64,000 nucleotides of DNA from Fulvivirga ligni (lineage in GTDB: Bacteria > Bacteroidota > Bacteroidia > Cytophagales > Cyclobacteriaceae), in the NCBI RefSeq assembly GCF_021389935.1, contig NZ_CP089979.1, positions 3,639,001 to 3,703,000 on the forward strand. The letters run 5' to 3'. The position numbers were made by a program, and so were the translations under genes. Shown piece after piece: positions 1-64,000 of the stretch. The notes under the pieces are model-generated. The model had not been told where the DNA came from, did not search any database, and was given only the letters and a program-made list of their open reading frames with translations. The first letter of the stretch is position 1. Every line of letters begins with the position of its first letter.

Positions 1-923
1 AAAGCTGGCAAGACACCACCTCAATTATCTCCGTGCCTAAAGATTTACTCAAGAAGGGGAAGAACGTGCTAGCCTTGCGTGTTATCAACTCTTGGGATAA
101 CCGTGTAATGATCGGTAAGCCTGGAAAAATGTGGTTGAAGAATGGTAGTGAGACCATTAACCTGGAAGGTGACTGGAAGTATTCTAATGCTGTAGAACCG
201 AAACTGCCCCAGGTAGAGTTTTATAACTGGCAGCCAGGTTTCTTGTACAATGCAATGATCGCTCCGTTGACTAACTATGGCTTAAAAGGCGTAATCTGGT
301 ATCAAGGGGAGAATAATGCTGGTGCACATCAATATTATGAAGGAGTTTTTAAAGCTTTAATTCAAGATTGGAGAGATAAATGGGAGCAACCGAACATGCC
401 ATTTCTTTATGTTCAATTGGCCAATTATATGGAGAGGAAAGGGCTGCAACCGAACAGCGATTGGGCCTATTTAAGAGATGCTCAAACGCATACTTTGGAC
501 CTGCCTAGCACTGGCATGGCCACGATCATTGATATTGGAGATGCTGGCGATGTTCATCCAAGAAACAAGCAAGATGTAGGCTACAGGCTTTGGCTGGCTG
601 CTAGAAAAGTGGCTTATGGAGAAGATATCGTTTATTCAGGTCCAGCTTTCAAATCGATGCAAATCAAAGATAATCAGGTGATTATAAGTTTTGATCATAT
701 TGGTTCTGGCTTAAAAACACAGGGTGATCTAACAGCCTTTATTATTGCTGGTAAAGATGGTATATATCATCGAGCTACAGCAAAGATAGTAGGAGATAAG
801 GTGGTGGTAAGTTCACCTGAAGTAGCAAATCCAGCGGCCGTGCGTTATGCATGGGCGGATAATCCAATGGCCACTTTGTATAATAAAGAAGGCCTGCCTG
901 CTGTCCCTTTTAAAACGGATTGA
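1..923 (+). CDS. Sialate O-acetylesterase-type SGNH carbohydrate esterase, C-terminal part
   Basis: The left end is cut by the window: the reading frame is open from base 3 and the GTG at 33 lies inside the protein, so the start is upstream. What remains is about 306 residues. It carries the end of the jelly-roll insert and the esterase part typical of 9-O-acetylesterases: the block GVIWYQGENNA and, near the end of the catalytic core, GDVHPRNKQDVG, whose Asp-x-His fits block V of the SGNH hydrolase triad. Family members remove O-acetyl groups from sugars. Three bases separate its stop from an epimerase gene that precedes a mannanase, so removing acetyl groups from mannan is a reasonable role here, although that is inferred from context and sialate specificity is not shown. 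Confidence 0.88.
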   Translation, partial: SWQDTTSIISVPKDLLKKGKNVLALRVINSWDNRVMIGKPGKMWLKNGSETINLEGDWKYSNAVEPKLPQVEFYNWQPGFLYNAMIAPLTNYGLKGVIWYQGENNAGAHQYYEGVFKALIQDWRDKWEQPNMPFLYVQLANYMERKGLQPNSDWAYLRDAQTHTLDLPSTGMATIIDIGDAGDVHPRNKQDVGYRLWLAARKVAYGEDIVYSGPAFKSMQIKDNQVIISFDHIGSGLKTQGDLTAFIIAGKDGIYHRATAKIVGDKVVVSSPEVANPAAVRYAWADNPMATLYNKEGLPAVPFKTD

Positions 924-926
924 TCT

Positions 927-2144
927 ATGCCAGATAAATCGAAAGTAGATCAGCTAAGCAAGCTGCGATCTGAATTTGAAGAGGAGCTTCACAGGTCATT
1001 ATTATTCTGGATCAGGCGAATGCAAGATCCTGTTAATAATGGCTTTTATGGCCGAATTGATGGCTGTAATAAGCTTCACCCGCAAGCAGATAAGGCTGTG
1101 ATTCTTAACACGCGCATTCTATGGACTTTCTCGCACATTGCCAATTTCTATCCAGATCATGGTTATCAAGAGATGGCGGAACGTGCTTATAGTTATTTGC
1201 TTCAGCACTTTGATGATGTAGATAACGGAGGTGTATTCTGGATGGTAGATCAGAAGGGAAAGCCTGTGAATAAGCGCAAGCAGATCTATGCTCAGACATT
1301 TGCTATTTATGCCTTCTCAGAATATTATGCTTTGACCCGAGATGAAGAAAGTCTTAAAAAGGCCATTGATATATTTCAGCTTATTGAAAAGCACAGTTTT
1401 GATCAGGATCAGAATGGCTATCTGGAGGCTTTCACTGAGAGTTGGGAGGAGATTGATGATCTTCGATTAAGTGAAAAGGATGCTAATGAGAAGAAGACTA
1501 TGAATACTCATTTGCATGTACTGGAGGCATATACCAACCTTTATCGAGTTTGGCCCAATGAGATTTTGAAAAAGCAACTAAACAATTTGACAGAGCTGTT
1601 TCTAGCCCAATTTGTTCAGGATAATGCTCACTTCGGCTTATTTTTTAATGAAAATTGGCAGTTAAAATCCTCCGAAATATCATACGGTCATGATATCGAG
1701 GGTAGCTGGCTGTTGTGTGAAGCAGCGGAAGTATTAGATTATAATAATTTGATTGAGAAGTGTAGAGCTAATGCGCTGAGTATGGTGGAAGCGGTACTTG
1801 TTAAAGGAGTGGATCATGATGGAGCCATACTGAACGAGGCAGATGAACATGGAATCACTGACTCAGATAAGCACTGGTGGCCACAAGCTGAGGCTTTGGT
1901 TGGTTTCATGAATGCATTTCAGATAAATAGAGAACAGAAATATATAAATGCACTGGTTGCCAATTGGACCTTTATCAAAAAACATTTATTGGATTATGAA
2001 AATGGTGAGTGGCACTGGAAGGTCGATAAATCTGGAAAAATTCAGCTTGATGAAGACAAGGCAGGCCCCTGGAAGTGTCCATATCATAACAGCAGGGCCA
2101 TGATGGAACTAATTCGAAGGATAGATACCTTAATAGAATGCTGA
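927..2144 (+). CDS. Cellobiose 2-epimerase (AGE-family epimerase)
   Basis: A 405-residue cytoplasmic (alpha/alpha)6-barrel protein of the N-acylglucosamine 2-epimerase family. No signal peptide is visible. The early block with ADKAVILNTRILWTFS is the form seen in cellobiose 2-epimerases. The family histidines can be located: His195/His197 in MNTHLHVLEAY, His255 in HDIEGS, His316 in KHWWPQAEA and His387 near the C-terminus. Known members convert the reducing-end glucose of cellobiose to mannose, and mannobiose to mannosyl-glucose, feeding GH130 phosphorylases. It starts three bases after the esterase gene and belongs to the same transcription unit. Together with the downstream GH5 mannanase this fits intracellular handling of mannobiose. 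Plain N-acylglucosamine epimerase activity is the alternative, which I consider less likely. Confidence 0.88.
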   Translation: MPDKSKVDQLSKLRSEFEEELHRSLLFWIRRMQDPVNNGFYGRIDGCNKLHPQADKAVILNTRILWTFSHIANFYPDHGYQEMAERAYSYLLQHFDDVDNGGVFWMVDQKGKPVNKRKQIYAQTFAIYAFSEYYALTRDEESLKKAIDIFQLIEKHSFDQDQNGYLEAFTESWEEIDDLRLSEKDANEKKTMNTHLHVLEAYTNLYRVWPNEILKKQLNNLTELFLAQFVQDNAHFGLFFNENWQLKSSEISYGHDIEGSWLLCEAAEVLDYNNLIEKCRANALSMVEAVLVKGVDHDGAILNEADEHGITDSDKHWWPQAEALVGFMNAFQINREQKYINALVANWTFIKKHLLDYENGEWHWKVDKSGKIQLDEDKAGPWKCPYHNSRAMMELIRRIDTLIEC

Positions 2145-2185
2145 TGATTTTTGATTAAATTGAAAATGCTACTGACTGAACCCTT

Positions 2186-5100
2186 ATGAACCGAACTTTA
2201 CTTCTTTTATGTATTTATTTTATTCTATTTTACCACCAAAACGCCTTAGCTCAACCTTCAGAACTTCTTAATAAAGATATCATTTTCCATCAGCCCCATG
2301 AAAATCTGGGGCTTTCGCAGCGATCTATCAACTGCATGATAGAAGATAAAAGGGGCTATTTATGGATTGGAACGTGGGAGGGGCTTATGCTCTATGATGG
2401 CTACTCTACCACTATATTTCAATCAGAAAATGATAATGATAACTCCCTGAAAAGTAATAAGATAACTTCACTGTTTGAAGATAGTAAAGGGAATATCTGG
2501 GTCGGGACTATGATGGGTGGGCTTTATGCCTATGATCCAATCAATAAGAAGTTCACTCATTTTCAGCATGATCCATCAAACCATAACTCTATAAGCGATA
2601 ATAACATATGGAGCATTGTAGAAGCGGATAATGGTGATATTTGGGTAGGCACACAGAATGGATTGAATCGCTTGCATCGTAAACAGAACATTTTCACCAA
2701 GTATTTTCATTCTAGAGATCCAAAAAGTTTATCTTATAACTTCATAACCTCTTTAATGATTGATGGCAACAACAACCTCTGGATAGCTACGGAAAAGGGA
2801 GTTAACAAGCTTGCTTTAAATGATGTTGAGGGAGGGTTCACGAAATACTTTTATGAGAGTGAAAGTGAAAGGGCTATTCATAATTATTGTTATAAAATAG
2901 CCAGTTTTAAGAAAGATGGTAAAGATGTAATTTGTTGGTCAACCAAGCGGGGCCTCAAGATTCTCGATGGAACTGAGCTTACCAATTATCTATACCCAAA
3001 TGCTTCTCAGCGTTTTAGTTTCTTCAGAACCCTTTACACTTACAATGATTCTGATGATTACATTATTCTAGGCTCTGAAGCTGGTTTGTCCATGTTCGAT
3101 CCTAAGACCAGAACTTTTAAGAAGTTCTTTGGGGACTATAGTGAAAGAGTCAACCTGAGCCATAATACGGTAACTTCTATATTCATAGATAATACTGGCG
3201 TGCTATGGGTAGGCACCAAAAAGGGAATTAATAAATTCGATACTTACAATAAGAATTTTGAACTCTATGCTACCAGCACTTTTGATGACACCAGAGGAAT
3301 TATTACCGGAATTCAGGGGGCAGGAAGCGATCAAAAGTACTGGATCAGCACCATGGGAGGTGGCTTGTATTTGTTTGATAGAGCCAATCATACCAATGTA
3401 AGTAGTTTGAAAGACCTCTTCACACCCATTAAAATTGGCGAAGGCGGAAAGAGTGACTTAACCGACTTTATTCAAACTATGGCTACCGATAGCAATGATG
3501 ACCTGTGGATAGGTACTGCCGGAGACGGAGTTTACAAGCTGGTTTATAAACAAGGCATAGTTCAATCTTTAGATCACTATAATACTGCTACCACCAACAA
3601 ACTATCTGATGATTATATCATGTCTTTCGATACTGACGGTGAAGGAAACATGTGGATTGGAACCTGGAGCGGCGGCCTTAACAAAATTAGCGAAGACGGT
3701 TCTGTACAGGTGTTTGCCGATTCTGTTTTGAGTATAGCACCTTTAGTCAGTTTATATTCTGATGGCCAGGTACTATGGGTGGGAACGCGAGGCAGCGGCC
3801 TGCTAAAAATACAATATTCCCAAGCCGCTCTTAAGGTAGAAAGATACACGCAGGCCAATAGCGGACTAAATAATGATTTTATCAATGATATTTATGAAGA
3901 CACTCAGGGGCGTTTATGGATAGGCTCGGAAGGAGGCTTAAATGAGTTTATAAGAACGGAAAATAGTATTAGAAGTTATGCGCTTGGTAGAGAAGATAAT
4001 AGTGTGGTAGTTGGCATTCTGGAGAGCAAAAAAGGGGAGCTTTGGCTTTCTAATTGGAATGGAATTGCTGTAGTAAACCCTGATGATTCGTTGGGGGTTT
4101 TGCATAACTACGATGTTCAGGATCGTGTTCAGGGTGGTTTTTTCTATAGTGGCGTATGTTATAGAGATCAGGCAGGTAGATTACTTTTTGGTGGTAATAA
4201 TGGGCTGAATGTGCTTAAACCCGAGGCTATAAACGAAAATCCTGTGGCCCCCAGGGTGGTGATTACAGATTTTAGAATCTACAACCAGGCTGTATTGCCC
4301 AATGAGACTTTCAATGGCAGGGTAGTGCTTACCCAGCCTGTGTCAGAAGCAGATGAAATAGATCTGGATTATTATGAAAATGCCATTTCCTTTGAGTTTT
4401 CAGCACTACATTTCGCGGCTCCCGAGAAAAATCAGTATGCATACAGGTTGTTGGGGTATGACTCGGACTGGAAGTATACCAGTGCCCAGAGGCGCTTTGT
4501 GAACTATACCAACCTAAGACACGGAAATTACACTTTTGAGGTAAAAGCTAGTAATAACGATGGGGTTTGGAGTGAAGAAGTGCAGACCATTCACATTCAT
4601 ATATCACCACCATGGTGGAAAACCATCTGGGCAGTAATTGCCTATTTCCTGATTTCATCGGCTGTTTTGCTGCTATTCAGACATATGATTATCATAAGGA
4701 CCAATTATCTGAATGATATCAAAATGGAAAGACTGGAGAGAGAAAATATCCTGAAAATGAACCAGTCAAAACTTAAGTTTTTCACTAATATCTCTCATGA
4801 ATTCAGAACGCCACTGACCCTAATTATCGGGCCGCTTGAAAAGCTGATAGCTTCCGGGCTGGGAGGTAAATATGTGAGAGATGAGCTAGATGTCATTAAT
4901 AAGAATGCACAGAGGTTGCTCAGGTTGGTGAATCAGTTGCTTGACTTTAGAAAGGCGGAATCTGGAAAGTTGCAATTAAAAGTTGCAGAGGGGAATATCG
5001 TACGCTTCACGAAAGAAATAAAACTCATGTTCGAAGGGCTGGCTGAAAAGCTGGGTGTAAGTTTTGTTTTCTACACAAACACTGAAGATGCACGCATTTG

Positions 5101-6361
5101 GTATGATCGTGATCAGTTTGAAAAGGTGCTTTTTAACTTACTTTCAAATGCTTTCAAGCACGTAAATCAGGGAGGTGAAGTTAAGGTAGGAGTAGAGGAG
5201 TATGAAAACAAGGTTAGAATATTAGTAGAGGACAACGGTTCAGGTATTTCCTCTGAAAAAATACATAAGATTTTCGATAGGTTTTACTCAGATGGTGATG
5301 ACAAATCAGGTACAGGAATAGGCCTTTCACTCAGTAAAACACTGGTTAAGAAGCACCATGGTGAAATTGAAGTGCAGAGCACGCCAGGTGAAAGCACAGT
5401 TTTTATTGTTACTCTGAAAAAAGGGAAAGAGCATTTTGAGCCTAAAGAACTGATAGATGATTTTAAAGACAGTGAGTATATTGGTCATTATCAGTCAATT
5501 ACTGAACTTGAGACGGACCTTATACCTCAAGGCATGGCTCCTGTAGGTGAAGAGCCGGAAGTGAAAGCAGAATTGAAAAAGCTTCTGATTGCTGAAGATA
5601 ATGAAGAGGTGAGAAGCTATGTCCGCTCCATGTTTGCGGATAAATATCAGGTGATAGAAGCAAAAAATGGTAAGGAGGCGCTGAAGCTGGCGGAAAAGGA
5701 GATGCCAGATATAGTGGTGAGTGATGTAATGATGCCTGAAATGGATGGCATAGCACTTTGCAAGACATTAAAAAGAGATACCAATACATCTCATATACCT
5801 ATCATTTTATTAACTGCCCGTACGTCATTGATTTATAAGGTGGAAGGTCTGGAAAGCGGTGCTGATGACTACATTACCAAGCCATTTAATTATCAGGTGT
5901 TGGCACTTAAGGTGAAAAACTTAGTGGCTACCAGAGAGCACATTAAGAAGCATTTTAATGATAATCAAACCCTGAATATTGAGCCTAAGAAAGTGACATT
6001 TAGCTCTGCTGATGAGATTTTCATTGAAAAGGCTCTGGAAAGTGTGGAGAACAACATGTCTAATTACTCCTATTCAGTGGAAGATTTCGGAGAGGATGTG
6101 GGTATGAGTAGAATGCAGATTTACAGAAAACTTAAAGCACTTACCGGCCAATCTGCTAATGAGTTTATCCGTACTATGCGATTGAAGAGAGCTGCGCAGC
6201 TGTTAGAAACCAATGATTTCACAGTGGCAGAAGTGACCTATCAGGTAGGGTTTCAGGATTTGCAATATTTCAGAAGTTGTTTTAAAAAATACTTTGGTAT
6301 AAACCCTTCGGAGTATGGTAAGAAGCAATCTGAAGTGGAAGAATCTGAAGAAGAGATATAA
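2186..6361 (+). CDS. Hybrid two-component system sensor/regulator (HTCS)
   Basis: A 1391-residue one-protein signalling system. An N-terminal signal sequence (about 1-22) is followed by two seven-bladed-propeller-type regions built from many reg_prop repeats (recurring LWIGT/IWVGT/LWVGT strands, residues about 30-700), a Y_Y_Y domain (about 740-805), one membrane span (about 812-834), a HisKA domain with phospho-acceptor His871 in NISHEFRTPL, an HATPase domain (about 970-1085), a receiver with Asp1180 in VVSDVMMPEMDG, and a C-terminal AraC-type helix-turn-helix (about 1280-1382). Such proteins sense oligosaccharides in the periplasm and activate the neighbouring glycan-use genes directly. It lies between the epimerase and the mannanase, so mannan-derived sugar is the likely signal. 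All catalytic elements look intact. Confidence 0.96.
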   Translation: MNRTLLLLCIYFILFYHQNALAQPSELLNKDIIFHQPHENLGLSQRSINCMIEDKRGYLWIGTWEGLMLYDGYSTTIFQSENDNDNSLKSNKITSLFEDSKGNIWVGTMMGGLYAYDPINKKFTHFQHDPSNHNSISDNNIWSIVEADNGDIWVGTQNGLNRLHRKQNIFTKYFHSRDPKSLSYNFITSLMIDGNNNLWIATEKGVNKLALNDVEGGFTKYFYESESERAIHNYCYKIASFKKDGKDVICWSTKRGLKILDGTELTNYLYPNASQRFSFFRTLYTYNDSDDYIILGSEAGLSMFDPKTRTFKKFFGDYSERVNLSHNTVTSIFIDNTGVLWVGTKKGINKFDTYNKNFELYATSTFDDTRGIITGIQGAGSDQKYWISTMGGGLYLFDRANHTNVSSLKDLFTPIKIGEGGKSDLTDFIQTMATDSNDDLWIGTAGDGVYKLVYKQGIVQSLDHYNTATTNKLSDDYIMSFDTDGEGNMWIGTWSGGLNKISEDGSVQVFADSVLSIAPLVSLYSDGQVLWVGTRGSGLLKIQYSQAALKVERYTQANSGLNNDFINDIYEDTQGRLWIGSEGGLNEFIRTENSIRSYALGREDNSVVVGILESKKGELWLSNWNGIAVVNPDDSLGVLHNYDVQDRVQGGFFYSGVCYRDQAGRLLFGGNNGLNVLKPEAINENPVAPRVVITDFRIYNQAVLPNETFNGRVVLTQPVSEADEIDLDYYENAISFEFSALHFAAPEKNQYAYRLLGYDSDWKYTSAQRRFVNYTNLRHGNYTFEVKASNNDGVWSEEVQTIHIHISPPWWKTIWAVIAYFLISSAVLLLFRHMIIIRTNYLNDIKMERLERENILKMNQSKLKFFTNISHEFRTPLTLIIGPLEKLIASGLGGKYVRDELDVINKNAQRLLRLVNQLLDFRKAESGKLQLKVAEGNIVRFTKEIKLMFEGLAEKLGVSFVFYTNTEDARIWYDRDQFEKVLFNLLSNAFKHVNQGGEVKVGVEEYENKVRILVEDNGSGISSEKIHKIFDRFYSDGDDKSGTGIGLSLSKTLVKKHHGEIEVQSTPGESTVFIVTLKKGKEHFEPKELIDDFKDSEYIGHYQSITELETDLIPQGMAPVGEEPEVKAELKKLLIAEDNEEVRSYVRSMFADKYQVIEAKNGKEALKLAEKEMPDIVVSDVMMPEMDGIALCKTLKRDTNTSHIPIILLTARTSLIYKVEGLESGADDYITKPFNYQVLALKVKNLVATREHIKKHFNDNQTLNIEPKKVTFSSADEIFIEKALESVENNMSNYSYSVEDFGEDVGMSRMQIYRKLKALTGQSANEFIRTMRLKRAAQLLETNDFTVAEVTYQVGFQDLQYFRSCFKKYFGINPSEYGKKQSEVEESEEEI

Positions 6362-6432
6362 TTCACATCTGTCTTTGTGAAATGTAGCATGGGCCTGGAA
6401 TAATGAATTAAGCGAATTTAGTGTCAAATAAA

Positions 6433-7740
6433 ATGATTATGAGACTACTCTTCCTTTGCCTTCTTTCTTTAATAACCACGTTTACATATGCACAGCGCTT
6501 TGTAGAAGTAAAAAACGGCCTCTTTTATCAAAATGAGCAGCCTTACTTTTTCATAGGAGCCAACTACTGGTATGGAATGAATCTGGGCATAGATGGTAGT
6601 GCTGGTAATAGAGCCAGGCTTGTAAGAGAACTGGATGAGCTGCAAGCCATGGGGGTGACTAATCTTCGTATAATGGGAGCATCAGAAGGTCCTGATACTG
6701 AGCCGTACCGCATGTCTCCGGCCTTGCAGCCTGCTCCTGGTGAGTATAATGAGCAGGTCTTTCAAGGTTTGGATTTCCTGCTCGAGGAAATGCGCAAAAG
6801 AGACATGAAGGCAGTGGTTACGCTCAATGATTTCTGGATCTGGAGCGGCGGAATGGCGCAATATATCGCTTGGGCAGATCAGGAAAGTATGGTCTATTCA
6901 CCTCCGGTAGAAAATACAGATTGGCATAATTATCAGCAGCATACCAGCAGCTTCTTTAATCATAAAAAAGCCAATAAGCTTTATAGGAAATTCCTTAAGA
7001 CAATTATTGATCGTACAAACACCGTTTCAAAGGTGAAATATAAAGATGATCCTACCATTATGTCATGGCAGCTGGGTAACGAACCACGCGGTTATGGAAA
7101 TACCGAGGCATATAGAAACTGGATACATGAAACTGCGCGCTTTATTCAAAAGAAAGATAAAAACCATTTGGTAAGTATTGGGAGTGAGGGTAATACTGGC
7201 TCTCATCATGCTGGGACTAACTTTTTAGAAGACCATAGAAGTGAATATATCGACTATGGCACCATGCATATTTGGATTGAAAACTGGAGTTGGTATGATC
7301 CTACAAAGGGAATGGAAGACATGGACTCGGCCATAATGAAGGCCACTGCTTATCTGGAGCATCATCTGGATAAGAGTAAAGAGTTAGGCAAACCCTTGGT
7401 ACTTGAAGAGTTTGGAGTGGCCAGAGATAATGGCTCTTTTGAGCAATCTGCCACTACTCAAAACAGAGATCGCTTTTTTGACGAAATATTCCAATTAGTC
7501 TATAAAAAGGCAGCCAGTGGAATGGTTGGCTGTAACTTCTGGTGTTGGTCAGGAGAAGGTAGGCCTGTGGAAGCTGGCGGCCTGTGGCATGCCGGTGATC
7601 CGCTTACCGGAGACCCTCCACATGAGAAGCAAGGATGGTATTCGGTTTATGACAGTGATCAAAGCACAATTGAAGTAATAGAAAAATATGCGGAGTTAAT
7701 TAATGCTCTGAAAAGCAGCAGCGAAGTCTCTTTAAAATAG
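6433..7740 (+). CDS. Secreted GH5 endo-beta-1,4-mannanase
   Basis: A 435-residue exported protein with a signal peptide (MIMRLLFLCLLSLITTFTYAQ). An in-frame GTG at 6421 and an ATG at 6439 are other possible starts; 6433 is a compromise. The fold is a GH5 (beta/alpha)8 barrel. The acid/base is Glu217 in WQLGNEPRG and the nucleophile is Glu326 in LVLEEFG, both in the context seen in GH5_7 mannanases. Other conserved features include GANYWYG near the start and NLRIMGASEG. The likely reaction is internal cleavage of beta-1,4-mannan or glucomannan outside the cell. It follows the HTCS gene and completes a small mannan locus with the epimerase and esterase. There is no lipobox and no type IX sorting domain, so it is probably periplasmic or freely secreted. 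Confidence 0.9.
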   Translation: MIMRLLFLCLLSLITTFTYAQRFVEVKNGLFYQNEQPYFFIGANYWYGMNLGIDGSAGNRARLVRELDELQAMGVTNLRIMGASEGPDTEPYRMSPALQPAPGEYNEQVFQGLDFLLEEMRKRDMKAVVTLNDFWIWSGGMAQYIAWADQESMVYSPPVENTDWHNYQQHTSSFFNHKKANKLYRKFLKTIIDRTNTVSKVKYKDDPTIMSWQLGNEPRGYGNTEAYRNWIHETARFIQKKDKNHLVSIGSEGNTGSHHAGTNFLEDHRSEYIDYGTMHIWIENWSWYDPTKGMEDMDSAIMKATAYLEHHLDKSKELGKPLVLEEFGVARDNGSFEQSATTQNRDRFFDEIFQLVYKKAASGMVGCNFWCWSGEGRPVEAGGLWHAGDPLTGDPPHEKQGWYSVYDSDQSTIEVIEKYAELINALKSSSEVSLK

Positions 7741-7756
7741 GTCTGGAGATTGACTC

Positions 7757-8254
7757 TTGATAGTATTTTCACTACATTGTACTCAACGCTACAATATTTT
7801 GAACTTACTGTTATACATATCATTTTGGCTGCTGCCTTCAATGGCCAGTCACACTGAAATTCCATTCAGAGATGCTGAATCTTATGATGTGGTGGTAGAC
7901 TATACTTTTAAAAAACGTCCTACTTCTGCTTATATGCTTAACTCTGGAATTGATGATAATTCAGTGCTTCCATATCTATCTATCAACATTAACATGAACA
8001 TCCTTAAAGCCACTGACTACAAAGTGAAAGTGGAAGATGGCAAAGGGAATCAAATCATGTGTAAAAAGCTGAAGAGGCCCATAAATTTTACTGTTGATAT
8101 GGGGTACACTGAAGATATTCTCGATGGTATTACACCCACCACCTATTATGTCTATTTTCAAGATAAACTTGAGCAATCAATTAGCCAGCTTAAAATAGAA
8201 GTAAAAGAGGATGGATCACTTTATTTTAATGATAAATTTCAACAAAAATTGTGA
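7757..8254 (+). CDS. Hypothetical exported protein
   Basis: A protein of up to 165 residues that I do not recognise. The only starts ahead of the hydrophobic segment are TTG codons at 7757 and 7799. I list 7757 because it gives a basic residue before the hydrophobic run, which together look like a signal peptide ending near MASHTEIP. The mature part (about 130 residues) is rich in alternating hydrophobic and polar residues and looks like a small beta-sandwich. It begins 16 bases after the mannanase stop and could be co-transcribed with it. The role is unknown, and the start is uncertain. Confidence 0.6.
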   Translation: MIVFSLHCTQRYNILNLLLYISFWLLPSMASHTEIPFRDAESYDVVVDYTFKKRPTSAYMLNSGIDDNSVLPYLSININMNILKATDYKVKVEDGKGNQIMCKKLKRPINFTVDMGYTEDILDGITPTTYYVYFQDKLEQSISQLKIEVKEDGSLYFNDKFQQKL

Positions 8255-8347
8255 TCATAAGTAATTGATTATCAATAAGTTAGTTTAAATATTTTTCGTT
8301 TGGCCCCATAATTGTTTTCATGTGTTTGAAATCAAAACATCAATCAC

Positions 8348-8758
8348 ATGAAAAAGCTTTTACTTATCAGCATTCCAATACTACTAATATTATCAAGTTG
8401 CGAAGTAGTTGTGGTAGAGGAACCTATCCCTCAAAATAACAGAGCTCTATTTCTAGGTACTTTTGATGTGGAAGAGTACAGCTCTAACTACGATGATTTT
8501 ACATACTACTATATGAGAGTTGTAAGAGGAGAATACAGTAACGAGGTGTTCTTAACTAACTTTTATGGAGCGGACATAGATGTGCTGGCAGAAATAGATG
8601 GTAATTACCTATACATTCCAGATCAAAGGATTAATGGCTACAGAATAGAAGGAAATGGCCGAGTTAATGGAGATAAGCTCACTATTAACTTTAGCGTAGA
8701 AGACTATTACAATCATAACACCCCCATCAATTATTGTGAGATTATAGGCTGGAGGTAG
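8348..8758 (+). CDS. Small hypothetical lipoprotein
   Basis: A 136-residue lipoprotein. The N-terminus MKKLLLISIPILLILSSCE has a clear lipobox (LSSC), so Cys18 is the likely lipidated residue. The mature part contains two stretches with GxYxxEV-like and NGDKLTINF-like strands, as in small Bacteroidota lipoproteins with an eight-stranded barrel or lipocalin-like fold. No catalytic motif is visible. It has its own leader (93 bases after the preceding gene), and its stop codon abuts an 80-bp dispersed repeat that fills the gap to the convergent regulator gene. Confidence 0.8.
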   Translation: MKKLLLISIPILLILSSCEVVVVEEPIPQNNRALFLGTFDVEEYSSNYDDFTYYYMRVVRGEYSNEVFLTNFYGADIDVLAEIDGNYLYIPDQRINGYRIEGNGRVNGDKLTINFSVEDYYNHNTPINYCEIIGWR

Positions 8759-8840
8759 TACCTCACCTAAACCCTCTTCTCCAAGGAGAGGGCTTTCATA
8801 CTTCCTTCTCCAAGAGGAGAAGGGCCGGGGATGAGGTGAT
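8759..8840. repeat. Dispersed palindromic repeat, family A copy 1
   Basis: About 80 bp with near-complementary ends (ACCTCA on the left, TGAGGTG on the right) and internal CCCTCTTCTCC / GGAGAAGGG arms that can form hairpins. A second copy with the same ends and arms lies at 30223-30301. Here it exactly fills the space between the stop codons of two convergent genes. The hairpin potential could let it act as a two-way terminator. It codes for no protein. Confidence 0.8.
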
Positions 8841-8841
8841 G

Positions 8842-9849
8842 CTACTCATAAAACCCCACCGCTTCTTTGAGCTTTTTATGAATCCTTTGCCTTAAACTCT
8901 CGGGTTTAATTACCTCGATAGAATTGCCAAAACCAAGTATTTCTCTTTCCAACTCAACGTTGATCTGTACTTTAAGCATTATTTCCACCCCTTCGGAAGA
9001 TGATGAGATAATCTCTTGGGAATGGTGTAGTGGTTTGGTTACGACATAAGGTGCGTTTTTCCGGTCTATGCGTAGGTGAATATTCCTGGGCCTTACATTT
9101 TGGTCAACGGAAACGCCAATAACATCTTTGTAATATTTATTTGCATCAAAATCGCCATTCGGAATATATTCTTCATTTAAAATTTCAATTTCTTTTATTC
9201 TGTCTAAAGCCAATGTTATAAGTGGTTCCTTGGCACTTTTTCGCCCTACTATAAACCACCGGTTCCGGAATTCTTTCAGTAGGTACGGGTGTATTCGGAT
9301 GGGATTAGCCTTTCTTGCCTTAAACGATTGGTAAAGCAGCCTTATTACCTGCTTCTTTTGTATGGCCTTGTAGATTTCATCTATAAATTCGATACCACGT
9401 AGTCGCTCATTAGTTTCTAGATGTATAATTGATTTTTGCTTATTTTTCTCTGAATAAACTTTGTCCTCCAGCCTCTGAATCATTCCAGTCATCTCCTGAA
9501 AGTGCGAGAATCCTTTAAATTGCCTTAAGATGTCGACCACCTCATTCAATTTGTTTAGATCATTATCTGTTAAAGGACTATTGGTGATAGAATAATCAGC
9601 AACTTCATAGGTGTAATACTTTCTTTCCTTCACTATGATGGGCGCATTGTAGCCCAACTTGTCACTGCGCATCATCTGTATGTCCATCTGAACTGTGCGC
9701 TTGCTTACACCTTTGTCAATGCCTTCATATTCATACAGAGCCTCTGAGCAAGCATCTATAAGATCCTCCAACGTCCATTGTCGATATCTGTTTCTCAGGC
9801 ATTTATCGATGGTATTGTATCGTATTAAAGCATTTCTATTGACTGGCAT
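8842..9849 (-). CDS. WYL-domain transcriptional regulator of the RNA-repair genes
   Basis: A 335-residue regulator: an N-terminal DNA-binding part (about 1-90, including the helix-turn-helix region VSKRTVQMDIQMMRS) followed by a WYL domain (about 150-240, with the IHPYLLKEFRNRWFIVGR segment that defines the family) and a WCX-like C-terminus. WYL proteins bind a ligand or nucleic acid and control DNA- or RNA-damage and defence genes. This gene is divergent from hen1/pnkp, and the shared 101-bp gap holds a 19-bp palindrome that recurs before the second repair unit. I infer that it controls both units. The start ATG at 9849 fits the family N-terminus. Whether it activates or represses cannot be read directly, but the lack of a -33 TTG at both targets favours activation. 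Confidence 0.9.
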   Translation of the reverse strand: MPVNRNALIRYNTIDKCLRNRYRQWTLEDLIDACSEALYEYEGIDKGVSKRTVQMDIQMMRSDKLGYNAPIIVKERKYYTYEVADYSITNSPLTDNDLNKLNEVVDILRQFKGFSHFQEMTGMIQRLEDKVYSEKNKQKSIIHLETNERLRGIEFIDEIYKAIQKKQVIRLLYQSFKARKANPIRIHPYLLKEFRNRWFIVGRKSAKEPLITLALDRIKEIEILNEEYIPNGDFDANKYYKDVIGVSVDQNVRPRNIHLRIDRKNAPYVVTKPLHHSQEIISSSSEGVEIMLKVQINVELEREILGFGNSIEVIKPESLRQRIHKKLKEAVGFYE

Positions 9850-9886
9850 CTTACATTTTTTTGAAAAATTAGAAAATTAATGTGAC

Positions 9887-9922
9887 TACGCAAAAAGACT
9901 GCGTAATATGTACTTTGCTTTG
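9887..9922 (+). promoter_or_regulatory. Operator palindrome and promoter of hen1-pnkp
   Basis: A perfect inverted repeat TACGCA-N7-TGCGTA occupies 9887-9905. Nine bases further on, 9915-9922 reads TTGCTTTG, one base from the Bacteroidota -7 consensus TAnnTTTG. No -33 TTG is present because the palindrome occupies that position. The same layout recurs at 13989-14024. This places transcription start near 9929, ahead of the hen1 ATG at 9951. The likely binding protein is the divergent WYL regulator. Confidence 0.75.
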
Positions 9923-9950
9923 TAATCAATTATTACTGAAGAAATATAAA

Positions 9951-11327
9951 ATGCTATTAAAAATATCTACGAATCGAGCTAATGCCAGAGAGGTGAGTTT
10001 TCTTTTTCATAAGCACCCGGACCGACTACAATCGGTGGAGCTACCTTTTGGTAAGGCGCACATATTTTATCCCAAAGCTGATCAGGATGAATGCGCTATC
10101 TGTCTGGTGCTGGATATTAACCCAGTTAGCCTTACCAGAAATAATCAGTCCAATAATGCCGATTTTGCACTATCACACTATGTGAATGACAGGCCTTACG
10201 TTGCTTCCTCCTACATGAGTGTAGCCATTTCAAAGGCTTTCAGCACGGCTATGAACGGTACTTGTAAGGATCATCCTGAATTAGTAAATGAACAAATTCC
10301 TTTTGACATAAAAATAGCGGTAATGTTTGCACCTAAAGGTGGGGAAATACTTATCCGAAGGTTATTTGAACCCCTTAATTATGAAGTGGAAGTGCAAAGA
10401 CATACGTTGGATGAAGCTTTTCCTGAATGGGGTGAAAGCCGGTACTTTTCGGTCAATCTGAAGGGAACGCAGAGGTTGATGGATGTATTAACGCATTTGT
10501 ATGTACTTATTCCGTCTTTGGATACACACAAGCATTATTGGGTGAGTAATGCTGAGGTAGAAAAGCTCCTGAGGAAAGGTGAAAACTGGCTGGCCGGTCA
10601 TCCTGAAAAGGATCAGATTACCAAAAGGTATTTGAAAGGTATTGCAAATCTTACCAGAAGTGCCTTTGATCAGCTTAATGAAGCTATTGAAAGCAACGAT
10701 GATGTGTCCGAAGAAACACAAGATACTGTCCAACAATCATTACATCAACAGCGCTTACAAATGGCATTTGATGAATTGAAAAGATCGGGAGCAACTACTG
10801 TGATAGATCTGGGCTGTGGAGAAGGTAAGTTGTTAAAGTTGTTCCTAAAAGACCCTCAATTTACCAAAATCACTGGAATGGACGTTTCGCATAAAAGTCT
10901 GCAGAAGGTGGTGGAACGTTTGCATTTAAATGAGATTTCTCCGGTTCAAAAGGAAAGAATTAGCCTCTTTCAGGGAGCGCTAACCTATAGAGATGAACGC
11001 TTAAATAATTATGAAGCAGCAGCTTTAATTGAGGTGATAGAACACCTGGATCCTGATAGAATTAAATCAATGGAAAGGGTGGTTTTTGAATATGCTAAAC
11101 CTAACACGGTAGTGCTCACCACACCCAATAGTGATTATAATGAACTGTATGAATCATTGCATGCAGGTCAGTTCAGGCACACCGATCACCGTTTTGAGTG
11201 GAGCAGAGAAGAGTTTAAACAATGGGTGAATTCTGTTTGCGAGAATTATGCCTATGAAGCTGATATTAAGTCAGTTGGAGATGAGGTGGAAGCTGTAGGA
11301 GCACCTTTCTCAGATAGCTATTTTTAA
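9951..11327 (+). CDS. hen1: Hen1, RNA 3'-terminal ribose 2'-O-methyltransferase
   Basis: A 458-residue bacterial Hen1. The N-terminal half (about 1-240) is the Hen1-specific domain that activates the ligase of Pnkp, and the C-terminal half is the methyltransferase. SAM-binding motif I is DLGCGEGKLLKLF, beginning at Asp286. The metal-binding set is Glu361 and Glu364-His365 in EVIEH, with His413 (and His410) in RHTDHRF. It methylates the 2'-OH at an RNA break before sealing, protecting the repaired tRNA from re-cleavage. I chose ATG 9951: MLLKISTNRANAREVSFLFHKHPDRLQ matches the family N-terminus in form, and the longer reading frame from GTG 9882 would begin upstream of the promoter box. pnkp follows after 33 bases. 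Confidence 0.95.
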   Translation: MLLKISTNRANAREVSFLFHKHPDRLQSVELPFGKAHIFYPKADQDECAICLVLDINPVSLTRNNQSNNADFALSHYVNDRPYVASSYMSVAISKAFSTAMNGTCKDHPELVNEQIPFDIKIAVMFAPKGGEILIRRLFEPLNYEVEVQRHTLDEAFPEWGESRYFSVNLKGTQRLMDVLTHLYVLIPSLDTHKHYWVSNAEVEKLLRKGENWLAGHPEKDQITKRYLKGIANLTRSAFDQLNEAIESNDDVSEETQDTVQQSLHQQRLQMAFDELKRSGATTVIDLGCGEGKLLKLFLKDPQFTKITGMDVSHKSLQKVVERLHLNEISPVQKERISLFQGALTYRDERLNNYEAAALIEVIEHLDPDRIKSMERVVFEYAKPNTVVLTTPNSDYNELYESLHAGQFRHTDHRFEWSREEFKQWVNSVCENYAYEADIKSVGDEVEAVGAPFSDSYF

Positions 11328-11360
11328 AAGAGTTCATTCATAAATAATAAGATAGAAAGA

Positions 11361-13940
11361 ATGGAAAATAGAGAATTAAATATACCTGAATTATCATTGG
11401 TGGTGTTGGTCGGTATTTCAGGATCAGGCAAATCGACTTTTGCCAAAAGGCTTTTTAAAGAAACTGAAGTGATCTCATCCGATAGATGTAGAGCTTTAGT
11501 TTCAGATAATGAAAACGATCAATCGGCTACTACAGATGCCTTTGAATTGGTTCATTACATAGCTGCCAAAAGATTAAAGAATGGATTACTCACAGTAATA
11601 GATGCGACTAATGTACAGTCTGATTCCAGAAAGCCATTGGTTGCACTAGCGAAGAAGTACCACTGCTTGCCGGTGGCCATAGTGCTTGACGTGCCTGAAA
11701 AGGAATGTCAGTTGAGGAACGAAAGCAGAGATGATCGGAATTTTGGTAATCATGTGGTGCGCCAACAAAGGTCTCAGTTGAGAAGGTCAATCAAAAGCCT
11801 GAAAAGGGAAGGGTTCAGACACATTCATGTTTTAAAATCCGTTGAGGAGATAGATGCAGTATCGAATATTAAAAGGGATAGCTTATATAATGATAAGAAG
11901 CATGAATCTGGTCCTTTTGATATAGTTGGTGACGTTCATGGCTGTTTTCTGGAATTAAAAGAGCTATTGAAAAAACTAACCTATCAGATTGAAGATGTCG
12001 ATTATTCCAATGAAACATTTGGTTACCGTGTTACTCATCCCGAGGGTCGAAGAGTAGTTTTTGTGGGAGATTTGGTTGACCGTGGGCCAGATTCACCGGC
12101 TGTACTTAAGTTGGTAATGAGCATGGTGAATAGTGGTGTGGCATTTTGCGTTCCCGGAAATCATGATATGAAATTGCAGAAATACCTCAATGGTAAGAAT
12201 GTGCAAATAAAGCATGGTTTAGAAAAAACGGTTGAGCAATTGCTGCATGAATCTGATGATTTTAAATATCAGGTGAGGGAGTTTTTGTACGGTTTAGTAA
12301 GTCATTATATCTTCGATAATGGAAGGCTGGTAGTAGCCCATGCAGGTTTAAAAGAGGAAATGCAGGGTAGAGGAAGTGGAGCGGTGAGGTCTTTTTGTAT
12401 GTATGGTGAAACTACTGGTGAGATAGATGAGTTTGGTTTGCCCGTAAGGTATAATTGGGCGTCAGAATACAGAGGAAGGGCTAAAGTAGTATACGGACAC
12501 ACACCGGTACCAGAGGCAGAGTGGCTAAATAATACCATTGATATTGACACGGGTTGTGTTTTTGGTGGCAAATTAACTGCTTTAAGATATCCTGAGCAGG
12601 AGTTAGTTGCTGTGCAGGCTCAACAGGTTTATTCAGAGCCGGCAAGGCCATTGGAAATAAATCAGTTTACCAAAAGCCAGCAACAAGAGTATGATGATCT
12701 TCTGGATATAGCTGAGGTTACCGGAAAGCGAATAGTGAGCACCAGATTAAGGAATAATGTCACATTACCTGAGGAAAATTCAGTAGCTGCACTGGAAGCG
12801 ATGAGCAGGTTTGCCATCAACCCTAAATGGATGATTTATCTTCCTCCAACGATGTCGCCCTCAGAAACCAGTGAGTTGGAGCATTATTTGGAACATCCAC
12901 ATGAGGCGTTAAAATACTTCAGGAGCCAGGGTGTGCAGAAAGTAGTTTGTGAAGAGAAGCACATGGGATCCAGGGCTATTGTAATAGTTTGTAAGAATGC
13001 CGATGTTACAAGAGAACGATTCGGAATAGATAATGGTGAAATCGGTGCCTGCTATACCAGAACCGGGCGAGCATTTTTCAACGATAAAACGCTTGAAATG
13101 GCTTTTTTGGATCGAGTGCAGAAAGCCTTAAATCAATCAGGTTTTTGGGATAGGTTCAAAACTGATTGGGTCTGTCTGGATACGGAACTTATGCCATGGT
13201 CGGCTAAGGCTCAGGCACTTTTAAAAGATCAGTATGCAGCTGTGGGGGCTGCCGCAAGTGCGTCTTTGGATGTGGTAATTCAAGAGTTGAACATCGCTCT
13301 GGATAGGAACCTGGAAGGAGTAGAGCAGTTACTGCAAAATTATGGGCAGAAACAAGAAATGATTACCGATTTTGTGGAGGCTTATCGTAACTATTGCTGG
13401 CCTGTAAAAGGATTGGATGGATACAAACTGGCTCCTTTTCATATTCTCGCCACCGAAGGTCATGTTTACAGTGACAAAGATCATCAATGGCACATGGAGA
13501 ATATTAAACAGATGTGTGAAGTAGATCCTGAGTTTATGATTGCCACGCCATATCAGGTAATTGATTTGAATGAAGAGGATCAGCTCAGCTCTGTTGTAGA
13601 ATGGTGGACTGAATTGACCAATAAAGGAGGAGAAGGCATGGTGATAAAACCATATGATTTTATTACTCATGGTAAAAAAGGCCTGGTACAGCCAGCTGTA
13701 AAATGTAGAGGCAAAGAATATTTACGAATCATCTATGGCCCGGAATATAGTACTTCGGAAAATATGAACACGTTGAAGAACAGAGGTTTGGGGCGAAAAA
13801 GGTCGCTAGCCTTACGTGAATTTGCTTTAGGGATAGAATCTCTTGAAAGGTTTGTAAACAAGGAGCCTTTACGCAGAGTTCACGAATGTGTATTTGGTGT
13901 GCTAGCCCTTGAAAGTGAGATGGTTGATCCTCGGCTGTAA
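11361..13940 (+). CDS. pnkp: Polynucleotide kinase-phosphatase-ligase (bacterial Pnkp)
   Basis: An 859-residue three-domain RNA-repair enzyme. The N-terminal 5'-OH kinase has the P-loop GISGSGKST (about residues 18-26). The central 2',3' phosphatase is a metallophosphoesterase with GDVHGC (Asp191, His193), GDLVDRG and GNHD. The C-terminal adenylyltransferase/ligase has the motif I lysine Lys533 in EEKHMGSR and the later motif GEGMVIKP. It heals both ends of a broken RNA, and together with Hen1 it seals them. Length and domain order match the known bacterial Pnkp family. It is co-transcribed with hen1. The 191 bases after its stop hold a second copy of the operator/promoter, so the genes downstream form a separate unit. 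Confidence 0.97.
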   Translation: MENRELNIPELSLVVLVGISGSGKSTFAKRLFKETEVISSDRCRALVSDNENDQSATTDAFELVHYIAAKRLKNGLLTVIDATNVQSDSRKPLVALAKKYHCLPVAIVLDVPEKECQLRNESRDDRNFGNHVVRQQRSQLRRSIKSLKREGFRHIHVLKSVEEIDAVSNIKRDSLYNDKKHESGPFDIVGDVHGCFLELKELLKKLTYQIEDVDYSNETFGYRVTHPEGRRVVFVGDLVDRGPDSPAVLKLVMSMVNSGVAFCVPGNHDMKLQKYLNGKNVQIKHGLEKTVEQLLHESDDFKYQVREFLYGLVSHYIFDNGRLVVAHAGLKEEMQGRGSGAVRSFCMYGETTGEIDEFGLPVRYNWASEYRGRAKVVYGHTPVPEAEWLNNTIDIDTGCVFGGKLTALRYPEQELVAVQAQQVYSEPARPLEINQFTKSQQQEYDDLLDIAEVTGKRIVSTRLRNNVTLPEENSVAALEAMSRFAINPKWMIYLPPTMSPSETSELEHYLEHPHEALKYFRSQGVQKVVCEEKHMGSRAIVIVCKNADVTRERFGIDNGEIGACYTRTGRAFFNDKTLEMAFLDRVQKALNQSGFWDRFKTDWVCLDTELMPWSAKAQALLKDQYAAVGAAASASLDVVIQELNIALDRNLEGVEQLLQNYGQKQEMITDFVEAYRNYCWPVKGLDGYKLAPFHILATEGHVYSDKDHQWHMENIKQMCEVDPEFMIATPYQVIDLNEEDQLSSVVEWWTELTNKGGEGMVIKPYDFITHGKKGLVQPAVKCRGKEYLRIIYGPEYSTSENMNTLKNRGLGRKRSLALREFALGIESLERFVNKEPLRRVHECVFGVLALESEMVDPRL

Positions 13941-13988
13941 TTGATTTCTCAACTGCTAAATTTTCATTAATTAAAAAATAATTTCCAT

Positions 13989-14024
13989 TACGCAAAAACA
14001 ATGCGTAGTGGGTGCTTTAGTTTG
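13989..14024 (+). promoter_or_regulatory. Second operator palindrome and promoter (tRNA-like/RlaP unit)
   Basis: TACGCA-N7-TGCGTA at 13989-14007 is followed nine bases later by TTAGTTTG at 14017-14024, a -7-like box. Half-sites, spacer length, A-rich spacer start and offset to the -7 box are identical to the site before hen1. No -33 TTG is visible. The site drives the small genes, the tRNA-like RNA and the two nucleotidyltransferase genes, and marks them as part of the regulon of the WYL regulator. Start of transcription is expected near 14031, leaving a leader of about 100 bases. Confidence 0.75.
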
Positions 14025-14132
14025 TATCATGAAATGAGCATAAACTTTAGTCATCTTAAAATTATACCCATCTGAGATGAATAAAGTTTGTAGCGAAATC
14101 CATGTTACTGTTGAAAAATAAATACTATACAA

Positions 14133-14366
14133 GTGAAATTAAGTGAAGATTTAAAAAGTAGAATATTTGACGTCATTTTAGGTTCCGCTACTCTCAAAGA
14201 TTTTGAGCAATGGGTTTATCAGCAAGAGGATTTGCTAGAAAGAATTAATGAAGACTTCTATCTTTTTCTTTTTGCATTTAACTATGGTCAACCAAATGCT
14301 TTTAGAGAATTCACCAAGATGGTTAATCGCTATTTTGGTGATGTAAAATGGGACTCGAAGCCTTAG
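14133..14366 (+). CDS. Hypothetical protein, probable N-terminal part of a split gene
   Basis: A 77-residue acidic protein from a GTG start, first gene of the second repair unit. Sequence features are an amphipathic helix (LKDFEQWVYQQEDLLERI) followed by an EDFYLFLFAFNYG segment. This composition recalls small all-helical proteins of about 155 residues found near defence genes, but I cannot name a family with confidence. It overlaps the next small frame by 19 bases and stops just where that one begins. A single lost base near 14350 would explain both as one broken protein. Translational coupling of two genuine subunits is the alternative. Confidence 0.55.
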   Translation: MKLSEDLKSRIFDVILGSATLKDFEQWVYQQEDLLERINEDFYLFLFAFNYGQPNAFREFTKMVNRYFGDVKWDSKP

Positions 14367-14614
14367 CATCTGACATGTTATGTGATTTGAAAATTCAGAT
14401 TTTGAATGAATTTTCAGTCATAAGTTATAACGGTTATCCGTCATTAAATCACATATCTACTATTAGATATGCCCTTTGCGAGCCTGATATTTATGGCGAT
14501 AGTATAGAGTCTTTTGTGAAAGAGTTAACTCAAGAGTCCCTCCAATTATTAGAGAAAATAAATAAAGCCGAACAACTCGATTCGGACTTCAAATTAAAAG
14601 TATTTCTTTCTTAA
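14348..14614 (+). CDS. Hypothetical protein, probable C-terminal part of a split gene
   Basis: An 88-residue helical protein beginning at an ATG inside the previous gene and read in the -1 frame relative to it. It contains a long C-terminal helix (VKELTQESLQLLEKINKAE). Joining the two frames near 14350-14360 would give one protein of about 158 residues whose two halves are similarly acidic and helical. It ends 13 bases before the tRNA-like RNA. No function can be assigned. Its position inside the repair unit suggests a regulatory or accessory role, but that is only context. Confidence 0.5.
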   Translation: MGLEALASDMLCDLKIQILNEFSVISYNGYPSLNHISTIRYALCEPDIYGDSIESFVKELTQESLQLLEKINKAEQLDSDFKLKVFLS

Positions 14615-14627
14615 GAATAACAAACAA

Positions 14628-14842
14628 GCCCCTGTAGCTCCAAGAGGCAGAGCACGGTAAAACAGTCACTAGCCGGTTGCAGGAGTACGGGTTTCCGGAA
14701 GACAGAATCGTGGTGAATAGCCCAGTATGTCGCAGCACCGAACAGCCTCTCGGGGAAGCTTAGTAGGGAAGCGTGTTCATCCCGGCTCCATGCTAATCTC
14801 GATATTTTCGGGAGAGTGCGGGTTCAAATCCCGTCGGGGGCT
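14628..14842 (+). ncRNA. tRNA-like RNA with a ~160-nt insertion replacing the anticodon arm
   Basis: The ends fold as a tRNA. The acceptor stem is GCCCCTG (14628-14634) with CGGGGGC (14835-14841): seven pairs including one G-T. TA follows, then the D stem GCTC/GAGC (14637-14640, 14650-14653) with loop CAAGAGGCA holding the GG pair. The T stem GCGGG/CCCGT (14818-14822, 14830-14834) encloses the canonical loop TTCAAAT. Between the base after the D stem and the T stem are 163 bases instead of about 22. Hairpins visible inside are 14711-14715/14736-14740, 14751-14755/14780-14784 enclosing GCTT/AAGC with a 7-base loop (14758-14772), and 14797-14802/14808-14815 just before the T stem. No encoded CCA. 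It lies inside an operon, 13 bases after one gene and 4 before the next ATG. Confidence 0.75.
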
Positions 14843-14846
14843 CTTA

Positions 14847-15626
14847 ATGAAATTAATGATGCAAACAATAATCAAATCAAGGCTTCAGCAGATTGAAGAA
14901 GAAAAATCAGTGCGCATATTATATGCCTGCGAAACTGGTTCCAGGGCGTGGGGATTTCCATCTCCTGACAGTGATTACGATGTCAGGTGTATCTATGCCG
15001 AAAAGCTTGACTGGCACCTGTCACTTCGTGCCAGAAAAGATACTTTTACCAGGCCTATTAATGATGATCTGGATATAACCGGTTGGGAAATCAACAAGGT
15101 GCTGCATTTGCTATGGAAATCTAATGCACCATTGCTTGAGCGTTTGCAATCGCCCATCATTTATGAGCTAAAAAGTAAAGAGATTCTTGATGGACTGTGG
15201 GAGTTGGCAGGAGATTGCTTTTCTCCTATTGCTACTATGCACCACTACCACAGAATGGCTAAGAAGTACTATGATATATGCTATACTTCCGGAAATGAGG
15301 TGAAATTGAAAAGCTACTTCTATGCGATAAGAGCAGTTTTATGCGCAAGTTGGGTGCGTGAGAAAATGGCTATTCCTCAAATTGAAATGAATCTCATGTT
15401 CGAGCTTCTTCAACCTGAGACTCGGGATAAAGTAGAGGAGCTTATCTTGTTGAAGTCTACCAAAAATGAAGATTATAGACACGAGAGAGAACCTGTGTTA
15501 GATGAGTACTTGAAAGCTCAAATTGGTTTAAATGAGGCAATTGCTAATCATCTGCCAGGAGCAAAGAAAAGAGATATTGACCAACTAGATGATTTTTACA
15601 GGCGAGTAATTACCGAAAAGCTATGA
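14847..15626 (+). CDS. RlaP/YcgL-type predicted nucleotidyltransferase, first copy
   Basis: A 259-residue protein of the Pol-beta nucleotidyltransferase superfamily (COG3541, called RlaP when found beside RNA ligases). The active-site pattern is visible: GSRAWGF, then DSDYDVR, giving the Gly-Ser and Asp-x-Asp metal-binding residues. A helical C-terminal half follows, with a YYDICYTSGNEVKLKSYFYAIRA block. I use ATG 14847; ATGs at 14856 and 14859 are also possible, and reading further upstream would run through the tRNA-like RNA. The RNA ends only four bases before this start, so the two are linked. Adding nucleotides to RNA 3' ends, perhaps those of the tRNA-like RNA, is plausible but inferred. 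It overlaps the second copy by ATGA. Confidence 0.82.
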   Translation: MKLMMQTIIKSRLQQIEEEKSVRILYACETGSRAWGFPSPDSDYDVRCIYAEKLDWHLSLRARKDTFTRPINDDLDITGWEINKVLHLLWKSNAPLLERLQSPIIYELKSKEILDGLWELAGDCFSPIATMHHYHRMAKKYYDICYTSGNEVKLKSYFYAIRAVLCASWVREKMAIPQIEMNLMFELLQPETRDKVEELILLKSTKNEDYRHEREPVLDEYLKAQIGLNEAIANHLPGAKKRDIDQLDDFYRRVITEKL

Positions 15627-16672
15627 CCATTGAAGAACTGAAAAATAAAGACATGATCATTTTCGAGTGCCAGAGCGGAAGCCATGCTTATGGACTGGCC
15701 ACAGAAGATTCTGATCTTGACATAAAAGGTGTCTTCATATTGCCTGAGGATGAATATTTTGGGCTTAGATATGTAGAGCAGGTGAGTAATGATAGCAATG
15801 ACATTGTTTATTATGAACTCAAGCGGTTTGTTGATTTACTTACTAAAAGTAACCCAACGGCTTTGGAGCTTTTGCACACACCTGATGAGAGTGTTTTGTA
15901 TATGCATCCGGTATTCGAGGCAATTAGAGGTAAGCAGTTTTTGTCAAAGAAATGTCTCGATACTTTTGGTGGCTATGCCATGACACAGGTAAAAAAGGCC
16001 AAAGGTCTGAAAAAGAAGATTCTCAACCCTGTAGATAAAGAACGCAAGAGCATATTGGATTTTTGCTATGTAGCAGATCATCAGGGATCAGTACCAGTGA
16101 AGGAGTACTTGAAGTCGCATAAGCTTATTCAGGAAGAATGTGGCTTGTCGAAGCTGCCAAATATGAATGAAATGTATGCTCTTTATTATGGTGATGATGC
16201 ATTTCATGGTATCCAAGGTTCTGATAATGCAAATGATGTTACGTTGAGTTCTATACCTAAGGGACTTCAACCTATGGCATTCATGTCCTTCAACAAATCG
16301 GCCTATTCCAGCTATTGCAAGGAATATAAGGAGTATTGGGAGTGGGTGGACAAGCGAAATGACAACCGCTATAAAAACACCTTACAGAATGGAAAGAACT
16401 ACGATGCCAAAAATATGATGCACACCTTCAGATTGCTGAAAATGTGCGAAGAAATAGGGAGGGAAGGTAAACTTCATGTGAAGCGGCAGGATCGTGAGTA
16501 TTTATTAAGCATAAAAAGAGGTGAATTTGAGTACAACGATCTTTTGCTTCAAACGGAAATGGCAATCGATCAATTGAAATTGATTTATCAAGAGTCATCA
16601 TTGGCCAATGAGCCTGATTTTGAAGAATTAAACAGGTTGTTGATTTTGATGAGGAGGGAGTATTATGGTTAG
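15623..16672 (+). CDS. RlaP/YcgL-type predicted nucleotidyltransferase, second copy
   Basis: A 349-residue relative of the preceding protein. The nucleotidyltransferase pattern is GSHAYGLATEDSDLDIKG, with the Asp-x-Asp pair intact. The same helical block follows but with an insertion of about 90 residues (roughly 165-260), rich in aromatic and charged residues, that the first copy lacks. The start codon overlaps the stop of the first copy by four bases (ATGA), so the two are translationally coupled and may form a hetero-dimer. Proteins of this family are recurrent partners of RNA ligases. Its substrate is not known to me. It is the last gene of the repair island; the next gene has its own promoter. 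Confidence 0.82.
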   Translation: MTIEELKNKDMIIFECQSGSHAYGLATEDSDLDIKGVFILPEDEYFGLRYVEQVSNDSNDIVYYELKRFVDLLTKSNPTALELLHTPDESVLYMHPVFEAIRGKQFLSKKCLDTFGGYAMTQVKKAKGLKKKILNPVDKERKSILDFCYVADHQGSVPVKEYLKSHKLIQEECGLSKLPNMNEMYALYYGDDAFHGIQGSDNANDVTLSSIPKGLQPMAFMSFNKSAYSSYCKEYKEYWEWVDKRNDNRYKNTLQNGKNYDAKNMMHTFRLLKMCEEIGREGKLHVKRQDREYLLSIKRGEFEYNDLLLQTEMAIDQLKLIYQESSLANEPDFEELNRLLILMRREYYG

Positions 16673-16767
16673 TCACCTGACCACATTATACTCCTGGTCA
16701 TCGAAGAGAATGGGATTGTTTAACAAAGAATTATTTGGTAGTAGTCAACTGTGATTAGGAATTTAAG

Positions 16768-16797
16768 TTGCGATTAACGAATTTTTATATAAATTTG
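16768..16797 (+). promoter_or_regulatory. Consensus promoter of the TAC module
   Basis: TTG at 16768-16770, a 19-base spacer, and TAAATTTG at 16790-16797 match the Bacteroidota promoter consensus TTG-N19-TAnnTTTG exactly. Transcription should start near 16804, only about ten bases before the GTG of the toxin gene. Two short palindromes, TTTATATAAA (16784-16793, over the -7 box) and ACTTATAAGT (16806-16815, over the start codon), are candidate operators for autoregulation by the antitoxin. Confidence 0.7.
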
Positions 16798-16813
16798 AAA
16801 ACTTAACTTATAA

Positions 16814-17278
16814 GTGAAGCGTTATAATATTGAATTATATAAGTCATTTGACAAAACAACCTTTTATACCATTCATGAGGAGAGCAAGAAGGTGAGTGAG
16901 ACAGATGATTTCTTCTTACGCTTTAAGGATGAGAAAAAATTTCAAAGAGATGTTAATCTCATTAGATATTGGCTTGGAAAAATTGGCAATGAATATGGAG
17001 CACAAGAAAGACGTTTCCGACCAGAGGGAAAAGGAAGTGCTATTCCCATAGAATCTTCTAAACTTAGATTATACTGTTACAGAATTAATGAGAGAATTAT
17101 AATTCTTGGTAACGGAGGTGAAAAGACATCTCAGAAAGTACAGGATAGTCCTGATGCTTTTCCGCATTTTGAAACTATCAATCATTTAGCCTACATTATA
17201 AATTTGAAAAAACAAAAAGGAGAAATCAGTTTTGCTGAAAATCAAATTCAAGGTGATTTATCCTTTTATATAAAATAA
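16814..17278 (+). CDS. Toxin component of a toxin-antitoxin-chaperone module (RelE/HigB-like, tentative)
   Basis: A 154-residue basic protein from a GTG start. The segment RLYCYRINERIIILGNGGEKTSQKVQD followed by a C-terminal helical region resembles the strand pair and basic residues of RelE/HigB-type mRNA-cleaving toxins, but the similarity is remote. The assignment rests mainly on order: ten bases later comes an HTH antitoxin-like gene and then a SecB-like chaperone gene, the order toxin, antitoxin, chaperone known from TAC systems such as higBA1-Rv1957 of Mycobacterium tuberculosis. It is therefore likely to inhibit translation by cutting RNA. It is read from a consensus promoter with almost no leader. 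Confidence 0.65.
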   Translation: MKRYNIELYKSFDKTTFYTIHEESKKVSETDDFFLRFKDEKKFQRDVNLIRYWLGKIGNEYGAQERRFRPEGKGSAIPIESSKLRLYCYRINERIIILGNGGEKTSQKVQDSPDAFPHFETINHLAYIINLKKQKGEISFAENQIQGDLSFYIK

Positions 17279-17287
17279 ACTACCACT

Positions 17288-17683
17288 ATGAGCGAAATTT
17301 TTGATTCAATCGAGGTAAGTGACGAAGTAAAAAGATTTGTAGATCATTCATTTGATATATCTGATCAAATTTACAACATTTTAGAAAAGCAGGGTAAAAC
17401 ACAAAGAGACCTTGCTCGTATGTTGGGGAAAAAGGAGTCTGAAGTGAGTAAGTGGATGCAGGGAACCCACAATTTTACATTGAAAAGCATTGCTAAAATA
17501 GAAGCTGTATTAGGTGAAAGCATTATTACTTGCACAGACAGAGCTAAGAAAGCTTATCACAAAACAAAGTTAGTTCCTGTCAGGGTCAATAACTTTTCTT
17601 TATCTAAGAAAATTTTGACTCAGGAAGTAGAATGGAAAAAGAGTGATAAAAAAGTCTTCACTGATGGATTAAAAATAGCTTAA
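17288..17683 (+). CDS. XRE-family HTH antitoxin with C-terminal chaperone-addiction tail
   Basis: A 131-residue protein. Residues about 30-82 form an XRE/Cro helix-turn-helix (KTQRDLARMLGKKESEVSKWMQG), as in HigA. A tail of about 45 residues (KAYHKTKLVPVRVNNFSLSKKILTQ onward, shown here only in part by its key residues Val-Pro-Val and Trp) extends beyond the DNA-binding domain. In TAC systems such a tail, called ChAD, makes the antitoxin unstable unless a SecB-like chaperone binds it. The stop codon overlaps the start of the chaperone gene (TAATG), which fits tight coupling. It probably represses its own promoter. Confidence 0.78.
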   Translation: MSEIFDSIEVSDEVKRFVDHSFDISDQIYNILEKQGKTQRDLARMLGKKESEVSKWMQGTHNFTLKSIAKIEAVLGESIITCTDRAKKAYHKTKLVPVRVNNFSLSKKILTQEVEWKKSDKKVFTDGLKIA

Positions 17684-18147
17684 TGTCAAAAGTTAAAGTA
17701 GAGCCAGAGAAAATACATTTATTAGGAATTAGAGTTTTGAAATCTGTCTTTGAGGCAGATGTTTCTCTTATTGATAGTCCACAACCCATTGAAAAATTCA
17801 ATGCTGGCTACAGGTCTGAGTCTGGTTTTAACTTAAAAGAAAACTATCAATTATTTAGACTTTTCATAAAAATCCAAGGCCTTGATGATGATAAGTCAGT
17901 GAAAATTAGAGCTGAATATCATATTGAGTTTCATTTTTCAATCGATAATCTAAGTGACTTTGTTACTCATGAAAAGAATGGTGATGGGTTTTCTGTATCG
18001 AGTATGTTAGGAGCTACAATCGCAGGTATTTCTTACTCTACAGCAAGAGGTATGATACTTGATAGAACTCAAACTACAGATTTTAATGGTGTTTTATTAC
18101 CCGTGATAAATCCACAAAAACTACTAGAAGAAGATACATTTTCTTAG
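17683..18147 (+). CDS. SecB-like chaperone of the toxin-antitoxin module
   Basis: A 154-residue SecB-fold protein. The diagnostic part is the C-terminal half, with SYSTARGMILDRT followed by LLPVINPQKLL, which is the form taken by stand-alone SecB-like proteins in Bacteroidota. In TAC modules this chaperone binds the C-terminal tail of the antitoxin, protects it from proteolysis and lets it fold. The start overlaps the antitoxin stop by one base. A general export role like that of E. coli SecB is possible, since the two functions are exchangeable in some bacteria, but the gene context argues for a module-dedicated chaperone. Confidence 0.78.
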   Translation: MSKVKVEPEKIHLLGIRVLKSVFEADVSLIDSPQPIEKFNAGYRSESGFNLKENYQLFRLFIKIQGLDDDKSVKIRAEYHIEFHFSIDNLSDFVTHEKNGDGFSVSSMLGATIAGISYSTARGMILDRTQTTDFNGVLLPVINPQKLLEEDTFS

Positions 18148-18261
18148 ATGAACCATTGGATGGCAATTATAAGTGTACTGGTTTAACGCGACTGAAATAG
18201 CGTCTACAAAATCCCAACCCCATACCTACATACTTTAATTATTATTTTTTATGTTTATGAC

Positions 18262-20898
18262 ATGCATCATAAACACTTCCTTCAATATGCCTTTTTATTA
18301 CTTACTTTATGTGTGGTAGGATGTAAGCCTTCAAATAAAGAACTGAAAGAGAAAGGGATATCTCAAGAGCTGGCGGCTGATCGTAGGCAACGGGTTTCAA
18401 ATATTAATTATAAACTTGAGTTTCAAATACCTGAAAATACTCAGGATTCCATTCAAGCATCCGAGGAGCTGAGCTTTGACTTTACTGGAGGAGAAGATCT
18501 ACTCCTGGACTTTAATGTTGATCCTCGTCTTTTGAAGTCGGTGACAATTAATGATGCTGAGGTAAAGACTAAGGTGTTTGATGAACATATTGCACTTCGA
18601 GCCAGAGATCTGAAGGAGGGGAGGAATACGGTCAACATTGAGTTTGTGGCTGGTGAGCAGTCTTTAAATAGGCATGATGATTACCTATATACGTTGTTCG
18701 TACCTGAGCGAGCTTCAACGTGCTTTCCGCTGTTTGATCAGCCGGATTTGAAGGCGGTGTATGATCTTACCTTGCGTGTGCCAAAGGGATGGAAGGCAGT
18801 GGCTAATGGTTCGCTAAAGAAGAAAGAAGAGGCTGGTGAGAGAACTACTTATCAATTCAACTCATCACCATTAATAAGCAGTTATCTGTTCTCTTTTGCT
18901 GTGGGTGATTTTCAGGTGGTGAGTCGCGAGGTAGGTGGAAGAAAGATGAATATGTACCACCGTGAAACGGACACTGTAAAACTAGCCAATAACCTTGATG
19001 CTATATTCGATTGGCATCAAAAGTCAATTGCGTGGTTAGAAGATTATACTGAGATTAAATATCCTTTCGAAAAATTCGATTTTGTACTGGTGCCGTCATT
19101 CCAATACGGAGGAATGGAGCATCCGGGAGCTATTTTATATAAGGCCAGTTCCATGCTGCTAGATGAGTCAGCTACATTGAACGAACAAATGGGTCGTGGT
19201 CAGCTCATTGCCCACGAAACGGCCCACATGTGGTTTGGTGATCTGGTCACCATGAAGTGGTTCGATGATGTATGGCTGAAAGAAGTGTTTGCCAATTTCA
19301 TGGCTTCCAAAATAGTTAATCCTGGTTTCCCGGATATCAATCACGATCTTCAGTTTTTAATGTCTCACTATCCTGCGGCCTATGATGTGGATAGAACTGA
19401 AGGAACGCACCCCATTCAGCAGCCATTGGATAACCTGAAAAATGCCGGAACTCTCTATGGATCAATTATTTACCACAAAGCGCCAGTGGTTATGCTTATG
19501 CTAGAGCAAGCTATGGGCGAAGAAGCGTTTCAAAACGGCTTGAGACAATATCTAAAAACCTATTCCTTCAGCAACGCTACCTGGGATGATCTCATAGCCA
19601 TAATGGCCAAAGATGCTGATTTTGATATTGAGCAATGGAATAAAAACTGGGTCAAAACTGGTGGAATGCCATCAACTTATTTCTATCTAAAAAGTAAAGA
19701 CAAGTCTTCAATAGATAAGTTTTCTCTCTACACCAGAGTAGATCATGTAAATAATAAAGATGATGGCTGGCGTCAGGATCTAAAGGTGCTCATGGCCAAT
19801 CAGGATTCCATTTATTATACCGAAGCTAATATGCTTACTGCCCCGGAATCATTGAATTTAACAGGAAATCCCTATCCTCAGTATGTCTTCACTAATGGAG
19901 GTGGCTTAGGCTACGGCTATTTTAAATTCGGTCCGCAAACTAAAGATTGGCTCATCAGTAAGCTGGATTCTTTGGAAAATCCTGTGCTTAGAGGAGCTGT
20001 TTGGATTGATCTATATGAAAGTATGCTAAGGGCTGAGGTTAACCCTAAGAATTTGATGGAAAAGTGTTTGCAAAGCCTACTCACTGAGCAAGAACCACTA
20101 ATTGTGGCATACATCACCAACGTGGCTCAGGAGATTTATTGGAAATTTTATACAGAGAATCAAAGATTGGACTTGGCCCCTCAGCTGGAAGGTGTTTTAC
20201 TTAATCTGGCTCTAAGTTCACCTTCTTCGAACCTTAAATCAACTTTCTTCCATGCCCTAACATCTGTGGCGCTTACTGATCAGGGAGTAGATTTGCTAAG
20301 AAATTTGTGGTCTAAAGAAACGGAGATTGAAGGACTCACTTTATCAGAGCGAGATTATACCAGCTTAGCCTATGCTTTGGCGGTAAGAGAAGTTGATGGG
20401 TATAAAGACATTTTGCAGGAGCAGCAAGAACGGATATCTAATCCTGACCGTAAGAATAAATTCAAGTTTGTCTTGCCAGCCCTGTCTGCGGATACAGCAG
20501 TTCGAAGGGATTTCTTCAATAGCCTGAAGGAAGAGAAGAACAGACAAAACGAAGATTGGGTGCTTACTGCCATTTCTTATCTTCATCACCCTTTGAGAGC
20601 TGACTATTCTGTGCAGTTTATTAAGCCTAGTCTGGATATGCTAGAGGAGATTCAGCTTACAGGGGATATTTTCTTTCCACAAAGATGGCTGGGTGGTACC
20701 CTTGGAGGCCATAGCTCTGCGGAAGCAGCTGAGCAAGTGCAAGTATTCTTTTCGAGCTATCGGAAGTATCCCAGTAGACTAAGAAATAAGATTTTACAAT
20801 CTTCTGATAAGCTGTTTAGAGCGGTGAAGGTAAAGAAAAAGTATTCTGAATCAGAAACTGATGAAATTTCTGAAGTACTACTGCCGCTTAGTGAATAA
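18262..20898 (+). CDS. M1-family aminopeptidase lipoprotein
   Basis: An 878-residue zinc aminopeptidase with a lipoprotein signal (LLTLCVVGC, lipidated Cys about 21), so it sits on the membrane surface or in the periplasm. The exopeptidase motif is GGMEHPGA, a variant of GxMEN. The zinc site is HETAH, His318, Glu319 and His322, with the third ligand Glu341 in WLKEVFANF, the HExxH-x18-E arrangement of family M1. A long C-terminal helical domain (ERAP1-C-like) follows. It removes N-terminal residues from peptides. It appears to be a single-gene unit. Confidence 0.93.
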   Translation: MHHKHFLQYAFLLLTLCVVGCKPSNKELKEKGISQELAADRRQRVSNINYKLEFQIPENTQDSIQASEELSFDFTGGEDLLLDFNVDPRLLKSVTINDAEVKTKVFDEHIALRARDLKEGRNTVNIEFVAGEQSLNRHDDYLYTLFVPERASTCFPLFDQPDLKAVYDLTLRVPKGWKAVANGSLKKKEEAGERTTYQFNSSPLISSYLFSFAVGDFQVVSREVGGRKMNMYHRETDTVKLANNLDAIFDWHQKSIAWLEDYTEIKYPFEKFDFVLVPSFQYGGMEHPGAILYKASSMLLDESATLNEQMGRGQLIAHETAHMWFGDLVTMKWFDDVWLKEVFANFMASKIVNPGFPDINHDLQFLMSHYPAAYDVDRTEGTHPIQQPLDNLKNAGTLYGSIIYHKAPVVMLMLEQAMGEEAFQNGLRQYLKTYSFSNATWDDLIAIMAKDADFDIEQWNKNWVKTGGMPSTYFYLKSKDKSSIDKFSLYTRVDHVNNKDDGWRQDLKVLMANQDSIYYTEANMLTAPESLNLTGNPYPQYVFTNGGGLGYGYFKFGPQTKDWLISKLDSLENPVLRGAVWIDLYESMLRAEVNPKNLMEKCLQSLLTEQEPLIVAYITNVAQEIYWKFYTENQRLDLAPQLEGVLLNLALSSPSSNLKSTFFHALTSVALTDQGVDLLRNLWSKETEIEGLTLSERDYTSLAYALAVREVDGYKDILQEQQERISNPDRKNKFKFVLPALSADTAVRRDFFNSLKEEKNRQNEDWVLTAISYLHHPLRADYSVQFIKPSLDMLEEIQLTGDIFFPQRWLGGTLGGHSSAEAAEQVQVFFSSYRKYPSRLRNKILQSSDKLFRAVKVKKKYSESETDEISEVLLPLSE

Positions 20899-20986
20899 CT
20901 TGCTTAATTTTATCGCTTAATCTATTGTTTTCATACATATCGTTTTATTACTTGGCGTATGGTTCTAAAAACCGGAGGTGCGTTAA

Positions 20987-23900
20987 ATGAGTGAAGATCT
21001 TCTTAAAGCTATTATTCAGCTGTTTGCCATAGTAGCAAAGGAAAGAGTTACGGAGGCAGAACGTGATAATATACAAGAATTCTTATCCCTGCATGTTAAT
21101 CAGGAGCTGGTAGGTTACTATCTCAGCCTTTTTGATCAGCTATGCGATGAAAACAAGGTAGATGCTAAGCCTGAGTTAGAGAATTTGGATGATGATACCC
21201 TGGAGTTTGTGGGTGATTGGTCCAGAATTATGGCTATAACCAAAGAGGTGAACAAGGCGCTCACCATGCAGCAGAAGATGGTATTGGTGGTGAAGATCAT
21301 TGAGCTGGTCTTTGCAGATGGTGAGATTTCTGAAAGACAGGGCAACCTTATATTCTACATTGGTGAGGCTCTGAAAATATCCAGAAAAGATATGGTGGTG
21401 GTAAGAAATTTTGTTACCGCCTATGATCTGGAAGAACTCTCTTCTAAAGATATTTTAATTATAGACGAAGGTTCAGGTGAATATGATCTGAATGGTCCAC
21501 GGTTAGTGGCTAAAAATCTTACCGGAGTTATAGCCATACTGAGGTTAAAAGATATCGAAACCTATTTTATCAAATACCTTGGTATATCGGCACTTACATT
21601 AAATGGAATTCCTCTCAAGAGTAGGAAGATAGATATATTTCCTACCGGTAGTACCATTAGAGGAAATAAGATCGAGACCATTTATTACAGTGATGTTGTA
21701 AGTACTTATCTCAGTCGTCAGGTAAAAAGTAAGATTACTTTTAGTGCAGAGCACTTGTTTTATCATTTCAAGAGCGGTAGAGCAGGACTGCAGAATGTAA
21801 ATATCTGTGAAGAAGGAGGGAAGCTGGTAGGTATAATGGGAGCCAGTGGCTCAGGTAAATCTACTTTGCTCAATGTAATCAATGGGGCAGACAAGCCTTC
21901 TAGCGGCAGGGTGGTGATCAACGGTATCGATATCCATGAAAATCCTCACGCTATGGAGGGTGTTATCGGTTATATTCCCCAGGATGATTTGTTGATAGAA
22001 GAGCTTACAGTATTTCAAAACCTCTATTATGCTGCCAGGCTGTGCTTTGAGCAATATTCTGAGGAAGAAACCGAAAAGCTGGTGAATAAGGTGCTTACTA
22101 ATTTGGGCCTTATTGAAATCAAGAACCTTAAGGTAGGTTCCCCTTTAGAAAAGACCATAAGTGGAGGACAAAGAAAGCGAGTAAATATTGGTCTGGAGCT
22201 CCTTCGTGAGCCTAGTGTGCTGTTTGTGGATGAGCCCACTTCAGGTTTGTCGTCTCAAGATTCTGAAAATATTATGGACCTGCTTAAGGAGTTATCTTTA
22301 AGAGGTAAAATGGTATTTGTGGTCATACATCAGCCGTCGTCAGACATATTCAAGATGTTTGATAACCTACTCATTCTGGATGTAGGTGGACTGCAAATTT
22401 ATTACGGTAATCCTATAGCCGCAGTCACCTATTTCAAGGAGATAATGAATGCTGCTAATAAGGATCAAAGTTCTTGTCCGGAATGTGGTAATATCAATGC
22501 GGAGCAGATCTTCAGCATTATAGAAACTCGCATTGTTAATGAATATGGAAGGCTTACCAATAAGCGAAAAGTATCTCCAGGGCAGTGGTATCAGTATTTT
22601 AGAAGTAGGATCAAGATTCCTAAGATTCAGCAGGTAACTGAGCCCATAAAAGTAGCTCAACACATACCAAACTGGTGGAGGCAATTTAAGGTTTACCTAA
22701 CCAGAGATATTCTCTCCAAGTCAGAAAACACTCAATATCTGGCTATTAACCTGATTCAGGCTCCGTTTTTGGCCCTTTTTATGGCCTATTTGGTAAGATA
22801 TTATGCCACGGTGGAGAAAGATCATGCATCTTATCACTTCTTTGAGAATGATAACATTCCGGTATATTTCTTCATGAGCATTATTGTGGCCTTGTTTATG
22901 GGCTTAACCGTAAGTGCCGAAGAGATATTTCGTGATAGGAAAATAAGGAAGAGAGAGAAGTTTTTGAACTTGAGTAGGAGCAGTTATCTGGCCTCCAAAG
23001 TTCTGATCTTATTTGGGATAAGTGCGCTACAGACAGCCTCCTTCGTAATTATAGGGAACTGGGTGCTGCAAATACATGATATGAACATCAGCCTGTGGTT
23101 GATATTGTTCAGCTGCTCTTGCTTTGCTAACATGCTGGGACTCAATATTTCAGCGTCATTTAACTCAGCAGTAACCATTTACATTCTTATCCCAATTTTG
23201 CTTATTCCTCAGCTAGTCCTTAGTGGCGTGGTGATCAATTTTGATAAGTTTAATCCACAGGTGACTACCATGGAAGGGGTGCCGATTATAGGAGATGGAA
23301 TGGCTTCACGCTGGGCTTTTGAGGCGGCCATGGTAGCTCAGTACAAGAATAATAGCTTCGAAAAGGAGTTTTATAATCTGGAACAAGCGAAAGCTAATGC
23401 CGAATATAAAAAGCTGTACTACATACCTCGTTTGGAATCTGAGCTGTCTCATGTTTTCCATAATATGCAGCGCAAGCTGGCTTCTCACAATGAAGATCTT
23501 CAGAAATCATTAGAGCTGGTGAGAAATGAGCTGCAGGGTGAACTCAAGCTAATAGGCAAGGACAGTACTTCATTGGTTGATCAGCTGGTTTTAGAGGAGT
23601 TTGATTCTACTACCTATGAGCAAACCTCACATTTATTACAGGTGCTTAAACAGATGTACATGAACAAGTATACTGAAGCAGTGAACAAGATAGATCAAAA
23701 AGTTGAATCTTTGGCTGCAGAGCTTGGCGGGCAAGCTGCTTTCGATTCCATGAGAATGGAATATCAAAATGAGGCCATTACCATCGCTTTAAAGAACACG
23801 AATACTACCCACCGGGTGATTGAGCATAACGGACATTTGATTCAGAAGATATATCCTATCTATTTTGATTCCTTTAGACCTCTGAATCCTGTAGATTATC

Positions 23901-24082
23901 GTACTAAATTCTTTGCTCCGCATAAACCTTTCCTGGGGCAAATGATTAATACTTTTGCCTTTAACCTGATAATTATCTGGTTTATGAGTATCATCTTGTT
24001 CATAGCGCTGTACTTTAAATGGTTATCAAATCTTTTAAAGTTTTTATCCGGAGGAAGAAGAAGGAAAAGAATTAACAAGTAG
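20987..24082 (+). CDS. ABCG-type ABC transporter with TerB-like N-terminal domain
   Basis: A 1031-residue fusion of ATPase and membrane domains in the ABCG order. The N-terminal part (about 1-150) resembles a TerB domain (ELVFADGEISERQGNLI), followed by an FHA-like beta region (about 160-250). The ATPase has Walker A GASGSGKSTLLN, signature ISGGQRKRVNIG and Walker B VLFVDEPTSGLSS, with the switch histidine in VVIHQPSSD. A Cys-rich CPECGN segment comes next. The membrane domain (about 585-1025) has six or so spans, interrupted by a long charged coiled-coil stretch (about 800-950). The substrate is unknown; such proteins in Bacteroidota are of unclear function. The HDAC-family gene follows 14 bases later. 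Confidence 0.9.
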   Translation: MSEDLLKAIIQLFAIVAKERVTEAERDNIQEFLSLHVNQELVGYYLSLFDQLCDENKVDAKPELENLDDDTLEFVGDWSRIMAITKEVNKALTMQQKMVLVVKIIELVFADGEISERQGNLIFYIGEALKISRKDMVVVRNFVTAYDLEELSSKDILIIDEGSGEYDLNGPRLVAKNLTGVIAILRLKDIETYFIKYLGISALTLNGIPLKSRKIDIFPTGSTIRGNKIETIYYSDVVSTYLSRQVKSKITFSAEHLFYHFKSGRAGLQNVNICEEGGKLVGIMGASGSGKSTLLNVINGADKPSSGRVVINGIDIHENPHAMEGVIGYIPQDDLLIEELTVFQNLYYAARLCFEQYSEEETEKLVNKVLTNLGLIEIKNLKVGSPLEKTISGGQRKRVNIGLELLREPSVLFVDEPTSGLSSQDSENIMDLLKELSLRGKMVFVVIHQPSSDIFKMFDNLLILDVGGLQIYYGNPIAAVTYFKEIMNAANKDQSSCPECGNINAEQIFSIIETRIVNEYGRLTNKRKVSPGQWYQYFRSRIKIPKIQQVTEPIKVAQHIPNWWRQFKVYLTRDILSKSENTQYLAINLIQAPFLALFMAYLVRYYATVEKDHASYHFFENDNIPVYFFMSIIVALFMGLTVSAEEIFRDRKIRKREKFLNLSRSSYLASKVLILFGISALQTASFVIIGNWVLQIHDMNISLWLILFSCSCFANMLGLNISASFNSAVTIYILIPILLIPQLVLSGVVINFDKFNPQVTTMEGVPIIGDGMASRWAFEAAMVAQYKNNSFEKEFYNLEQAKANAEYKKLYYIPRLESELSHVFHNMQRKLASHNEDLQKSLELVRNELQGELKLIGKDSTSLVDQLVLEEFDSTTYEQTSHLLQVLKQMYMNKYTEAVNKIDQKVESLAAELGGQAAFDSMRMEYQNEAITIALKNTNTTHRVIEHNGHLIQKIYPIYFDSFRPLNPVDYRTKFFAPHKPFLGQMINTFAFNLIIIWFMSIILFIALYFKWLSNLLKFLSGGRRRKRINK

Positions 24083-24096
24083 AGAAGGAGTTTAAG

Positions 24097-24999
24097 ATGC
24101 TGAAGATTGCCTGGAAGGAAAATTATGTGCACCCATTGCCGGATAAGCACAGGTTTCCCATGATAAAGTATGAGCTGTTGCCCCAGCAACTGTTGTATGA
24201 AGGAACAGTATCTGAAGATAACTTTTTTGCTCCGGCCTCAGCTTCTGATGACTTGATAGAAGCTGCTCATACAGAAGACTATTGGCATAAGTTAAGAAGC
24301 CTTCAGCTAACTAAAAGCGAAATAAGAAAAACAGGTTTCCCCCTCAGTGAATCTCTGGTAGAAAGAGAAATCATCATAGCACAAGGCACGGTAGACTGTG
24401 CTAAGTATGCTTTGGAAAATGGTGTAGCTATGAATATCGCTGGAGGCACCCATCATGCTTTTACTGACAGAGGCGAGGGGTTTTGTCTATTGAATGATCA
24501 GGCTATCGCGGCTTATTATCTTTTAAATAATAAGCTTGCCAGTAAAATACTCATTATAGACCTGGATGTACATCAGGGAAATGGCACAGCTGAAATATTC
24601 CAAAATGAGGATCGGGTTTTTACCTTTAGTATGCACGGCGAGAAGAATTATCCTTTACATAAAGAGAAAAGCGATCTGGACGTTCCAGTTCCTGACCATA
24701 CTTCGGATGTCGCATATTTAGGCACATTAGAAAAACATTTGCCTCAGTTAATAGATGCAGTGCAACCAGACTTCATCTTTTATCAGGCTGGAGTAGACAT
24801 ATTGAGTACAGATAAGTTGGGAAGGTTAAAGGTTAGTATTGATGGTTGTAAGAGTAGAGATCGATTAGTGCTGGAGGCATCTCATCAAAATAAAATCCCG
24901 GTAGTTGTAACTATGGGAGGAGGCTATTCTGAGGAAATCAAATTTATAGTAGAAGCTCATGCCAATACTTATAGATTGGCTCAGGAGATTTATTTCTGA
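24097..24999 (+). CDS. Histone deacetylase-family hydrolase (AcuC/HDAC-like)
   Basis: A 300-residue arginase-deacetylase-fold enzyme. The family signatures are AGGTHHAFTDRGEGFCLLND (tandem active-site histidines) and IDLDVHQGNGTAE, whose Asp and His are zinc ligands; the third ligand lies in QAGVDILSTDKLG, and MGGGYS closes the site. Members remove acetyl groups from lysine, polyamines or small molecules. The specificity cannot be told. It begins 14 bases after the ABC transporter gene with AGAAGGAG upstream as a ribosome site and is probably co-transcribed with it. Its stop is adjacent to the stop of a convergent gene. Confidence 0.92.
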   Translation: MLKIAWKENYVHPLPDKHRFPMIKYELLPQQLLYEGTVSEDNFFAPASASDDLIEAAHTEDYWHKLRSLQLTKSEIRKTGFPLSESLVEREIIIAQGTVDCAKYALENGVAMNIAGGTHHAFTDRGEGFCLLNDQAIAAYYLLNNKLASKILIIDLDVHQGNGTAEIFQNEDRVFTFSMHGEKNYPLHKEKSDLDVPVPDHTSDVAYLGTLEKHLPQLIDAVQPDFIFYQAGVDILSTDKLGRLKVSIDGCKSRDRLVLEASHQNKIPVVVTMGGGYSEEIKFIVEAHANTYRLAQEIYF

Positions 25000-25347
25000 T
25001 CATACAGCTATGCTTCTGTTTTCTCTATAATATTCATCTAAAGCTACAATAAGGGGTTCGCGTTTGTCCAGAAGATCAGCATGGGTGAATTTAGGTGCGT
25101 CCTTGATCCAATCTGAATTAAAATTTACCATGAGATCACTAGTGTGATGATCAATGTATAGATAGTTTACAGGCACCGCTCTTAAAATATTACTGTCAGA
25201 GGTAAGATTTTGAAGGCTCCTTTCTTTAAATACTATGTATTTGATATTGTTTTTAAGAATATCAGCTATCAAACCCACCTCTCCATATACCGGATGGTGT
25301 ATTTTTTTATTGATAAGCTTCCTTTTCAGTAGTTCGTCCAGTTCCAT
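25000..25347 (-). CDS. Hypothetical protein, PRC-barrel-like
   Basis: A 115-residue soluble protein. The region IHHPVYGEVGLIADILKNNIKYIVFKER, given here as its beta-strand pattern, resembles the small beta-barrel of PRC-barrel domains, but I am not certain. No membrane segment or signal peptide is present. It is convergent with the HDAC-family gene with no bases between the stop codons. The 246 bases upstream of its start, to 25593, hold no gene and no clear motif. Confidence 0.6.
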   Translation of the reverse strand: MELDELLKRKLINKKIHHPVYGEVGLIADILKNNIKYIVFKERSLQNLTSDSNILRAVPVNYLYIDHHTSDLMVNFNSDWIKDAPKFTHADLLDKREPLIVALDEYYRENRSIAV

Positions 25348-25593
25348 GAGTTAATAGTTTGTTCTTATAATGTGAATTAGTGTAGAATGTTTAATTTATT
25401 ATGTCTACGGGCAATATCTTGTCCAAATAGTAAATATTACTTTCAGAAGTATTTTTTTTGATAAGTTGTGAATAATTGTCCCGTCATTATGGATTTAATT
25501 GCTCATTGCTCTGGTGAAAATCCCCATCAAATGCTCAAATAAGGCTTTGGCAAAGAAATGGTATTAGTGATCATGAATTAAAAATCGAAAGCT

Positions 25594-26055
25594 ATGAATA
25601 CTGACAATAAGAACATTATAGATAAGCTAAACCATTTGATCAAAAGGAATTATGATGCTGAATATGGTTATAAAGATGCTGTAGAGGATGTGAACGATCC
25701 TCAGCTTCAAACCATGTTTAAGGCTTATGAGGAGCAGAGATATAGATTCGGTCACGAGTTGAAAGGTGAAATTCAAAACCTGGGTGGCGAGGTGACTAAA
25801 AAGGGAACAACATTAGCAGGAGACATTCACAGAAAATGGATGGATTTGAAAGCTGCAATTAGTAATCATAATGAGGAAGCGATTCTGGAAGAATGCAGAA
25901 GAGGGGAGATGACTTCATGGGAAGATTATAACGAGGCGCTGAGTCTAGAAAACTTACCAGCTTCTACTTACATGATACTTAAAGATCATAAAGCTAAAAT
26001 AGATGAGTCGCTATATCAAATCATGGAATTGAAGGATAACATGGTCGCGAAATAG
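25594..26055 (+). CDS. DUF2383/PA2169-family four-helix-bundle protein
   Basis: A 153-residue, highly charged all-helical protein. It matches the DUF2383 (PA2169) pattern: an N-terminal helix with LNHLIKRNYDAEYGYKDA, then FGHELKGEIQNLGGE, then a helix with RGEMTSWEDYNEAL. The fold is a ferritin-like four-helix bundle. Members are often induced by stress, and their biochemistry is unclear. It is a single gene, followed after about 20 bases by a strong terminator. Confidence 0.85.
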   Translation: MNTDNKNIIDKLNHLIKRNYDAEYGYKDAVEDVNDPQLQTMFKAYEEQRYRFGHELKGEIQNLGGEVTKKGTTLAGDIHRKWMDLKAAISNHNEEAILEECRRGEMTSWEDYNEALSLENLPASTYMILKDHKAKIDESLYQIMELKDNMVAK

Positions 26056-26073
26056 GTTTGAATTACAAAGAAG

Positions 26074-26107
26074 AAAGGGCTGGAAATTAATTTTCAGCCC
26101 TTTTTTT
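26074..26107 (+). terminator. Rho-independent terminator after the DUF2383 gene
   Basis: An inverted repeat with arms AAAGGGCTG and CAGCCCTTT around an A/T-rich centre is followed by a run of T (26101-26107). It lies about 20 bases after the stop codon. Confidence 0.85.
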
Positions 26108-26209
26108 ATGCATTGTTAAAACAAAAATAATACTTAAAGCTTTCTGATGGTGCCGAACATTGGTAATTTCATCTAACTAACTAAAAATCAAAATCTAACC
26201 CAATCAGAA

Positions 26210-29200
26210 ATGAAGCAAATTCTACTAGGTAAAAAGACAATTTTATGTCTTTTGCTCATGCTATTTAGCTTGTATGGATGGTCCCAGTCCATATTTATAA
26301 ATGAGATACATTATGATAATGCCAGTGCAGATACCAACGAAGGTGTAGAGATAGCCGGTCCTGCCGGTACAGATCTTACGGGCTGGTCACTAGTGTTCTA
26401 TAACGGAAGTGGAGGTGCGCCGTACAGCACGCTGGCGCTTTCAGGAATTATTCCGGCTCAGGACGGTGCCTTCGGAACTATCTTCTTCAGTGAAGCTGGG
26501 GTACAAAACGGAGGGCCTGATGGTATCGCTTTGGTAGATGGTTCTTCATCTGTAATTCAGTTTTTGAGTTATGAAGGCTCTTTCACCGCAGTTGGCGGTC
26601 CGGCTGATGGCATGGAGAGTGTAGATATCATAGTTGAAGAAAGTGGCACAACTCCTGTAGACTTTTCATTGCAGCTGGCGGGAGTAGGAACAAGCTATAC
26701 AGATTTTACATGGCAAGATCCTCAAGCCAGCACTTATAATGCTGTGAATACAGGTCAGAGTTTTGGTGGAGAGCCGCCGGTAGCATCAGTGATTATTAAC
26801 GAAATTGATGCTGACACCCAAGGCACCGACATCGCTGAATTTATCGAGCTTTATGATGGTGGATTGGGAAATACTTCACTTGATGGTTTGGTAGTAGTGC
26901 TGTTTAATGGTAGCAATGACCTAAGTTATCAGGCTTATGATTTAGATGGGTATACTACAGATGCTGATGGTTATCTTGTGTTAGGAAATGCAGGAGTGAA
27001 CAACGTTTCTCTTGAATTTAATTCTAATACTTTACAAAATGGTGCTGATGCAGTAGCCTTATATGAAGCTGACGCTACTGATTTCCCTTCTGGCACGGCA
27101 GTGACATTAACAGGCCTTTTAGATGCAATTGTTTATGATACTAATGATAGCGATGATGCAGAGCTGCTAACACTGTTAAATGCAGGTGAGCCTCAGGTAA
27201 ATGAGGATGCAGCTGGTGATAAGGATGTTCATTCTTTACAACGATACACTAACGGTAGTGGAGGAGAGAGAAATACAAGTACATATGTGGCTGCATTGCC
27301 AACTCCAGGTGCTCCGAATACCAATGTTACTGAGCCTATAAATCTGGTAATCAATGAAATAGATGCTGATACGCCAGGTTCTGATCAGGAGGAGTTTATT
27401 GAATTATATGATGGTGGTGTAGGAAATACTCCGTTAGATGGTTTTGTAGTGGTATTATATAATGGAAACGGTGATGCTGTTTATAATGCTATTGACCTAT
27501 CTGGATATACTACTAACGCCGAAGGTTATTTTGTGCTTGGAAATGCTGCTGTGGTTAATGTGGATTTGGTTTTTGGAAACAATGCACTACAAAATGGAGC
27601 TGATGCCATCGCCCTTTATCAAGGTTCGGCTTCTGATTTTCCAAATGGAACTATCGTTACCACAGAAAATCTGATAGACGCCGTAGTTTACGATACAGAT
27701 GATGATGACGATGCAGAGTTATTAGTTCTGCTTAATGCTGGTGAGCCTCAGCTGAATGAAAATGAAGGTGGTGATAAGGACAATGAGTCTTTACAGCGTT
27801 TTCCTAATGGTTCTGGAGGACTTAGAAATACCAGTGCTTATAGCACAGCTTCTCCTACACCGGGAGCAGAGAATGGCGCAGTGGCACCTCCGGGAGAGTT
27901 GGTGACTATTGCAGAAGCCAGAGCGCTTGCTTTAGGTACTTCGGTAACAGTAAGAGGAATTTTTACGGCATCAGATCATTTTGGTGGTCCTGCTTATATT
28001 CAAGATAACACCGCAGGTATAGCTATCTTCGATGGTACTTTACACGGAGACATGCTTTTTAGTATTGGCGATAGCGTAGAGGTTTCTGGTGTTTTAGAAG
28101 CTTTTAATGATCAAATTCAAATTGGTACAGTGAGCAGCGTGACAGATTTCGGACCTGCTTCTTCACCAATTGTTCCTCAAGTGGTCACTTTAAGCGAGTT
28201 ATCAGCCCATCCTGGAGAACTGGTTACTGTGCTCAACACATCTTTCCCTAACCCTGGAGATATCTTATTTGGAAACTCAAATTACAACCTTACTGACGCC
28301 AGTGGCTCAGGTGAATTAAGAATAGATGCTGATGTTCAGGAGCTGGTTGGTTTTGAGCAGCCAGAAACTTGTAGTTCAATTACAGGTGTGGTAGGAAGGT
28401 TTCAGTCAATCTATCAGCTACTTCCAAGACAAACGGCAGATGTGCCATGTGCAGCTCCTTATGAGCCAGATGGTGAGGACCTGTCCATCCCAAGGTCATC
28501 TACTTTTGATGTAGCTGCCTGGAATATCGAATGGTTTGGAGACGAAGGAAATGCCCCAGCCAGCGATGCCATTCAGAAAGATAGCGTGAAAGCGATATTA
28601 TTAGCTCTTGATGCGGATATTATTGCTGTGGAAGAAATAGTTGATACAGTATTATTTGCTCAAATGATCAGCGAAATGCCTGGTTATGACTACTTCTTGT
28701 CAGATTTTGTTTCAAATCCAGGTGTTTATGATAATAGCCAGAGAGTAGGGTTTGTGTATAATACAAGTACAGTGGCTCCAGATTTCTCAGCTTCAAGAGC
28801 TCTACTTTCTACCATTCATCCTATTTACAATGGCGGAGATGACTCTTATCTGGTAGGTTACCCTGATGCTAGAGATAGATTCTGGGCTAGTGGTAGATTG
28901 CCATATATGTTAGAGGCAGATGTAACTATCGATGGCATTTCAAAAAGAATCAATATGCTGGTAGTTCATGCCAGAGCCAACAGCAGTGATGCTCAAAGTA
29001 GATATGACATGCGTAAGTATGATGTTGAAGTGCTGAAAGATTCATTAGATGCCTATTATTCAGATGTAAATCTGATCATGTTAGGTGACTATAACGACGA
29101 TCTTGATGAGACAGTGGCAGATGTGCCTACCACAGTAAGTACATATGAGGCCTACATTGCTGATACTGCCGAGTATAAGCTATTAACATTGCCTTTGAGT

Positions 29201-30169
29201 AACCAGGGCCTAAGAAGCTATGTTTTCTATACTAACGTTATTGATCATATCATAGCATCTGATGAAGCTGCAGAATATTTCCTAGAAGGATCAGCTAGAA
29301 TTGGATATCAGTTCTATGACAGCGATTATGCTTACAATACTTCTGATCACTTACCAGTGACGGCTCGTTTTCAATTTACTGAAGAGATTACTTCAAATGA
29401 CTTTACCGCAGTTTCAGTAGCCAGTTTCAATCAAGGGAAAAGAGCGAATGGCTGGCCTGTTTCTTATATCAGAAGTGATCCAAACAAGGCTTTAGGTCTT
29501 CCTCTTGAGAATTATTACTACAATTTCGTAAGTCTTGGTTTTGGCGGTGAAATTGTGCTGGAATTAGATAATTACATGTATGACCTTGAAGGTGATGAAT
29601 TCAGAGTTTACGAAAGTAGCTTTGGTCCATTAGAGCTTCCATGTTTCATCTACCCAGAAAAAGCAGAAGTATTTGTTTCTGAAAACGGAATAGATTTCGT
29701 GAGCGTAGGTACTACCTGCCAGAATGGTGATTTTGATATGGCAGGAAGTGGCCTGGAAAGAGCTAAGTATATAAAAGTGAAAGATGCCACCAAAAAGAGC
29801 ATGTTTTTCGGTCTAGCCGATGGTTATGATTTAGACGGAATTTATAATCTACATCAGGCAGCTAATGCACGAACCATTACAGATCATCAAAATTATGTTC
29901 CTAATGAGGATGGTGATGTTGAAGTAAATGTTTATCCAAACCCTTTTAGCGCTGAATTGAACATTGACGTAAGCAGCATTGAAAGCCAGGAGGTAGAGAT
30001 GACCGTAACCGACATCACAGGCCGTCAGGTAATTGCTCGCGATATAAAGATTGATGCTGGAAATTCTTCTTTAAAATTGAACTTAGAGGAACTACCAAAA
30101 GGTGTTTATATCCTTCGCTTAAACGGAGAAGAAGAGATTCTTAAAAGAACGGTTGTAAAAGATCGTTAA
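26210..30169 (+). CDS. Secreted multi-domain lamin-tail / endonuclease-exonuclease-phosphatase protein with T9SS sorting domain
   Basis: A 1319-residue exported protein. After a signal peptide (ending GWSQ) come three lamin-tail-type beta domains: one diverged (about 24-190) and two closely similar tandem copies (about 195-375 and 380-560), sharing the INEIDAD, EFIELYDGG, LQNGADA and LLNAGEPQ blocks. A DUF5689/OB-like domain follows (about 565-760), then an EEP-type nuclease/phosphatase domain (about 765-1060) with FDVAAWNIEWFG, VEEI and the C-terminal SDHLPV motif, a carbohydrate-binding-like region, and a C-terminal type IX sorting domain starting at NVYPNPF (about 1242). It is probably a surface-bound or released DNase or phosphoesterase used for scavenging DNA or phosphate. 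It has its own terminator. Confidence 0.9.
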   Translation: MKQILLGKKTILCLLLMLFSLYGWSQSIFINEIHYDNASADTNEGVEIAGPAGTDLTGWSLVFYNGSGGAPYSTLALSGIIPAQDGAFGTIFFSEAGVQNGGPDGIALVDGSSSVIQFLSYEGSFTAVGGPADGMESVDIIVEESGTTPVDFSLQLAGVGTSYTDFTWQDPQASTYNAVNTGQSFGGEPPVASVIINEIDADTQGTDIAEFIELYDGGLGNTSLDGLVVVLFNGSNDLSYQAYDLDGYTTDADGYLVLGNAGVNNVSLEFNSNTLQNGADAVALYEADATDFPSGTAVTLTGLLDAIVYDTNDSDDAELLTLLNAGEPQVNEDAAGDKDVHSLQRYTNGSGGERNTSTYVAALPTPGAPNTNVTEPINLVINEIDADTPGSDQEEFIELYDGGVGNTPLDGFVVVLYNGNGDAVYNAIDLSGYTTNAEGYFVLGNAAVVNVDLVFGNNALQNGADAIALYQGSASDFPNGTIVTTENLIDAVVYDTDDDDDAELLVLLNAGEPQLNENEGGDKDNESLQRFPNGSGGLRNTSAYSTASPTPGAENGAVAPPGELVTIAEARALALGTSVTVRGIFTASDHFGGPAYIQDNTAGIAIFDGTLHGDMLFSIGDSVEVSGVLEAFNDQIQIGTVSSVTDFGPASSPIVPQVVTLSELSAHPGELVTVLNTSFPNPGDILFGNSNYNLTDASGSGELRIDADVQELVGFEQPETCSSITGVVGRFQSIYQLLPRQTADVPCAAPYEPDGEDLSIPRSSTFDVAAWNIEWFGDEGNAPASDAIQKDSVKAILLALDADIIAVEEIVDTVLFAQMISEMPGYDYFLSDFVSNPGVYDNSQRVGFVYNTSTVAPDFSASRALLSTIHPIYNGGDDSYLVGYPDARDRFWASGRLPYMLEADVTIDGISKRINMLVVHARANSSDAQSRYDMRKYDVEVLKDSLDAYYSDVNLIMLGDYNDDLDETVADVPTTVSTYEAYIADTAEYKLLTLPLSNQGLRSYVFYTNVIDHIIASDEAAEYFLEGSARIGYQFYDSDYAYNTSDHLPVTARFQFTEEITSNDFTAVSVASFNQGKRANGWPVSYIRSDPNKALGLPLENYYYNFVSLGFGGEIVLELDNYMYDLEGDEFRVYESSFGPLELPCFIYPEKAEVFVSENGIDFVSVGTTCQNGDFDMAGSGLERAKYIKVKDATKKSMFFGLADGYDLDGIYNLHQAANARTITDHQNYVPNEDGDVEVNVYPNPFSAELNIDVSSIESQEVEMTVTDITGRQVIARDIKIDAGNSSLKLNLEELPKGVYILRLNGEEEILKRTVVKDR

Positions 30170-30189
30170 TAAGAAATATGCATAATATG

Positions 30190-30219
30190 AAAGCCCAAGC
30201 GAGAGTTTGGGCTTTTTTT
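30190..30219 (+). terminator. Rho-independent terminator of the secreted nuclease gene
   Basis: Arms AAAGCCCAA (30190-30198) and TTGGGCTTT (30207-30215) form a nine-pair stem followed by T residues. It lies 20 bases after the stop codon. Confidence 0.88.
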
Positions 30220-30222
30220 ATT

Positions 30223-30301
30223 CACCTCAGCCAACCCTCTCCTCAGGTAGAGGACTTTTTTACTCCCTTCTCCTTTGAGGAGAAGGGCTGGGGATGAGGT
30301 G
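30223..30301. repeat. Dispersed palindromic repeat, family A copy 2
   Basis: CACCTCA (30223-30229) and TGAGGTG (30295-30301) are perfect inverted ends. Between them are CCCTCTCCTC and CCCTTCTCC-N6-GGAGAAGGG arms. The right half, from GGAGAAGGGC to the end, is almost the same as in copy 1 at 8759-8840 (one base differs in the GGCYGGGGATGAGGTG segment). It sits directly after a terminator, as copy 1 sits between convergent stops. Confidence 0.8.
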
Positions 30302-30319
30302 ATCTTATCCTCCATTTGT

Positions 30320-30400
30320 AACGAGGATTTGTAGAGCCTGGCATTTGTAATGAGATACAGTTTCTTCTATCATAGCCGTCGTAGGTGCCGCCATCTACGA
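30320..30400 (+). repeat. Hairpin repeat, family B copy 1
   Basis: Two parts. A 33-base core at 30320-30352 recurs inverted at 31930-31962 with one mismatch and direct at 31548-31580 with about 70 percent identity. A hairpin follows, TCGTAGGTG (30379-30387) with CATCTACGA (30392-30400) and a four-base loop. The same hairpin in the same orientation accompanies the other two copies. This stretch and family A fill the 253 bases between two genes. Confidence 0.8.
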
Positions 30401-30422
30401 ACTATAAGCATCTAAAAGACTT

Positions 30423-31037
30423 CTATGAGTTCATAATTATACTGTCCAAACCTTTTTTCAATGCTTCATCACGACCATAAATGGCTTGACCCTCAGCTCT
30501 GAAGATATCAATGACTTCAATTCCTAATACCTCCAGAAAGAATTTTAGGTAGTTGGTTGTAAAATCATAATCCTTAAGCTTTCCCTCTGAATAAACACCG
30601 CCAGAGGAGGTCACTATGTAGGCTTGCTTGCCGGTGAGGAGGCCAGTGGGTAGGAGGCTGTCATCTTTGTACTCATATTTAAAGGTGAGACCTGCTCTGG
30701 TTATCTGATCGAAATAAGCCTTTAGGGTAGAAGGTATGTTCCAATTATACATAGGCGCTTCTACTACTAAAATATCCGACTTCAATATGTCACCGATTAA
30801 TTTATCCGAAATGCTAATTTCCGCATGTTGTGTCTCTGTTCTTTGTTCAGGCGGAGTGAAGAATACTGAAATATGTTCATCGGTCAAATGAGGGATGTCG
30901 ATCTTGGTAAGATCATGCTCAATAATGACATTTTCAGAATCCTGATTTTTAAAATTTTGAATTACTTTTCTACCTAAAATTCTACTGATAGATGTCTCTT
31001 TCTTTGGACTTGAAATGATATGCAATATTTGTTTCAT
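30423..31037 (-). CDS. azoR: FMN-dependent NADH-azoreductase
   Basis: A 204-residue flavodoxin-fold protein of the AzoR family. It has the N-terminal IISSPKKETSISR phosphate-binding loop, the PMYNWNIPSTLKAYFDQITRAG block that binds FMN, and TSSGGVY near residue 145. Members reduce quinones and azo compounds with NADH and protect against electrophile stress. The gene is divergent from an HxlR-type regulator, and the gap between them carries repeated TAGTA/TACTA half-sites, so induction by quinone or diamide-like stress through that regulator is likely. Confidence 0.92.
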   Translation of the reverse strand: MKQILHIISSPKKETSISRILGRKVIQNFKNQDSENVIIEHDLTKIDIPHLTDEHISVFFTPPEQRTETQHAEISISDKLIGDILKSDILVVEAPMYNWNIPSTLKAYFDQITRAGLTFKYEYKDDSLLPTGLLTGKQAYIVTSSGGVYSEGKLKDYDFTTNYLKFFLEVLGIEVIDIFRAEGQAIYGRDEALKKGLDSIIMNS

Positions 31038-31095
31038 CTTTTTAATAAGTTATAGATTCATATCGCAAAATTATTTATTTTAGCTATACATTATA

Positions 31096-31136
31096 TAGTA
31101 GTTACTATTTGGTTAGTACTGACTTTTGGGTTAGTA
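31096..31136. promoter_or_regulatory. Operator cluster for the HxlR regulator
   Basis: Four half-sites lie in the azoR/hxlR gap: TAGTA (31096-31100), TACTA (31103-31107), TAGTA (31114-31118) and TAGTA (31131-31135). The first two form TAGTA-GT-TACTA, and the second and third form TACTA-N6-TAGTA. The TTACTATTTGGTTAGTA stretch resembles the TACTATTTGTAAGTA-type box that I recall for B. subtilis YodB, an HxlR-family repressor of an azoreductase gene. Confidence 0.6.
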
Positions 31137-31157
31137 GGTAATTGAAAATTAGTGGAT

Positions 31158-31517
31158 ATGAAAGATAAAGAAACTGCATTTTACCAATCCCAGTGTGTGG
31201 ATAATTTATTAGCCACGGAAGATGCTTTGTACGTCCTGTCAGGAAGATGGACCATCAGAGTTATGATTGCAATACAGAGTGGTTATACCAGATTTAATGT
31301 AATTCAGCGAACTGTGAAAGGTATTTCTGCCAGAGTATTATCAAATGAATTGAAAAAGTTGGAAGAAAACCATCTTGTTGAAAGGACCGTTTTTTCCGAC
31401 CAGATTCCTGTTATAGTTGAATACCTCCCCACCGAGTATAGTCATACACTGAAAGAAGTGATTGGAGCATTAGTAGAGTGGGGTATAAATCACAAAAGAA
31501 AAATCACAGAGGATTAA
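31158..31517 (+). CDS. HxlR-family (DUF24) transcriptional regulator
   Basis: A 119-residue winged-helix regulator. The HxlR pattern is clear: LSGRWTIRVMIAI, then ISARVLSNELKKLEENHLVERTV, then the wing VEYLPTEYSHTLKEV. One cysteine (in QSQCVDN, near residue 11) sits at the place used as redox sensor in YodB/HypR-type proteins. I use ATG 31158; an in-frame GTG lies two codons upstream. It is divergent from azoR and probably represses it until oxidised or alkylated at this cysteine. Confidence 0.88.
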   Translation: MKDKETAFYQSQCVDNLLATEDALYVLSGRWTIRVMIAIQSGYTRFNVIQRTVKGISARVLSNELKKLEENHLVERTVFSDQIPVIVEYLPTEYSHTLKEVIGALVEWGINHKRKITED

Positions 31518-31547
31518 GTTTGAGCCCATCTATAATCCTCCGTACAT

Positions 31548-31628
31548 AACGAATATTTCTAGGCACAAGCATTTATAATCTGCCTCAGTCCTAAATCACC
31601 CGCCTTCGTAGGTGTCTCCACCTACGAA
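31548..31628 (+). repeat. Hairpin repeat, family B copy 2
   Basis: The diverged core (31548-31580) is followed by a perfect ten-pair hairpin, TTCGTAGGTG (31605-31614) and CACCTACGAA (31619-31628), loop TCTC. Where copies 1 and 3 have a G-T pair in the stem this copy has G-C, a compensatory change. It begins the 521-base gene-free stretch 31518-32038, which is filled by repeats. Confidence 0.8.
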
Positions 31629-31736
31629 ACTGAAGGCTGTTCCACGAATATTTCTATTGATATACAGCGATCTTACATCTCAAAATCACACTCAGTGTAC
31701 ATCTAGAGGTGAATTTGGTTAGTTATAAATAAAAAC

Positions 31737-31892
31737 TCTTGCTGCCCAGTCGTGCGGTGAAAGAATACTGAAAATCAGATTTAGCTCAAGTCCTTAGTGG
31801 TAGTTACGATCTATGAAATGCTCCAGTTCTCGGAAGACCTTGCAGCAAGAAAGACTTTTTTGTTACTTTTTTGGTCGATTGCAAAAAAGTAA
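31737..31892. repeat. Composite inverted-repeat element in the gene-free stretch
   Basis: TCTTGCTGC (31737-31745) and GCAGCAAGA (31842-31850) are perfect nine-base inverted repeats 96 bases apart. Right behind them TTACTTTTTT (31863-31872) and AAAAAAGTAA (31883-31892) form a ten-pair hairpin. There is no coding frame that looks real. It resembles a small non-autonomous mobile remnant. Confidence 0.55.
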
Positions 31893-31929
31893 AGGAACTG
31901 TTGCTATGGAATGTCGAAATTGATAATCG

Positions 31930-32016
31930 CATTACAAATGCTAGGCTCTACAAATCCTCGTTAAAAACAAGGATTAGGACAGTCTATTTAGCCATCGTTG
32001 GTGTCTCCATCAACGA
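31930..32016 (+). repeat. Hairpin repeat, family B copy 3 (core inverted)
   Basis: The 33-base core at 31930-31962 is the reverse complement of the core of copy 1 with a single mismatch. The hairpin TCGTTGGTG (31995-32003) / CATCAACGA (32008-32016) lies in the same orientation as in copies 1 and 2, so only the core has been turned round. One stem pair is T-A where copies 1 and 2 have A-T, which keeps the stem paired. It ends 22 bases before the anti-sigma-like gene. Confidence 0.8.
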
Positions 32017-32038
32017 AACTACAAGCCCATTCCAAACC

Positions 32039-32575
32039 TCACCTCCCCGAAACCAGCAACACATTCAAATCTCCATTCTCCTTCATGTTGATGCTGGTGT
32101 TCTCCTTTTCAGTATAGCTTGTCTGTGTGATGGGAGATTCTTTTTCTATGTAAACGGCCTTTTCTTTATACACCACTCTGGTCAAGAATACCGTATCAGG
32201 CTTTTCATAAATAGTTAAAGTATCAATTCTGCCCGGAAGTTGTACAACCCTCTCTGGTGTTTGTATCACTGTTTCATTCTGTGCTCCCAGCCAATAGCAT
32301 AGTCCACTACAAAGTAAAATGATCAAAGAAGCGGCGTAACCAGATACCTTGAAAGATCTGGAATGCTTCTCGCTCAAGTGTTGATGCAGGTTGGGGAGTG
32401 TATTTTCTCTGGGGCTTAATCTCCTGTTGGCATCTTCAGAACTCAGGACTTTCCTTATAGATTGATACTCTTCTTCACTTTCTATAAAATGGGAAACCAA
32501 AATGCGCTCAGATTCAGATAGATGTGAGTAATCTTTGGTTTTTAATAATTCTTCAAACTTCTCGTAGCTTACCAT
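32039..32575 (-). CDS. Anti-sigma-factor-like membrane protein
   Basis: About 178 residues from ATG 32575. A longer frame back to 32650 would overlap the sigma gene and adds a sequence without family character. The N-terminal part (about 1-75) is acidic and helical, a membrane span lies at about residues 82-102 (GYAASLIILLCSGLCYWLG), and the C-terminal part is polar. This is the layout of anti-sigma factors that hold an ECF sigma factor at the membrane. It follows the sigma gene after ten bases. There is no zinc-finger motif of the ZAS type, so the assignment rests on layout and position. Confidence 0.65.
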   Translation of the reverse strand: MVSYEKFEELLKTKDYSHLSESERILVSHFIESEEEYQSIRKVLSSEDANRRLSPRENTLPNLHQHLSEKHSRSFKVSGYAASLIILLCSGLCYWLGAQNETVIQTPERVVQLPGRIDTLTIYEKPDTVFLTRVVYKEKAVYIEKESPITQTSYTEKENTSINMKENGDLNVLLVSGR

Positions 32576-32585
32576 CTCTTCTATT

Positions 32586-33170
32586 TTAATAATCTCCTTC
32601 GTCAATTTCTTTAAACTGCTTGAGCTGTGAGGCCAGGTTTTTCTTAGCATGGAATAACCTTGATTTTACTGTGCCTTCCGAGCAACTCATAATCTCTGCT
32701 ATGTCTTTGATAGGCATGTTTTCATAATATCTAAGTACAAATACGCTCTGATGATCTCCGCTGATATTGTTCATGGCATTTTTTAAAGCGTTCTCCAATT
32801 CATTCGGGTCAATCTGCTTTTCTGAGCTTACGATCATGGTATGAGAATCTATTTGATCGATAGAATCTAACTGTAGCTTTTCATGCTTTCGGTAATGGTT
32901 TTTACACATGTTATGGGCTATGGAATAGAGCCAGGTGCTAAACCGTCTGGAGGTATCGAATTGATAGGCTTTGTCAATAAGTTTTACAAATAGGTCATGA
33001 AGAGAGTCTTGCGCTAGTTCTTCATCTTTCCATAGCATCTTGAAAAAGTAGGAGAGCAGCTTTGTGCTATATCTATGATAGAGTTCTGACAACGCATCAT
33101 GGTCCCCCTTTTGAAGAAGGACCATGAGCTGCTCGTCTGTTTTCTTTTTATAGTTTGTAAATAGTTTCAA
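32586..33170 (-). CDS. ECF-type RNA polymerase sigma-70 factor
   Basis: A 194-residue group 4 sigma factor. Region 2 spans about 25-95 with the -10 recognition helix FDTSRRFSTWLYSIAHNMCKNH (named here by its FSTWLYSIAHN core). Region 4 spans about 135-185 with IKDIAEIMSCSEGTVKSRLFHAK. The start is a TTG four bases after the stop of the SUMF1-domain gene, so the three genes SUMF1, sigma and anti-sigma-like are read as one operon. Confidence 0.92.
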   Translation of the reverse strand: MKLFTNYKKKTDEQLMVLLQKGDHDALSELYHRYSTKLLSYFFKMLWKDEELAQDSLHDLFVKLIDKAYQFDTSRRFSTWLYSIAHNMCKNHYRKHEKLQLDSIDQIDSHTMIVSSEKQIDPNELENALKNAMNNISGDHQSVFVLRYYENMPIKDIAEIMSCSEGTVKSRLFHAKKNLASQLKQFKEIDEGDY

Positions 33171-33173
33171 AGT

Positions 33174-35135
33174 TTATTCTTCTATCACCTCCATAAAAAC
33201 TCTAAATCCGATTGATGCACTAGGGCCATCATAATTTTTCACGCTCTTAATGCTAGACTTCTCCGGTATATCATCCCAACTACCACCGCAAGCCTTGCCT
33301 TTTTCAGATACCATTTCGGCTACATTTCCCACCACATCAAAAAGGCCCATGTCATTAGCGAAATATCTGGCCACTTTGGCTGCCATTTTAAAGCCATCTC
33401 CATGAATGCCGTTAGGACACGTTATCTCATCAGAAGTTTTGAAATTACCCAAATAACAGCCTTTGGAATTTATGGCTTCCTTCACGAACTCTACATCATA
33501 GATATACCAGGGATAGATGATATCGTGATCAGAAACCTTAAAAGTCTGCGGGTTTGATTTATTTCTCTTGCTATCCAGTGTTACTACCACATCATTCAGA
33601 TTCCAGCTTTGAAAGCCTTTATATCCCAAGGCAGCAATTTGCCACTCATTTAAAGTCGGTAATCTAAACACCACCTTTTTGAATTTTTTAATGCTTTGTT
33701 GGTTGTATTGATCCGTAAGCCACTGGCAATATTCAACAGCTCCTTCATAGCTGATATCAATAACTGGATAATTTGTATAATATTCTTTCTTCTTAGACAT
33801 TTTTGAAGGATCAATAACCTCATGGTAACTCTTCATCATAGCTAAACCACCACCTTCATATTGACTTAGATCATAATTACATTTTTTATAAAGGTTATCC
33901 ATGTTGTGCTCTTGAAGGTAGCTGAGAAAGTCGTTATAAGACTTGTTGGTAACTTCGGAATACTGAGCATAAAGCTTTCCTCTAATTGGCTTAAACGTCT
34001 CCTCCAGGTCCTTGGTGTCTATCTCAATAGCAGCGTAAGGCTTGTGAGGCTCCGAAACGGTAAGGAAGTTCTTTACTACATCTGCTCTGCCGCTTTCTCT
34101 GGCAATCTTCTCGATGATGGCATCCAGTTGAGGAGATTCCAGATGTTGACTTTGGTAATACCGCTTAAGCAGCAAAGCAGGAACAAGATAATTAGGTGTG
34201 AGCTTTCTACCGCTGGCGGTCTGAGGCTCTCCGTTAAAATCAACAGAAACATAGTCAAGCAAAAATTTTTGTTCCAGGTTAGTCCTTATTTCTTCAACGT
34301 TATTGATCCTTTTCTCACTTCTTACTGATGCTAACCCTACCACATATAGCTGATTTTCTATTTCACTTAAATATTGGCGATCCAGGGTTAGTGAATAGAA
34401 GAAATTAAACTCCGGATTAACGTCAGGTAGTTTTTGTGTGAATTCCGATTCATTTAATCCGCTCAGGCCTTCAGTCTGTAATTGCCACCTGCTGCTTAAA
34501 GAATTTAAATAATTTTCATCCTTGCATAGGTTCAGGTCCACCACTTTTACATCGGTTCTTATGTCCATGGCATCTTGAAGAAGCCATAAAGGTATAGATG
34601 TATTGTCGCCATCCACTAAAAGGACGCCGTTGGGCTCTATAGACATGAGTACATTGTAGTTATAGGAGAGCAGGCTCTGGTAAATCCTTTGCTGGCTCAT
34701 TACTTTCATGGCATAGGCTTTTCTTTGGTTTTCCAGTCCTAGCCGTTCTGCGTGGGCCATCATGAGTACTTGAGCCATGAAATTATTCTTTCTGAGCTCA
34801 TTGGCTTTTTGAGTATGCACATACCCTTCATCAGTCTGTTCAAAATGGAAGGCCAGGATGAGTTCCTTTTCAAAGCTTTCAGCCATGGATTTAATCTGGC
34901 TGTAAAGGGTTTCTTCAGAGGCCTTGTTGGCATATCTGGTGGCCAGATAATAGTTAAGCCATGCCTTATTATTGCCCGGATGCTGATCTACTATGGCTTT
35001 CCATTCGGCAGCCTGTGAGCTGTACCATGATTGGTCCTTTCTTTCTGATAACCTGGAGGGCACTTCTTCTGCAGCGCCCAAGGCAAACCGGCTGAAGGCA
35101 GAAAGAAGTAGATATAATATAAACGATTTCTTCAT
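33174..35135 (-). CDS. Exported protein with C-terminal SUMF1 (formylglycine-generating-enzyme-like) domain
   Basis: A 653-residue protein with a signal peptide (ending SRFALGAAEE). The N-terminal part is helical and repeat-like (about 25-150). A middle part (about 150-380) holds the segment VLLVDGDNTSIPLWLLQDAMDIR, given by its GDN core, and has no family I can name. The C-terminal part (about 395-650) is a SUMF1/FGE-sulfatase domain: FRLPTLNEWQIAA, MGLFDVVGNVAEMV, ACGGSWDD and GFRVFME. The paired active-site cysteines of true formylglycine enzymes are not evident, so a structural or binding role is more likely. It is the first gene of the operon with the sigma and anti-sigma-like genes, suggesting it is tied to envelope signalling. 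Confidence 0.8.
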   Translation of the reverse strand: MKKSFILYLLLSAFSRFALGAAEEVPSRLSERKDQSWYSSQAAEWKAIVDQHPGNNKAWLNYYLATRYANKASEETLYSQIKSMAESFEKELILAFHFEQTDEGYVHTQKANELRKNNFMAQVLMMAHAERLGLENQRKAYAMKVMSQQRIYQSLLSYNYNVLMSIEPNGVLLVDGDNTSIPLWLLQDAMDIRTDVKVVDLNLCKDENYLNSLSSRWQLQTEGLSGLNESEFTQKLPDVNPEFNFFYSLTLDRQYLSEIENQLYVVGLASVRSEKRINNVEEIRTNLEQKFLLDYVSVDFNGEPQTASGRKLTPNYLVPALLLKRYYQSQHLESPQLDAIIEKIARESGRADVVKNFLTVSEPHKPYAAIEIDTKDLEETFKPIRGKLYAQYSEVTNKSYNDFLSYLQEHNMDNLYKKCNYDLSQYEGGGLAMMKSYHEVIDPSKMSKKKEYYTNYPVIDISYEGAVEYCQWLTDQYNQQSIKKFKKVVFRLPTLNEWQIAALGYKGFQSWNLNDVVVTLDSKRNKSNPQTFKVSDHDIIYPWYIYDVEFVKEAINSKGCYLGNFKTSDEITCPNGIHGDGFKMAAKVARYFANDMGLFDVVGNVAEMVSEKGKACGGSWDDIPEKSSIKSVKNYDGPSASIGFRVFMEVIEE

Positions 35136-35156
35136 TTTAAATTTCTTTTGAAAAGC

Positions 35157-35198
35157 GGCTGTCTCAATTTACCGCCGGCAGGTGATATCAAGACAGCC
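35157..35198. other. Hairpin in the leader of the SUMF1 operon
   Basis: GGCTGTCT (35157-35164) and AGACAGCC (35191-35198) form an eight-pair stem around ACC-GCCGGCA-GGT. It lies just upstream of the SUMF1 gene start on the minus strand. It is not followed by a T-run on that strand, so it is more likely a leader structure than a terminator. No function is shown. Confidence 0.4.
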
Positions 35199-35319
35199 AC
35201 TTAAAGTCGCGTTGTAGACTGTTTAACTTTCGGTACACAATGGCGTTAAAAGGTTCAATGAATCGTGGATAAAAATTTTTAAATTCCATTAAATTTAGAA
35301 AACAAGAACCCTTATTAAT

Positions 35320-36204
35320 ATGAAATTCGGTAAACCTACATCAAATAAAGAACTTGAAAGTATAGATCTAAGCCTGCCGCCGGACCATCCTGATACAGCG
35401 AAAAATCTGGGTAAAGGCAAGAATCCTGTTAAAGTATATGTTGGCTGTGCCAAATGGGGCAGGAAAGAATGGGTTGGTCTCATTTATCCTGAAAAGACTA
35501 AGGATAAAGATTTTCTTGATCACTATGTGAAGAATTTTAATGGTATTGAAATGAATACCACTTTCTACAGCATAAAAAAGGAAAATGTCGAGAACTGGGC
35601 TTCCAGAGCGCCGGAAGGGTTTAGTTTCAGTCCTAAGTTTTCAAGGAATATAAGTCACCTGAAGAGATTGAATGAAGATGCGAAAAGATTCACAGATTAT
35701 TTCCTGGATGCCGCTCATGCTTTCGGTGATAAGCTGGGCCCCTCGTTTCTTCAGATGCCGGATAACTTCGCTCCCAAATACCTTGATAGACTGGCTGATT
35801 ATATCAAAGATATTCCTGGTGATTTCCCTATGTTCGTAGAGCTTCGACATACTGATTGGTTCACTGATCCCACAGCATATGATGAGACTTTTAGCATGTT
35901 GGAAGAGTACGGAAGAGGTGCAGTAATTACAGATGTAGCTACTCGAAGAGATGTGGTGCATCAGCGTCTTACTAGTACCAAGGCCTTTGTAAGATTTAAT
36001 GGCTACGACTTTCACCCCACAGATTTTACACGCCTGGATGAATGGGTGGAAAGAATCAAAACCTGGATAGATTCAGGTCTGGAGGAACTGTACTTTTATG
36101 CTCACCAGGAAGATGAAACTAACACTCCGAAGACTTGTGATTACATCATTGAAAAGTTAAATTATCAGTGTGGTCTTAATTTGCAACGTCCTAATTTTCA
36201 ATGA
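35320..36204 (+). CDS. DUF72 (YecE-like) protein
   Basis: A 294-residue TIM-barrel protein of the DUF72 family. Matching segments are VYVGCAKWGRKEW, FNGIEMNTTFYSI, FSPKFSRNISH, FVELRHTDWF and YFYAHQEDE. The biochemical role of the family is unknown; relatives are often next to DNA-repair or nuclease genes. Here it directly precedes ligD (48 bases apart), so it may be co-expressed with the NHEJ genes. The start ATG 35320 follows a short A/T-rich leader. Confidence 0.9.
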   Translation: MKFGKPTSNKELESIDLSLPPDHPDTAKNLGKGKNPVKVYVGCAKWGRKEWVGLIYPEKTKDKDFLDHYVKNFNGIEMNTTFYSIKKENVENWASRAPEGFSFSPKFSRNISHLKRLNEDAKRFTDYFLDAAHAFGDKLGPSFLQMPDNFAPKYLDRLADYIKDIPGDFPMFVELRHTDWFTDPTAYDETFSMLEEYGRGAVITDVATRRDVVHQRLTSTKAFVRFNGYDFHPTDFTRLDEWVERIKTWIDSGLEELYFYAHQEDETNTPKTCDYIIEKLNYQCGLNLQRPNFQ

Positions 36205-36252
36205 GTAATGAACTTGTTATAACTTTTTGTTATAGTAGGTTTTGTTAAGCTG

Positions 36253-38568
36253 ATGGCTAAAGATGTTACATATGTTCAGGTAGGAAAACATAAGTTGGAA
36301 CTCTCCAATTTGCAGAAAGTTTTATACCCTGATGATCATATTGTGAAGGCTGAAGTGCTTCAGTATTATCTGAAAATTGCTCCTACCATTTTGTCTCATA
36401 TCAAAGGAAGGCCCCTGTCATTGGTACGCTTTCCTGATGGTGTGGAGGGTGAAAGGTTCTTCCAGAAGAATAAGCCAGATTGGGCTCCTGATTGGATAGA
36501 ATCGGTGAAGCTCGGTGGAGAGGTGAAAGATTATATGATGGCTAATGAAGAAGCTACCTTAGTGTGGCTTGCAAACCTTGCGTGTTTGGAGCTCCATCAG
36601 ATGCACGCCAAAAGGCCACACCACGATAAACCTGACTACATTGTTTATGATTTAGATCCGCCAGAGCAGTATGATTTTGAAGAGCTGAAAAGCATTGCAT
36701 TTAAACTGAAAGATCATATTGAATCATTTGGTTATCAGGTGTTTGTGAAAACCACCGGAGGTAAAGGTTTACATCTGGTAACACCTGTTTTGCCTCGCTG
36801 GACCTTCGAGGAATGCTTTAATGCAGCCAAGGCTATAGCACAGCCTTTTGTAGAGAAAAACGCTAACACCACCTTGCAGATTAAGAAAGACGCACGCAAG
36901 GGCCGGGTGCTCATTGATATCTATCGAAATAGAACTAGCCAAACTATTGTGGCGCCTTACAGTCTCCGTGGCTATGAGGGAGCGCCGGTTTCTATGCCGC
37001 TTACCTGGGAAGAGCTTGAGGACATAGAGAGTGCTCAGGATTTCAATATTGAAAATGCCTTAGATAAAATCTTGGAAGATGGAGATGCCTGGCAGGCATT
37101 GCCGGCTTATGCTGAAGAATTGCATACACACAGAAAGGAGAAAGCTAAGCCTAAGAAGTTGGGACCAAATGCCAGACATAAAACTCCCGAACAGCTGGAA
37201 GACTATTCAAAAAAGCGAAATTTTAAAAAGACCCCTGAGCCCCAGGGGTTGTATGAAGGTGGTGATGATACCGGATTTGTTATCCATCGGCACCACGCCT
37301 CGCATTTGCATTATGATTTAAGGTTGGAGCAGAACGGTGTATTAAGATCCTGGGCAGTGCCTAAAGGCATGCCCCCATATCCGGGGGTAAAACGGTTGGC
37401 GGTGGCTACGGAGGATCATCCTATGAAGTACATCACCTTCGAAGGAGAAATACCCAAGGGCCAATACGGAGGCGGTAATATGTGGATTTATGCCAATGGA
37501 AGGTATGAGATTACCAAAGAGAAGAAGGATGGCTTTTATTTCGCCTTGCATAGTCCGCAGATGAATGCCGAATACCGCATGCATAAGATGAAGGATAAGG
37601 AGTGGCTATTGGAGCGTGTGGACAATCCGCAGCTAGACTGGTTAAGGCATCCTGTGGAGCCTATGCTTGCCGATAGCGCGGAGAACGTGCCTTCGGGTGA
37701 AGAGTATATCTATGAGGTGAAATGGGACGGTATACGAGCTCTAATCGTCTTGGATGAGGGGGAGCTGAATATCTATAGTAGAAATCATAAATTGCTCAAT
37801 AAGCAATTTCCTGAGCTAATGATACCTGCTGAGGCTTTTAGAGTCACTTCAGGTGTATTTGATGGCGAAATAGTGTGTTTTGACAGTGCAGGAAGGCCAA
37901 ACTTCAAAAACGTAATTCACAGAATGCAAAGAACAGCGGACGGGGACATTCAAAGAAGCATGAAGAAATACCCCGCTTTTTGCTATTTATTCGATTGTCT
38001 GATGCTGGATGGGCGACCTCTGGTGAATGATCCATTACTCCGAAGAAGGGAATGGCTGGAGGACTCTGTGAGGAAGGGAGGCAGTTACCGAATCAGTGAA
38101 ACTGTAGAGGAGGGTCAGGAGCTGTTCGAGGCCGCCAAGAAAATGCAGCTTGAGGGCATTATGGCTAAAGATGTGAACAGCAGATATATTCCAGGTAAAA
38201 GAAGTGCGGGCTGGATAAAAGTGAAAGTGAGGCAATCTGCTGAAGCGCTCATTATCGGGTACACAGAAGGCAGGGGAGATAGAGAGGAATTATTCGGTGC
38301 CTTGCAATTGGCTGAGAGGGTAGATGGTGAATTGGTCTACCGTGGTAAAGTAGGAACCGGCTTTAACAGTAAGTCGATGAAGGAGCTATATGATGTGCTG
38401 AAAAAGAAGAAAAAAATAAAGAGACCTGTGGAAGAAAAGCCACTGGATGATGCAAAAACTACATGGATCGAGCCTGAATTATACGCGGAGATACAATATT
38501 CTATGCTTACACATAACGGAACCTACCGCGAGCCGGTATATTTGCGACTAAGACCCGATTTGGTATAA
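36253..38568 (+). CDS. ligD: DNA ligase D (polymerase-phosphoesterase-ligase)
   Basis: A 771-residue NHEJ enzyme with all three modules in the order polymerase, phosphoesterase, ligase, as in mycobacterial LigD. The polymerase/primase part (about 1-290) shows DYIVYDLDPP (metal-binding acidic pair) and TTGGKGLHLV. The 3'-phosphoesterase (about 310-460) shows FVIHRHHASHLHYDLRLE. The ATP-dependent ligase (about 475-771) has the nucleophile lysine in YEVKWDGIR, and LEGIMAKDVNS with GWIKVKVR as later motifs. It repairs double-strand breaks with Ku, encoded 134 bases downstream. Confidence 0.97.
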   Translation: MAKDVTYVQVGKHKLELSNLQKVLYPDDHIVKAEVLQYYLKIAPTILSHIKGRPLSLVRFPDGVEGERFFQKNKPDWAPDWIESVKLGGEVKDYMMANEEATLVWLANLACLELHQMHAKRPHHDKPDYIVYDLDPPEQYDFEELKSIAFKLKDHIESFGYQVFVKTTGGKGLHLVTPVLPRWTFEECFNAAKAIAQPFVEKNANTTLQIKKDARKGRVLIDIYRNRTSQTIVAPYSLRGYEGAPVSMPLTWEELEDIESAQDFNIENALDKILEDGDAWQALPAYAEELHTHRKEKAKPKKLGPNARHKTPEQLEDYSKKRNFKKTPEPQGLYEGGDDTGFVIHRHHASHLHYDLRLEQNGVLRSWAVPKGMPPYPGVKRLAVATEDHPMKYITFEGEIPKGQYGGGNMWIYANGRYEITKEKKDGFYFALHSPQMNAEYRMHKMKDKEWLLERVDNPQLDWLRHPVEPMLADSAENVPSGEEYIYEVKWDGIRALIVLDEGELNIYSRNHKLLNKQFPELMIPAEAFRVTSGVFDGEIVCFDSAGRPNFKNVIHRMQRTADGDIQRSMKKYPAFCYLFDCLMLDGRPLVNDPLLRRREWLEDSVRKGGSYRISETVEEGQELFEAAKKMQLEGIMAKDVNSRYIPGKRSAGWIKVKVRQSAEALIIGYTEGRGDREELFGALQLAERVDGELVYRGKVGTGFNSKSMKELYDVLKKKKKIKRPVEEKPLDDAKTTWIEPELYAEIQYSMLTHNGTYREPVYLRLRPDLV

Positions 38569-38702
38569 TATTTTTTTATATAAAATTGATTATTAGAAAG
38601 TTAGAGTATTATATTTATAGTATAGCTTAATGATAATATACTGCTTTAACTATATCTGATATTTTTTTGTTAAATTTATTATATCACCATAACTAGATCA
38701 TC

Positions 38703-39557
38703 ATGAGAGCAATTTGGAAAGGTCATATCCGGTTTTCATTAGTTACCATCCCCATCCGTATTTATACCGCTATAGATTCAGGCAGAACCATCCGGTTCAA
38801 TCAACTTTCTAAGGAGAATAAGAATCCTGTAACGTATGAGAAAAAGGATAAGGTTACGGGTGATGTGCTCAAGGCTGATGACATAATAAAAGGGTATCAG
38901 TATGAGCCCGGTCAATATGTGATTATTAACAATGAAGATTTCGAGAAGATCAAATTGAAGAGCACCAAGGTGATAGAGATAGAAGGCTTTGTAGATGAGA
39001 ATGAGATACACCCTGCTTTATACGACTCACCATATTTCATTGGTCCCGATGGTGATATCGCTTCTAAGACCTATTCACTGCTTATGCAAACACTAAAGCA
39101 AACAGGTAAGATAGGTGTGGGAAGAGTGGTGCTTCGCGAGCGAGAAAGCCTGGTGTTGCTCACCCCGCATGAAGAAAATGGCATGATGCTTTACAAGTTG
39201 AGGAATCCTGATGAGCTAAGAAGTGTTAATGAAGTGCCAGGTCTAAGCAAAGTGGATGAGGCAGATAAGGAGCAGCTCAAACTGGCTAAAACTTTGGTAG
39301 ACTCCATGAGCAAGTCTTTTGAGAAAATTGATACCACAGATCATTATTACGATGCCTTGAAAGAAATGATAGAAGCGAAGATCGATGGTAAAGAAGTGGT
39401 AAGCTACACCGAGCAGGAGCCAGAAGTAAAAGATATTATGACTGCTTTGAAAGAAAGTATAGATCAGGCTAAGGCAGAGAAAAAGCCAATGAAAAAGGCT
39501 ACAGGAAAGACCAAGAAAACAGCAGAGAAAAAGACCAAGAGCAAAAAGGCAAGTTAA
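38703..39557 (+). CDS. ku: Ku protein (non-homologous end joining)
   Basis: A 284-residue bacterial Ku. The N-terminus MRAIWKGHIRFSLVTIPI is the family signature, and the core (about 1-230) forms the ring that encircles DNA ends. The last 40 residues are almost all Lys, Ala, Thr and Ser, the basic tail that in other bacteria adds DNA binding. It recruits LigD, encoded just upstream. The gene has a 134-base A/T-rich leader of its own in which I see no clear promoter box. Confidence 0.96.
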   Translation: MRAIWKGHIRFSLVTIPIRIYTAIDSGRTIRFNQLSKENKNPVTYEKKDKVTGDVLKADDIIKGYQYEPGQYVIINNEDFEKIKLKSTKVIEIEGFVDENEIHPALYDSPYFIGPDGDIASKTYSLLMQTLKQTGKIGVGRVVLRERESLVLLTPHEENGMMLYKLRNPDELRSVNEVPGLSKVDEADKEQLKLAKTLVDSMSKSFEKIDTTDHYYDALKEMIEAKIDGKEVVSYTEQEPEVKDIMTALKESIDQAKAEKKPMKKATGKTKKTAEKKTKSKKAS

Positions 39558-39596
39558 TATACTTTAAAACCGAACTGAAGAAGGCATTAGAGGAAT

Positions 39597-40220
39597 ATGG
39601 CAAGAATCATCAAGTTTCCCGCAAGCGGAAATTCAAAATTTGGTTACAAAAAGGTAAGAAAAAGGAAGTCTGTTGATCTTGAAGATTACGGACAACTGAA
39701 CCTTTTTACAGTGGCTCCCAGCGAAGCTAAAGTAGTTAGCCTCAGTAGCCATGGTAGCCTTTTTGATCAGGCGCTATACTTTGATGAAAACAATGATCCT
39801 CGCGCAGTAGAATTTTATTGGAAGGCCATCAAAAGTGGTGAAGGAATAGTAGACTCTTATTGCAATTTAGGTATTATAGAATCTGAAAAGAAGAACTATG
39901 CAAATGCTATTGATTGCTTTACGCAATGTCTGAAGCATGATCCACGCCACTGTGAGGCCCACTATAACCTGGCTAATATATATTCAGAGTTAGGTGATCT
40001 TGATTTGGCGAAGGTGCATTATCAAATGGCCATTAAAATAGATGCCGACTTTGAAAGCGCATATTACAATCTTGGATTGGTCATGGCTATGAAAAGTGAA
40101 TACAAAGAAGCGCTTGAAATACTACAACAATATCGTCTGTTCCTTGAAGATGATGACAAAGGCAATGTAGATAAGCTCATCGACAGCCTGCAGAAAACAA
40201 TGAAAAGTAAGACCCAATAA
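39597..40220 (+). CDS. TPR-repeat protein downstream of ku
   Basis: A 207-residue soluble protein. The first 50 residues are basic (GYKKVRKRKS) and end in a QLNLFTVAP segment. Then follow about four tetratricopeptide repeats (residues about 55-200), for example YANAIDCFTQCLKHDPRHCEAHY and DLAKVHYQMAIKIDADFESAY. TPR proteins mediate protein contacts. It starts 39 bases after ku and is probably in the same unit. The basic N-terminus could allow nucleic-acid contact, but no role in end joining is shown. Confidence 0.82.
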   Translation: MARIIKFPASGNSKFGYKKVRKRKSVDLEDYGQLNLFTVAPSEAKVVSLSSHGSLFDQALYFDENNDPRAVEFYWKAIKSGEGIVDSYCNLGIIESEKKNYANAIDCFTQCLKHDPRHCEAHYNLANIYSELGDLDLAKVHYQMAIKIDADFESAYYNLGLVMAMKSEYKEALEILQQYRLFLEDDDKGNVDKLIDSLQKTMKSKTQ

Positions 40221-40228
40221 ATAGTGTT

Positions 40229-40543
40229 ATGGATAACTCAGCTGAATTAATATTGAAAAGCCACTTTACCCAACTTAAAGATGAAGTGAATAATGCTTTA
40301 AGTCTGCAAAGGAAAGATTCTGATGATCAATTAATTACGTTAATGAAAGAGGTCTTTCATTATTTAAAAAAGTTGGAATATAGCGGTAAAATGGATGCCG
40401 AGGGAATGAAGGTGTATGAAAGCCTTGCTACTTATTTAGACTCACTAAATCAAGATAATCTAGTAGTGCCAGAAAAACTGCCGATGGCTAAAGCGCGTCA
40501 GCGAAAGGCAGACCACAGAGCTAATAAAAAAACTGGCTCCTAA
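40229..40543 (+). CDS. Small hypothetical protein
   Basis: A 104-residue helical protein starting eight bases after the TPR gene. It is acidic in the first two thirds and basic at the end (KARQRKADHRANKKTGS), a pattern seen in small nucleic-acid-associated proteins. I recognise no family. Its stop codon adjoins the stop of the convergent DinB-family gene, and a weak CTGG/CCAG hairpin spans the junction (40533-40554). Confidence 0.65.
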   Translation: MDNSAELILKSHFTQLKDEVNNALSLQRKDSDDQLITLMKEVFHYLKKLEYSGKMDAEGMKVYESLATYLDSLNQDNLVVPEKLPMAKARQRKADHRANKKTGS

Positions 40544-41071
40544 TTAGAACCAGCCTTCTCTTTCCATCAAACTTGTTATGTGCGCCAGATGATGGTCTCC
40601 ATGCCAGGCATACATTTGGGCCGCTATTCTCAAGGGCACTCTCTTATTGCCATCAGGATGTATGTAAGCTTTATTCAAGCTATCCTCATTTAATCCTTTT
40701 AAAAGATATGCCCATTTAGCATGTAGCGCATCAATGAAAGATAGCGACATGGATACCGGTGCTTCTTTCGTATCAAAAATTTCAGCCCACTTCTGCTCAT
40801 CATAGGCCTTGATGAGAGGTTCATCTTCGGTTAAGGTCCATTTGAATCTTATATATGCATTCGCATGGCTATCTCCTATATGGTGCACCACCTGTCTCAC
40901 AGTCCAGCCATCAGGTCTGTATGGTGTGTCAAGCTGGGTTTCTGATAGTGATTCTACTACATTCTTTAGTCGTTCTGGCAAGGTTGAAATGCGATCGAAA
41001 AATTCGGTAAGATCACTGTCATCTGTTGGCTTAAAGTGGCCAATAGGATATTTAAGTTGTTCCAGGTTCAT
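40544..41071 (-). CDS. DinB/YfiT-family putative metal-dependent hydrolase
   Basis: A 175-residue four-helix-bundle protein of the DinB superfamily, close to YfiT/bacillithiol transferase. The metal-binding histidines can be seen: GWTVRQVVHHIGDSH and MYAWHGDHHLAHI. ATG 41071 (MNLEQLKYPIG) matches the family start; an ATG at 41086 would overlap the preceding gene. Known members transfer thiols or hydrolyse amide bonds with a bound metal. It follows the PLP decarboxylase gene after a few bases and is probably co-transcribed. Confidence 0.88.
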   Translation of the reverse strand: MNLEQLKYPIGHFKPTDDSDLTEFFDRISTLPERLKNVVESLSETQLDTPYRPDGWTVRQVVHHIGDSHANAYIRFKWTLTEDEPLIKAYDEQKWAEIFDTKEAPVSMSLSFIDALHAKWAYLLKGLNEDSLNKAYIHPDGNKRVPLRIAAQMYAWHGDHHLAHITSLMEREGWF

Positions 41072-41075
41072 AGCT

Positions 41076-42290
41076 TTAAATTTCATTTACAAACGGCTCC
41101 AGATTTTCTATTGTTACGTGTTCCATGATTACTATTTTAAACCACTTTGGTGCAGCATGGTTATCGGGTACTAGGCCATATTTCTTAGCAATCTCCTCTT
41201 TAATGTCATTCGCATCTATGGTTACAATGTTCGAGGCATTCTCTCTGTAATATTTTATCTTTTTGGCATCTAATTGCGCACAAAGCCAGTCAGCTCGATT
41301 CAGAAGTATCAAGATTTTTTCTCTCCAGCCATAGGGGCCGTAGGTCATAAGGATCATCCATACAGCTATAGCATTGGCGCCGCTTCGGCTACCTATTAAA
41401 GTAAAATCTTCACCCTCTACATAGCTTGCTTCTTTGGTGTTAGCATATTTAATAAGCCCTTTTCTGATCAGGAAGATACCCGTTCCGTAAGGTGCTTGTA
41501 GCATCTTATGAGCATCTAGCGTTACAGAGCTCACTTCCGGGTTAGAAAAATCCAATGGGTTGTTGTCATCAGCAAAAGGGTAGAAGAAGCCACCATAAGC
41601 ACCATCAATATGAATCTTATATTGGCATTTGTATTTCTTCAATATGTTAGTGTAAGTTGATACCTGGTCTACGGATCCAAACATGGTTGTCATCATATTG
41701 GCAACCACAATGAAGTATTTACGGCCTTCTTTTAGCTGTTTTTCAATTATTTCAGTCAGGCTCTTGTCTGTTGGTTTTCTTTTCTCATCTACACTAATGT
41801 ACTCAGTATGAAGAGAAAGTACATTACCAGCTTTACTCATTGAATAATGGCTGTCCTCGGAGCATAGTATGCATATTTCTTCATTGGTACATTGAAACTC
41901 CTGCTTGAAAAAGTTTCTATAAACCCAGACGGCCTGCATGTTGGCTTCAGTTCCACCTGAAGCTACATATCCGTCAAATCCATTTTCCTCGCCTCGCAAT
42001 ATTTCTTCTGAGCATACCTTAATCAGTTCTTGCTCAATTTCCTGGGTTCCCTGAAAGAAGCTCTCTGATTTGCCTAACGTATGGCACCCAATGTGATTAG
42101 GATTGTGAATCAGGGTCGATAAATAAGGTGCATTACTTAAAAATGGAGCATCCTGATAGTATACCTTATTGTCCAGGTGAGAGGCAGGAATGCCTAATAT
42201 GTTGGATTCATAATAATTGACGTTGCTATTTAAAGCATTAAAAACTCTATTCTTAATCTCCTCAGGAGATAACTTTTTCCAGATCTTCAT
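41076..42290 (-). CDS. PLP-dependent group II-type amino-acid decarboxylase
   Basis: A 404-residue fold-type I PLP enzyme. The cofactor-binding parts are visible: DGYVASGGTEANMQA (phosphate loop), IHIDGAYGGFFYPF (Asp contacting the pyridine ring and the GAYGG loop) and TLDAHKMLQAPYGTG, whose lysine forms the Schiff base. The length and the TLDAHKMLQ context place it among glutamate/aspartate/histidine/tyrosine decarboxylases; the substrate cannot be told from sequence alone. The start ATG 42290 is 330 bases from the metH start in the other direction, and the gap holds the metH promoter and riboswitch. Confidence 0.88.
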   Translation of the reverse strand: MKIWKKLSPEEIKNRVFNALNSNVNYYESNILGIPASHLDNKVYYQDAPFLSNAPYLSTLIHNPNHIGCHTLGKSESFFQGTQEIEQELIKVCSEEILRGEENGFDGYVASGGTEANMQAVWVYRNFFKQEFQCTNEEICILCSEDSHYSMSKAGNVLSLHTEYISVDEKRKPTDKSLTEIIEKQLKEGRKYFIVVANMMTTMFGSVDQVSTYTNILKKYKCQYKIHIDGAYGGFFYPFADDNNPLDFSNPEVSSVTLDAHKMLQAPYGTGIFLIRKGLIKYANTKEASYVEGEDFTLIGSRSGANAIAVWMILMTYGPYGWREKILILLNRADWLCAQLDAKKIKYYRENASNIVTIDANDIKEEIAKKYGLVPDNHAAPKWFKIVIMEHVTIENLEPFVNEI

Positions 42291-42377
42291 GTTATTGATA
42301 ATTTGATGCGTGAACCTCGTGCGGTTCTAAGAGGGGCATTTCTTTAAGAATGCTCGAATATAGGAAAAGTTATTAAT

Positions 42378-42406
42378 TTGTTGTTTCGAAAAATATGTTA
42401 GATTTG
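42378..42406 (+). promoter_or_regulatory. Promoter of the metH riboswitch transcript
   Basis: TAGATTTG at 42399-42406 matches the -7 consensus TAnnTTTG exactly. A TTG at 42378-42380 lies 18 bases upstream, close to the usual 19. Transcription should start near 42413, about 18 bases before the riboswitch. Confidence 0.7.
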
Positions 42407-42430
42407 TGAGATAATGAATTAAGAATTATG

Positions 42431-42535
42431 CTCTTATCAAGAAAGGCTGAGGGAAATGGCCCTGCGAAGCCTTAGCAACCGACCAATTAGGATCAGGTGC
42501 TAAATCCATCTCCGCAAAACGGAGGAAGATAAGTT
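42431..42535 (+). promoter_or_regulatory. SAM-I (S-box) riboswitch aptamer
   Basis: The S-box consensus parts appear in order: CTCTTATC opening P1 (42431-42438), AGGCTGAGGGAAATGGCCCTGC, shown by its GAGGGA-TGGCCC core, AGCCTTAGCAACC, then GGTGCTAAATCC, and GATAAG (42528-42533) closing P1 with CTTATC (42433-42438). It binds S-adenosylmethionine. TAAGTTA (42530-42536) can instead pair with TGACTTA (42580-42586) as antiterminator, which excludes both P1 and the terminator stem. High SAM should therefore end transcription ahead of metH. Confidence 0.93.
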
Positions 42536-42568
42536 AGGAATTGGCTTTATTACACAAAAGATAAAATA

Positions 42569-42604
42569 AAAAGCTCTTCTGACTTACCAGAAGGGCTTTT
42601 TTTG
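42569..42604 (+). terminator. Riboswitch-controlled terminator before metH
   Basis: Arms AAAAGCTCTTCTG (42569-42581) and CAGAAGGGCTTTT (42588-42600) form a 13-pair stem (one G-T) with a six-base loop, followed by T residues to 42604. Its 5' arm shares bases 42580-42581 with the antiterminator. Confidence 0.9.
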
Positions 42605-42621
42605 TTTTATGACATTTATAC

Positions 42622-45300
42622 ATGAGCAAACAACACATACCATACCTACGGCTTAGTGGCCTTGAACCATTAGTAATTACACCCGAATCTAACTTTGTTA
42701 ATGTAGGGGAGAGAACTAACGTTACCGGTTCCAGGAAGTTTCTCCGTTTAATTCAGGAAGAAAATTTTGAAGAGGCATTGTCCATAGCAAGAGATCAGGT
42801 AGAGGGTGGGGCCCAAATACTTGATGTAAACATGGATGAAGGTATGCTCGATGGTGAAGAAGCCATGGTGAAGTTCCTTAACCTGATTGCTTCGGAGCCC
42901 GAAATCTCCCGAATTCCTATAATGATTGACTCTTCTAAATGGCCAATTATAGAAGCAGGTTTGCAGTGTATTCAGGGAAAAGGAGTGGTGAACTCAATCA
43001 GCTTGAAGAATGGTGAAGAAGAATTCCTGGCACAGGCCAAAAAAATCAAAATGTACGGCGCCGCAGTGGTGGTAATGGCATTTGATGAAGATGGACAGGC
43101 TGATAACTATGAAAGAAGAATTGCTATCTGTGAACGTTCGTATCGTACTCTGGTAGATAAGATCGATTTCCCACCACAAGATATCATATTTGATCCCAAT
43201 ATATTTCCTGTAGCTACAGGTATGGAAGAGCATAGAAAAAACGCTCTTGACTTCTTTAACGCTACCAAATGGATTAGAACTAATCTTCCCGGAGCTAATG
43301 TAAGTGGTGGGGTAAGTAATGTGTCCTTCTCATTTAGAGGAAATGATACGGTTAGAGAAGCCATGCATTCGGCCTTTTTATATCATGCCATTAAAAATGG
43401 TATGAACATGGGGATCGTAAACCCTACGATGTTAGAGGTTTATGATGAAATACCTAAAGACCTCTTAGAGCATGTGGAAGATGTGCTGTTAGATAGAAGA
43501 GATGATGCTACAGAGCGACTTTTAGACTTTGCTGAGAAAGTAAAAGGAACCTCCAAGACACGTGTTAAGGATGATGCCTGGAGAAAGGGAACTGTGGAAG
43601 AGAGACTTGCACATGCTTTGGTGAAAGGTATTGTAGATCATATTGATGAAGATACTGAAGAAGCAAGACAGAAATTAGGGCAGCCACTTTTAGTTATAGA
43701 AGGTCCTCTCATGGACGGAATGAATATAGTGGGTGATCTGTTTGGTTCAGGTAAAATGTTTCTTCCTCAGGTGGTGAAAAGCGCCAGGGTAATGAAGAAG
43801 GCAGTAGCCTATCTGGAGCCTTACATGGAAGAGGAGAAGAGAAGGAATAAATCTACTGAAACAGCGGCTAAAATCTTGCTGGCTACGGTGAAAGGAGATG
43901 TTCATGATATTGGTAAAAATATAGTAGGAGTGGTGCTAGCCTGTAATAACTATGAGATCATTGATCTTGGAGTTATGGTGCCAACAGATAAAATTCTTAC
44001 AGAGGCTAAAAAGCATAATGTGGCAGCGATTGGTCTTAGCGGGCTCATCACCCCATCGCTTGATGAAATGGTGGGAGTAGCTGAAGAAATGGAAAGGCAA
44101 AATTTCAAATTGCCGCTACTTATTGGTGGTGCTACAACCAGTAGAATCCATACCGCCGTAAAAATTGATCCTAAATATAGCGGTGCGGTGGTGCATGTGC
44201 TTGACGCTTCCCGTAGTGTACCTGTAGTAGGGGAGCTGATCAGTAAAAATACAAAGGAGGCATTCCATACCAGGATTAAAGACGAGTATCAAGATTTAAG
44301 AGAAAGCCATTCTTCCAGAAAGGTAGAAAAGAATTACATCAGTCTGGAGCAGGCTAGAGCCAATAAAGTTCAGATCCAGTGGGACGGTTATAGTGCCCCT
44401 AAACCTAAGCAATTAGGAGTAAAGGTCTTTGAAAACTATCCTCTTGCAGAAATTAGAGAGTTTATAGACTGGACGCCGTTCTTCAGCACCTGGATGTTGA
44501 AGGGGAAGTTTCCTAAGATATTGGAAGACAAAGTGATCGGGGAAGAGGCTAAAAAACTATATGCTGATGCTAATAAGATGCTTGATGAAATCATTGAAAA
44601 TGAGCAGCTTACTGCTAATGGTGTTATCGGTTTGTTTGAAGCGAACGCATTTGAAGATGATATTGAGATCACTCTGCAAAATGGAAAAAAGGAGCGTTTC
44701 CACTTCTTAAGACAGCAGGGCAAGAAGGGTAAGAATATCCCTAACCTGGCCTTGTCAGACTATGTAGCTCCAGCGACCTCGGGAGTACAAGATTACCTCG
44801 GAGGTTTCGCTGTAACAGCAGGTGTTGGTATAGAAAAGCTGGTTGATGCCTACAAGGCTCAGCATGATGATTATAATGAAATAATGGTAAAGGCCCTTGC
44901 CGATAGATTAGCTGAGGCTTTTGCTGAATTAATGCACTATAAAATTAGAACTGATCTATGGGGCTATGCTCCTGAAGAACCGTTCTCAAACGAACAGTTG
45001 ATTAGAGAAAAATATCAGGGCATAAGACCAGCTCCTGGTTATCCTGCATGTCCGGATCATACAGAAAAGCCACTTCTTTTTGAAGTACTGGAGGCTGAGA
45101 AGCACACTGGCATTTTCTTGACAGATTCTAACGCTATGTATCCTGCTTCGTCAGTCAGTGGCTTTTATTTCTCTCATCCTGAATCCAGGTATTTCGGACT
45201 CGGGAAAATAGAGAAGGATCAGGTAGAAGATTACGCTGTTAGAAAGAATATGACAGTAGAGGCGGTTGAAAAATGGCTTGGACCTAACCTATCTTATTAA
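42622..45300 (+). CDS. metH: Cobalamin-dependent methionine synthase lacking the homocysteine domain
   Basis: An 892-residue MetH that begins directly with the pterin-binding domain (about 15-290, [20 protein letters not shown]). The B12 cap and cobalamin-binding domains follow (about 320-570), with [13 protein letters not shown] carrying the cobalt-ligand histidine and [13 protein letters not shown], and then the reactivation domain (about 590-892, [12 protein letters not shown] and a [14 protein letters not shown] block). The usual N-terminal zinc/homocysteine domain of about 330 residues is absent: the riboswitch leader lies where it would be, so it must be encoded elsewhere, as in the split MetH of other Bacteroidota. 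It transfers methyl groups from methyl-tetrahydrofolate to homocysteine. metF follows after 48 bases. Confidence 0.95.
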
Positions 45301-45348
45301 ATTTTAAAACTTTGAATATCACAATCTGATATATAAAACCTATTCACC

Positions 45349-46302
45349 ATGAAAATTACCGAGCATATTGCTAATGCTAAAAAAACCCTATTCTCATTCG
45401 AGATCCTACCACCATTAAAGGGTGAAAATATTCACAATCTCTACAAACACATTGATCCATTAATGGAATTTAATCCACCTTTCATTGATGTAACTTACCA
45501 TAGAGAAGAGTTTGTGTACAAGAAAAGAGAAAATGGGTTATTAGAGAAAAAATCGATTAGAAAGCGTCCGGGAACTGTTGGTATTTGTGCGGCTATCAAA
45601 AATAAGTACAACGTAGATACAGTGCCTCACATCATTTGTGGTGGTTTTACAAAGGAGGAAACCGAGAATGCACTTATTGATTTGGACTTCCTCGGTATTG
45701 ATAATGTTTTGCTTTTGCAGGGAGATGCCATTAAAACGGAATCTGTTTTCGTGCCAGAAGAAGGTGGTCATAAATATGCCTCTGACCTTATAGAGCAGGT
45801 GGTTAAAATGAACAATGGTCAATATCAGGATGATGATTTGCTTAATGCTAATCATACCGATTTCTGTATAGGAGTAGCAGGTTATCCTGAAAAGCACTTT
45901 GCAGCCCCTAACCTAAAAGTTGATCTTAAATACCTGAAAATGAAGGTAGATATGGGTGCTGAATATATTGTAACTCAAATGTTCTTTGATAATCAGAAGT
46001 TCTTCTCATTCGTGAAGCAATGCCGTGAGGCCGGAATTAATGTACCCATCATTCCAGGATTGAAGCCTCTTACTACTAAAAGGCAGATGAATATTCTACC
46101 AAGAATATTCTATATTGACCTTCCAGAAGATCTTGCTGATGCCGTTGAAAAGTGTAAGACCAATGATGAAGTTAAGCAAGTAGGTATAGAATGGACCATT
46201 CAACAATCTAAAGAGCTGGTTGAGTTCGGTGTTCCTGTACTGCACTACTATTCTATGGGTAAGTCTAATTCCGTTTATAATATTGGGAAGGAGCTATTTT
46301 AA
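45349..46302 (+). CDS. metF: 5,10-methylenetetrahydrofolate reductase
   Basis: A 317-residue FAD-dependent TIM-barrel reductase. Typical segments are FSFEILPPLKGENI (start), VTYHREE, LLLQGDAIK, FCIGVAGYPEKH, MGAEYIVTQMFFDNQKF and VPIIPGLKPL. It makes the methyl-tetrahydrofolate used by MetH. It is co-transcribed with metH and so also falls under the SAM riboswitch. A perfect 20-pair hairpin 18 bases after the stop ends the unit. Confidence 0.96.
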   Translation: MKITEHIANAKKTLFSFEILPPLKGENIHNLYKHIDPLMEFNPPFIDVTYHREEFVYKKRENGLLEKKSIRKRPGTVGICAAIKNKYNVDTVPHIICGGFTKEETENALIDLDFLGIDNVLLLQGDAIKTESVFVPEEGGHKYASDLIEQVVKMNNGQYQDDDLLNANHTDFCIGVAGYPEKHFAAPNLKVDLKYLKMKVDMGAEYIVTQMFFDNQKFFSFVKQCREAGINVPIIPGLKPLTTKRQMNILPRIFYIDLPEDLADAVEKCKTNDEVKQVGIEWTIQQSKELVEFGVPVLHYYSMGKSNSVYNIGKELF

Positions 46303-46320
46303 CCTCCTGGTTAAAAGTCA

Positions 46321-46364
46321 TAAATAAGAAAAGCTCATGTGAATACATGAGCTTTTCTTATTTA
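46321..46364. terminator. Terminator after metF (20-bp perfect stem)
   Basis: The arms 46321-46340 and 46345-46364 are exact reverse complements with a GAAT loop; the inner part is AAGCTCATGT/ACATGAGCTT. The outer part supplies A and T runs on either side, so it can stop transcription from both directions. Confidence 0.88.
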
Positions 46365-46455
46365 TATGCCATAATGGCTTTCATCAAGACATTTTGTCTA
46401 TTTTGATAGCTTGGTATAACTCTTGTTGTTCAAACATCAAACAACGGAGGATAAC

Positions 46456-46851
46456 ATGAAGTATGATCACGATATTAAATGGGTGAGGAAAGTATTACAA
46501 AGTGCCGACATCATGAATACTTTCAATGGTGGAACAGCCTCGCCCCAGACTCACGTGAAGAAGCTAAAAGATAGTAAAATTATATATGCCCGTGTTCCAG
46601 GTGTATCACCAGAAGAGTTAAGAGTTGAGGTGATCAATGGAAATCTGATTGTCTATCATAATGTCAATTTTGATACATTAAATAGTGATGTGGAAGTGCC
46701 TCACGTAGTCACCACCACTACACTAGATGCAAATATTGATAGGATGGGAATTCAAGCAGATTATCAGAATGGGATATTAAAAATAACCTTGCCTTATAAC
46801 AATATGGAAGGTGATTTTCATAAAGATATAAAGATAGATATTGATAGGTAG
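46456..46851 (+). CDS. Hsp20/alpha-crystallin-family small heat-shock protein
   Basis: A 131-residue protein. ATG 46456 is chosen because GGAGG lies five bases ahead of it; the frame is open to 46423. The alpha-crystallin domain (about 45-125) has the IIYARVPGVSPEELRVEV strand pair and the C-terminal GILKITLPY motif, in which the usual A-x-x-x-N-G-V-L-x-(I/V)-x-(I/V)-P pattern is recognisable. The N-terminal arm is short, and no I-x-I tail is seen, so the oligomer may be small. Role: binding unfolded proteins. The gene is flanked by terminators on both sides. Confidence 0.85.
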   Translation: MKYDHDIKWVRKVLQSADIMNTFNGGTASPQTHVKKLKDSKIIYARVPGVSPEELRVEVINGNLIVYHNVNFDTLNSDVEVPHVVTTTTLDANIDRMGIQADYQNGILKITLPYNNMEGDFHKDIKIDIDR

Positions 46852-46868
46852 AGGAAAATTGTGATAGT

Positions 46869-46905
46869 AAAAAGGCCTGTATATTAATTATACAGGCCTT
46901 TTTTT
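46869..46905. terminator. Terminator between hsp20 and the convergent lipoprotein gene
   Basis: AAAAAGGCCTGTATA (46869-46883) pairs over 15 bases with TATACAGGCCTTTTT (46889-46903). A- and T-runs flank both sides, so it can serve both convergent genes. Confidence 0.88.
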
Positions 46906-46925
46906 ATGCTTGATTTCGAATTTTT

Positions 46926-48140
46926 CTATTCAATAATATCTCTCAATTCTTCTTCACTTAGTTTAAACGTACATAGTCTATTAAACCTGCCCGTGATATA
47001 AGTGTTTCCTAATATAATTAATCCATTATCTTCGGTGGTGGAGAAGTTGGCTATTTCATATGAATTGCCAAACCCTAAGTACTTAGTTCCGACAAGCGTT
47101 TTACCTTCAAAAGCTAGAAGAATGATTTGGCCTGTTTTAGTATTGCTGGCAAAAATGGTAATATCTCTACTGCCTATACTTACTTCTTTTATAATGACAG
47201 TAGCATCTTGAACTAACTCTGGGAAGATATTTCCTCCTATGTTTACTGATGATGTTGCCAGTAGTGGTTCAGCATCGTAATTGGCATATAAATAGTTATC
47301 TCCATAATTAAATCTGGATATAGCAAAATTATTACCGTCCAAATTCAGTGCAGCACTTATGCCAGCCACTCTATGTTGTCCATTAATTTGGCCTATCACA
47401 GAGTTATCCCCGTCCAAGTTTGTAAAGATGAATGATAAGGTGAAATTATAAAAACCGTTAAAGTAATAGGTTTGATCATTCATTTTTCCTATCAAATAGG
47501 GTTGCTTTTTGCCTGTGCGAAAGAAACTCTCATTGATTGTACGGAACGGTTCTCCAATATCTTGGGCGTTTGGACCAAGTGAGAACTTTGATGATTTAAG
47601 AATTGATCCATTGATATCTGATTCTGTAAATACTGTATTCAAGTTTTTGTTGTCGAAACTCAGTAAGAGGATTTTACCATCATCCGTTTTTGTAGCGCAA
47701 AAGGGATAATTTCTGACGCTAGAAAGAGTTATGGGATCTGCTAGTGTTCCAGTATTGTCAATCATAAAAATGACAACTCTAGCCGCCTCCGCACGCGTGG
47801 TCATGGCAATAAAATAAAAATTACCATCAATTTCCATTAAATCACCAACAGGGTGTGAAAAACCATCTAAGTCTTGTTGCTTTTCAAAATCGCCATTTGC
47901 GTCTAATTTTATCACTCTCACACCAGTAAGTGGTTCTAACTCCGCTTTCCGAGTGGCTGACAATACTAGATAACCACCATCAGAGGTTTGTTTAATATCA
48001 ATCGGTATATAGGATGATTCATATGTGTTATCATCGTAAATTTTCAAAAACGATGTAGTTGGGTCTGTCTCGTTATCTCCAATATCACAACTGGTGGCTA
48101 AACCAATGATGCATATGAATAGTAGATATATCTTTTTCAT
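46926..48140 (-). CDS. Hypothetical lipoprotein, propeller-like
   Basis: A 404-residue lipoprotein (lipobox LATSC, Cys18). The mature part contains repeated strands of the kind IKQTSDGGYLVLSA, DDGKILLLSFD and EDNGLIILGNT, spaced about 50-60 residues apart. This is typical of a beta-propeller built from delta-60-like repeats. No enzymatic motif is visible. It follows the outer-membrane-barrel gene by 29 bases on the same strand, so the two are probably co-transcribed and may act together at the outer membrane. Confidence 0.75.
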   Translation of the reverse strand: MKKIYLLFICIIGLATSCDIGDNETDPTTSFLKIYDDNTYESSYIPIDIKQTSDGGYLVLSATRKAELEPLTGVRVIKLDANGDFEKQQDLDGFSHPVGDLMEIDGNFYFIAMTTRAEAARVVIFMIDNTGTLADPITLSSVRNYPFCATKTDDGKILLLSFDNKNLNTVFTESDINGSILKSSKFSLGPNAQDIGEPFRTINESFFRTGKKQPYLIGKMNDQTYYFNGFYNFTLSFIFTNLDGDNSVIGQINGQHRVAGISAALNLDGNNFAISRFNYGDNYLYANYDAEPLLATSSVNIGGNIFPELVQDATVIIKEVSIGSRDITIFASNTKTGQIILLAFEGKTLVGTKYLGFGNSYEIANFSTTEDNGLIILGNTYITGRFNRLCTFKLSEEELRDIIE

Positions 48141-48169
48141 TTTATAAAGTCAAAAAATAGAATTGCGGG

Positions 48170-49078
48170 TTAATTAAAGCTGTCGTATTTGCTACTAATA
48201 AATCTTAGCGGGAAAAGAAGGCCAATGTTGCATGAAATATTACTCATTTCAATATCATCCATTGCATCTCCTATACCTACTAGTTCATTTTTGGAATACC
48301 TGTTTTTGGTACTGGTAATATTGGCCATGCCATAGCGATATGTGGCATCAAACACTAATCTTACATTCCAGAAATCATAGGAGACTCCAATGCCTCCCGC
48401 AATTCCTACACTTGATTTAATATAGAAATCCTTGGCACCAATCACTGTTTCTTGATTTTTAAATGGCCCAATAGCACCAGATGCCCTATCGGTGCCTGAG
48501 GTTTTCAAATGTCTATCTGCTCCGACCAATGTGCCATAATACCCTCCTATTTGGATAAAAGGTCTTAAATTTCCTCTTGTTAAGTCATATTTTATGAATA
48601 TCGGCAATTCGATGTAGTCCAAAGTGTTTTCGTGAGTGTACTGAATATTTAGCTGATTGGGAAGTTCATTTGTTGCCAAAGTGTCAATAATTGAAGATTT
48701 CCACTCGTATTCGTTTATGTAGGTAAACCTTTGTCTTCTGTAATTAGGTTGTAGGCTAAAAGAGAATCCCTTGTGGTAGAAAGTAATTTCAATACCCGCT
48801 TGCCCACTAATCTGATCTAAACCAAAGGTGTTATACTCTTTCTCTTTTAGATCATAACTTATCGGACTAAAGGCGCTATAACTTTGAGTAGGAGTAACCT
48901 CAGTAATGTTGGCTCCTGCTCTAAACCCTAGCCACCATTGCGAGTTAAGGAATTTATCACCAGGTTGAGCTTTTTTGGTCTGGTAACCATAATACATCTT
49001 ATTCTTTTTCTGCCCAAAACTGCTTGTTATGGTAAATACCAGCAATACACTTAGTACAGCTGCTAATATGTGCTTCAT
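48170..49078 (-). CDS. Outer-membrane beta-barrel protein (PorT-like)
   Basis: A 302-residue protein with a signal peptide (ending SSFGQ). The mature part begins WWLGFRAGANIT, the usual entry strand of PF13568-type barrels. Alternating strands follow (GFSFSLQPNYRRQRF, IELPIFIKYDL, RPFIQIGGYYG, YDFWNVRLVFDATYRYG). It is an integral outer-membrane protein of unknown specific role. It belongs to a minus-strand run with the DUF1800 and DUF1501 genes upstream and the lipoprotein downstream. Confidence 0.85.
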   Translation of the reverse strand: MKHILAAVLSVLLVFTITSSFGQKKNKMYYGYQTKKAQPGDKFLNSQWWLGFRAGANITEVTPTQSYSAFSPISYDLKEKEYNTFGLDQISGQAGIEITFYHKGFSFSLQPNYRRQRFTYINEYEWKSSIIDTLATNELPNQLNIQYTHENTLDYIELPIFIKYDLTRGNLRPFIQIGGYYGTLVGADRHLKTSGTDRASGAIGPFKNQETVIGAKDFYIKSSVGIAGGIGVSYDFWNVRLVFDATYRYGMANITSTKNRYSKNELVGIGDAMDDIEMSNISCNIGLLFPLRFISSKYDSFN

Positions 49079-49129
49079 TAGTTAGGTGTTGGTTTAAGAA
49101 GATAATTTAATATATTAAAATGGTATTAT

Positions 49130-50875
49130 TTATCTGACTACTAGTTTTTTGGTGTCTTTTAATAATCCAGCTTCTATCTGATAAAAATAGACTCCTGGAT
49201 TAAGATCTTTAAGATTTACATTCAATTTATGCTCACCTGCCGCTCTTTTTTCATTTAAAACCTGCTTCACTAGTCTTCCTTTTATGTCCAGAAGTCTTAG
49301 GTTAACCATAGTTTCAGTATTGATGTAGAAAGACATTGTAGTACTTCCTAAGGCCGGGTTAGGGTATGCATTGTTCAGGTGAAATCGATCTTTAATGAAT
49401 GCCTCGGTACCTGTAATAAGGTCTTCATCAACCACCAGGTTAAGTGGTTGGTAAAAACCAGAAGGACTTTCCTCATCAAAAGGGCCGTCATAAAAATTTG
49501 TATTCTGGTGAGTAGCGAGTACTATACCACTAGTGAGACCTCCAACTTTATCTTTATCCACACCAAGCCAATCTACCAAAAGGTTAGCGTAAACCTGTCT
49601 ATAGTCATACTGCTGGGTAATGTTGTCGTCATCGTCTTCAAACTTATGATTAGTTCCAGTTACTCCGCCCCTTATTTTTTTACCAAATAAGAACATTGGG
49701 CCACCTTTACCATGGTCAGTTCCAAAACTTCCGTTAGATTTTATACGCCTACCGAATTCAGAGATAGTCATCGATACCACCCGGTCCTCAAGTGCTCTGG
49801 CTTTAAGGTCTGCCTGGAAGGCATTCATAGCTGAGCTAATATGATACATTAAAGCAGCGTGATACCCCATGGTAGAATCATAACTGGTAACCTGATCAGC
49901 ATGCGTATCAAAACCACCGATTTTAACCATGTATACTTTAGTTTTTGCACCACCAGCTATGAGTCTTGCAACTAGCTGAAGCTGAGAGCTAAGGTTATTA
50001 TTGATAACTCCTTTTGGTGCATTGAAAGGATAAGTTTCCGGATAGGTTACAGATGTTGGTGATGAATTTTCGAAAACTTCCAGTAATCTGCCTGCATAAT
50101 CTTCAGTTTTATCTTCTAAACCTAGTATCCATTCCATTTCTTGATAATAGGCTGTATCTCTTAAGTAGGCAGGGGGCATACCACGAGGATCTAGATCTAC
50201 ATCTTCAAATCCTTCCAAGCCTTCCACCAAGGTTTTAAATGTTTTTGGATCACCAGGTAATGAGATAGATGTAGGAATATTTCCTTGTTGGTGAAATAGT
50301 AATGATACATCACTGCCAAGCTCTATGGCTAATGGATCTTGCATCTCAGCATTAGGAAACTCATCAGGATATTGCTTGGGAGCGTATTCCTGGGCCAAGT
50401 ATCTGCCAATCCACCCAGAATCTTCATAGCGATCGAAACCTGCTCCCATAAGCCAAATGTCACGGCCTCTAAAGTGTGAGCCATTATTGTTAGGGTAAGA
50501 TACACCTTGCACAATATTGATTCTCCCCTTGTCGTACATTTCCTTTATTCCTCCCATGTCTGGATGGAGTCCTACCTGGTCTTCTTCATCCAGAGTATTA
50601 TCTAATGGAATATACTTCCTAACATTATTTTTTGCAGGTATAGCTATGTTAGGCCTTAAGTTATAATAAAGATCATATTGAGATACTGGTATTACGCAGT
50701 TAAGACCATCATTACCACCATGAAGCTGAATTACAACCAGAACGCGATCTTTTTCATCGTCACTCATTTGAAGGTACCTGTTCTCTTTTGCAAGAACCTT
50801 CATCGGAATATTATTTATGGCAAAAGCACCGCCCGCAATTAGGGGGGCACTTTTTAAAAAATTTCTTCTTTTCAT
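49130..50875 (-). CDS. DUF1501 protein with Tat-like signal and type IX sorting domain
   Basis: A 581-residue exported protein. The N-terminus MKRRNFLKSAPLIAGGAFA has the twin-arginine pattern. The DUF1501 domain (about 40-470) shows VVIQLHGGNDGLNCVIP, FDTHADQ, SEFGRR and GTDHGKGGP, the metal-site motifs of this alkaline-phosphatase-related family. The last 80 residues are a T9SS sorting domain (from NAYPNPALGS to KLVVR). It is probably secreted to the surface. The gene pairs with the DUF1800 gene, 40 bases upstream, a combination that recurs widely in Bacteroidota and Planctomycetes without a known substrate. Confidence 0.92.
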   Translation of the reverse strand: MKRRNFLKSAPLIAGGAFAINNIPMKVLAKENRYLQMSDDEKDRVLVVIQLHGGNDGLNCVIPVSQYDLYYNLRPNIAIPAKNNVRKYIPLDNTLDEEDQVGLHPDMGGIKEMYDKGRINIVQGVSYPNNNGSHFRGRDIWLMGAGFDRYEDSGWIGRYLAQEYAPKQYPDEFPNAEMQDPLAIELGSDVSLLFHQQGNIPTSISLPGDPKTFKTLVEGLEGFEDVDLDPRGMPPAYLRDTAYYQEMEWILGLEDKTEDYAGRLLEVFENSSPTSVTYPETYPFNAPKGVINNNLSSQLQLVARLIAGGAKTKVYMVKIGGFDTHADQVTSYDSTMGYHAALMYHISSAMNAFQADLKARALEDRVVSMTISEFGRRIKSNGSFGTDHGKGGPMFLFGKKIRGGVTGTNHKFEDDDDNITQQYDYRQVYANLLVDWLGVDKDKVGGLTSGIVLATHQNTNFYDGPFDEESPSGFYQPLNLVVDEDLITGTEAFIKDRFHLNNAYPNPALGSTTMSFYINTETMVNLRLLDIKGRLVKQVLNEKRAAGEHKLNVNLKDLNPGVYFYQIEAGLLKDTKKLVVR

Positions 50876-50915
50876 AAGTTAATTGTTTAACCTCAAATGA
50901 AGTTTGTCTTGCTTA

Positions 50916-52730
50916 TTAGAATAACTGATATTCAGGAGTTTGCAACATTGCATTAAAAAGTCTGCGTAAATAATCTCCTGCTAAAAGATACTGAGCAGGA
51001 TCATTCAGGAGAGAAACCCAAATGGCATTTTTATCATTTACCTCGGCAGTGTCATTATAGTCCATGAATTGTAAAAACGCTTGCAAAAAGTATCTCAATC
51101 TCTCTTTCGTCATGCCTCGGCCAGCCATATCGGTATCAAAATCAAGATTCTGAGCCACTGGCAAGAAGTAGGGTGCCATTGCTTTAATAAAATCTTTGGC
51201 ATCTTGAGCCTCTGCCATAAAATTGTCTTTCACATACTGCAAGATGTCAACAGGAGGGAGGATGTAGTCATCATCCATGTCTGTACCTTCTCCTTCGAAT
51301 ATTACCCTGATAAATTCATAGCGGTAAGTGAGATAGTTGGTAGATATCCAGTTTCTATTAAACACGGGATACTGATGATAAGCTCCATATCCAGCTACTT
51401 CATAAGGGTTGTAGAAGTTCATTCCATGCAGCGATAATTTAGATATCAGCCTCTTTTGCATGAAATTGTAATAGTTTTTAGTGTCAGAAAGATAATCTGG
51501 CACCTCCGTTCCAAAGAACACATGTGTTCCTAATACAAGATCTAGAGGAGATTTTATGATACCTCCAAATTTATCATCAGCCACATCAGTGGAAGCTTCG
51601 TAGAAAAACTGGCTAGTGAATAATGCTTCTAATACAGGCTGTATTCTGTATTCATTATTAACAAAAATGTCAGCCATATCAGCAATTACAGTATTGTCAA
51701 TTTCCTCTGTAATATTATAGTACACGAAGAAACGATAGAGCTTTCTACAGATATTTTTAGGAGTTTCCTCATTCTCGTAGATCATGTCTATCATCTGGCT
51801 CACCTCATCTAACATACGCTCTTCCTCAGAGGTGATTGTGTTATCTTGTTGTATGATAGTGTTATCGTAATACTCGCTGAAATCTTTCTCATCACTGTTA
51901 GTAGTGTGACTTCCTGAATTCATTCGACCTCTCGGTAAACCCGTATAAGGATCTATAATGCTGAATTGATTGTCAAAAGCGAATCCTGTTAATACTCTGG
52001 CGGCAGCTTGAACATCTTGTTCTTTAAAGGTGAAATAATCCCCAGCATCATCTGGCTCCATATTGTTCACCACCACTTCTAAGCCTCTTCCAACAGTATA
52101 AAGTTCGAACATTTCACGAGCATAGTTCTCATTAGGTGAGCCTTTTACATTCAGTGTACCATCTAGAAAAATAAGCATAGCATTATCTACGCAGATTTTT
52201 TTAGTAAGCTCTTTAAAGTTTCTCGGTGCATCTTCAAGCACCATGTCACCCGTCTCTTCATCTTCAATTTCAACAGTATCATCCTCTTTGTCTAAAGCAA
52301 ATAATCGGAATAGTTGATTTTGATAATAAAGAGCTCGGCTATCATTTACCTTTTCTTCAATAGTGGTAAAATGAGTATGTAGGAAGAATACGATTTTTTC
52401 ACGTGCAGAGTAAGCCAGCTTCAGGTTGCTATCAGTAATGTTAGCACCCATCATTTGGCCGAGCATCCATGCCTTTAAAAAAGCAATCAGTTCTCTTTCT
52501 CCGCTATTTGCACCCGTTTTTCCAGATTCTACCCATTCAGTTCCTGTTTCCAGGTCAATTGGCAGCTCCGGATCAGGAAGAGTGCTATTAAATAAAATGT
52601 TAATAGCCTGCTGCGGAGTTAATGAAGCAAAAAAATCAATCTGCTCTTTTGTAGCACCAAAAGTGGTTCTACGTAGTAAATGAGCAGCTCTGTGCACGCC
52701 TAGTGCACCTGTCAATTCATTAAACGGCAT
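50916..52730 (-). CDS. DUF1800 protein
   Basis: A 604-residue protein of the DUF1800 family. It starts in the characteristic way (VHRAAHLLRRTTFGATKEQID). Other family blocks are HTHFTT, NENYAREMFELYTVG, AARVLTGF, ICRKLYRFFVYY and NWISTNYLTYRYEF. There is no clear signal peptide, so export, if any, may depend on its DUF1501 partner. It is the first gene of the minus-strand run. It is divergent from the HMG-CoA lyase-type gene, with a 153-base gap. Confidence 0.9.
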   Translation of the reverse strand: MPFNELTGALGVHRAAHLLRRTTFGATKEQIDFFASLTPQQAINILFNSTLPDPELPIDLETGTEWVESGKTGANSGERELIAFLKAWMLGQMMGANITDSNLKLAYSAREKIVFFLHTHFTTIEEKVNDSRALYYQNQLFRLFALDKEDDTVEIEDEETGDMVLEDAPRNFKELTKKICVDNAMLIFLDGTLNVKGSPNENYAREMFELYTVGRGLEVVVNNMEPDDAGDYFTFKEQDVQAAARVLTGFAFDNQFSIIDPYTGLPRGRMNSGSHTTNSDEKDFSEYYDNTIIQQDNTITSEEERMLDEVSQMIDMIYENEETPKNICRKLYRFFVYYNITEEIDNTVIADMADIFVNNEYRIQPVLEALFTSQFFYEASTDVADDKFGGIIKSPLDLVLGTHVFFGTEVPDYLSDTKNYYNFMQKRLISKLSLHGMNFYNPYEVAGYGAYHQYPVFNRNWISTNYLTYRYEFIRVIFEGEGTDMDDDYILPPVDILQYVKDNFMAEAQDAKDFIKAMAPYFLPVAQNLDFDTDMAGRGMTKERLRYFLQAFLQFMDYNDTAEVNDKNAIWVSLLNDPAQYLLAGDYLRRLFNAMLQTPEYQLF

Positions 52731-52832
52731 GTTGGTTTTAAATAGGTTTCAATTTCCAAGCTAAGTATTAATTATTAAAATAGAAATTCCAAGTAAGTTA
52801 AATGAACATTTTTTTCGTTTAGCTGCAATATT

Positions 52833-52862
52833 TTGGCTTTGTGAAACGGTACCATAACTTTG
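52833..52862 (+). promoter_or_regulatory. Consensus promoter of the HMG-CoA lyase-type gene
   Basis: TTG at 52833-52835, 19 bases, then TAACTTTG at 52855-52862: an exact match to the Bacteroidota consensus. Expected transcription start near 52869, 15 bases before the ATG. Confidence 0.75.
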
Positions 52863-52883
52863 TTATGTTAAACCTCATGAAGT

Positions 52884-53732
52884 ATGAAAATAATAGAATG
52901 CCCTAGAGATGCAATGCAGGGAATAAAGCATTTCATTCCAACTGAAAAGAAGGCCGAATACATCAATCAGCTACTCAAAGTAGGCTTTGATACCATTGAC
53001 TTTGGCAGCTTTGTTTCTCCTAAGGCCATTCCTCAGATGAAGGATACTGCCCATGTTTTGGAGCAATTAGATATGTCATCTTCTAAATCTAAACTTTTAG
53101 CTATTGTAGCGAATTATCGAGGAGCGGAAGAAGCTGTTACATATGATGAAATCACTTATCTGGGGTTCCCTTTTTCCGTTTCAGAGACTTTCCAGCAGAG
53201 GAATACTAACAAGTCGGTGGTGGAAGCTTTGAACCAGTTGAATGAGATTCAGAACCTCTGCGTAAGTAAAGGGAAAGAATTGGTGAGTTATATATCTATG
53301 GGCTTTGGCAATCCTTATGGTGATCCTTATGATGCTGAAATAGTGGCCAAGTTCGCGGATATATTAAAGTCTATGGGGATTAAAATTATTTCTTTAGCAG
53401 ATACTATAGGTGTGGCTACAGAAGAATCTATTGGTCAGCTATTTAAGCATTTAATAAATCAACACCCTGATATAGAGTTTGGAGCTCATTTACATGCAAA
53501 TCCTAATCACAGCATTTCAAAAATTGAAGCTGCATATGCCGCCGGTTGTAGAAGATTCGACGGCGCCCTCAATGGCTTCGGTGGCTGCCCTAAGGCTAAA
53601 GATGAGCTAGTGGGGAATATGGCAACTGAAACGATGGTTTCCGTATTTAGGAACAAAAGTCTCGATTTGGGATTAAATGAAGAGATTTTTGAACAGGCCA
53701 AAAGTATGGTACCTCGCATATTTGCAGAATAG
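52884..53732 (+). CDS. mvaB: Hydroxymethylglutaryl-CoA lyase
   Basis: A 282-residue TIM-barrel enzyme of the HMGL-like family. It begins IIECPRDAMQGIKHFIPTEKK, with the catalytic Arg-Asp pair. Near the end are GAHLHANPNH (metal-binding His-x-His) and GALNGFGGCPKAKDELVGN with the active-site cysteine of the lyase signature. It cleaves HMG-CoA to acetoacetate and acetyl-CoA in leucine breakdown. The signature differs a little from the usual GGCPYAxGAxGN, so a related aldol-type lyase is possible. ATG 52884 lies 15 bases after the predicted transcription start. Confidence 0.85.
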   Translation: MKIIECPRDAMQGIKHFIPTEKKAEYINQLLKVGFDTIDFGSFVSPKAIPQMKDTAHVLEQLDMSSSKSKLLAIVANYRGAEEAVTYDEITYLGFPFSVSETFQQRNTNKSVVEALNQLNEIQNLCVSKGKELVSYISMGFGNPYGDPYDAEIVAKFADILKSMGIKIISLADTIGVATEESIGQLFKHLINQHPDIEFGAHLHANPNHSISKIEAAYAAGCRRFDGALNGFGGCPKAKDELVGNMATETMVSVFRNKSLDLGLNEEIFEQAKSMVPRIFAE

Positions 53733-53809
53733 GGCAGTTTTTAATTTTTCCTCAACAGTTTGCACTCTTTTTGTTTCCTGCTTGTTCAACCATGAAACGA
53801 CAAACAGGG

Positions 53810-54439
53810 ATGAAACAATTTATTACTATGTATTTCTTACTTGGCTTAATGGCAATAGCCAATGCCCAAACGGCCAAGGAGTCTACAGAAAAAGGGAAAG
53901 CTCTATATGAGAAGAGAGAGTATATGCAGGCTGTAATCAGCTTCAATGCTGCCATAGAGAAAGACCCAAACTACTACCAAGCCTACTATATGCGGGGTAA
54001 AATTAAAGAGGCCTTTGGAGATCTACACGGTGCTATGAAAGATTATAATACGTGTCTGGAAAAATTTGATAAATTTCCTGATGCGTATTACTCCAGAGGA
54101 AACATCAAATTCAAGTTACAAGATTATTACGGAGCAATCGCAGACTATTCTTCTACCATAGAATATGATGGAGACAGATTAGAGGCGTATTACAAAAGAG
54201 GGCAAGCAAAGCAACAGTTAGAAGCTTATCAGGATGCAATTAATGATTGCTCCAAAATAATCGAGTTAAATGCCAAGAACGTAGATGCTTATTATCTTAG
54301 AGGCATTTTAAGGTTAGACTTTGGTCAGGTACAAGAAGGATGTCTTGATCTGAGCAAAGCAGGGGAGTTAGGCGACTTAAAGGCCTATGATGTGATTAAA
54401 GAAAAGTGCAATAATAAGATTTATCACAACGAACAATAA
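53810..54439 (+). CDS. Exported TPR protein
   Basis: A 209-residue protein from ATG 53810, chosen because it gives a clean signal peptide (MKQFITMYFLLGLMAIANAQ) after CAGGG; ATG 53792 is an in-frame alternative. Five or so TPR units follow (residues about 22-200), for example AVISFNAAIEKDPNYYQAYYMRG, named by its YYMRGK end, and DAINDCSKIIELNAKNVDAYY. Each unit ends in a YYxRG motif, as in Sel1/TPR periplasmic scaffolds. Partner unknown. Confidence 0.82.
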   Translation: MKQFITMYFLLGLMAIANAQTAKESTEKGKALYEKREYMQAVISFNAAIEKDPNYYQAYYMRGKIKEAFGDLHGAMKDYNTCLEKFDKFPDAYYSRGNIKFKLQDYYGAIADYSSTIEYDGDRLEAYYKRGQAKQQLEAYQDAINDCSKIIELNAKNVDAYYLRGILRLDFGQVQEGCLDLSKAGELGDLKAYDVIKEKCNNKIYHNEQ

Positions 54440-54469
54440 TATTAAAAATTAGTCGGGTTTTTCATGGTT

Positions 54470-54502
54470 AAAAAGCTCTAAGAATTTTCTTAGGGCTTTT
54501 TT
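54470..54502. terminator. Terminator between the TPR and DnaJ genes
   Basis: AAAAAGCTCTAAGA (54470-54483) and TCTTAGGGCTTTTT (54488-54501) form a 14-pair stem (one G-T) with loop ATTT and a T-run. It reaches into the stop codon of the convergent DnaJ-domain gene. Confidence 0.82.
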
Positions 54503-55571
54503 AATGTCCGCAATGTAAGGCGTACCTTTCTTGAGCTTCATTTAACCCTAATTCCTTAGCTTTATAAAAATCTTTGCAAGCGTTAGATTTTTGCTCAAGA
54601 ACGATCTCATTAATTCCTCTGTAATAATAGGCCTTAGCAAGTGATGGGTTTAGTTTGATTAGACGGCCATAACTGTCAATCGCTTTTTCATACAAGTTGA
54701 GTTGCTGTTCGCACCAGGCCACGCCAAACCATCCTAGTTCTGAAGCGGGATTAACTTTTACCAAGTCCAAAAAAGCATTATGCCCAGAGACATACTTTTT
54801 TAAATGATAAGTATATATCAGCGCTTTCTGTAGAAACACGCTGTCTGGACTATAGCCAAAGGTCGTTGCTGTTTTTAAGTTTTGTAAAGAGGAGTAGAAA
54901 TCATTCTTTGACTTGTGGGCCAGGGCATTCAGGTAGTGACAATAGGCTATTTCACTGCTGTCACTAGCGTAGGATAGAGCAATATGTGAATACTGCAACG
55001 CAAGAGGTGCTCTCTGAAGTTCATAAATGCTTATCTCACAGATTTTTATGCAGGATTTGTACGAATGATTGCCCCAGGTCATAATTCCCTTTTCAAAGGA
55101 TCCTATGGCCTGTACATACTGCTTGCGGCTGGTAAGTTCCACGCCTCTTTCATAATGCTGACTAGAGGAAGCACGGGATAATACTATCATTATAGAAAAA
55201 ACCAAAATGCCTAGCCCACCCATGAATATAGCGCCATATATTTTAGTTTTTAAGCTATACTTGGTTCCTGTCCTGGTTCTGGTGCTGGTTCGTTGATATG
55301 GGGTGGTTTGATAAGTATACTCCCTGTTTGATGTGAAAATATCTGTATACTCTACAGAGGCCAAATTGAAATCATAGTCTCTCTTGGAAGAAGCGTCAGA
55401 CAGCACACTGTAGGCTTCATTTATCCGTATGAATTTTTCCTCTCGGCTGGTATCATTAGGATCCAGATCGGGATGATACTTTTTAGCCAATTTCCGGTAG
55501 GCTTGTTTTATATCTTCTTGCGAGGCTGTTTCATCTAAGCCAAGAATATGATAGTAATTGTCGGTACGCAT
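54501..55571 (-). CDS. Membrane-anchored DnaJ-domain protein with TPR repeats
   Basis: A 356-residue protein. The J domain (about 4-70) has [28 protein letters not shown] with the HPD motif, and [11 protein letters not shown] single membrane span follows (about 105-127, [19 protein letters not shown]), and then TPR repeats to the end. It lacks the Gly/Phe and zinc-finger parts of DnaJ, so it is a type III J protein that would recruit DnaK at the membrane. It shares one base with the stop of dprA. Confidence 0.88.
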
Positions 55572-56668
55572 TAAACTGATTGATATCGCTTGCCAGGTAA
55601 AGTCTTAACCAATCCTTGAAACTCTAAACTGAGTAGGATAGAGGACAACTGATTCACAGGTATATTGGTTTTCCAGCTTAAATTATCAATTAATATTGAA
55701 TTATTCTCATTTTTTAATTCTAGAATTACCTGTCTTTCTTCTTTACTCAAATTTTCTAAATCAATTACTGTCTCCGGCACTTCATCATCCAGTTGCCAGT
55801 TCATAATGTACTCTAAATCTTCTACTCCGGTCATTAAATGAGCTTTGTTGCTCTTAATCAGATTGTTACATCCTTGAGAATACTTATCAGCTATCTTTCC
55901 TGGTACGGCAAAAACATCTTTATTATAACTATTGGCGATCTCTGCAGTGATCAGTGCTCCTCCCTTTTTTGCAGCTTCCACGATAATAATGGCATCAGAC
56001 ATGCCAGCGATAATCCGGTTTCTAGCAGGAAACCTGTGTGGTTCGGGCTTGGTGTCAAGAGGGTGTTCGCTGATTAAACCGCCTTTTTCAGTCATATCTA
56101 TGGCCACTTGCTTGTGAAGCGCTGGGTAAACGATATTAACACCACTGGCCATCACACCGATGGTGGGTAAGTTGTTTTTAAGAGCATGTTTATGGGCTTG
56201 TATATCTATGCCATAAGCTAGGCCGCTTACAATCAATGTATTATGTTGTTTCAGCTTTTCTATTATGGTTTGAGTAACTTCTTTTCCGTATTCACTGGCG
56301 TTTCTAGTGCCAACAATAGCCACTATTTTAGAGGTGTTAAGATCAGAGTTTCCCTTGTAATAAAGTAATGAAGGCGCATCATTGATTTGCTTTAGGCGCT
56401 TGGGGAATTCTGCATCTGTATAGAGTAGAATTTTTATATTGGCCTGTTCAGCTCGTTTTAGTTCTTGCTCTGCTTTCTCAAGAGGTTTGTTATTCAGTAT
56501 AGCCTCAGAGGTAACTTTGCCTATGCCAGGAATTTTAAGTAACCGAGATTTGGTGAGCTGAAAAACATTAGAAGCAGAACCTGCATAGCTCACTAGCTGC
56601 TTGATGGAATAACTACCTATGCCGGGTATGAAATTCAGCGCCAGTTGTGATAGCCGATTCTGGTCCAT
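55571..56668 (-). CDS. dprA: DNA-processing protein DprA
   Basis: A 365-residue DprA/Smf protein. An N-terminal helix-hairpin-helix part ([32 protein letters not shown]) is followed by the Rossmann-like core (about 105-290), with [29 protein letters not shown] and [13 protein letters not shown], and a C-terminal winged helix (about 300-365). It loads RecA onto incoming single-stranded DNA during natural transformation. It overlaps the DnaJ gene by one base and follows the MerR gene after 12 bases. Confidence 0.95.
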
Positions 56669-56680
56669 GTCTCTACATTT

Positions 56681-57019
56681 TTAAGGGATTTGCTGTTTGA
56701 GTTCTTGTAAAAAGTGCTTTACTCGAGTTAAAGAATCGATCATATCCATCTTATCTTTCACTGCATCGGAGTCACTGCTAAGTATATCTTTTGCACCTTG
56801 TAGAGTAAAGCCTCTTTCTTTCACTAAATGATAAATCAGCCTTACGTTTTCAATATCATCTTTGGTGAATTGACGATTACCTTTTCTGTTTTTCTTAGGT
56901 TTTATAATATCGAATTCACTTTCCCAAAAACGGATTAGAGATGTAGCTACGTTAAACATTTGTGCCACTTCACCAATGGCATAATATTTTTTCTCTATTA
57001 TTTTCTCTTTATAAGGCAT
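56681..57019 (-). CDS. MerR-family transcriptional regulator
   Basis: A 112-residue protein with only a MerR DNA-binding domain (about 10-80): YYAIGEVAQMFNVATSLIRFWES, named by its IGEVA helix, then NRKGNRQFTKDDIENV. A short coiled-coil C-terminus is for dimer contact. There is no effector domain and no metal-binding cysteine, so the signal is unknown. Such short MerR proteins next to dprA are usual in Cytophagales genomes as I recall them. It sits eight bases after the CapA-family gene. Confidence 0.88.
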   Translation of the reverse strand: MPYKEKIIEKKYYAIGEVAQMFNVATSLIRFWESEFDIIKPKKNRKGNRQFTKDDIENVRLIYHLVKERGFTLQGAKDILSSDSDAVKDKMDMIDSLTRVKHFLQELKQQIP

Positions 57020-57027
57020 AGATAGAA

Positions 57028-58221
57028 TTAATTTTTAATATAAGTAATTATACCGCTATCATCAATTTTTATTTCAGATTCTGGAAAATCTTCAGCGGTT
57101 AATTCCTGTATTCTTTTTATTACTCGACCTTCTGGATCTATAGATGGTCCACCCGGTGCTTTTTGAATGATTGGTGTTATTTCAGCTTTAAAAAATTCGC
57201 CTTCGCCATTTGTGAAAACTTTCACTATAGGGGCAAGGCCATTATCTCCTCTTAAATTAAACCTGGCATAGGTGCAAAAGTTTCCCATGCTATAGATTAT
57301 AAATCGCTTTTTGTAGACTTCAACTGCTCGGGTTACATGCGGGCCGTGGCCTAAAATAACATCAGCTCCAGCATTGATCATTTCATGAGCAAAAAGGTAA
57401 ACATTTCCTCTATTTTCACCATAGAAGTATTCATTTTTTCTAGGTACATGCTGGTATTTGCTACCCTCAGCGCCACCGTGAAAACTTACAATTACTATAT
57501 CACTGATGGAATCCAGATGAGCCACAATTTCTTGAGCTTTACTAATATCGTTTATGCTCATTGTACCTGTATTCGGAGCAAAGGCAGCGAACCCGTACTT
57601 CATTCCGTCTATCATAAAGGTAGTATATGGCCTCATGGTTTGCCCTGCATTATAAATTCCTAGCGAATCCAGGGTTCTCATGGTATTTTTTCTACCCGGA
57701 TCTCCAAAATCACCAGCATGATTATTAGCTGTACTCATTACATCAAAACCAGCTGTTACCAGGTTCTGAGCTAAATATTCTGGTGATCTGAATATGTAAC
57801 AAACTTTAGGGTCTTTGCAATATTTAGGATTGCCACCTTCATTTAGGATCACCCCCTCCATGTTTCCAAATGTTACATCGGCATTTTGAAGAATAGGATT
57901 AACCTCGGCCAGTAAATCTCTGCCTTCATTGGCAGGAAGATACCACTCTTCAGGGAAGTTTGTACCCATCATAATGTCACCTACACCAACTATTGAAACG
58001 GTATCTTTTATGAGTCTATGCACTTGAACCTCCACAGAATCCTGAATTACCTCAGCAATGACGGTGTCCGGTTTCACCAAAATAGTATCTATTTGAGCAA
58101 TAGCTGAAGAATCTATTTCAGGAGTATTGCTCTTAGTAGATGTCTTTTGAGAAACCTTACAAGCACTTAGGAAAATAACTATGACAAAAATCCAGGCGGA
58201 TGTAGAGAATAATGCTTTCAT
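57028..58221 (-). CDS. CapA-family lipoprotein (poly-gamma-glutamate capsule type metallophosphatase)
   Basis: A 397-residue lipoprotein (lipobox LSACK, Cys21). The CapA domain (about 75-330) has VGDIMMGTNFP, TFGNMEG, DVMSTANNHAGDFG, SFHGGAEGS and DVILGHGPHV, the metal-site blocks of this calcineurin-like family. In capsule-forming bacteria CapA helps attach or build poly-gamma-glutamate. No capBC genes are seen here, so the substrate is unknown and a general surface phosphoesterase role is possible. Confidence 0.88.
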   Translation of the reverse strand: MKALFSTSAWIFVIVIFLSACKVSQKTSTKSNTPEIDSSAIAQIDTILVKPDTVIAEVIQDSVEVQVHRLIKDTVSIVGVGDIMMGTNFPEEWYLPANEGRDLLAEVNPILQNADVTFGNMEGVILNEGGNPKYCKDPKVCYIFRSPEYLAQNLVTAGFDVMSTANNHAGDFGDPGRKNTMRTLDSLGIYNAGQTMRPYTTFMIDGMKYGFAAFAPNTGTMSINDISKAQEIVAHLDSISDIVIVSFHGGAEGSKYQHVPRKNEYFYGENRGNVYLFAHEMINAGADVILGHGPHVTRAVEVYKKRFIIYSMGNFCTYARFNLRGDNGLAPIVKVFTNGEGEFFKAEITPIIQKAPGGPSIDPEGRVIKRIQELTAEDFPESEIKIDDSGIITYIKN

Positions 58222-58261
58222 ATAGAAAGCAAAATAAGGTTAAAGTATTCAATATCAGAAG

Positions 58262-59161
58262 CTATTCTCTTTCAAAAATTAAATTTTCTCTAAGTAGTGG
58301 TATGTAAGTGTCTGTATTTCTAATGGTTATGAGTTTTTTTGATAACGAAAATTTCTCAGTATTTGTCGACAAATGGAAGGTGAAGTTTGATTCTAATCTG
58401 TTGCCTGGAGCTATGGTTATTGTCTCAAAATCTTCTACCGATGAAATTTCTGGTTGCGTGGCTACCATGATTAGGGGGCTGGAAACCTGGATCATAGTTT
58501 GACTTCTATTGATTATTCTAACCTTCATATGAGTAATATCATCTTTGGTGAATACTTTACTTATAAAGTTAATGCCAGCCAGCGTGATTTCATTGTCGCT
58601 TTGATATACAAAATCAGTCATTCCCATAGAATCTTGATAGGTCATTTGAGCCTCTTTATTGAGCTTTGGAAGGTAAATCACTTGCCTATTTCTACTGGTC
58701 TTTTGAATATAGCTGCTCCTATGAATACTGTCCATATTAAAAGTGGTTTCTTGGCCTGAAATTATGGCCTTATATTTCTGCTGGATGTTCCCTTTTTCAC
58801 CAGTTTTATAATAAAAGCTTCTATCATGGATAGGCTCAAATATGATTGTATGCCTAAATGCATTTTCAGCCATAGAATCGGTTGTTATTCTAGTCGGTGT
58901 GGCGATGTTACCTCCATCAGGTTGAAGGGTCATTTCCATATATTTTTGGGATAGGTCTTTGCTGCTTTGTACCATTAAAGCCATATTCAAATCCGAGGAG
59001 TTGCCTAAGAGTTTCATATTCTGATTTGAGGATGTAAACTCTAAGTCCATTTCAGGATGCTCCGTTTTGTAATTTTCAACTGCTTTCTCCAAGCTGTCTG
59101 TTTCAGGCTTGCAAGATACTACAGCCATGATGATGCAGCATAAGGCTATATATTTGTTCAT
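58262..59161 (-). CDS. Hypothetical lipoprotein
   Basis: A 299-residue lipoprotein with a short signal and lipobox (MAVVSCK, Cys17). I recognise no family. The second half is rich in beta-strand sequence with a region (RIINRSQTMIQVSSPLIMV) that resembles an immunoglobulin-like or BsuPI-like domain. It lies 40 bases upstream of the CapA-family gene on the same strand and could be co-transcribed. It is separated from the amylase gene by a terminator. Confidence 0.65.
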   Translation of the reverse strand: MNKYIALCCIIMAVVSCKPETDSLEKAVENYKTEHPEMDLEFTSSNQNMKLLGNSSDLNMALMVQSSKDLSQKYMEMTLQPDGGNIATPTRITTDSMAENAFRHTIIFEPIHDRSFYYKTGEKGNIQQKYKAIISGQETTFNMDSIHRSSYIQKTSRNRQVIYLPKLNKEAQMTYQDSMGMTDFVYQSDNEITLAGINFISKVFTKDDITHMKVRIINRSQTMIQVSSPLIMVATQPEISSVEDFETITIAPGNRLESNFTFHLSTNTEKFSLSKKLITIRNTDTYIPLLRENLIFERE

Positions 59162-59192
59162 ATTTCTAAGCTTTGAAGCGACAAGGTAGTTA

Positions 59193-59231
59193 TAAAAATA
59201 AGAGTCACCATCATTAGATAGTGACTCTTAT
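59193..59231 (-). terminator. Terminator of the amylase gene
   Basis: ATAAGAGTCAC (59198-59208) and GTGACTCTTAT (59221-59231) form a perfect 11-pair stem. Read on the minus strand it is followed by TTTTTAT. It lies 23 bases after the amylase stop. Confidence 0.82.
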
Positions 59232-59253
59232 AGTTGCCTATATATTTTTCTAA

Positions 59254-60642
59254 TTATAGAGGTGACCAGATAGTATAGCTATTAGGTGGGCATTGAATCT
59301 TCACCCACTTATCACCTTGAGTAACAGGTTGCCAGTTAGAGTTTCCTGTATAATCTTTAATTGTAGTACTAGTCCAGTTGGTTTGAATCCATCTTTCCAC
59401 CCAGCTGTTGGAGTCGTTAAGGTAAACGATCAGACCGGGGCTACCATTTCTTCTTGCAATGTATTCGTCATTATCAGTATACAAAACACTGGTCGAGCCT
59501 ACAGCCTTATTTCTGTGTATCCAGATAAGGTTATTCAATTTGTTTTTGTCTAACCATTCTTCATAATCTCTGTAAAAAATGGTAGGATAACCTTCGTGCG
59601 TCATGATATAGGCGTAGGCATGCATCTTATCCCAAATAATGTCGGTGTCATGATTAGAAACGAAAGTCACTGCCTTGGCAGGATCTCTTTTCCAGAACAT
59701 GTCATCATTGAGCTTGTTCAGGTTGTTGCCATCAAAGGCTTCATCCATTCTGTAATAGCAAGCAAAATCAAAGGCAGATGAAGTTCTGTTGGTTGAGTTT
59801 ACCCAGTTTTGAATCAGCTGAGCATTGCCATCCCAATATTCACCTACGGCAAAGCCACCCACATTATTCATCCAGTCGCGAACCACCCAGCCGCCGAAGC
59901 CTTTTACATAATCAAATCTCCAGCCATCGAAGCCTAGCGTGTTTTTGTAATATTTACCAACTCCATCACTTCTTTTCCATAGCCAATCTTGAACGTACGG
60001 TACAGAGTGGCTTAGATCTGGAAAGCCTCCAAAAATACCTTCGTCACTATTTCTGTAGTTATTCGGGTGGAAATCACTGGCTGATCTATAAAACTTGCCT
60101 GATGCAGGATTGAAATCAGTGTAGGTGTTAGTTCCCGTGAATGGGTTAGCCTCAAGTGCGCCACCGCTGTTATGGTTGAGCACAATGTCAGCATAAACAT
60201 CTATACTGTTACTGTGAGCGGTGTTAATCAAGCTCTGAAGTTCGGATTTTGATCCAAATCGGGTTTCTACAGAACCATGCTGATTGAAGTTTCCAAAGTC
60301 AAAGTAATCAGCAGGATCATATCCCATGGAATAGGCTCCACTTTGAGCTTTACTTACTGGTGGTAACCATATGGCTGATATTCCAGCGGCATTCCAGGAG
60401 GATATTTTACTTTTAACGGTATTATACCAATTACCACCAGCAGGTACATCCCAATAAAAGGCCTGCATTATTACCCCGCCACCGGGGCCGGGAGCCATAG
60501 CATTAGTAGCTCCTTTTTCCTCAGTAGTCACGTCTGTGATGTCATTACTGAGCTGAGTTTTTTCAATGGTTGGTTCTGAACAGGCCAACATCATGGCTGC
60601 AATAGCAAGCGGCCATTTTTTAAAATAGTTTAGCGTTTTCAT
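59254..60642 (-). CDS. GH13 alpha-amylase lipoprotein
   Basis: A 462-residue lipoprotein (lipobox MLACS, Cys21). The four GH13 regions are intact: DIVLNHNSGG, GWRFDYVKG with the nucleophile Asp, AVGEYWDG with the acid/base Glu, and FVSNHDTD with the third Asp. The (beta/alpha)8 barrel is followed by a short C-terminal beta domain. It cuts internal alpha-1,4 bonds of starch or glycogen, probably at the cell surface. It appears to be a single gene. Three CGTTTG half-sites upstream suggest control by a LacI-type regulator encoded elsewhere. Confidence 0.93.
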   Translation of the reverse strand: MKTLNYFKKWPLAIAAMMLACSEPTIEKTQLSNDITDVTTEEKGATNAMAPGPGGGVIMQAFYWDVPAGGNWYNTVKSKISSWNAAGISAIWLPPVSKAQSGAYSMGYDPADYFDFGNFNQHGSVETRFGSKSELQSLINTAHSNSIDVYADIVLNHNSGGALEANPFTGTNTYTDFNPASGKFYRSASDFHPNNYRNSDEGIFGGFPDLSHSVPYVQDWLWKRSDGVGKYYKNTLGFDGWRFDYVKGFGGWVVRDWMNNVGGFAVGEYWDGNAQLIQNWVNSTNRTSSAFDFACYYRMDEAFDGNNLNKLNDDMFWKRDPAKAVTFVSNHDTDIIWDKMHAYAYIMTHEGYPTIFYRDYEEWLDKNKLNNLIWIHRNKAVGSTSVLYTDNDEYIARRNGSPGLIVYLNDSNSWVERWIQTNWTSTTIKDYTGNSNWQPVTQGDKWVKIQCPPNSYTIWSPL

Positions 60643-60740
60643 ACGGGTTTAGATTTTATTCAATGAGACCTTTAAGTTCTAAAGAATAAAGTGTGTAAAC
60701 GCCGAAAAGTAAGCTTTAACTTGTGTAATGCGAATGACAA

Positions 60741-60776
60741 CGTTTGCGGTATCGTTTGAAATTAAAAGCTCAAACG
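60741..60776. promoter_or_regulatory. Candidate operator upstream of the amylase gene
   Basis: CGTTTG occurs at 60741-60746 and 60753-60758, twelve bases apart, and its reverse complement CAAACG at 60771-60776. CGTTTGCG is the half-site form of many LacI-family operators. The site lies about 100 bases before the amylase start and ahead of the M23 gene stop region. Confidence 0.4.
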
Positions 60777-60810
60777 TAATTTCTATGTAAGATTTTTTTG
60801 ATTTTGTTAA

Positions 60811-61785
60811 TTAATCAAGAGGTATAGTTTCCTGTTTAGAAATCTCTATTAGCTTCTCATATTCTTCGTTGCCTAAGTCACGCTGGAAGAAGTTAATAGG
60901 ATTAATAGGAGTGAGGTTGTAAAGTACCTCGTAGTGTAAGTGATCACCGCTAGACCTACCGGTGCTTCCCACATAACCGATTACCTGACCTCTGGTAACA
61001 TGGTCACCTTGAGCAACAATGTATTTAGTAAGGTGAGCATATCTGGTTTGGTAGCCGTAACCGTGGTTTACAAATATTACATTACCATAAGTGCTTGATA
61101 AGTAAGCGTTTGTTACTAGTCCGTCACCAGTGGCGTATACTGGAGTTCCCTTCGGGGCCGTGAAATCAAGACCATCATGGTTTGACCATCTCTTTAAAAC
61201 AGGATGAAATCTGCGGCCGAAAGTAGTATGTAAAAGCGTTAGTTCCTTGTTGTTGATAGGCTGAATGGCAGGTCTTGAAGCCCACATCTTTTCCTTTTCA
61301 TTAAGCACGTTAGACACCTGATCGTAAGACTTGCTTTGAATGTAGAGCTTTTTCTTTAGTTTATCCATGCGCTGGTAAGTGTTAATTACCATGTCTTCCT
61401 GCTCTAGATTCTGCTCTATAATATCTTCATGTTTTTGGCTTCCGCCCACACCACCTTCTCTTACTGTAGCAGGTATAGGATCAGTATCAAGTATTACTCT
61501 GTAAATTTTATCATCTTTAAACTCAAGCTCTTCAGCACTGGCGTAGGCCTGATTGAGCTTGTCGTTCATAATTTTCCATTCTAGCTTAAGGTCCTGATTT
61601 TCAGATCTTAGAATAGATTCTTTAAGAGGAGTGAAGTTAGTTCTGTAAATGTATATTATGCCTAATGCTAATATTACTGATACAGTTAAAAATCCTATAA
61701 CATTCATAAACATAGCCCTTGGAGTCACCTTGATGGGCTCGTATTTGCATGTTTCTGTGTTATAGTAATATCTTATTTTAGCCAT
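60811..61785 (-). CDS. M23-family metallo-endopeptidase, copy 2
   Basis: A 324-residue membrane-anchored peptidase. It has an N-terminal membrane span (about 27-48), a coiled-coil stretch (about 55-175) and a C-terminal LytM/M23 domain (about 195-300). Zinc-binding motifs are HDGLD (HxxxD) and HLH in GDHLHYEV. Such proteins cut peptidoglycan cross-links or activate amidases. It is about half identical to the gene just upstream; both begin with the same MA-x-I-x-YYY-TETC-Y-E sequence. The two are read as a pair, 17 bases apart. Confidence 0.9.
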   Translation of the reverse strand: MAKIRYYYNTETCKYEPIKVTPRAMFMNVIGFLTVSVILALGIIYIYRTNFTPLKESILRSENQDLKLEWKIMNDKLNQAYASAEELEFKDDKIYRVILDTDPIPATVREGGVGGSQKHEDIIEQNLEQEDMVINTYQRMDKLKKKLYIQSKSYDQVSNVLNEKEKMWASRPAIQPINNKELTLLHTTFGRRFHPVLKRWSNHDGLDFTAPKGTPVYATGDGLVTNAYLSSTYGNVIFVNHGYGYQTRYAHLTKYIVAQGDHVTRGQVIGYVGSTGRSSGDHLHYEVLYNLTPINPINFFQRDLGNEEYEKLIEISKQETIPLD

Positions 61786-61802
61786 TATAGTTCAAAAAAT
61801 TG

Positions 61803-62789
61803 CTAGTCAAATGATTGATTTTCTCTGCCTGCCAGGTTGAGCAGCTGATCGTAATCGTTGTCATTTAACCCCTGCATTAAAAAGTTAACTGGGTCAATCT
61901 TGTTATCATCCTTAATCACTTCATAGTGTAAGTGAGGAGCTACAGAGCCGCCGGAGCTACCAACATAACCTATAACGTCTCCTCTTTTAACTTGTTGACC
62001 TTTACTCACATCTATTTTACTAAGGTGAGCGTATTTCGTTTTATACCCGAAGCCATGATCTATCTCTACATAGTTTCCGTAGCCTGTCTGAAGAGCACTT
62101 TTATCTTTAATTAGAGATACCTCTCCATTACCAGTGGCATAAACCGGAGTACCGCGAGGCGCTGCGAAATCTATTCCACTGTGCATTACTCTGGCTTTAT
62201 GGAAAGGGTTAATCCTCATTCCATATCCAGAGGCTAATCTTGTATGATCAGGATTGGATATCGGCTGAATAGCAGGCAACGATGAAAGTCTTTCGCTATT
62301 GTCTTTAGCCAGCTGCATTATTTCATCGAATGACTGATTCTGGATGCTGGCTTTTCTTTGAAGTTTATCAATTTGCTTATAAGCACCTATTACTAAGTCC
62401 TCATTTTGAAGGCCTTCTTCTATGATTTGCTTATACTTTTCTGAACCACCGTGCCCGGCTTCCCTGATTGAGGGAGATAATGGCTCGGCTTCGTATATTT
62501 TTCGGTATATTTTACTGTCTCTTTCTTCAAGCGCGGCAATTACCTTGTCCACTTCAGTCATTTCGCCTTGAATTTCTCCGTAGTATTTGGCTAGCTCCTT
62601 GTTTTCTTTCTTTAGGCGCTTTTCAGTGGGGGATTCGAAGTAGGTGTTATATACTAATACGAATACCATTGACATTACAAATGCTACGGCCAGGAAGCCG
62701 AGCATGTTTAAAATAACGTCAGAAGTGGTAACCTTTGCTCTCTCATAGCGGCAGGTTTCTGTATCGTAGTAATATTTTATTCGGGCCAT
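61803..62789 (-). CDS. M23-family metallo-endopeptidase, copy 1
   Basis: A 328-residue paralogue of the neighbouring protein with the same layout: membrane span (about 27-48), coiled coil, and LytM/M23 domain (about 200-305). Zinc motifs are HSGID and HLH in APHLHYEV, both intact, so it should be active on peptidoglycan. It is the first gene of the pair and is divergent from alaS (151-base gap). The duplication must be fairly old, as the coiled-coil parts differ strongly. Confidence 0.9.
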   Translation of the reverse strand: MARIKYYYDTETCRYERAKVTTSDVILNMLGFLAVAFVMSMVFVLVYNTYFESPTEKRLKKENKELAKYYGEIQGEMTEVDKVIAALEERDSKIYRKIYEAEPLSPSIREAGHGGSEKYKQIIEEGLQNEDLVIGAYKQIDKLQRKASIQNQSFDEIMQLAKDNSERLSSLPAIQPISNPDHTRLASGYGMRINPFHKARVMHSGIDFAAPRGTPVYATGNGEVSLIKDKSALQTGYGNYVEIDHGFGYKTKYAHLSKIDVSKGQQVKRGDVIGYVGSSGGSVAPHLHYEVIKDDNKIDPVNFLMQGLNDNDYDQLLNLAGRENQSFD

Positions 62790-62940
62790 TATTATCTAAG
62801 CTAAAAACTACTATTTTTGTGCACCGCAGTGGGCTAATAGTTAAAAACAAACAGTTTAGAGCTTTGGTTTAGCTGCAATATATTAATTTTCTTGAATAAT
62901 ACGCTTTCGGCGGCAAAAATATCAAATTTTTTAACAATCA

Positions 62941-64000
62941 ATGGATTCTAGGTCAATAAGGAACAAGTTTCTCGAATTTTTTAAGCAAAAAGGACATCAA
63001 ATAGTTCCTTCTGCTCCAATGGTAAACAAGAATGATCCTACATTAATGTTTACTAATGCTGGTATGAACCAGTTTAAGGACTATTTTCTGGGTAATAAGA
63101 AGCCGCCTTATTTAAGAGCGGCCGATACGCAGAAATGTCTTAGAGTTTCTGGAAAGCATAATGACCTGGAAGAGGTAGGTTTGGATACTTACCACCATAC
63201 CATGTTTGAGATGTTGGGCAACTGGTCTTTTGGCGATTATTTTAAAAAGGATGCTATTGCCTGGGCCTGGGAGCTACTTACAGAGGAATATGGACTACCC
63301 AAAGAGAGATTATATGTAACCGTTTTTGGAGGCGATGAAGGTGATAAGCTGGATGTTGACCAGGAAGCATACGATTTTTGGGCAGAGATAATTGATAAGG
63401 AGAGAATCCTTTACGGATCCAAAAAAGATAACTTCTGGGAAATGGGAGATACAGGGCCCTGCGGACCTTGTTCTGAAATTCATATCGACCTAAGACCAGA
63501 TGATGAGATTATAAAAACTCCTGGTAAAGACCTTGTTAATGAGGATCATCCATTAGTAGTGGAGATTTGGAATCTGGTATTTATGGAGTTTAATCGCCAG
63601 GCTTCTGGTGAGTTGGTAAGTCTTCCTGCCAAGCACGTAGATACAGGTATGGGCTTTGAAAGGCTTTGTATGGCTATTCAAAAGAAGACATCTAACTATG
63701 ATACTGATGTATTTACACCACTTATACAGTATATAGCAGATAAGGCAGGCATCACATATGGTGTTGATAGAACTAATGATATTGCTGTAAGAGTAATTGC
63801 AGATCACGTGAGAGCGATTTCTTTCGCTATTGCCGATGGTCAGTTGCCATCTAACACTGGTGCGGGCTATGTGATCAGAAGAATATTGAGAAGGGCTGTG
63901 CGTTATGGCTACACCTTCTTAAAGCAGGATTCTCCTTTTATATATGAGCTAGTTGCCATTTTGGTAAAGCAGTTTGATGGCGTATTCCCCGAGCTTAAAG
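62941..64000 (+). CDS. alaS: Alanyl-tRNA synthetase, N-terminal part
   Basis: The first 353 residues of AlaRS; the frame is open to the right window edge. ATG 62941 gives [19 protein letters not shown], the normal family start. Class II catalytic-core blocks are present: [21 protein letters not shown] (named by its NAGMNQFK centre), [32 protein letters not shown] and [11 protein letters not shown]. It then enters the tRNA-recognition region ([19 protein letters not shown]). It charges tRNA-Ala. It is divergent from the M23 pair. Confidence 0.97.

Follow-up and report, generated by a model that had tools for sequence, protein, structure and literature searches.

A conserved tRNA-like RNA with a replaced anticodon arm is encoded among RNA-repair genes in Fulvivirga ligni

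What would a tRNA-like RNA be doing between the genes of an RNA-repair operon? The window analysed here is the whole stretch of 64,000 nucleotides of Fulvivirga ligni DNA. Its forward strand encodes a Hen1 RNA 2'-O-methyltransferase (9945–11327; Hen1_L, 6.7e-104; TIGR04074, 643.5 bits, cut-off 340) and a Pnkp kinase-phosphatase-ligase (11361–13940; PNKP_ligase, 1.1e-182; TIGR04075, 1451.3 bits, cut-off 750). Two small overlapping open reading frames (14133–14366 and 14348–14614, forward strand) precede the RNA; neither Pfam nor NCBIfam gave a match for them at E ≤ 0.01. Two RlaP nucleotidyltransferase genes follow it on the same strand (14847–15626, Pfam RlaP 5e-71; 15623–16672, 1.9e-27). The predicted role of RlaP, according to the available sections of PMC7824862, is to put back missing nucleotides ahead of ligation. 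Divergent to Hen1 is the gene for a WYL/WCX regulator (8842–9849, reverse strand; Pfam WYL 1.1e-12, WCX 4e-11). From its position, we would guess that this protein regulates the operon. Further downstream, positions 16814–17683 hold an open reading frame of 154 amino acids with no Pfam match, then a gene for an HTH_3 protein; we take this order to resemble a HigB-HigA toxin-antitoxin pair. A SAM riboswitch is located at 42431–42535 (forward strand, 83.7 bits).

The tRNA-like RNA occupies positions 14628–14842 of the forward strand. Read from the sequence, it has a tRNA-style acceptor stem, D arm and T arm. Briefly, the acceptor stem (GCCCCTG at 14628–14634, CGGGGGC at 14835–14841) forms 7 of 7 pairs. 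The D arm, GCTC-CAAGAGGCA-GAGC, spans 14637–14653 with stem strands at 14637–14640 and 14650–14653. The T arm, GCGGG-TTCAAAT-CCCGT, spans 14818–14834 and forms 5 of 5 pairs. Between the D stem and the T stem lie 164 nt. Immediately 3' of the D arm, pairwise comparison identifies the P1 hairpin CGGT(AAAA...)GCCG (14655–14675). It is followed by the P2 domain (14682–14789), in which GGAGT.CGGG (14682–14691) closes with CCCGGCTCC (14781–14789). The conserved core (14735–14773) comprises GCACCGAA (14735–14742), the hairpin GCCTCTCGGGGAAGC (14745–14759) and AGTAGGGAAGCG (14762–14773). A variable-arm-like hairpin (14792–14817) leads into the T arm. The base after the acceptor 3' strand is T14842, and the tail TCTTAAT encodes no CCA. 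The RNA begins 13 nt after the end of the upstream reading frame at 14614 and ends 4 nt before the first RlaP ATG at 14847. An earlier sequence-only reading had described the 7-pair acceptor stem, the T loop TTCAAAT, the missing CCA and these two spacings; all were found again here.

Searches with existing tools did not recognise the RNA. ARAGORN called no tRNA in the window. No Rfam 15 model, including those for YrlA, tmRNA and group I introns, matched the RNA at gathering scores. At E ≤ 10 there were five sub-threshold matches, one of them a partial tRNA match of 17 bits. The folding energy was unremarkable (z = -0.79), as it was for the relatives in loci L003 (z = 0.01) and L057 (z = -1.09). 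Hence, the case for a structured RNA is comparative.

Relatives were collected in several ways. A search for RlaP in 196 genomes of the same family gave 33 with a match and brought in L003 (genome G112), from another genus, which holds a homologous RNA. Between this RNA and that of the window, 7 of 56 predicted pairs are kept by double changes. A profile made from the two found a third member in L057, where an SPFH gene lies downstream of it. Scanning for the core pattern (GCACCGAA, 15–27 nt, AGTAGGGAAGC) gave 96 matches, in 90 genome-contig stretches and 6 viral contigs. In 82 of these, the acceptor, D and T arms were present in the right order. One that passed, L089, was dropped as a chance match (14.9 bits), and two that failed, L153 and L171, score 57.5 and 151.7 bits. 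Hence, the arm test errs both ways. The remaining 81 members and the window RNA, 82 sequences in all, were aligned with MAFFT. All 7 acceptor pairs form in 76 of the 81 members, which carry 42 different acceptor sequences. Going by record names, most of the members listed (80 of the 90 genome stretches) are from Bacteroidota; L099 is labelled Ruminococcus and L111 Myxococcota, as is L153, which was scored afterwards, Hyphomicrobiaceae.

We scored candidates with a covariance model, R1. The window RNA matches it with 85.3 bits over positions 1–202, as part of the model's training set. Support from outside the training set comes from L206, a relative of the window RNA, with 70.2 bits. In its own genome, the window copy is the only R1 match. 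At 70 bits or more, the RNA occurs in 14 of the 196 same-family genomes (7 of the 33 with RlaP and 7 of the 163 without). Stricter filters on a phylum sample left 4 of 395 genomes at 85 bits or more, counting its own. When the window RNA was compared with those 395 genomes by BLAST, the matches outside the window were all short and confined to 7 genomes; most fell in the T-arm part of the query, and two to its inner parts (L074, L075) were judged to be chance. BLAST against phages and plasmids found no match, and two relatives used as queries gave none either. Likewise, a D-arm pattern had no match in viral contigs and a protein-based scan of genome contigs found no relative of the RNA. Weak model matches (about 20–31 bits) that were read were mostly tandem ordinary tRNAs, L189 being an exception, and were not counted as members. 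Taken together, sequence comparison confirms that positions 14628–14842 encode a conserved structured RNA, a member of a large family with no matching Rfam 15 model among the searches made.

The alignment of 82 sequences supports a structure of 42 pairs in eight helices. Double compensatory changes occur at 38 of the 42 pairs, a count made on the alignment from which the structure was derived. Paired cells amount to 93.3%, compared to 70.0% for shuffled and 38–48% for slid alignments, with many rows from close relatives inflating cell counts. Covariation was 0.665, compared to 0.244 after shuffling. The counted pairs use none of the fixed letters of the core pattern; that the core columns do not vary among these sequences is by construction, the core being partly the search pattern. 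Of seven members that the covariance model found outside its training set, three have an intact core and four a changed one. In the acceptor stem, 7 of 7 pairs are doubly compensated and 99.1% of cells are paired. Double changes affect 4 of 5 pairs in the T stem, where the fifth is invariant, 3 of 5 in P1, 6 of 6 in P2 and 3 of 3 in the variable-arm-like hairpin. The weakest helix is P4 (82.7% paired). Of 81 relatives, 76 retain GG in the D loop, 70 have TTCGAAT as the T loop and 65 have A as the discriminator base; CCA follows this base in 3. The insert from D to T stem ranges from 126 to 211 nt. Consistent with what the earlier reading had predicted for a covariance model, acceptor, D and T stems thus covary in relatives that lie near repair genes elsewhere.

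The anticodon arm does not share in this conservation. An anticodon stem with 5 of 5 pairs is present in 0 of 82 family sequences, against a null expectation of about 0.9 per 82 and 243 of 328 ordinary tRNAs of the same loci. Candidate anticodon-stem segments therefore pair no better than chance, so the arm has been replaced and not interrupted. As a transfer RNA, the molecule has the acceptor, D and T arms and the elbow residues, and lacks the anticodon arm. Hence, the comparison shows an intact tRNA elbow and acceptor, with a conserved domain (P1, P2 and core) in place of the anticodon arm. The earlier reading had proposed such a tRNA mimic inside an RNA-repair operon, and both parts of that description stand. 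The window RNA forms a divergent clade with the RNAs of L162 and L206 (support 0.995). In the MAFFT alignment of all 82 sequences, the window row pairs at 1 of 3 positions in D, 3 of 5 in P1, 4 of 6 in P2, 1 of 10 in P3 and 2 of 3 in V. MAFFT thus misaligns the inner helices of the window RNA, so its inner structure was based instead on L162 and L206 as comparators. Swaps such as that from G-C to A-U in P1 of L206 support the inner helices of this clade.

Genomic context was scored by tblastn with repair proteins (E ≤ 1e-5) at 81 member loci. SPFH was found at 48, on the same strand as the RNA in 48 of 48 cases and with matches beginning 614–1860 nt downstream in 43 of 48. RtcB was found at 27 loci, TROVE at 12, RlaP at 11 and PrfH at 5; a WYL relative was found at 21. 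At least one of the five repair genes SPFH, RtcB, TROVE, RlaP and PrfH was present at 68 of 81 member loci, compared to 0 of 13 non-member matches (the twelve arm-test failures other than L153 and L171, plus L089), control loci that come from varied taxa in which Bacteroidota query proteins may be less sensitive. L153 and L171, set apart here, carry RtcB or SPFH; counting them as controls gives 2 of 15. The seven model-found members outside training had SPFH in 7, RtcB in 6 and the promoter element described below in 5. Elsewhere, Pnkp was found at 1 of 81 member loci and Hen1 at 0 of 81. Hence, the link to Hen1 and Pnkp comes from the window's genome alone. Three or more ordinary tRNAs lie at 41 of 81 loci, and several members sit within tRNA arrays. 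Of the six members on viral contigs, five have no repair gene in the stretch covered.

The closest relatives of the window RNA, in L162 and L206, lie in RtcB-PrfH-TROVE-RlaP and SPFH-RtcB operons, respectively. The same type of RNA is therefore common to different repair systems. In the stretches around RlaP of the 33 same-family genomes that have it, the RNA is near RlaP only in the window, G112 and G015. The match to the first RlaP starts 8 nt after the RNA in L102 and 10 nt after it in L168, these being match starts and not start codons. By Pfam, the window operon contains neither SPFH nor TROVE. TROVE was not found in its genome, and an SPFH gene adjoins RtcB at 6.11 Mb, remote from the window. 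With SPFH remote and a single copy of the RNA in the window, any SPFH role would be in trans.

A promoter element recurs at these loci. The element RCGCAAAAA-N3-TGCGY has 43 sites in 30 of 82 loci and none in shuffled sequence. Across all loci analysed there are 70 distinct sites, and 67 of these have TTTG starting exactly at +14, where the expectation per offset is about 0.3. In its own genome (6.5 Mb), the exact element occurs twice, both times inside the window; a reversed control gave 0. One copy, the palindromic ACGCAAAAAGACTGCGT (9888–9904, forward strand), lies between the WYL gene and Hen1, upstream of the latter. The other, ACGCAAAAACAATGCGT (13990–14006, forward strand), lies between Pnkp and the small reading frames. 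The latter likely marks the start of a transcription unit holding the RNA and both RlaP genes. Hence, the window RNA may be independent of the Hen1 promoter. As the two exact copies precede Hen1 and the RNA unit, the RNA probably shares its regulation with Hen1-Pnkp while having an element to itself. Some element sites precede RlaP operons without the RNA. Comparison across many genomes thus shows the RNA family linked to repair genes, with a shared promoter element before such operons.

In most SPFH operons the tRNA-like RNA appears to have further company. Of the 43 loci with SPFH 300–2000 nt downstream, 39 carry between one and three permuted tRNA modules in the gap by a relaxed test, for which the background was 0.015 per shuffled gap and 1 on reverse strands. 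A permuted module is T arm, acceptor hairpin and D arm, in that order. By a stricter test over whole loci, 37 of 82 have one or more. At L083:871–1045, Rfam identified two modules as partial YrlA (40.4 and 34.3 bits, gathering 69), and the plain tRNA model matched the same stretch (41.0 and 29.0 bits, gathering 29). With matches to both models, these modules may be read in either order. Modules in a row were seen in L083, L097, L103 and other loci. Perhaps, judging from their arrangement, those between the tRNA-like RNA and SPFH form a second, longer noncoding RNA. In the window's own genome, two T-arm/D-arm stretches were noted by eye upstream of SPFH (C1, about 6112720–6112560, reverse strand), and one passes the relaxed test; another pass in this genome lies inside a gene and is probably chance. 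The relaxed test found no permuted module downstream of the tRNA-like RNA in the window. Other RNAs were seen at these loci. A Flavo-1 RNA (RF01705) is located just upstream of the SPFH gene at L083:1441–1543 (54.3 bits, gathering 42). In RlaP stretches, L061:11769–11885 and L052:14333–14486 appear by eye to be tRNA-like with anticodon-loop insertions of about 50 and 85 nt; these two, and some pieces of L003, contain the motif TTACTTC.

How might such an RNA work? We suggest, with about an even chance of being right, that the window RNA is a trans-acting tRNA-mimic cofactor of an RNA-repair response. The promoter would fire under RNA damage. The tRNA shape would let RNase P and a 3' tRNA nuclease excise the RNA from the transcript of the operon, so that the RlaP message would keep a leader of only 4 nt, and CCA would be added to the excised RNA. 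Its tRNA end could then bind tRNA-handling repair enzymes (Hen1/Pnkp, RlaP and RtcB). The core domain, which would offer anticodon nucleases no anticodon, could bind a partner protein, SPFH or TROVE where these are linked and, in the window's genome, the SPFH protein of the remote locus. The RNA may offer the enzymes a scaffold or loading platform, or it may restrain them until broken tRNAs compete it off.

Other roles would fit parts of the evidence. The earlier reading had named substrate, guide, decoy and sensor, roles that look alike at the level of sequence. A decoy or sensor would titrate or sense tRNA-cleaving nucleases or tRNA-binding toxins, and so shield tRNAs or trigger the operon. 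An intact tRNA body without an anticodon would suit this role, as would the members on viral contigs and the nearby tRNA arrays, which suggest a response to tRNA loss. However, the anticodon loop is the usual target and is missing, and a plain decoy would have no need of a conserved replacement domain. In the available sections of PMC7790460, moreover, fragments of YrlA were undetected while tRNAs were cut, and competitive inhibition was only proposed. We consider this possible but unlikely. The RNA could also be a substrate, with its 3' end targeted by the RlaP nucleotidyltransferases for end restoration or tagging, so that it carries or reports their activity. This is quite unlikely: RlaP is present at so few member loci, and 7 of the 14 strongly matching same-family genomes have no RlaP match, although the acceptor and elbow are intact, CCA rarely follows the RNA and RlaP begins close behind it in the window, L102 and L168.

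The tight spacing between the upstream reading frame and the RlaP ATG would also suit a cis element, a tRNA-shaped punctuation of the mRNA for processing or translation that parts RlaP from the upstream frames. Insert and helices are nevertheless conserved where no RlaP follows closely, as in the 43 loci with a distant downstream SPFH, and several members sit in tRNA arrays; a cis role is highly unlikely. Finally, tRNA ends with an insert could denote an intron-containing tRNA or a pseudo tRNA. We regard this as extremely unlikely, given that an anticodon stem is no more frequent than chance in the 82 sequences and that the insert is conserved, covaries and has no Rfam intron match. Group I introns were not matched by Rfam at the window RNA or in relatives from 12 loci. 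In finding no group I intron, the analysis agrees with the sequence-only reading.

The cofactor interpretation can be extended to the whole family. This tRNA-shaped family with no Rfam match, in which a conserved domain replaces the anticodon arm, might supply the tRNA-repair machines of bacteria with an RNA subunit that can be exchanged between them. One type of RNA would serve RtcB-SPFH, RtcB-PrfH-TROVE and Hen1-Pnkp-RlaP operons and occur in tRNA arrays of viral contigs. It would have a dedicated promoter in bacterial operons and, in most SPFH operons, would be accompanied by a second RNA, built from one to three permuted tRNA mimics in a row. For this wider proposal, our confidence is evenly balanced. 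Enzymes are the best-known part of RNA-repair operons, and the question of how they are brought to broken tRNAs is here given a concrete, testable RNA. A conserved, anticodon-less tRNA mimic is encoded alongside enzymes from three distinct repair systems, and also on viral contigs. Model R1, the core motif and the promoter element make such operons findable by search.

Several known systems invite comparison. In tmRNA, tRNA-like ends flank a large insert, and a G3:U70 pair provides alanine identity. The window RNA resembles tmRNA (RF00023) in its ends and insert, but it has a real D stem and no RF00023 match, and G3:U70 occurs in 1 of 82 family sequences. Hence, tmRNA was rejected. YrlA (RF02553), described in the available sections of PMC7790460, is likewise a tRNA mimic in RNA-repair operons, with TROVE/Rsr. 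The Rfam model of YrlA, however, has a permuted order, running from the T arm through a closed acceptor hairpin to the D arm, whereas the window RNA has the normal order and open ends. Two loci, L165 and L040, each hold a YrlA match separate from their family member; that in L040 is partial (13876–13944; 36.1 bits, gathering 69) and lies between TROVE and the tRNA-like RNA. With no model match at the window RNA, the opposite order of parts and no TROVE in the genome, identity with YrlA was rejected. The kinship with Y RNAs that the earlier reading had considered was not borne out.

The window operon shares Hen1 and Pnkp with the Pnkp/Hen1 RNA-repair system. For that system, the available sections of PMC4411300 describe a complex of three proteins, Pnkp1, Rnl and Hen1, and mention no RNA cofactor. 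In Anabaena, a single repressor, TrcR, controls a tRNA operon of 26 genes, rtcB and a slipin gene (PMC10272220, available sections). This regulon is similar to the sets of tRNA array, RtcB and SPFH in the present family. TrcR is a cyanobacterial repressor, and 'tRNA-like' is absent as a term from the available sections of that text.

Our literature search, mostly without subscription papers, found no description of this RNA. Burroughs and Aravind (2016, NAR 44:8525) reportedly assigned a 'novel tRNA-like molecule' to SPFH/band-7 RNA-repair modules as their cognate RNA. Like the family here, that molecule is a tRNA-like noncoding RNA tied to SPFH repair modules, and the comparison is one of descriptions. 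The window copy differs in lying in a Hen1/Pnkp/RlaP operon without SPFH. Because of the SPFH linkage of the family, the two are likely identical, as judged from genomic context. Alternatively, the 2016 name could refer to the permuted modules between the RNA and SPFH. The earlier suggestion that this form was undescribed is probably wrong. We conclude that this kind of RNA is probably already known and not wholly new, while its anatomy and its Hen1/Pnkp setting may be new.
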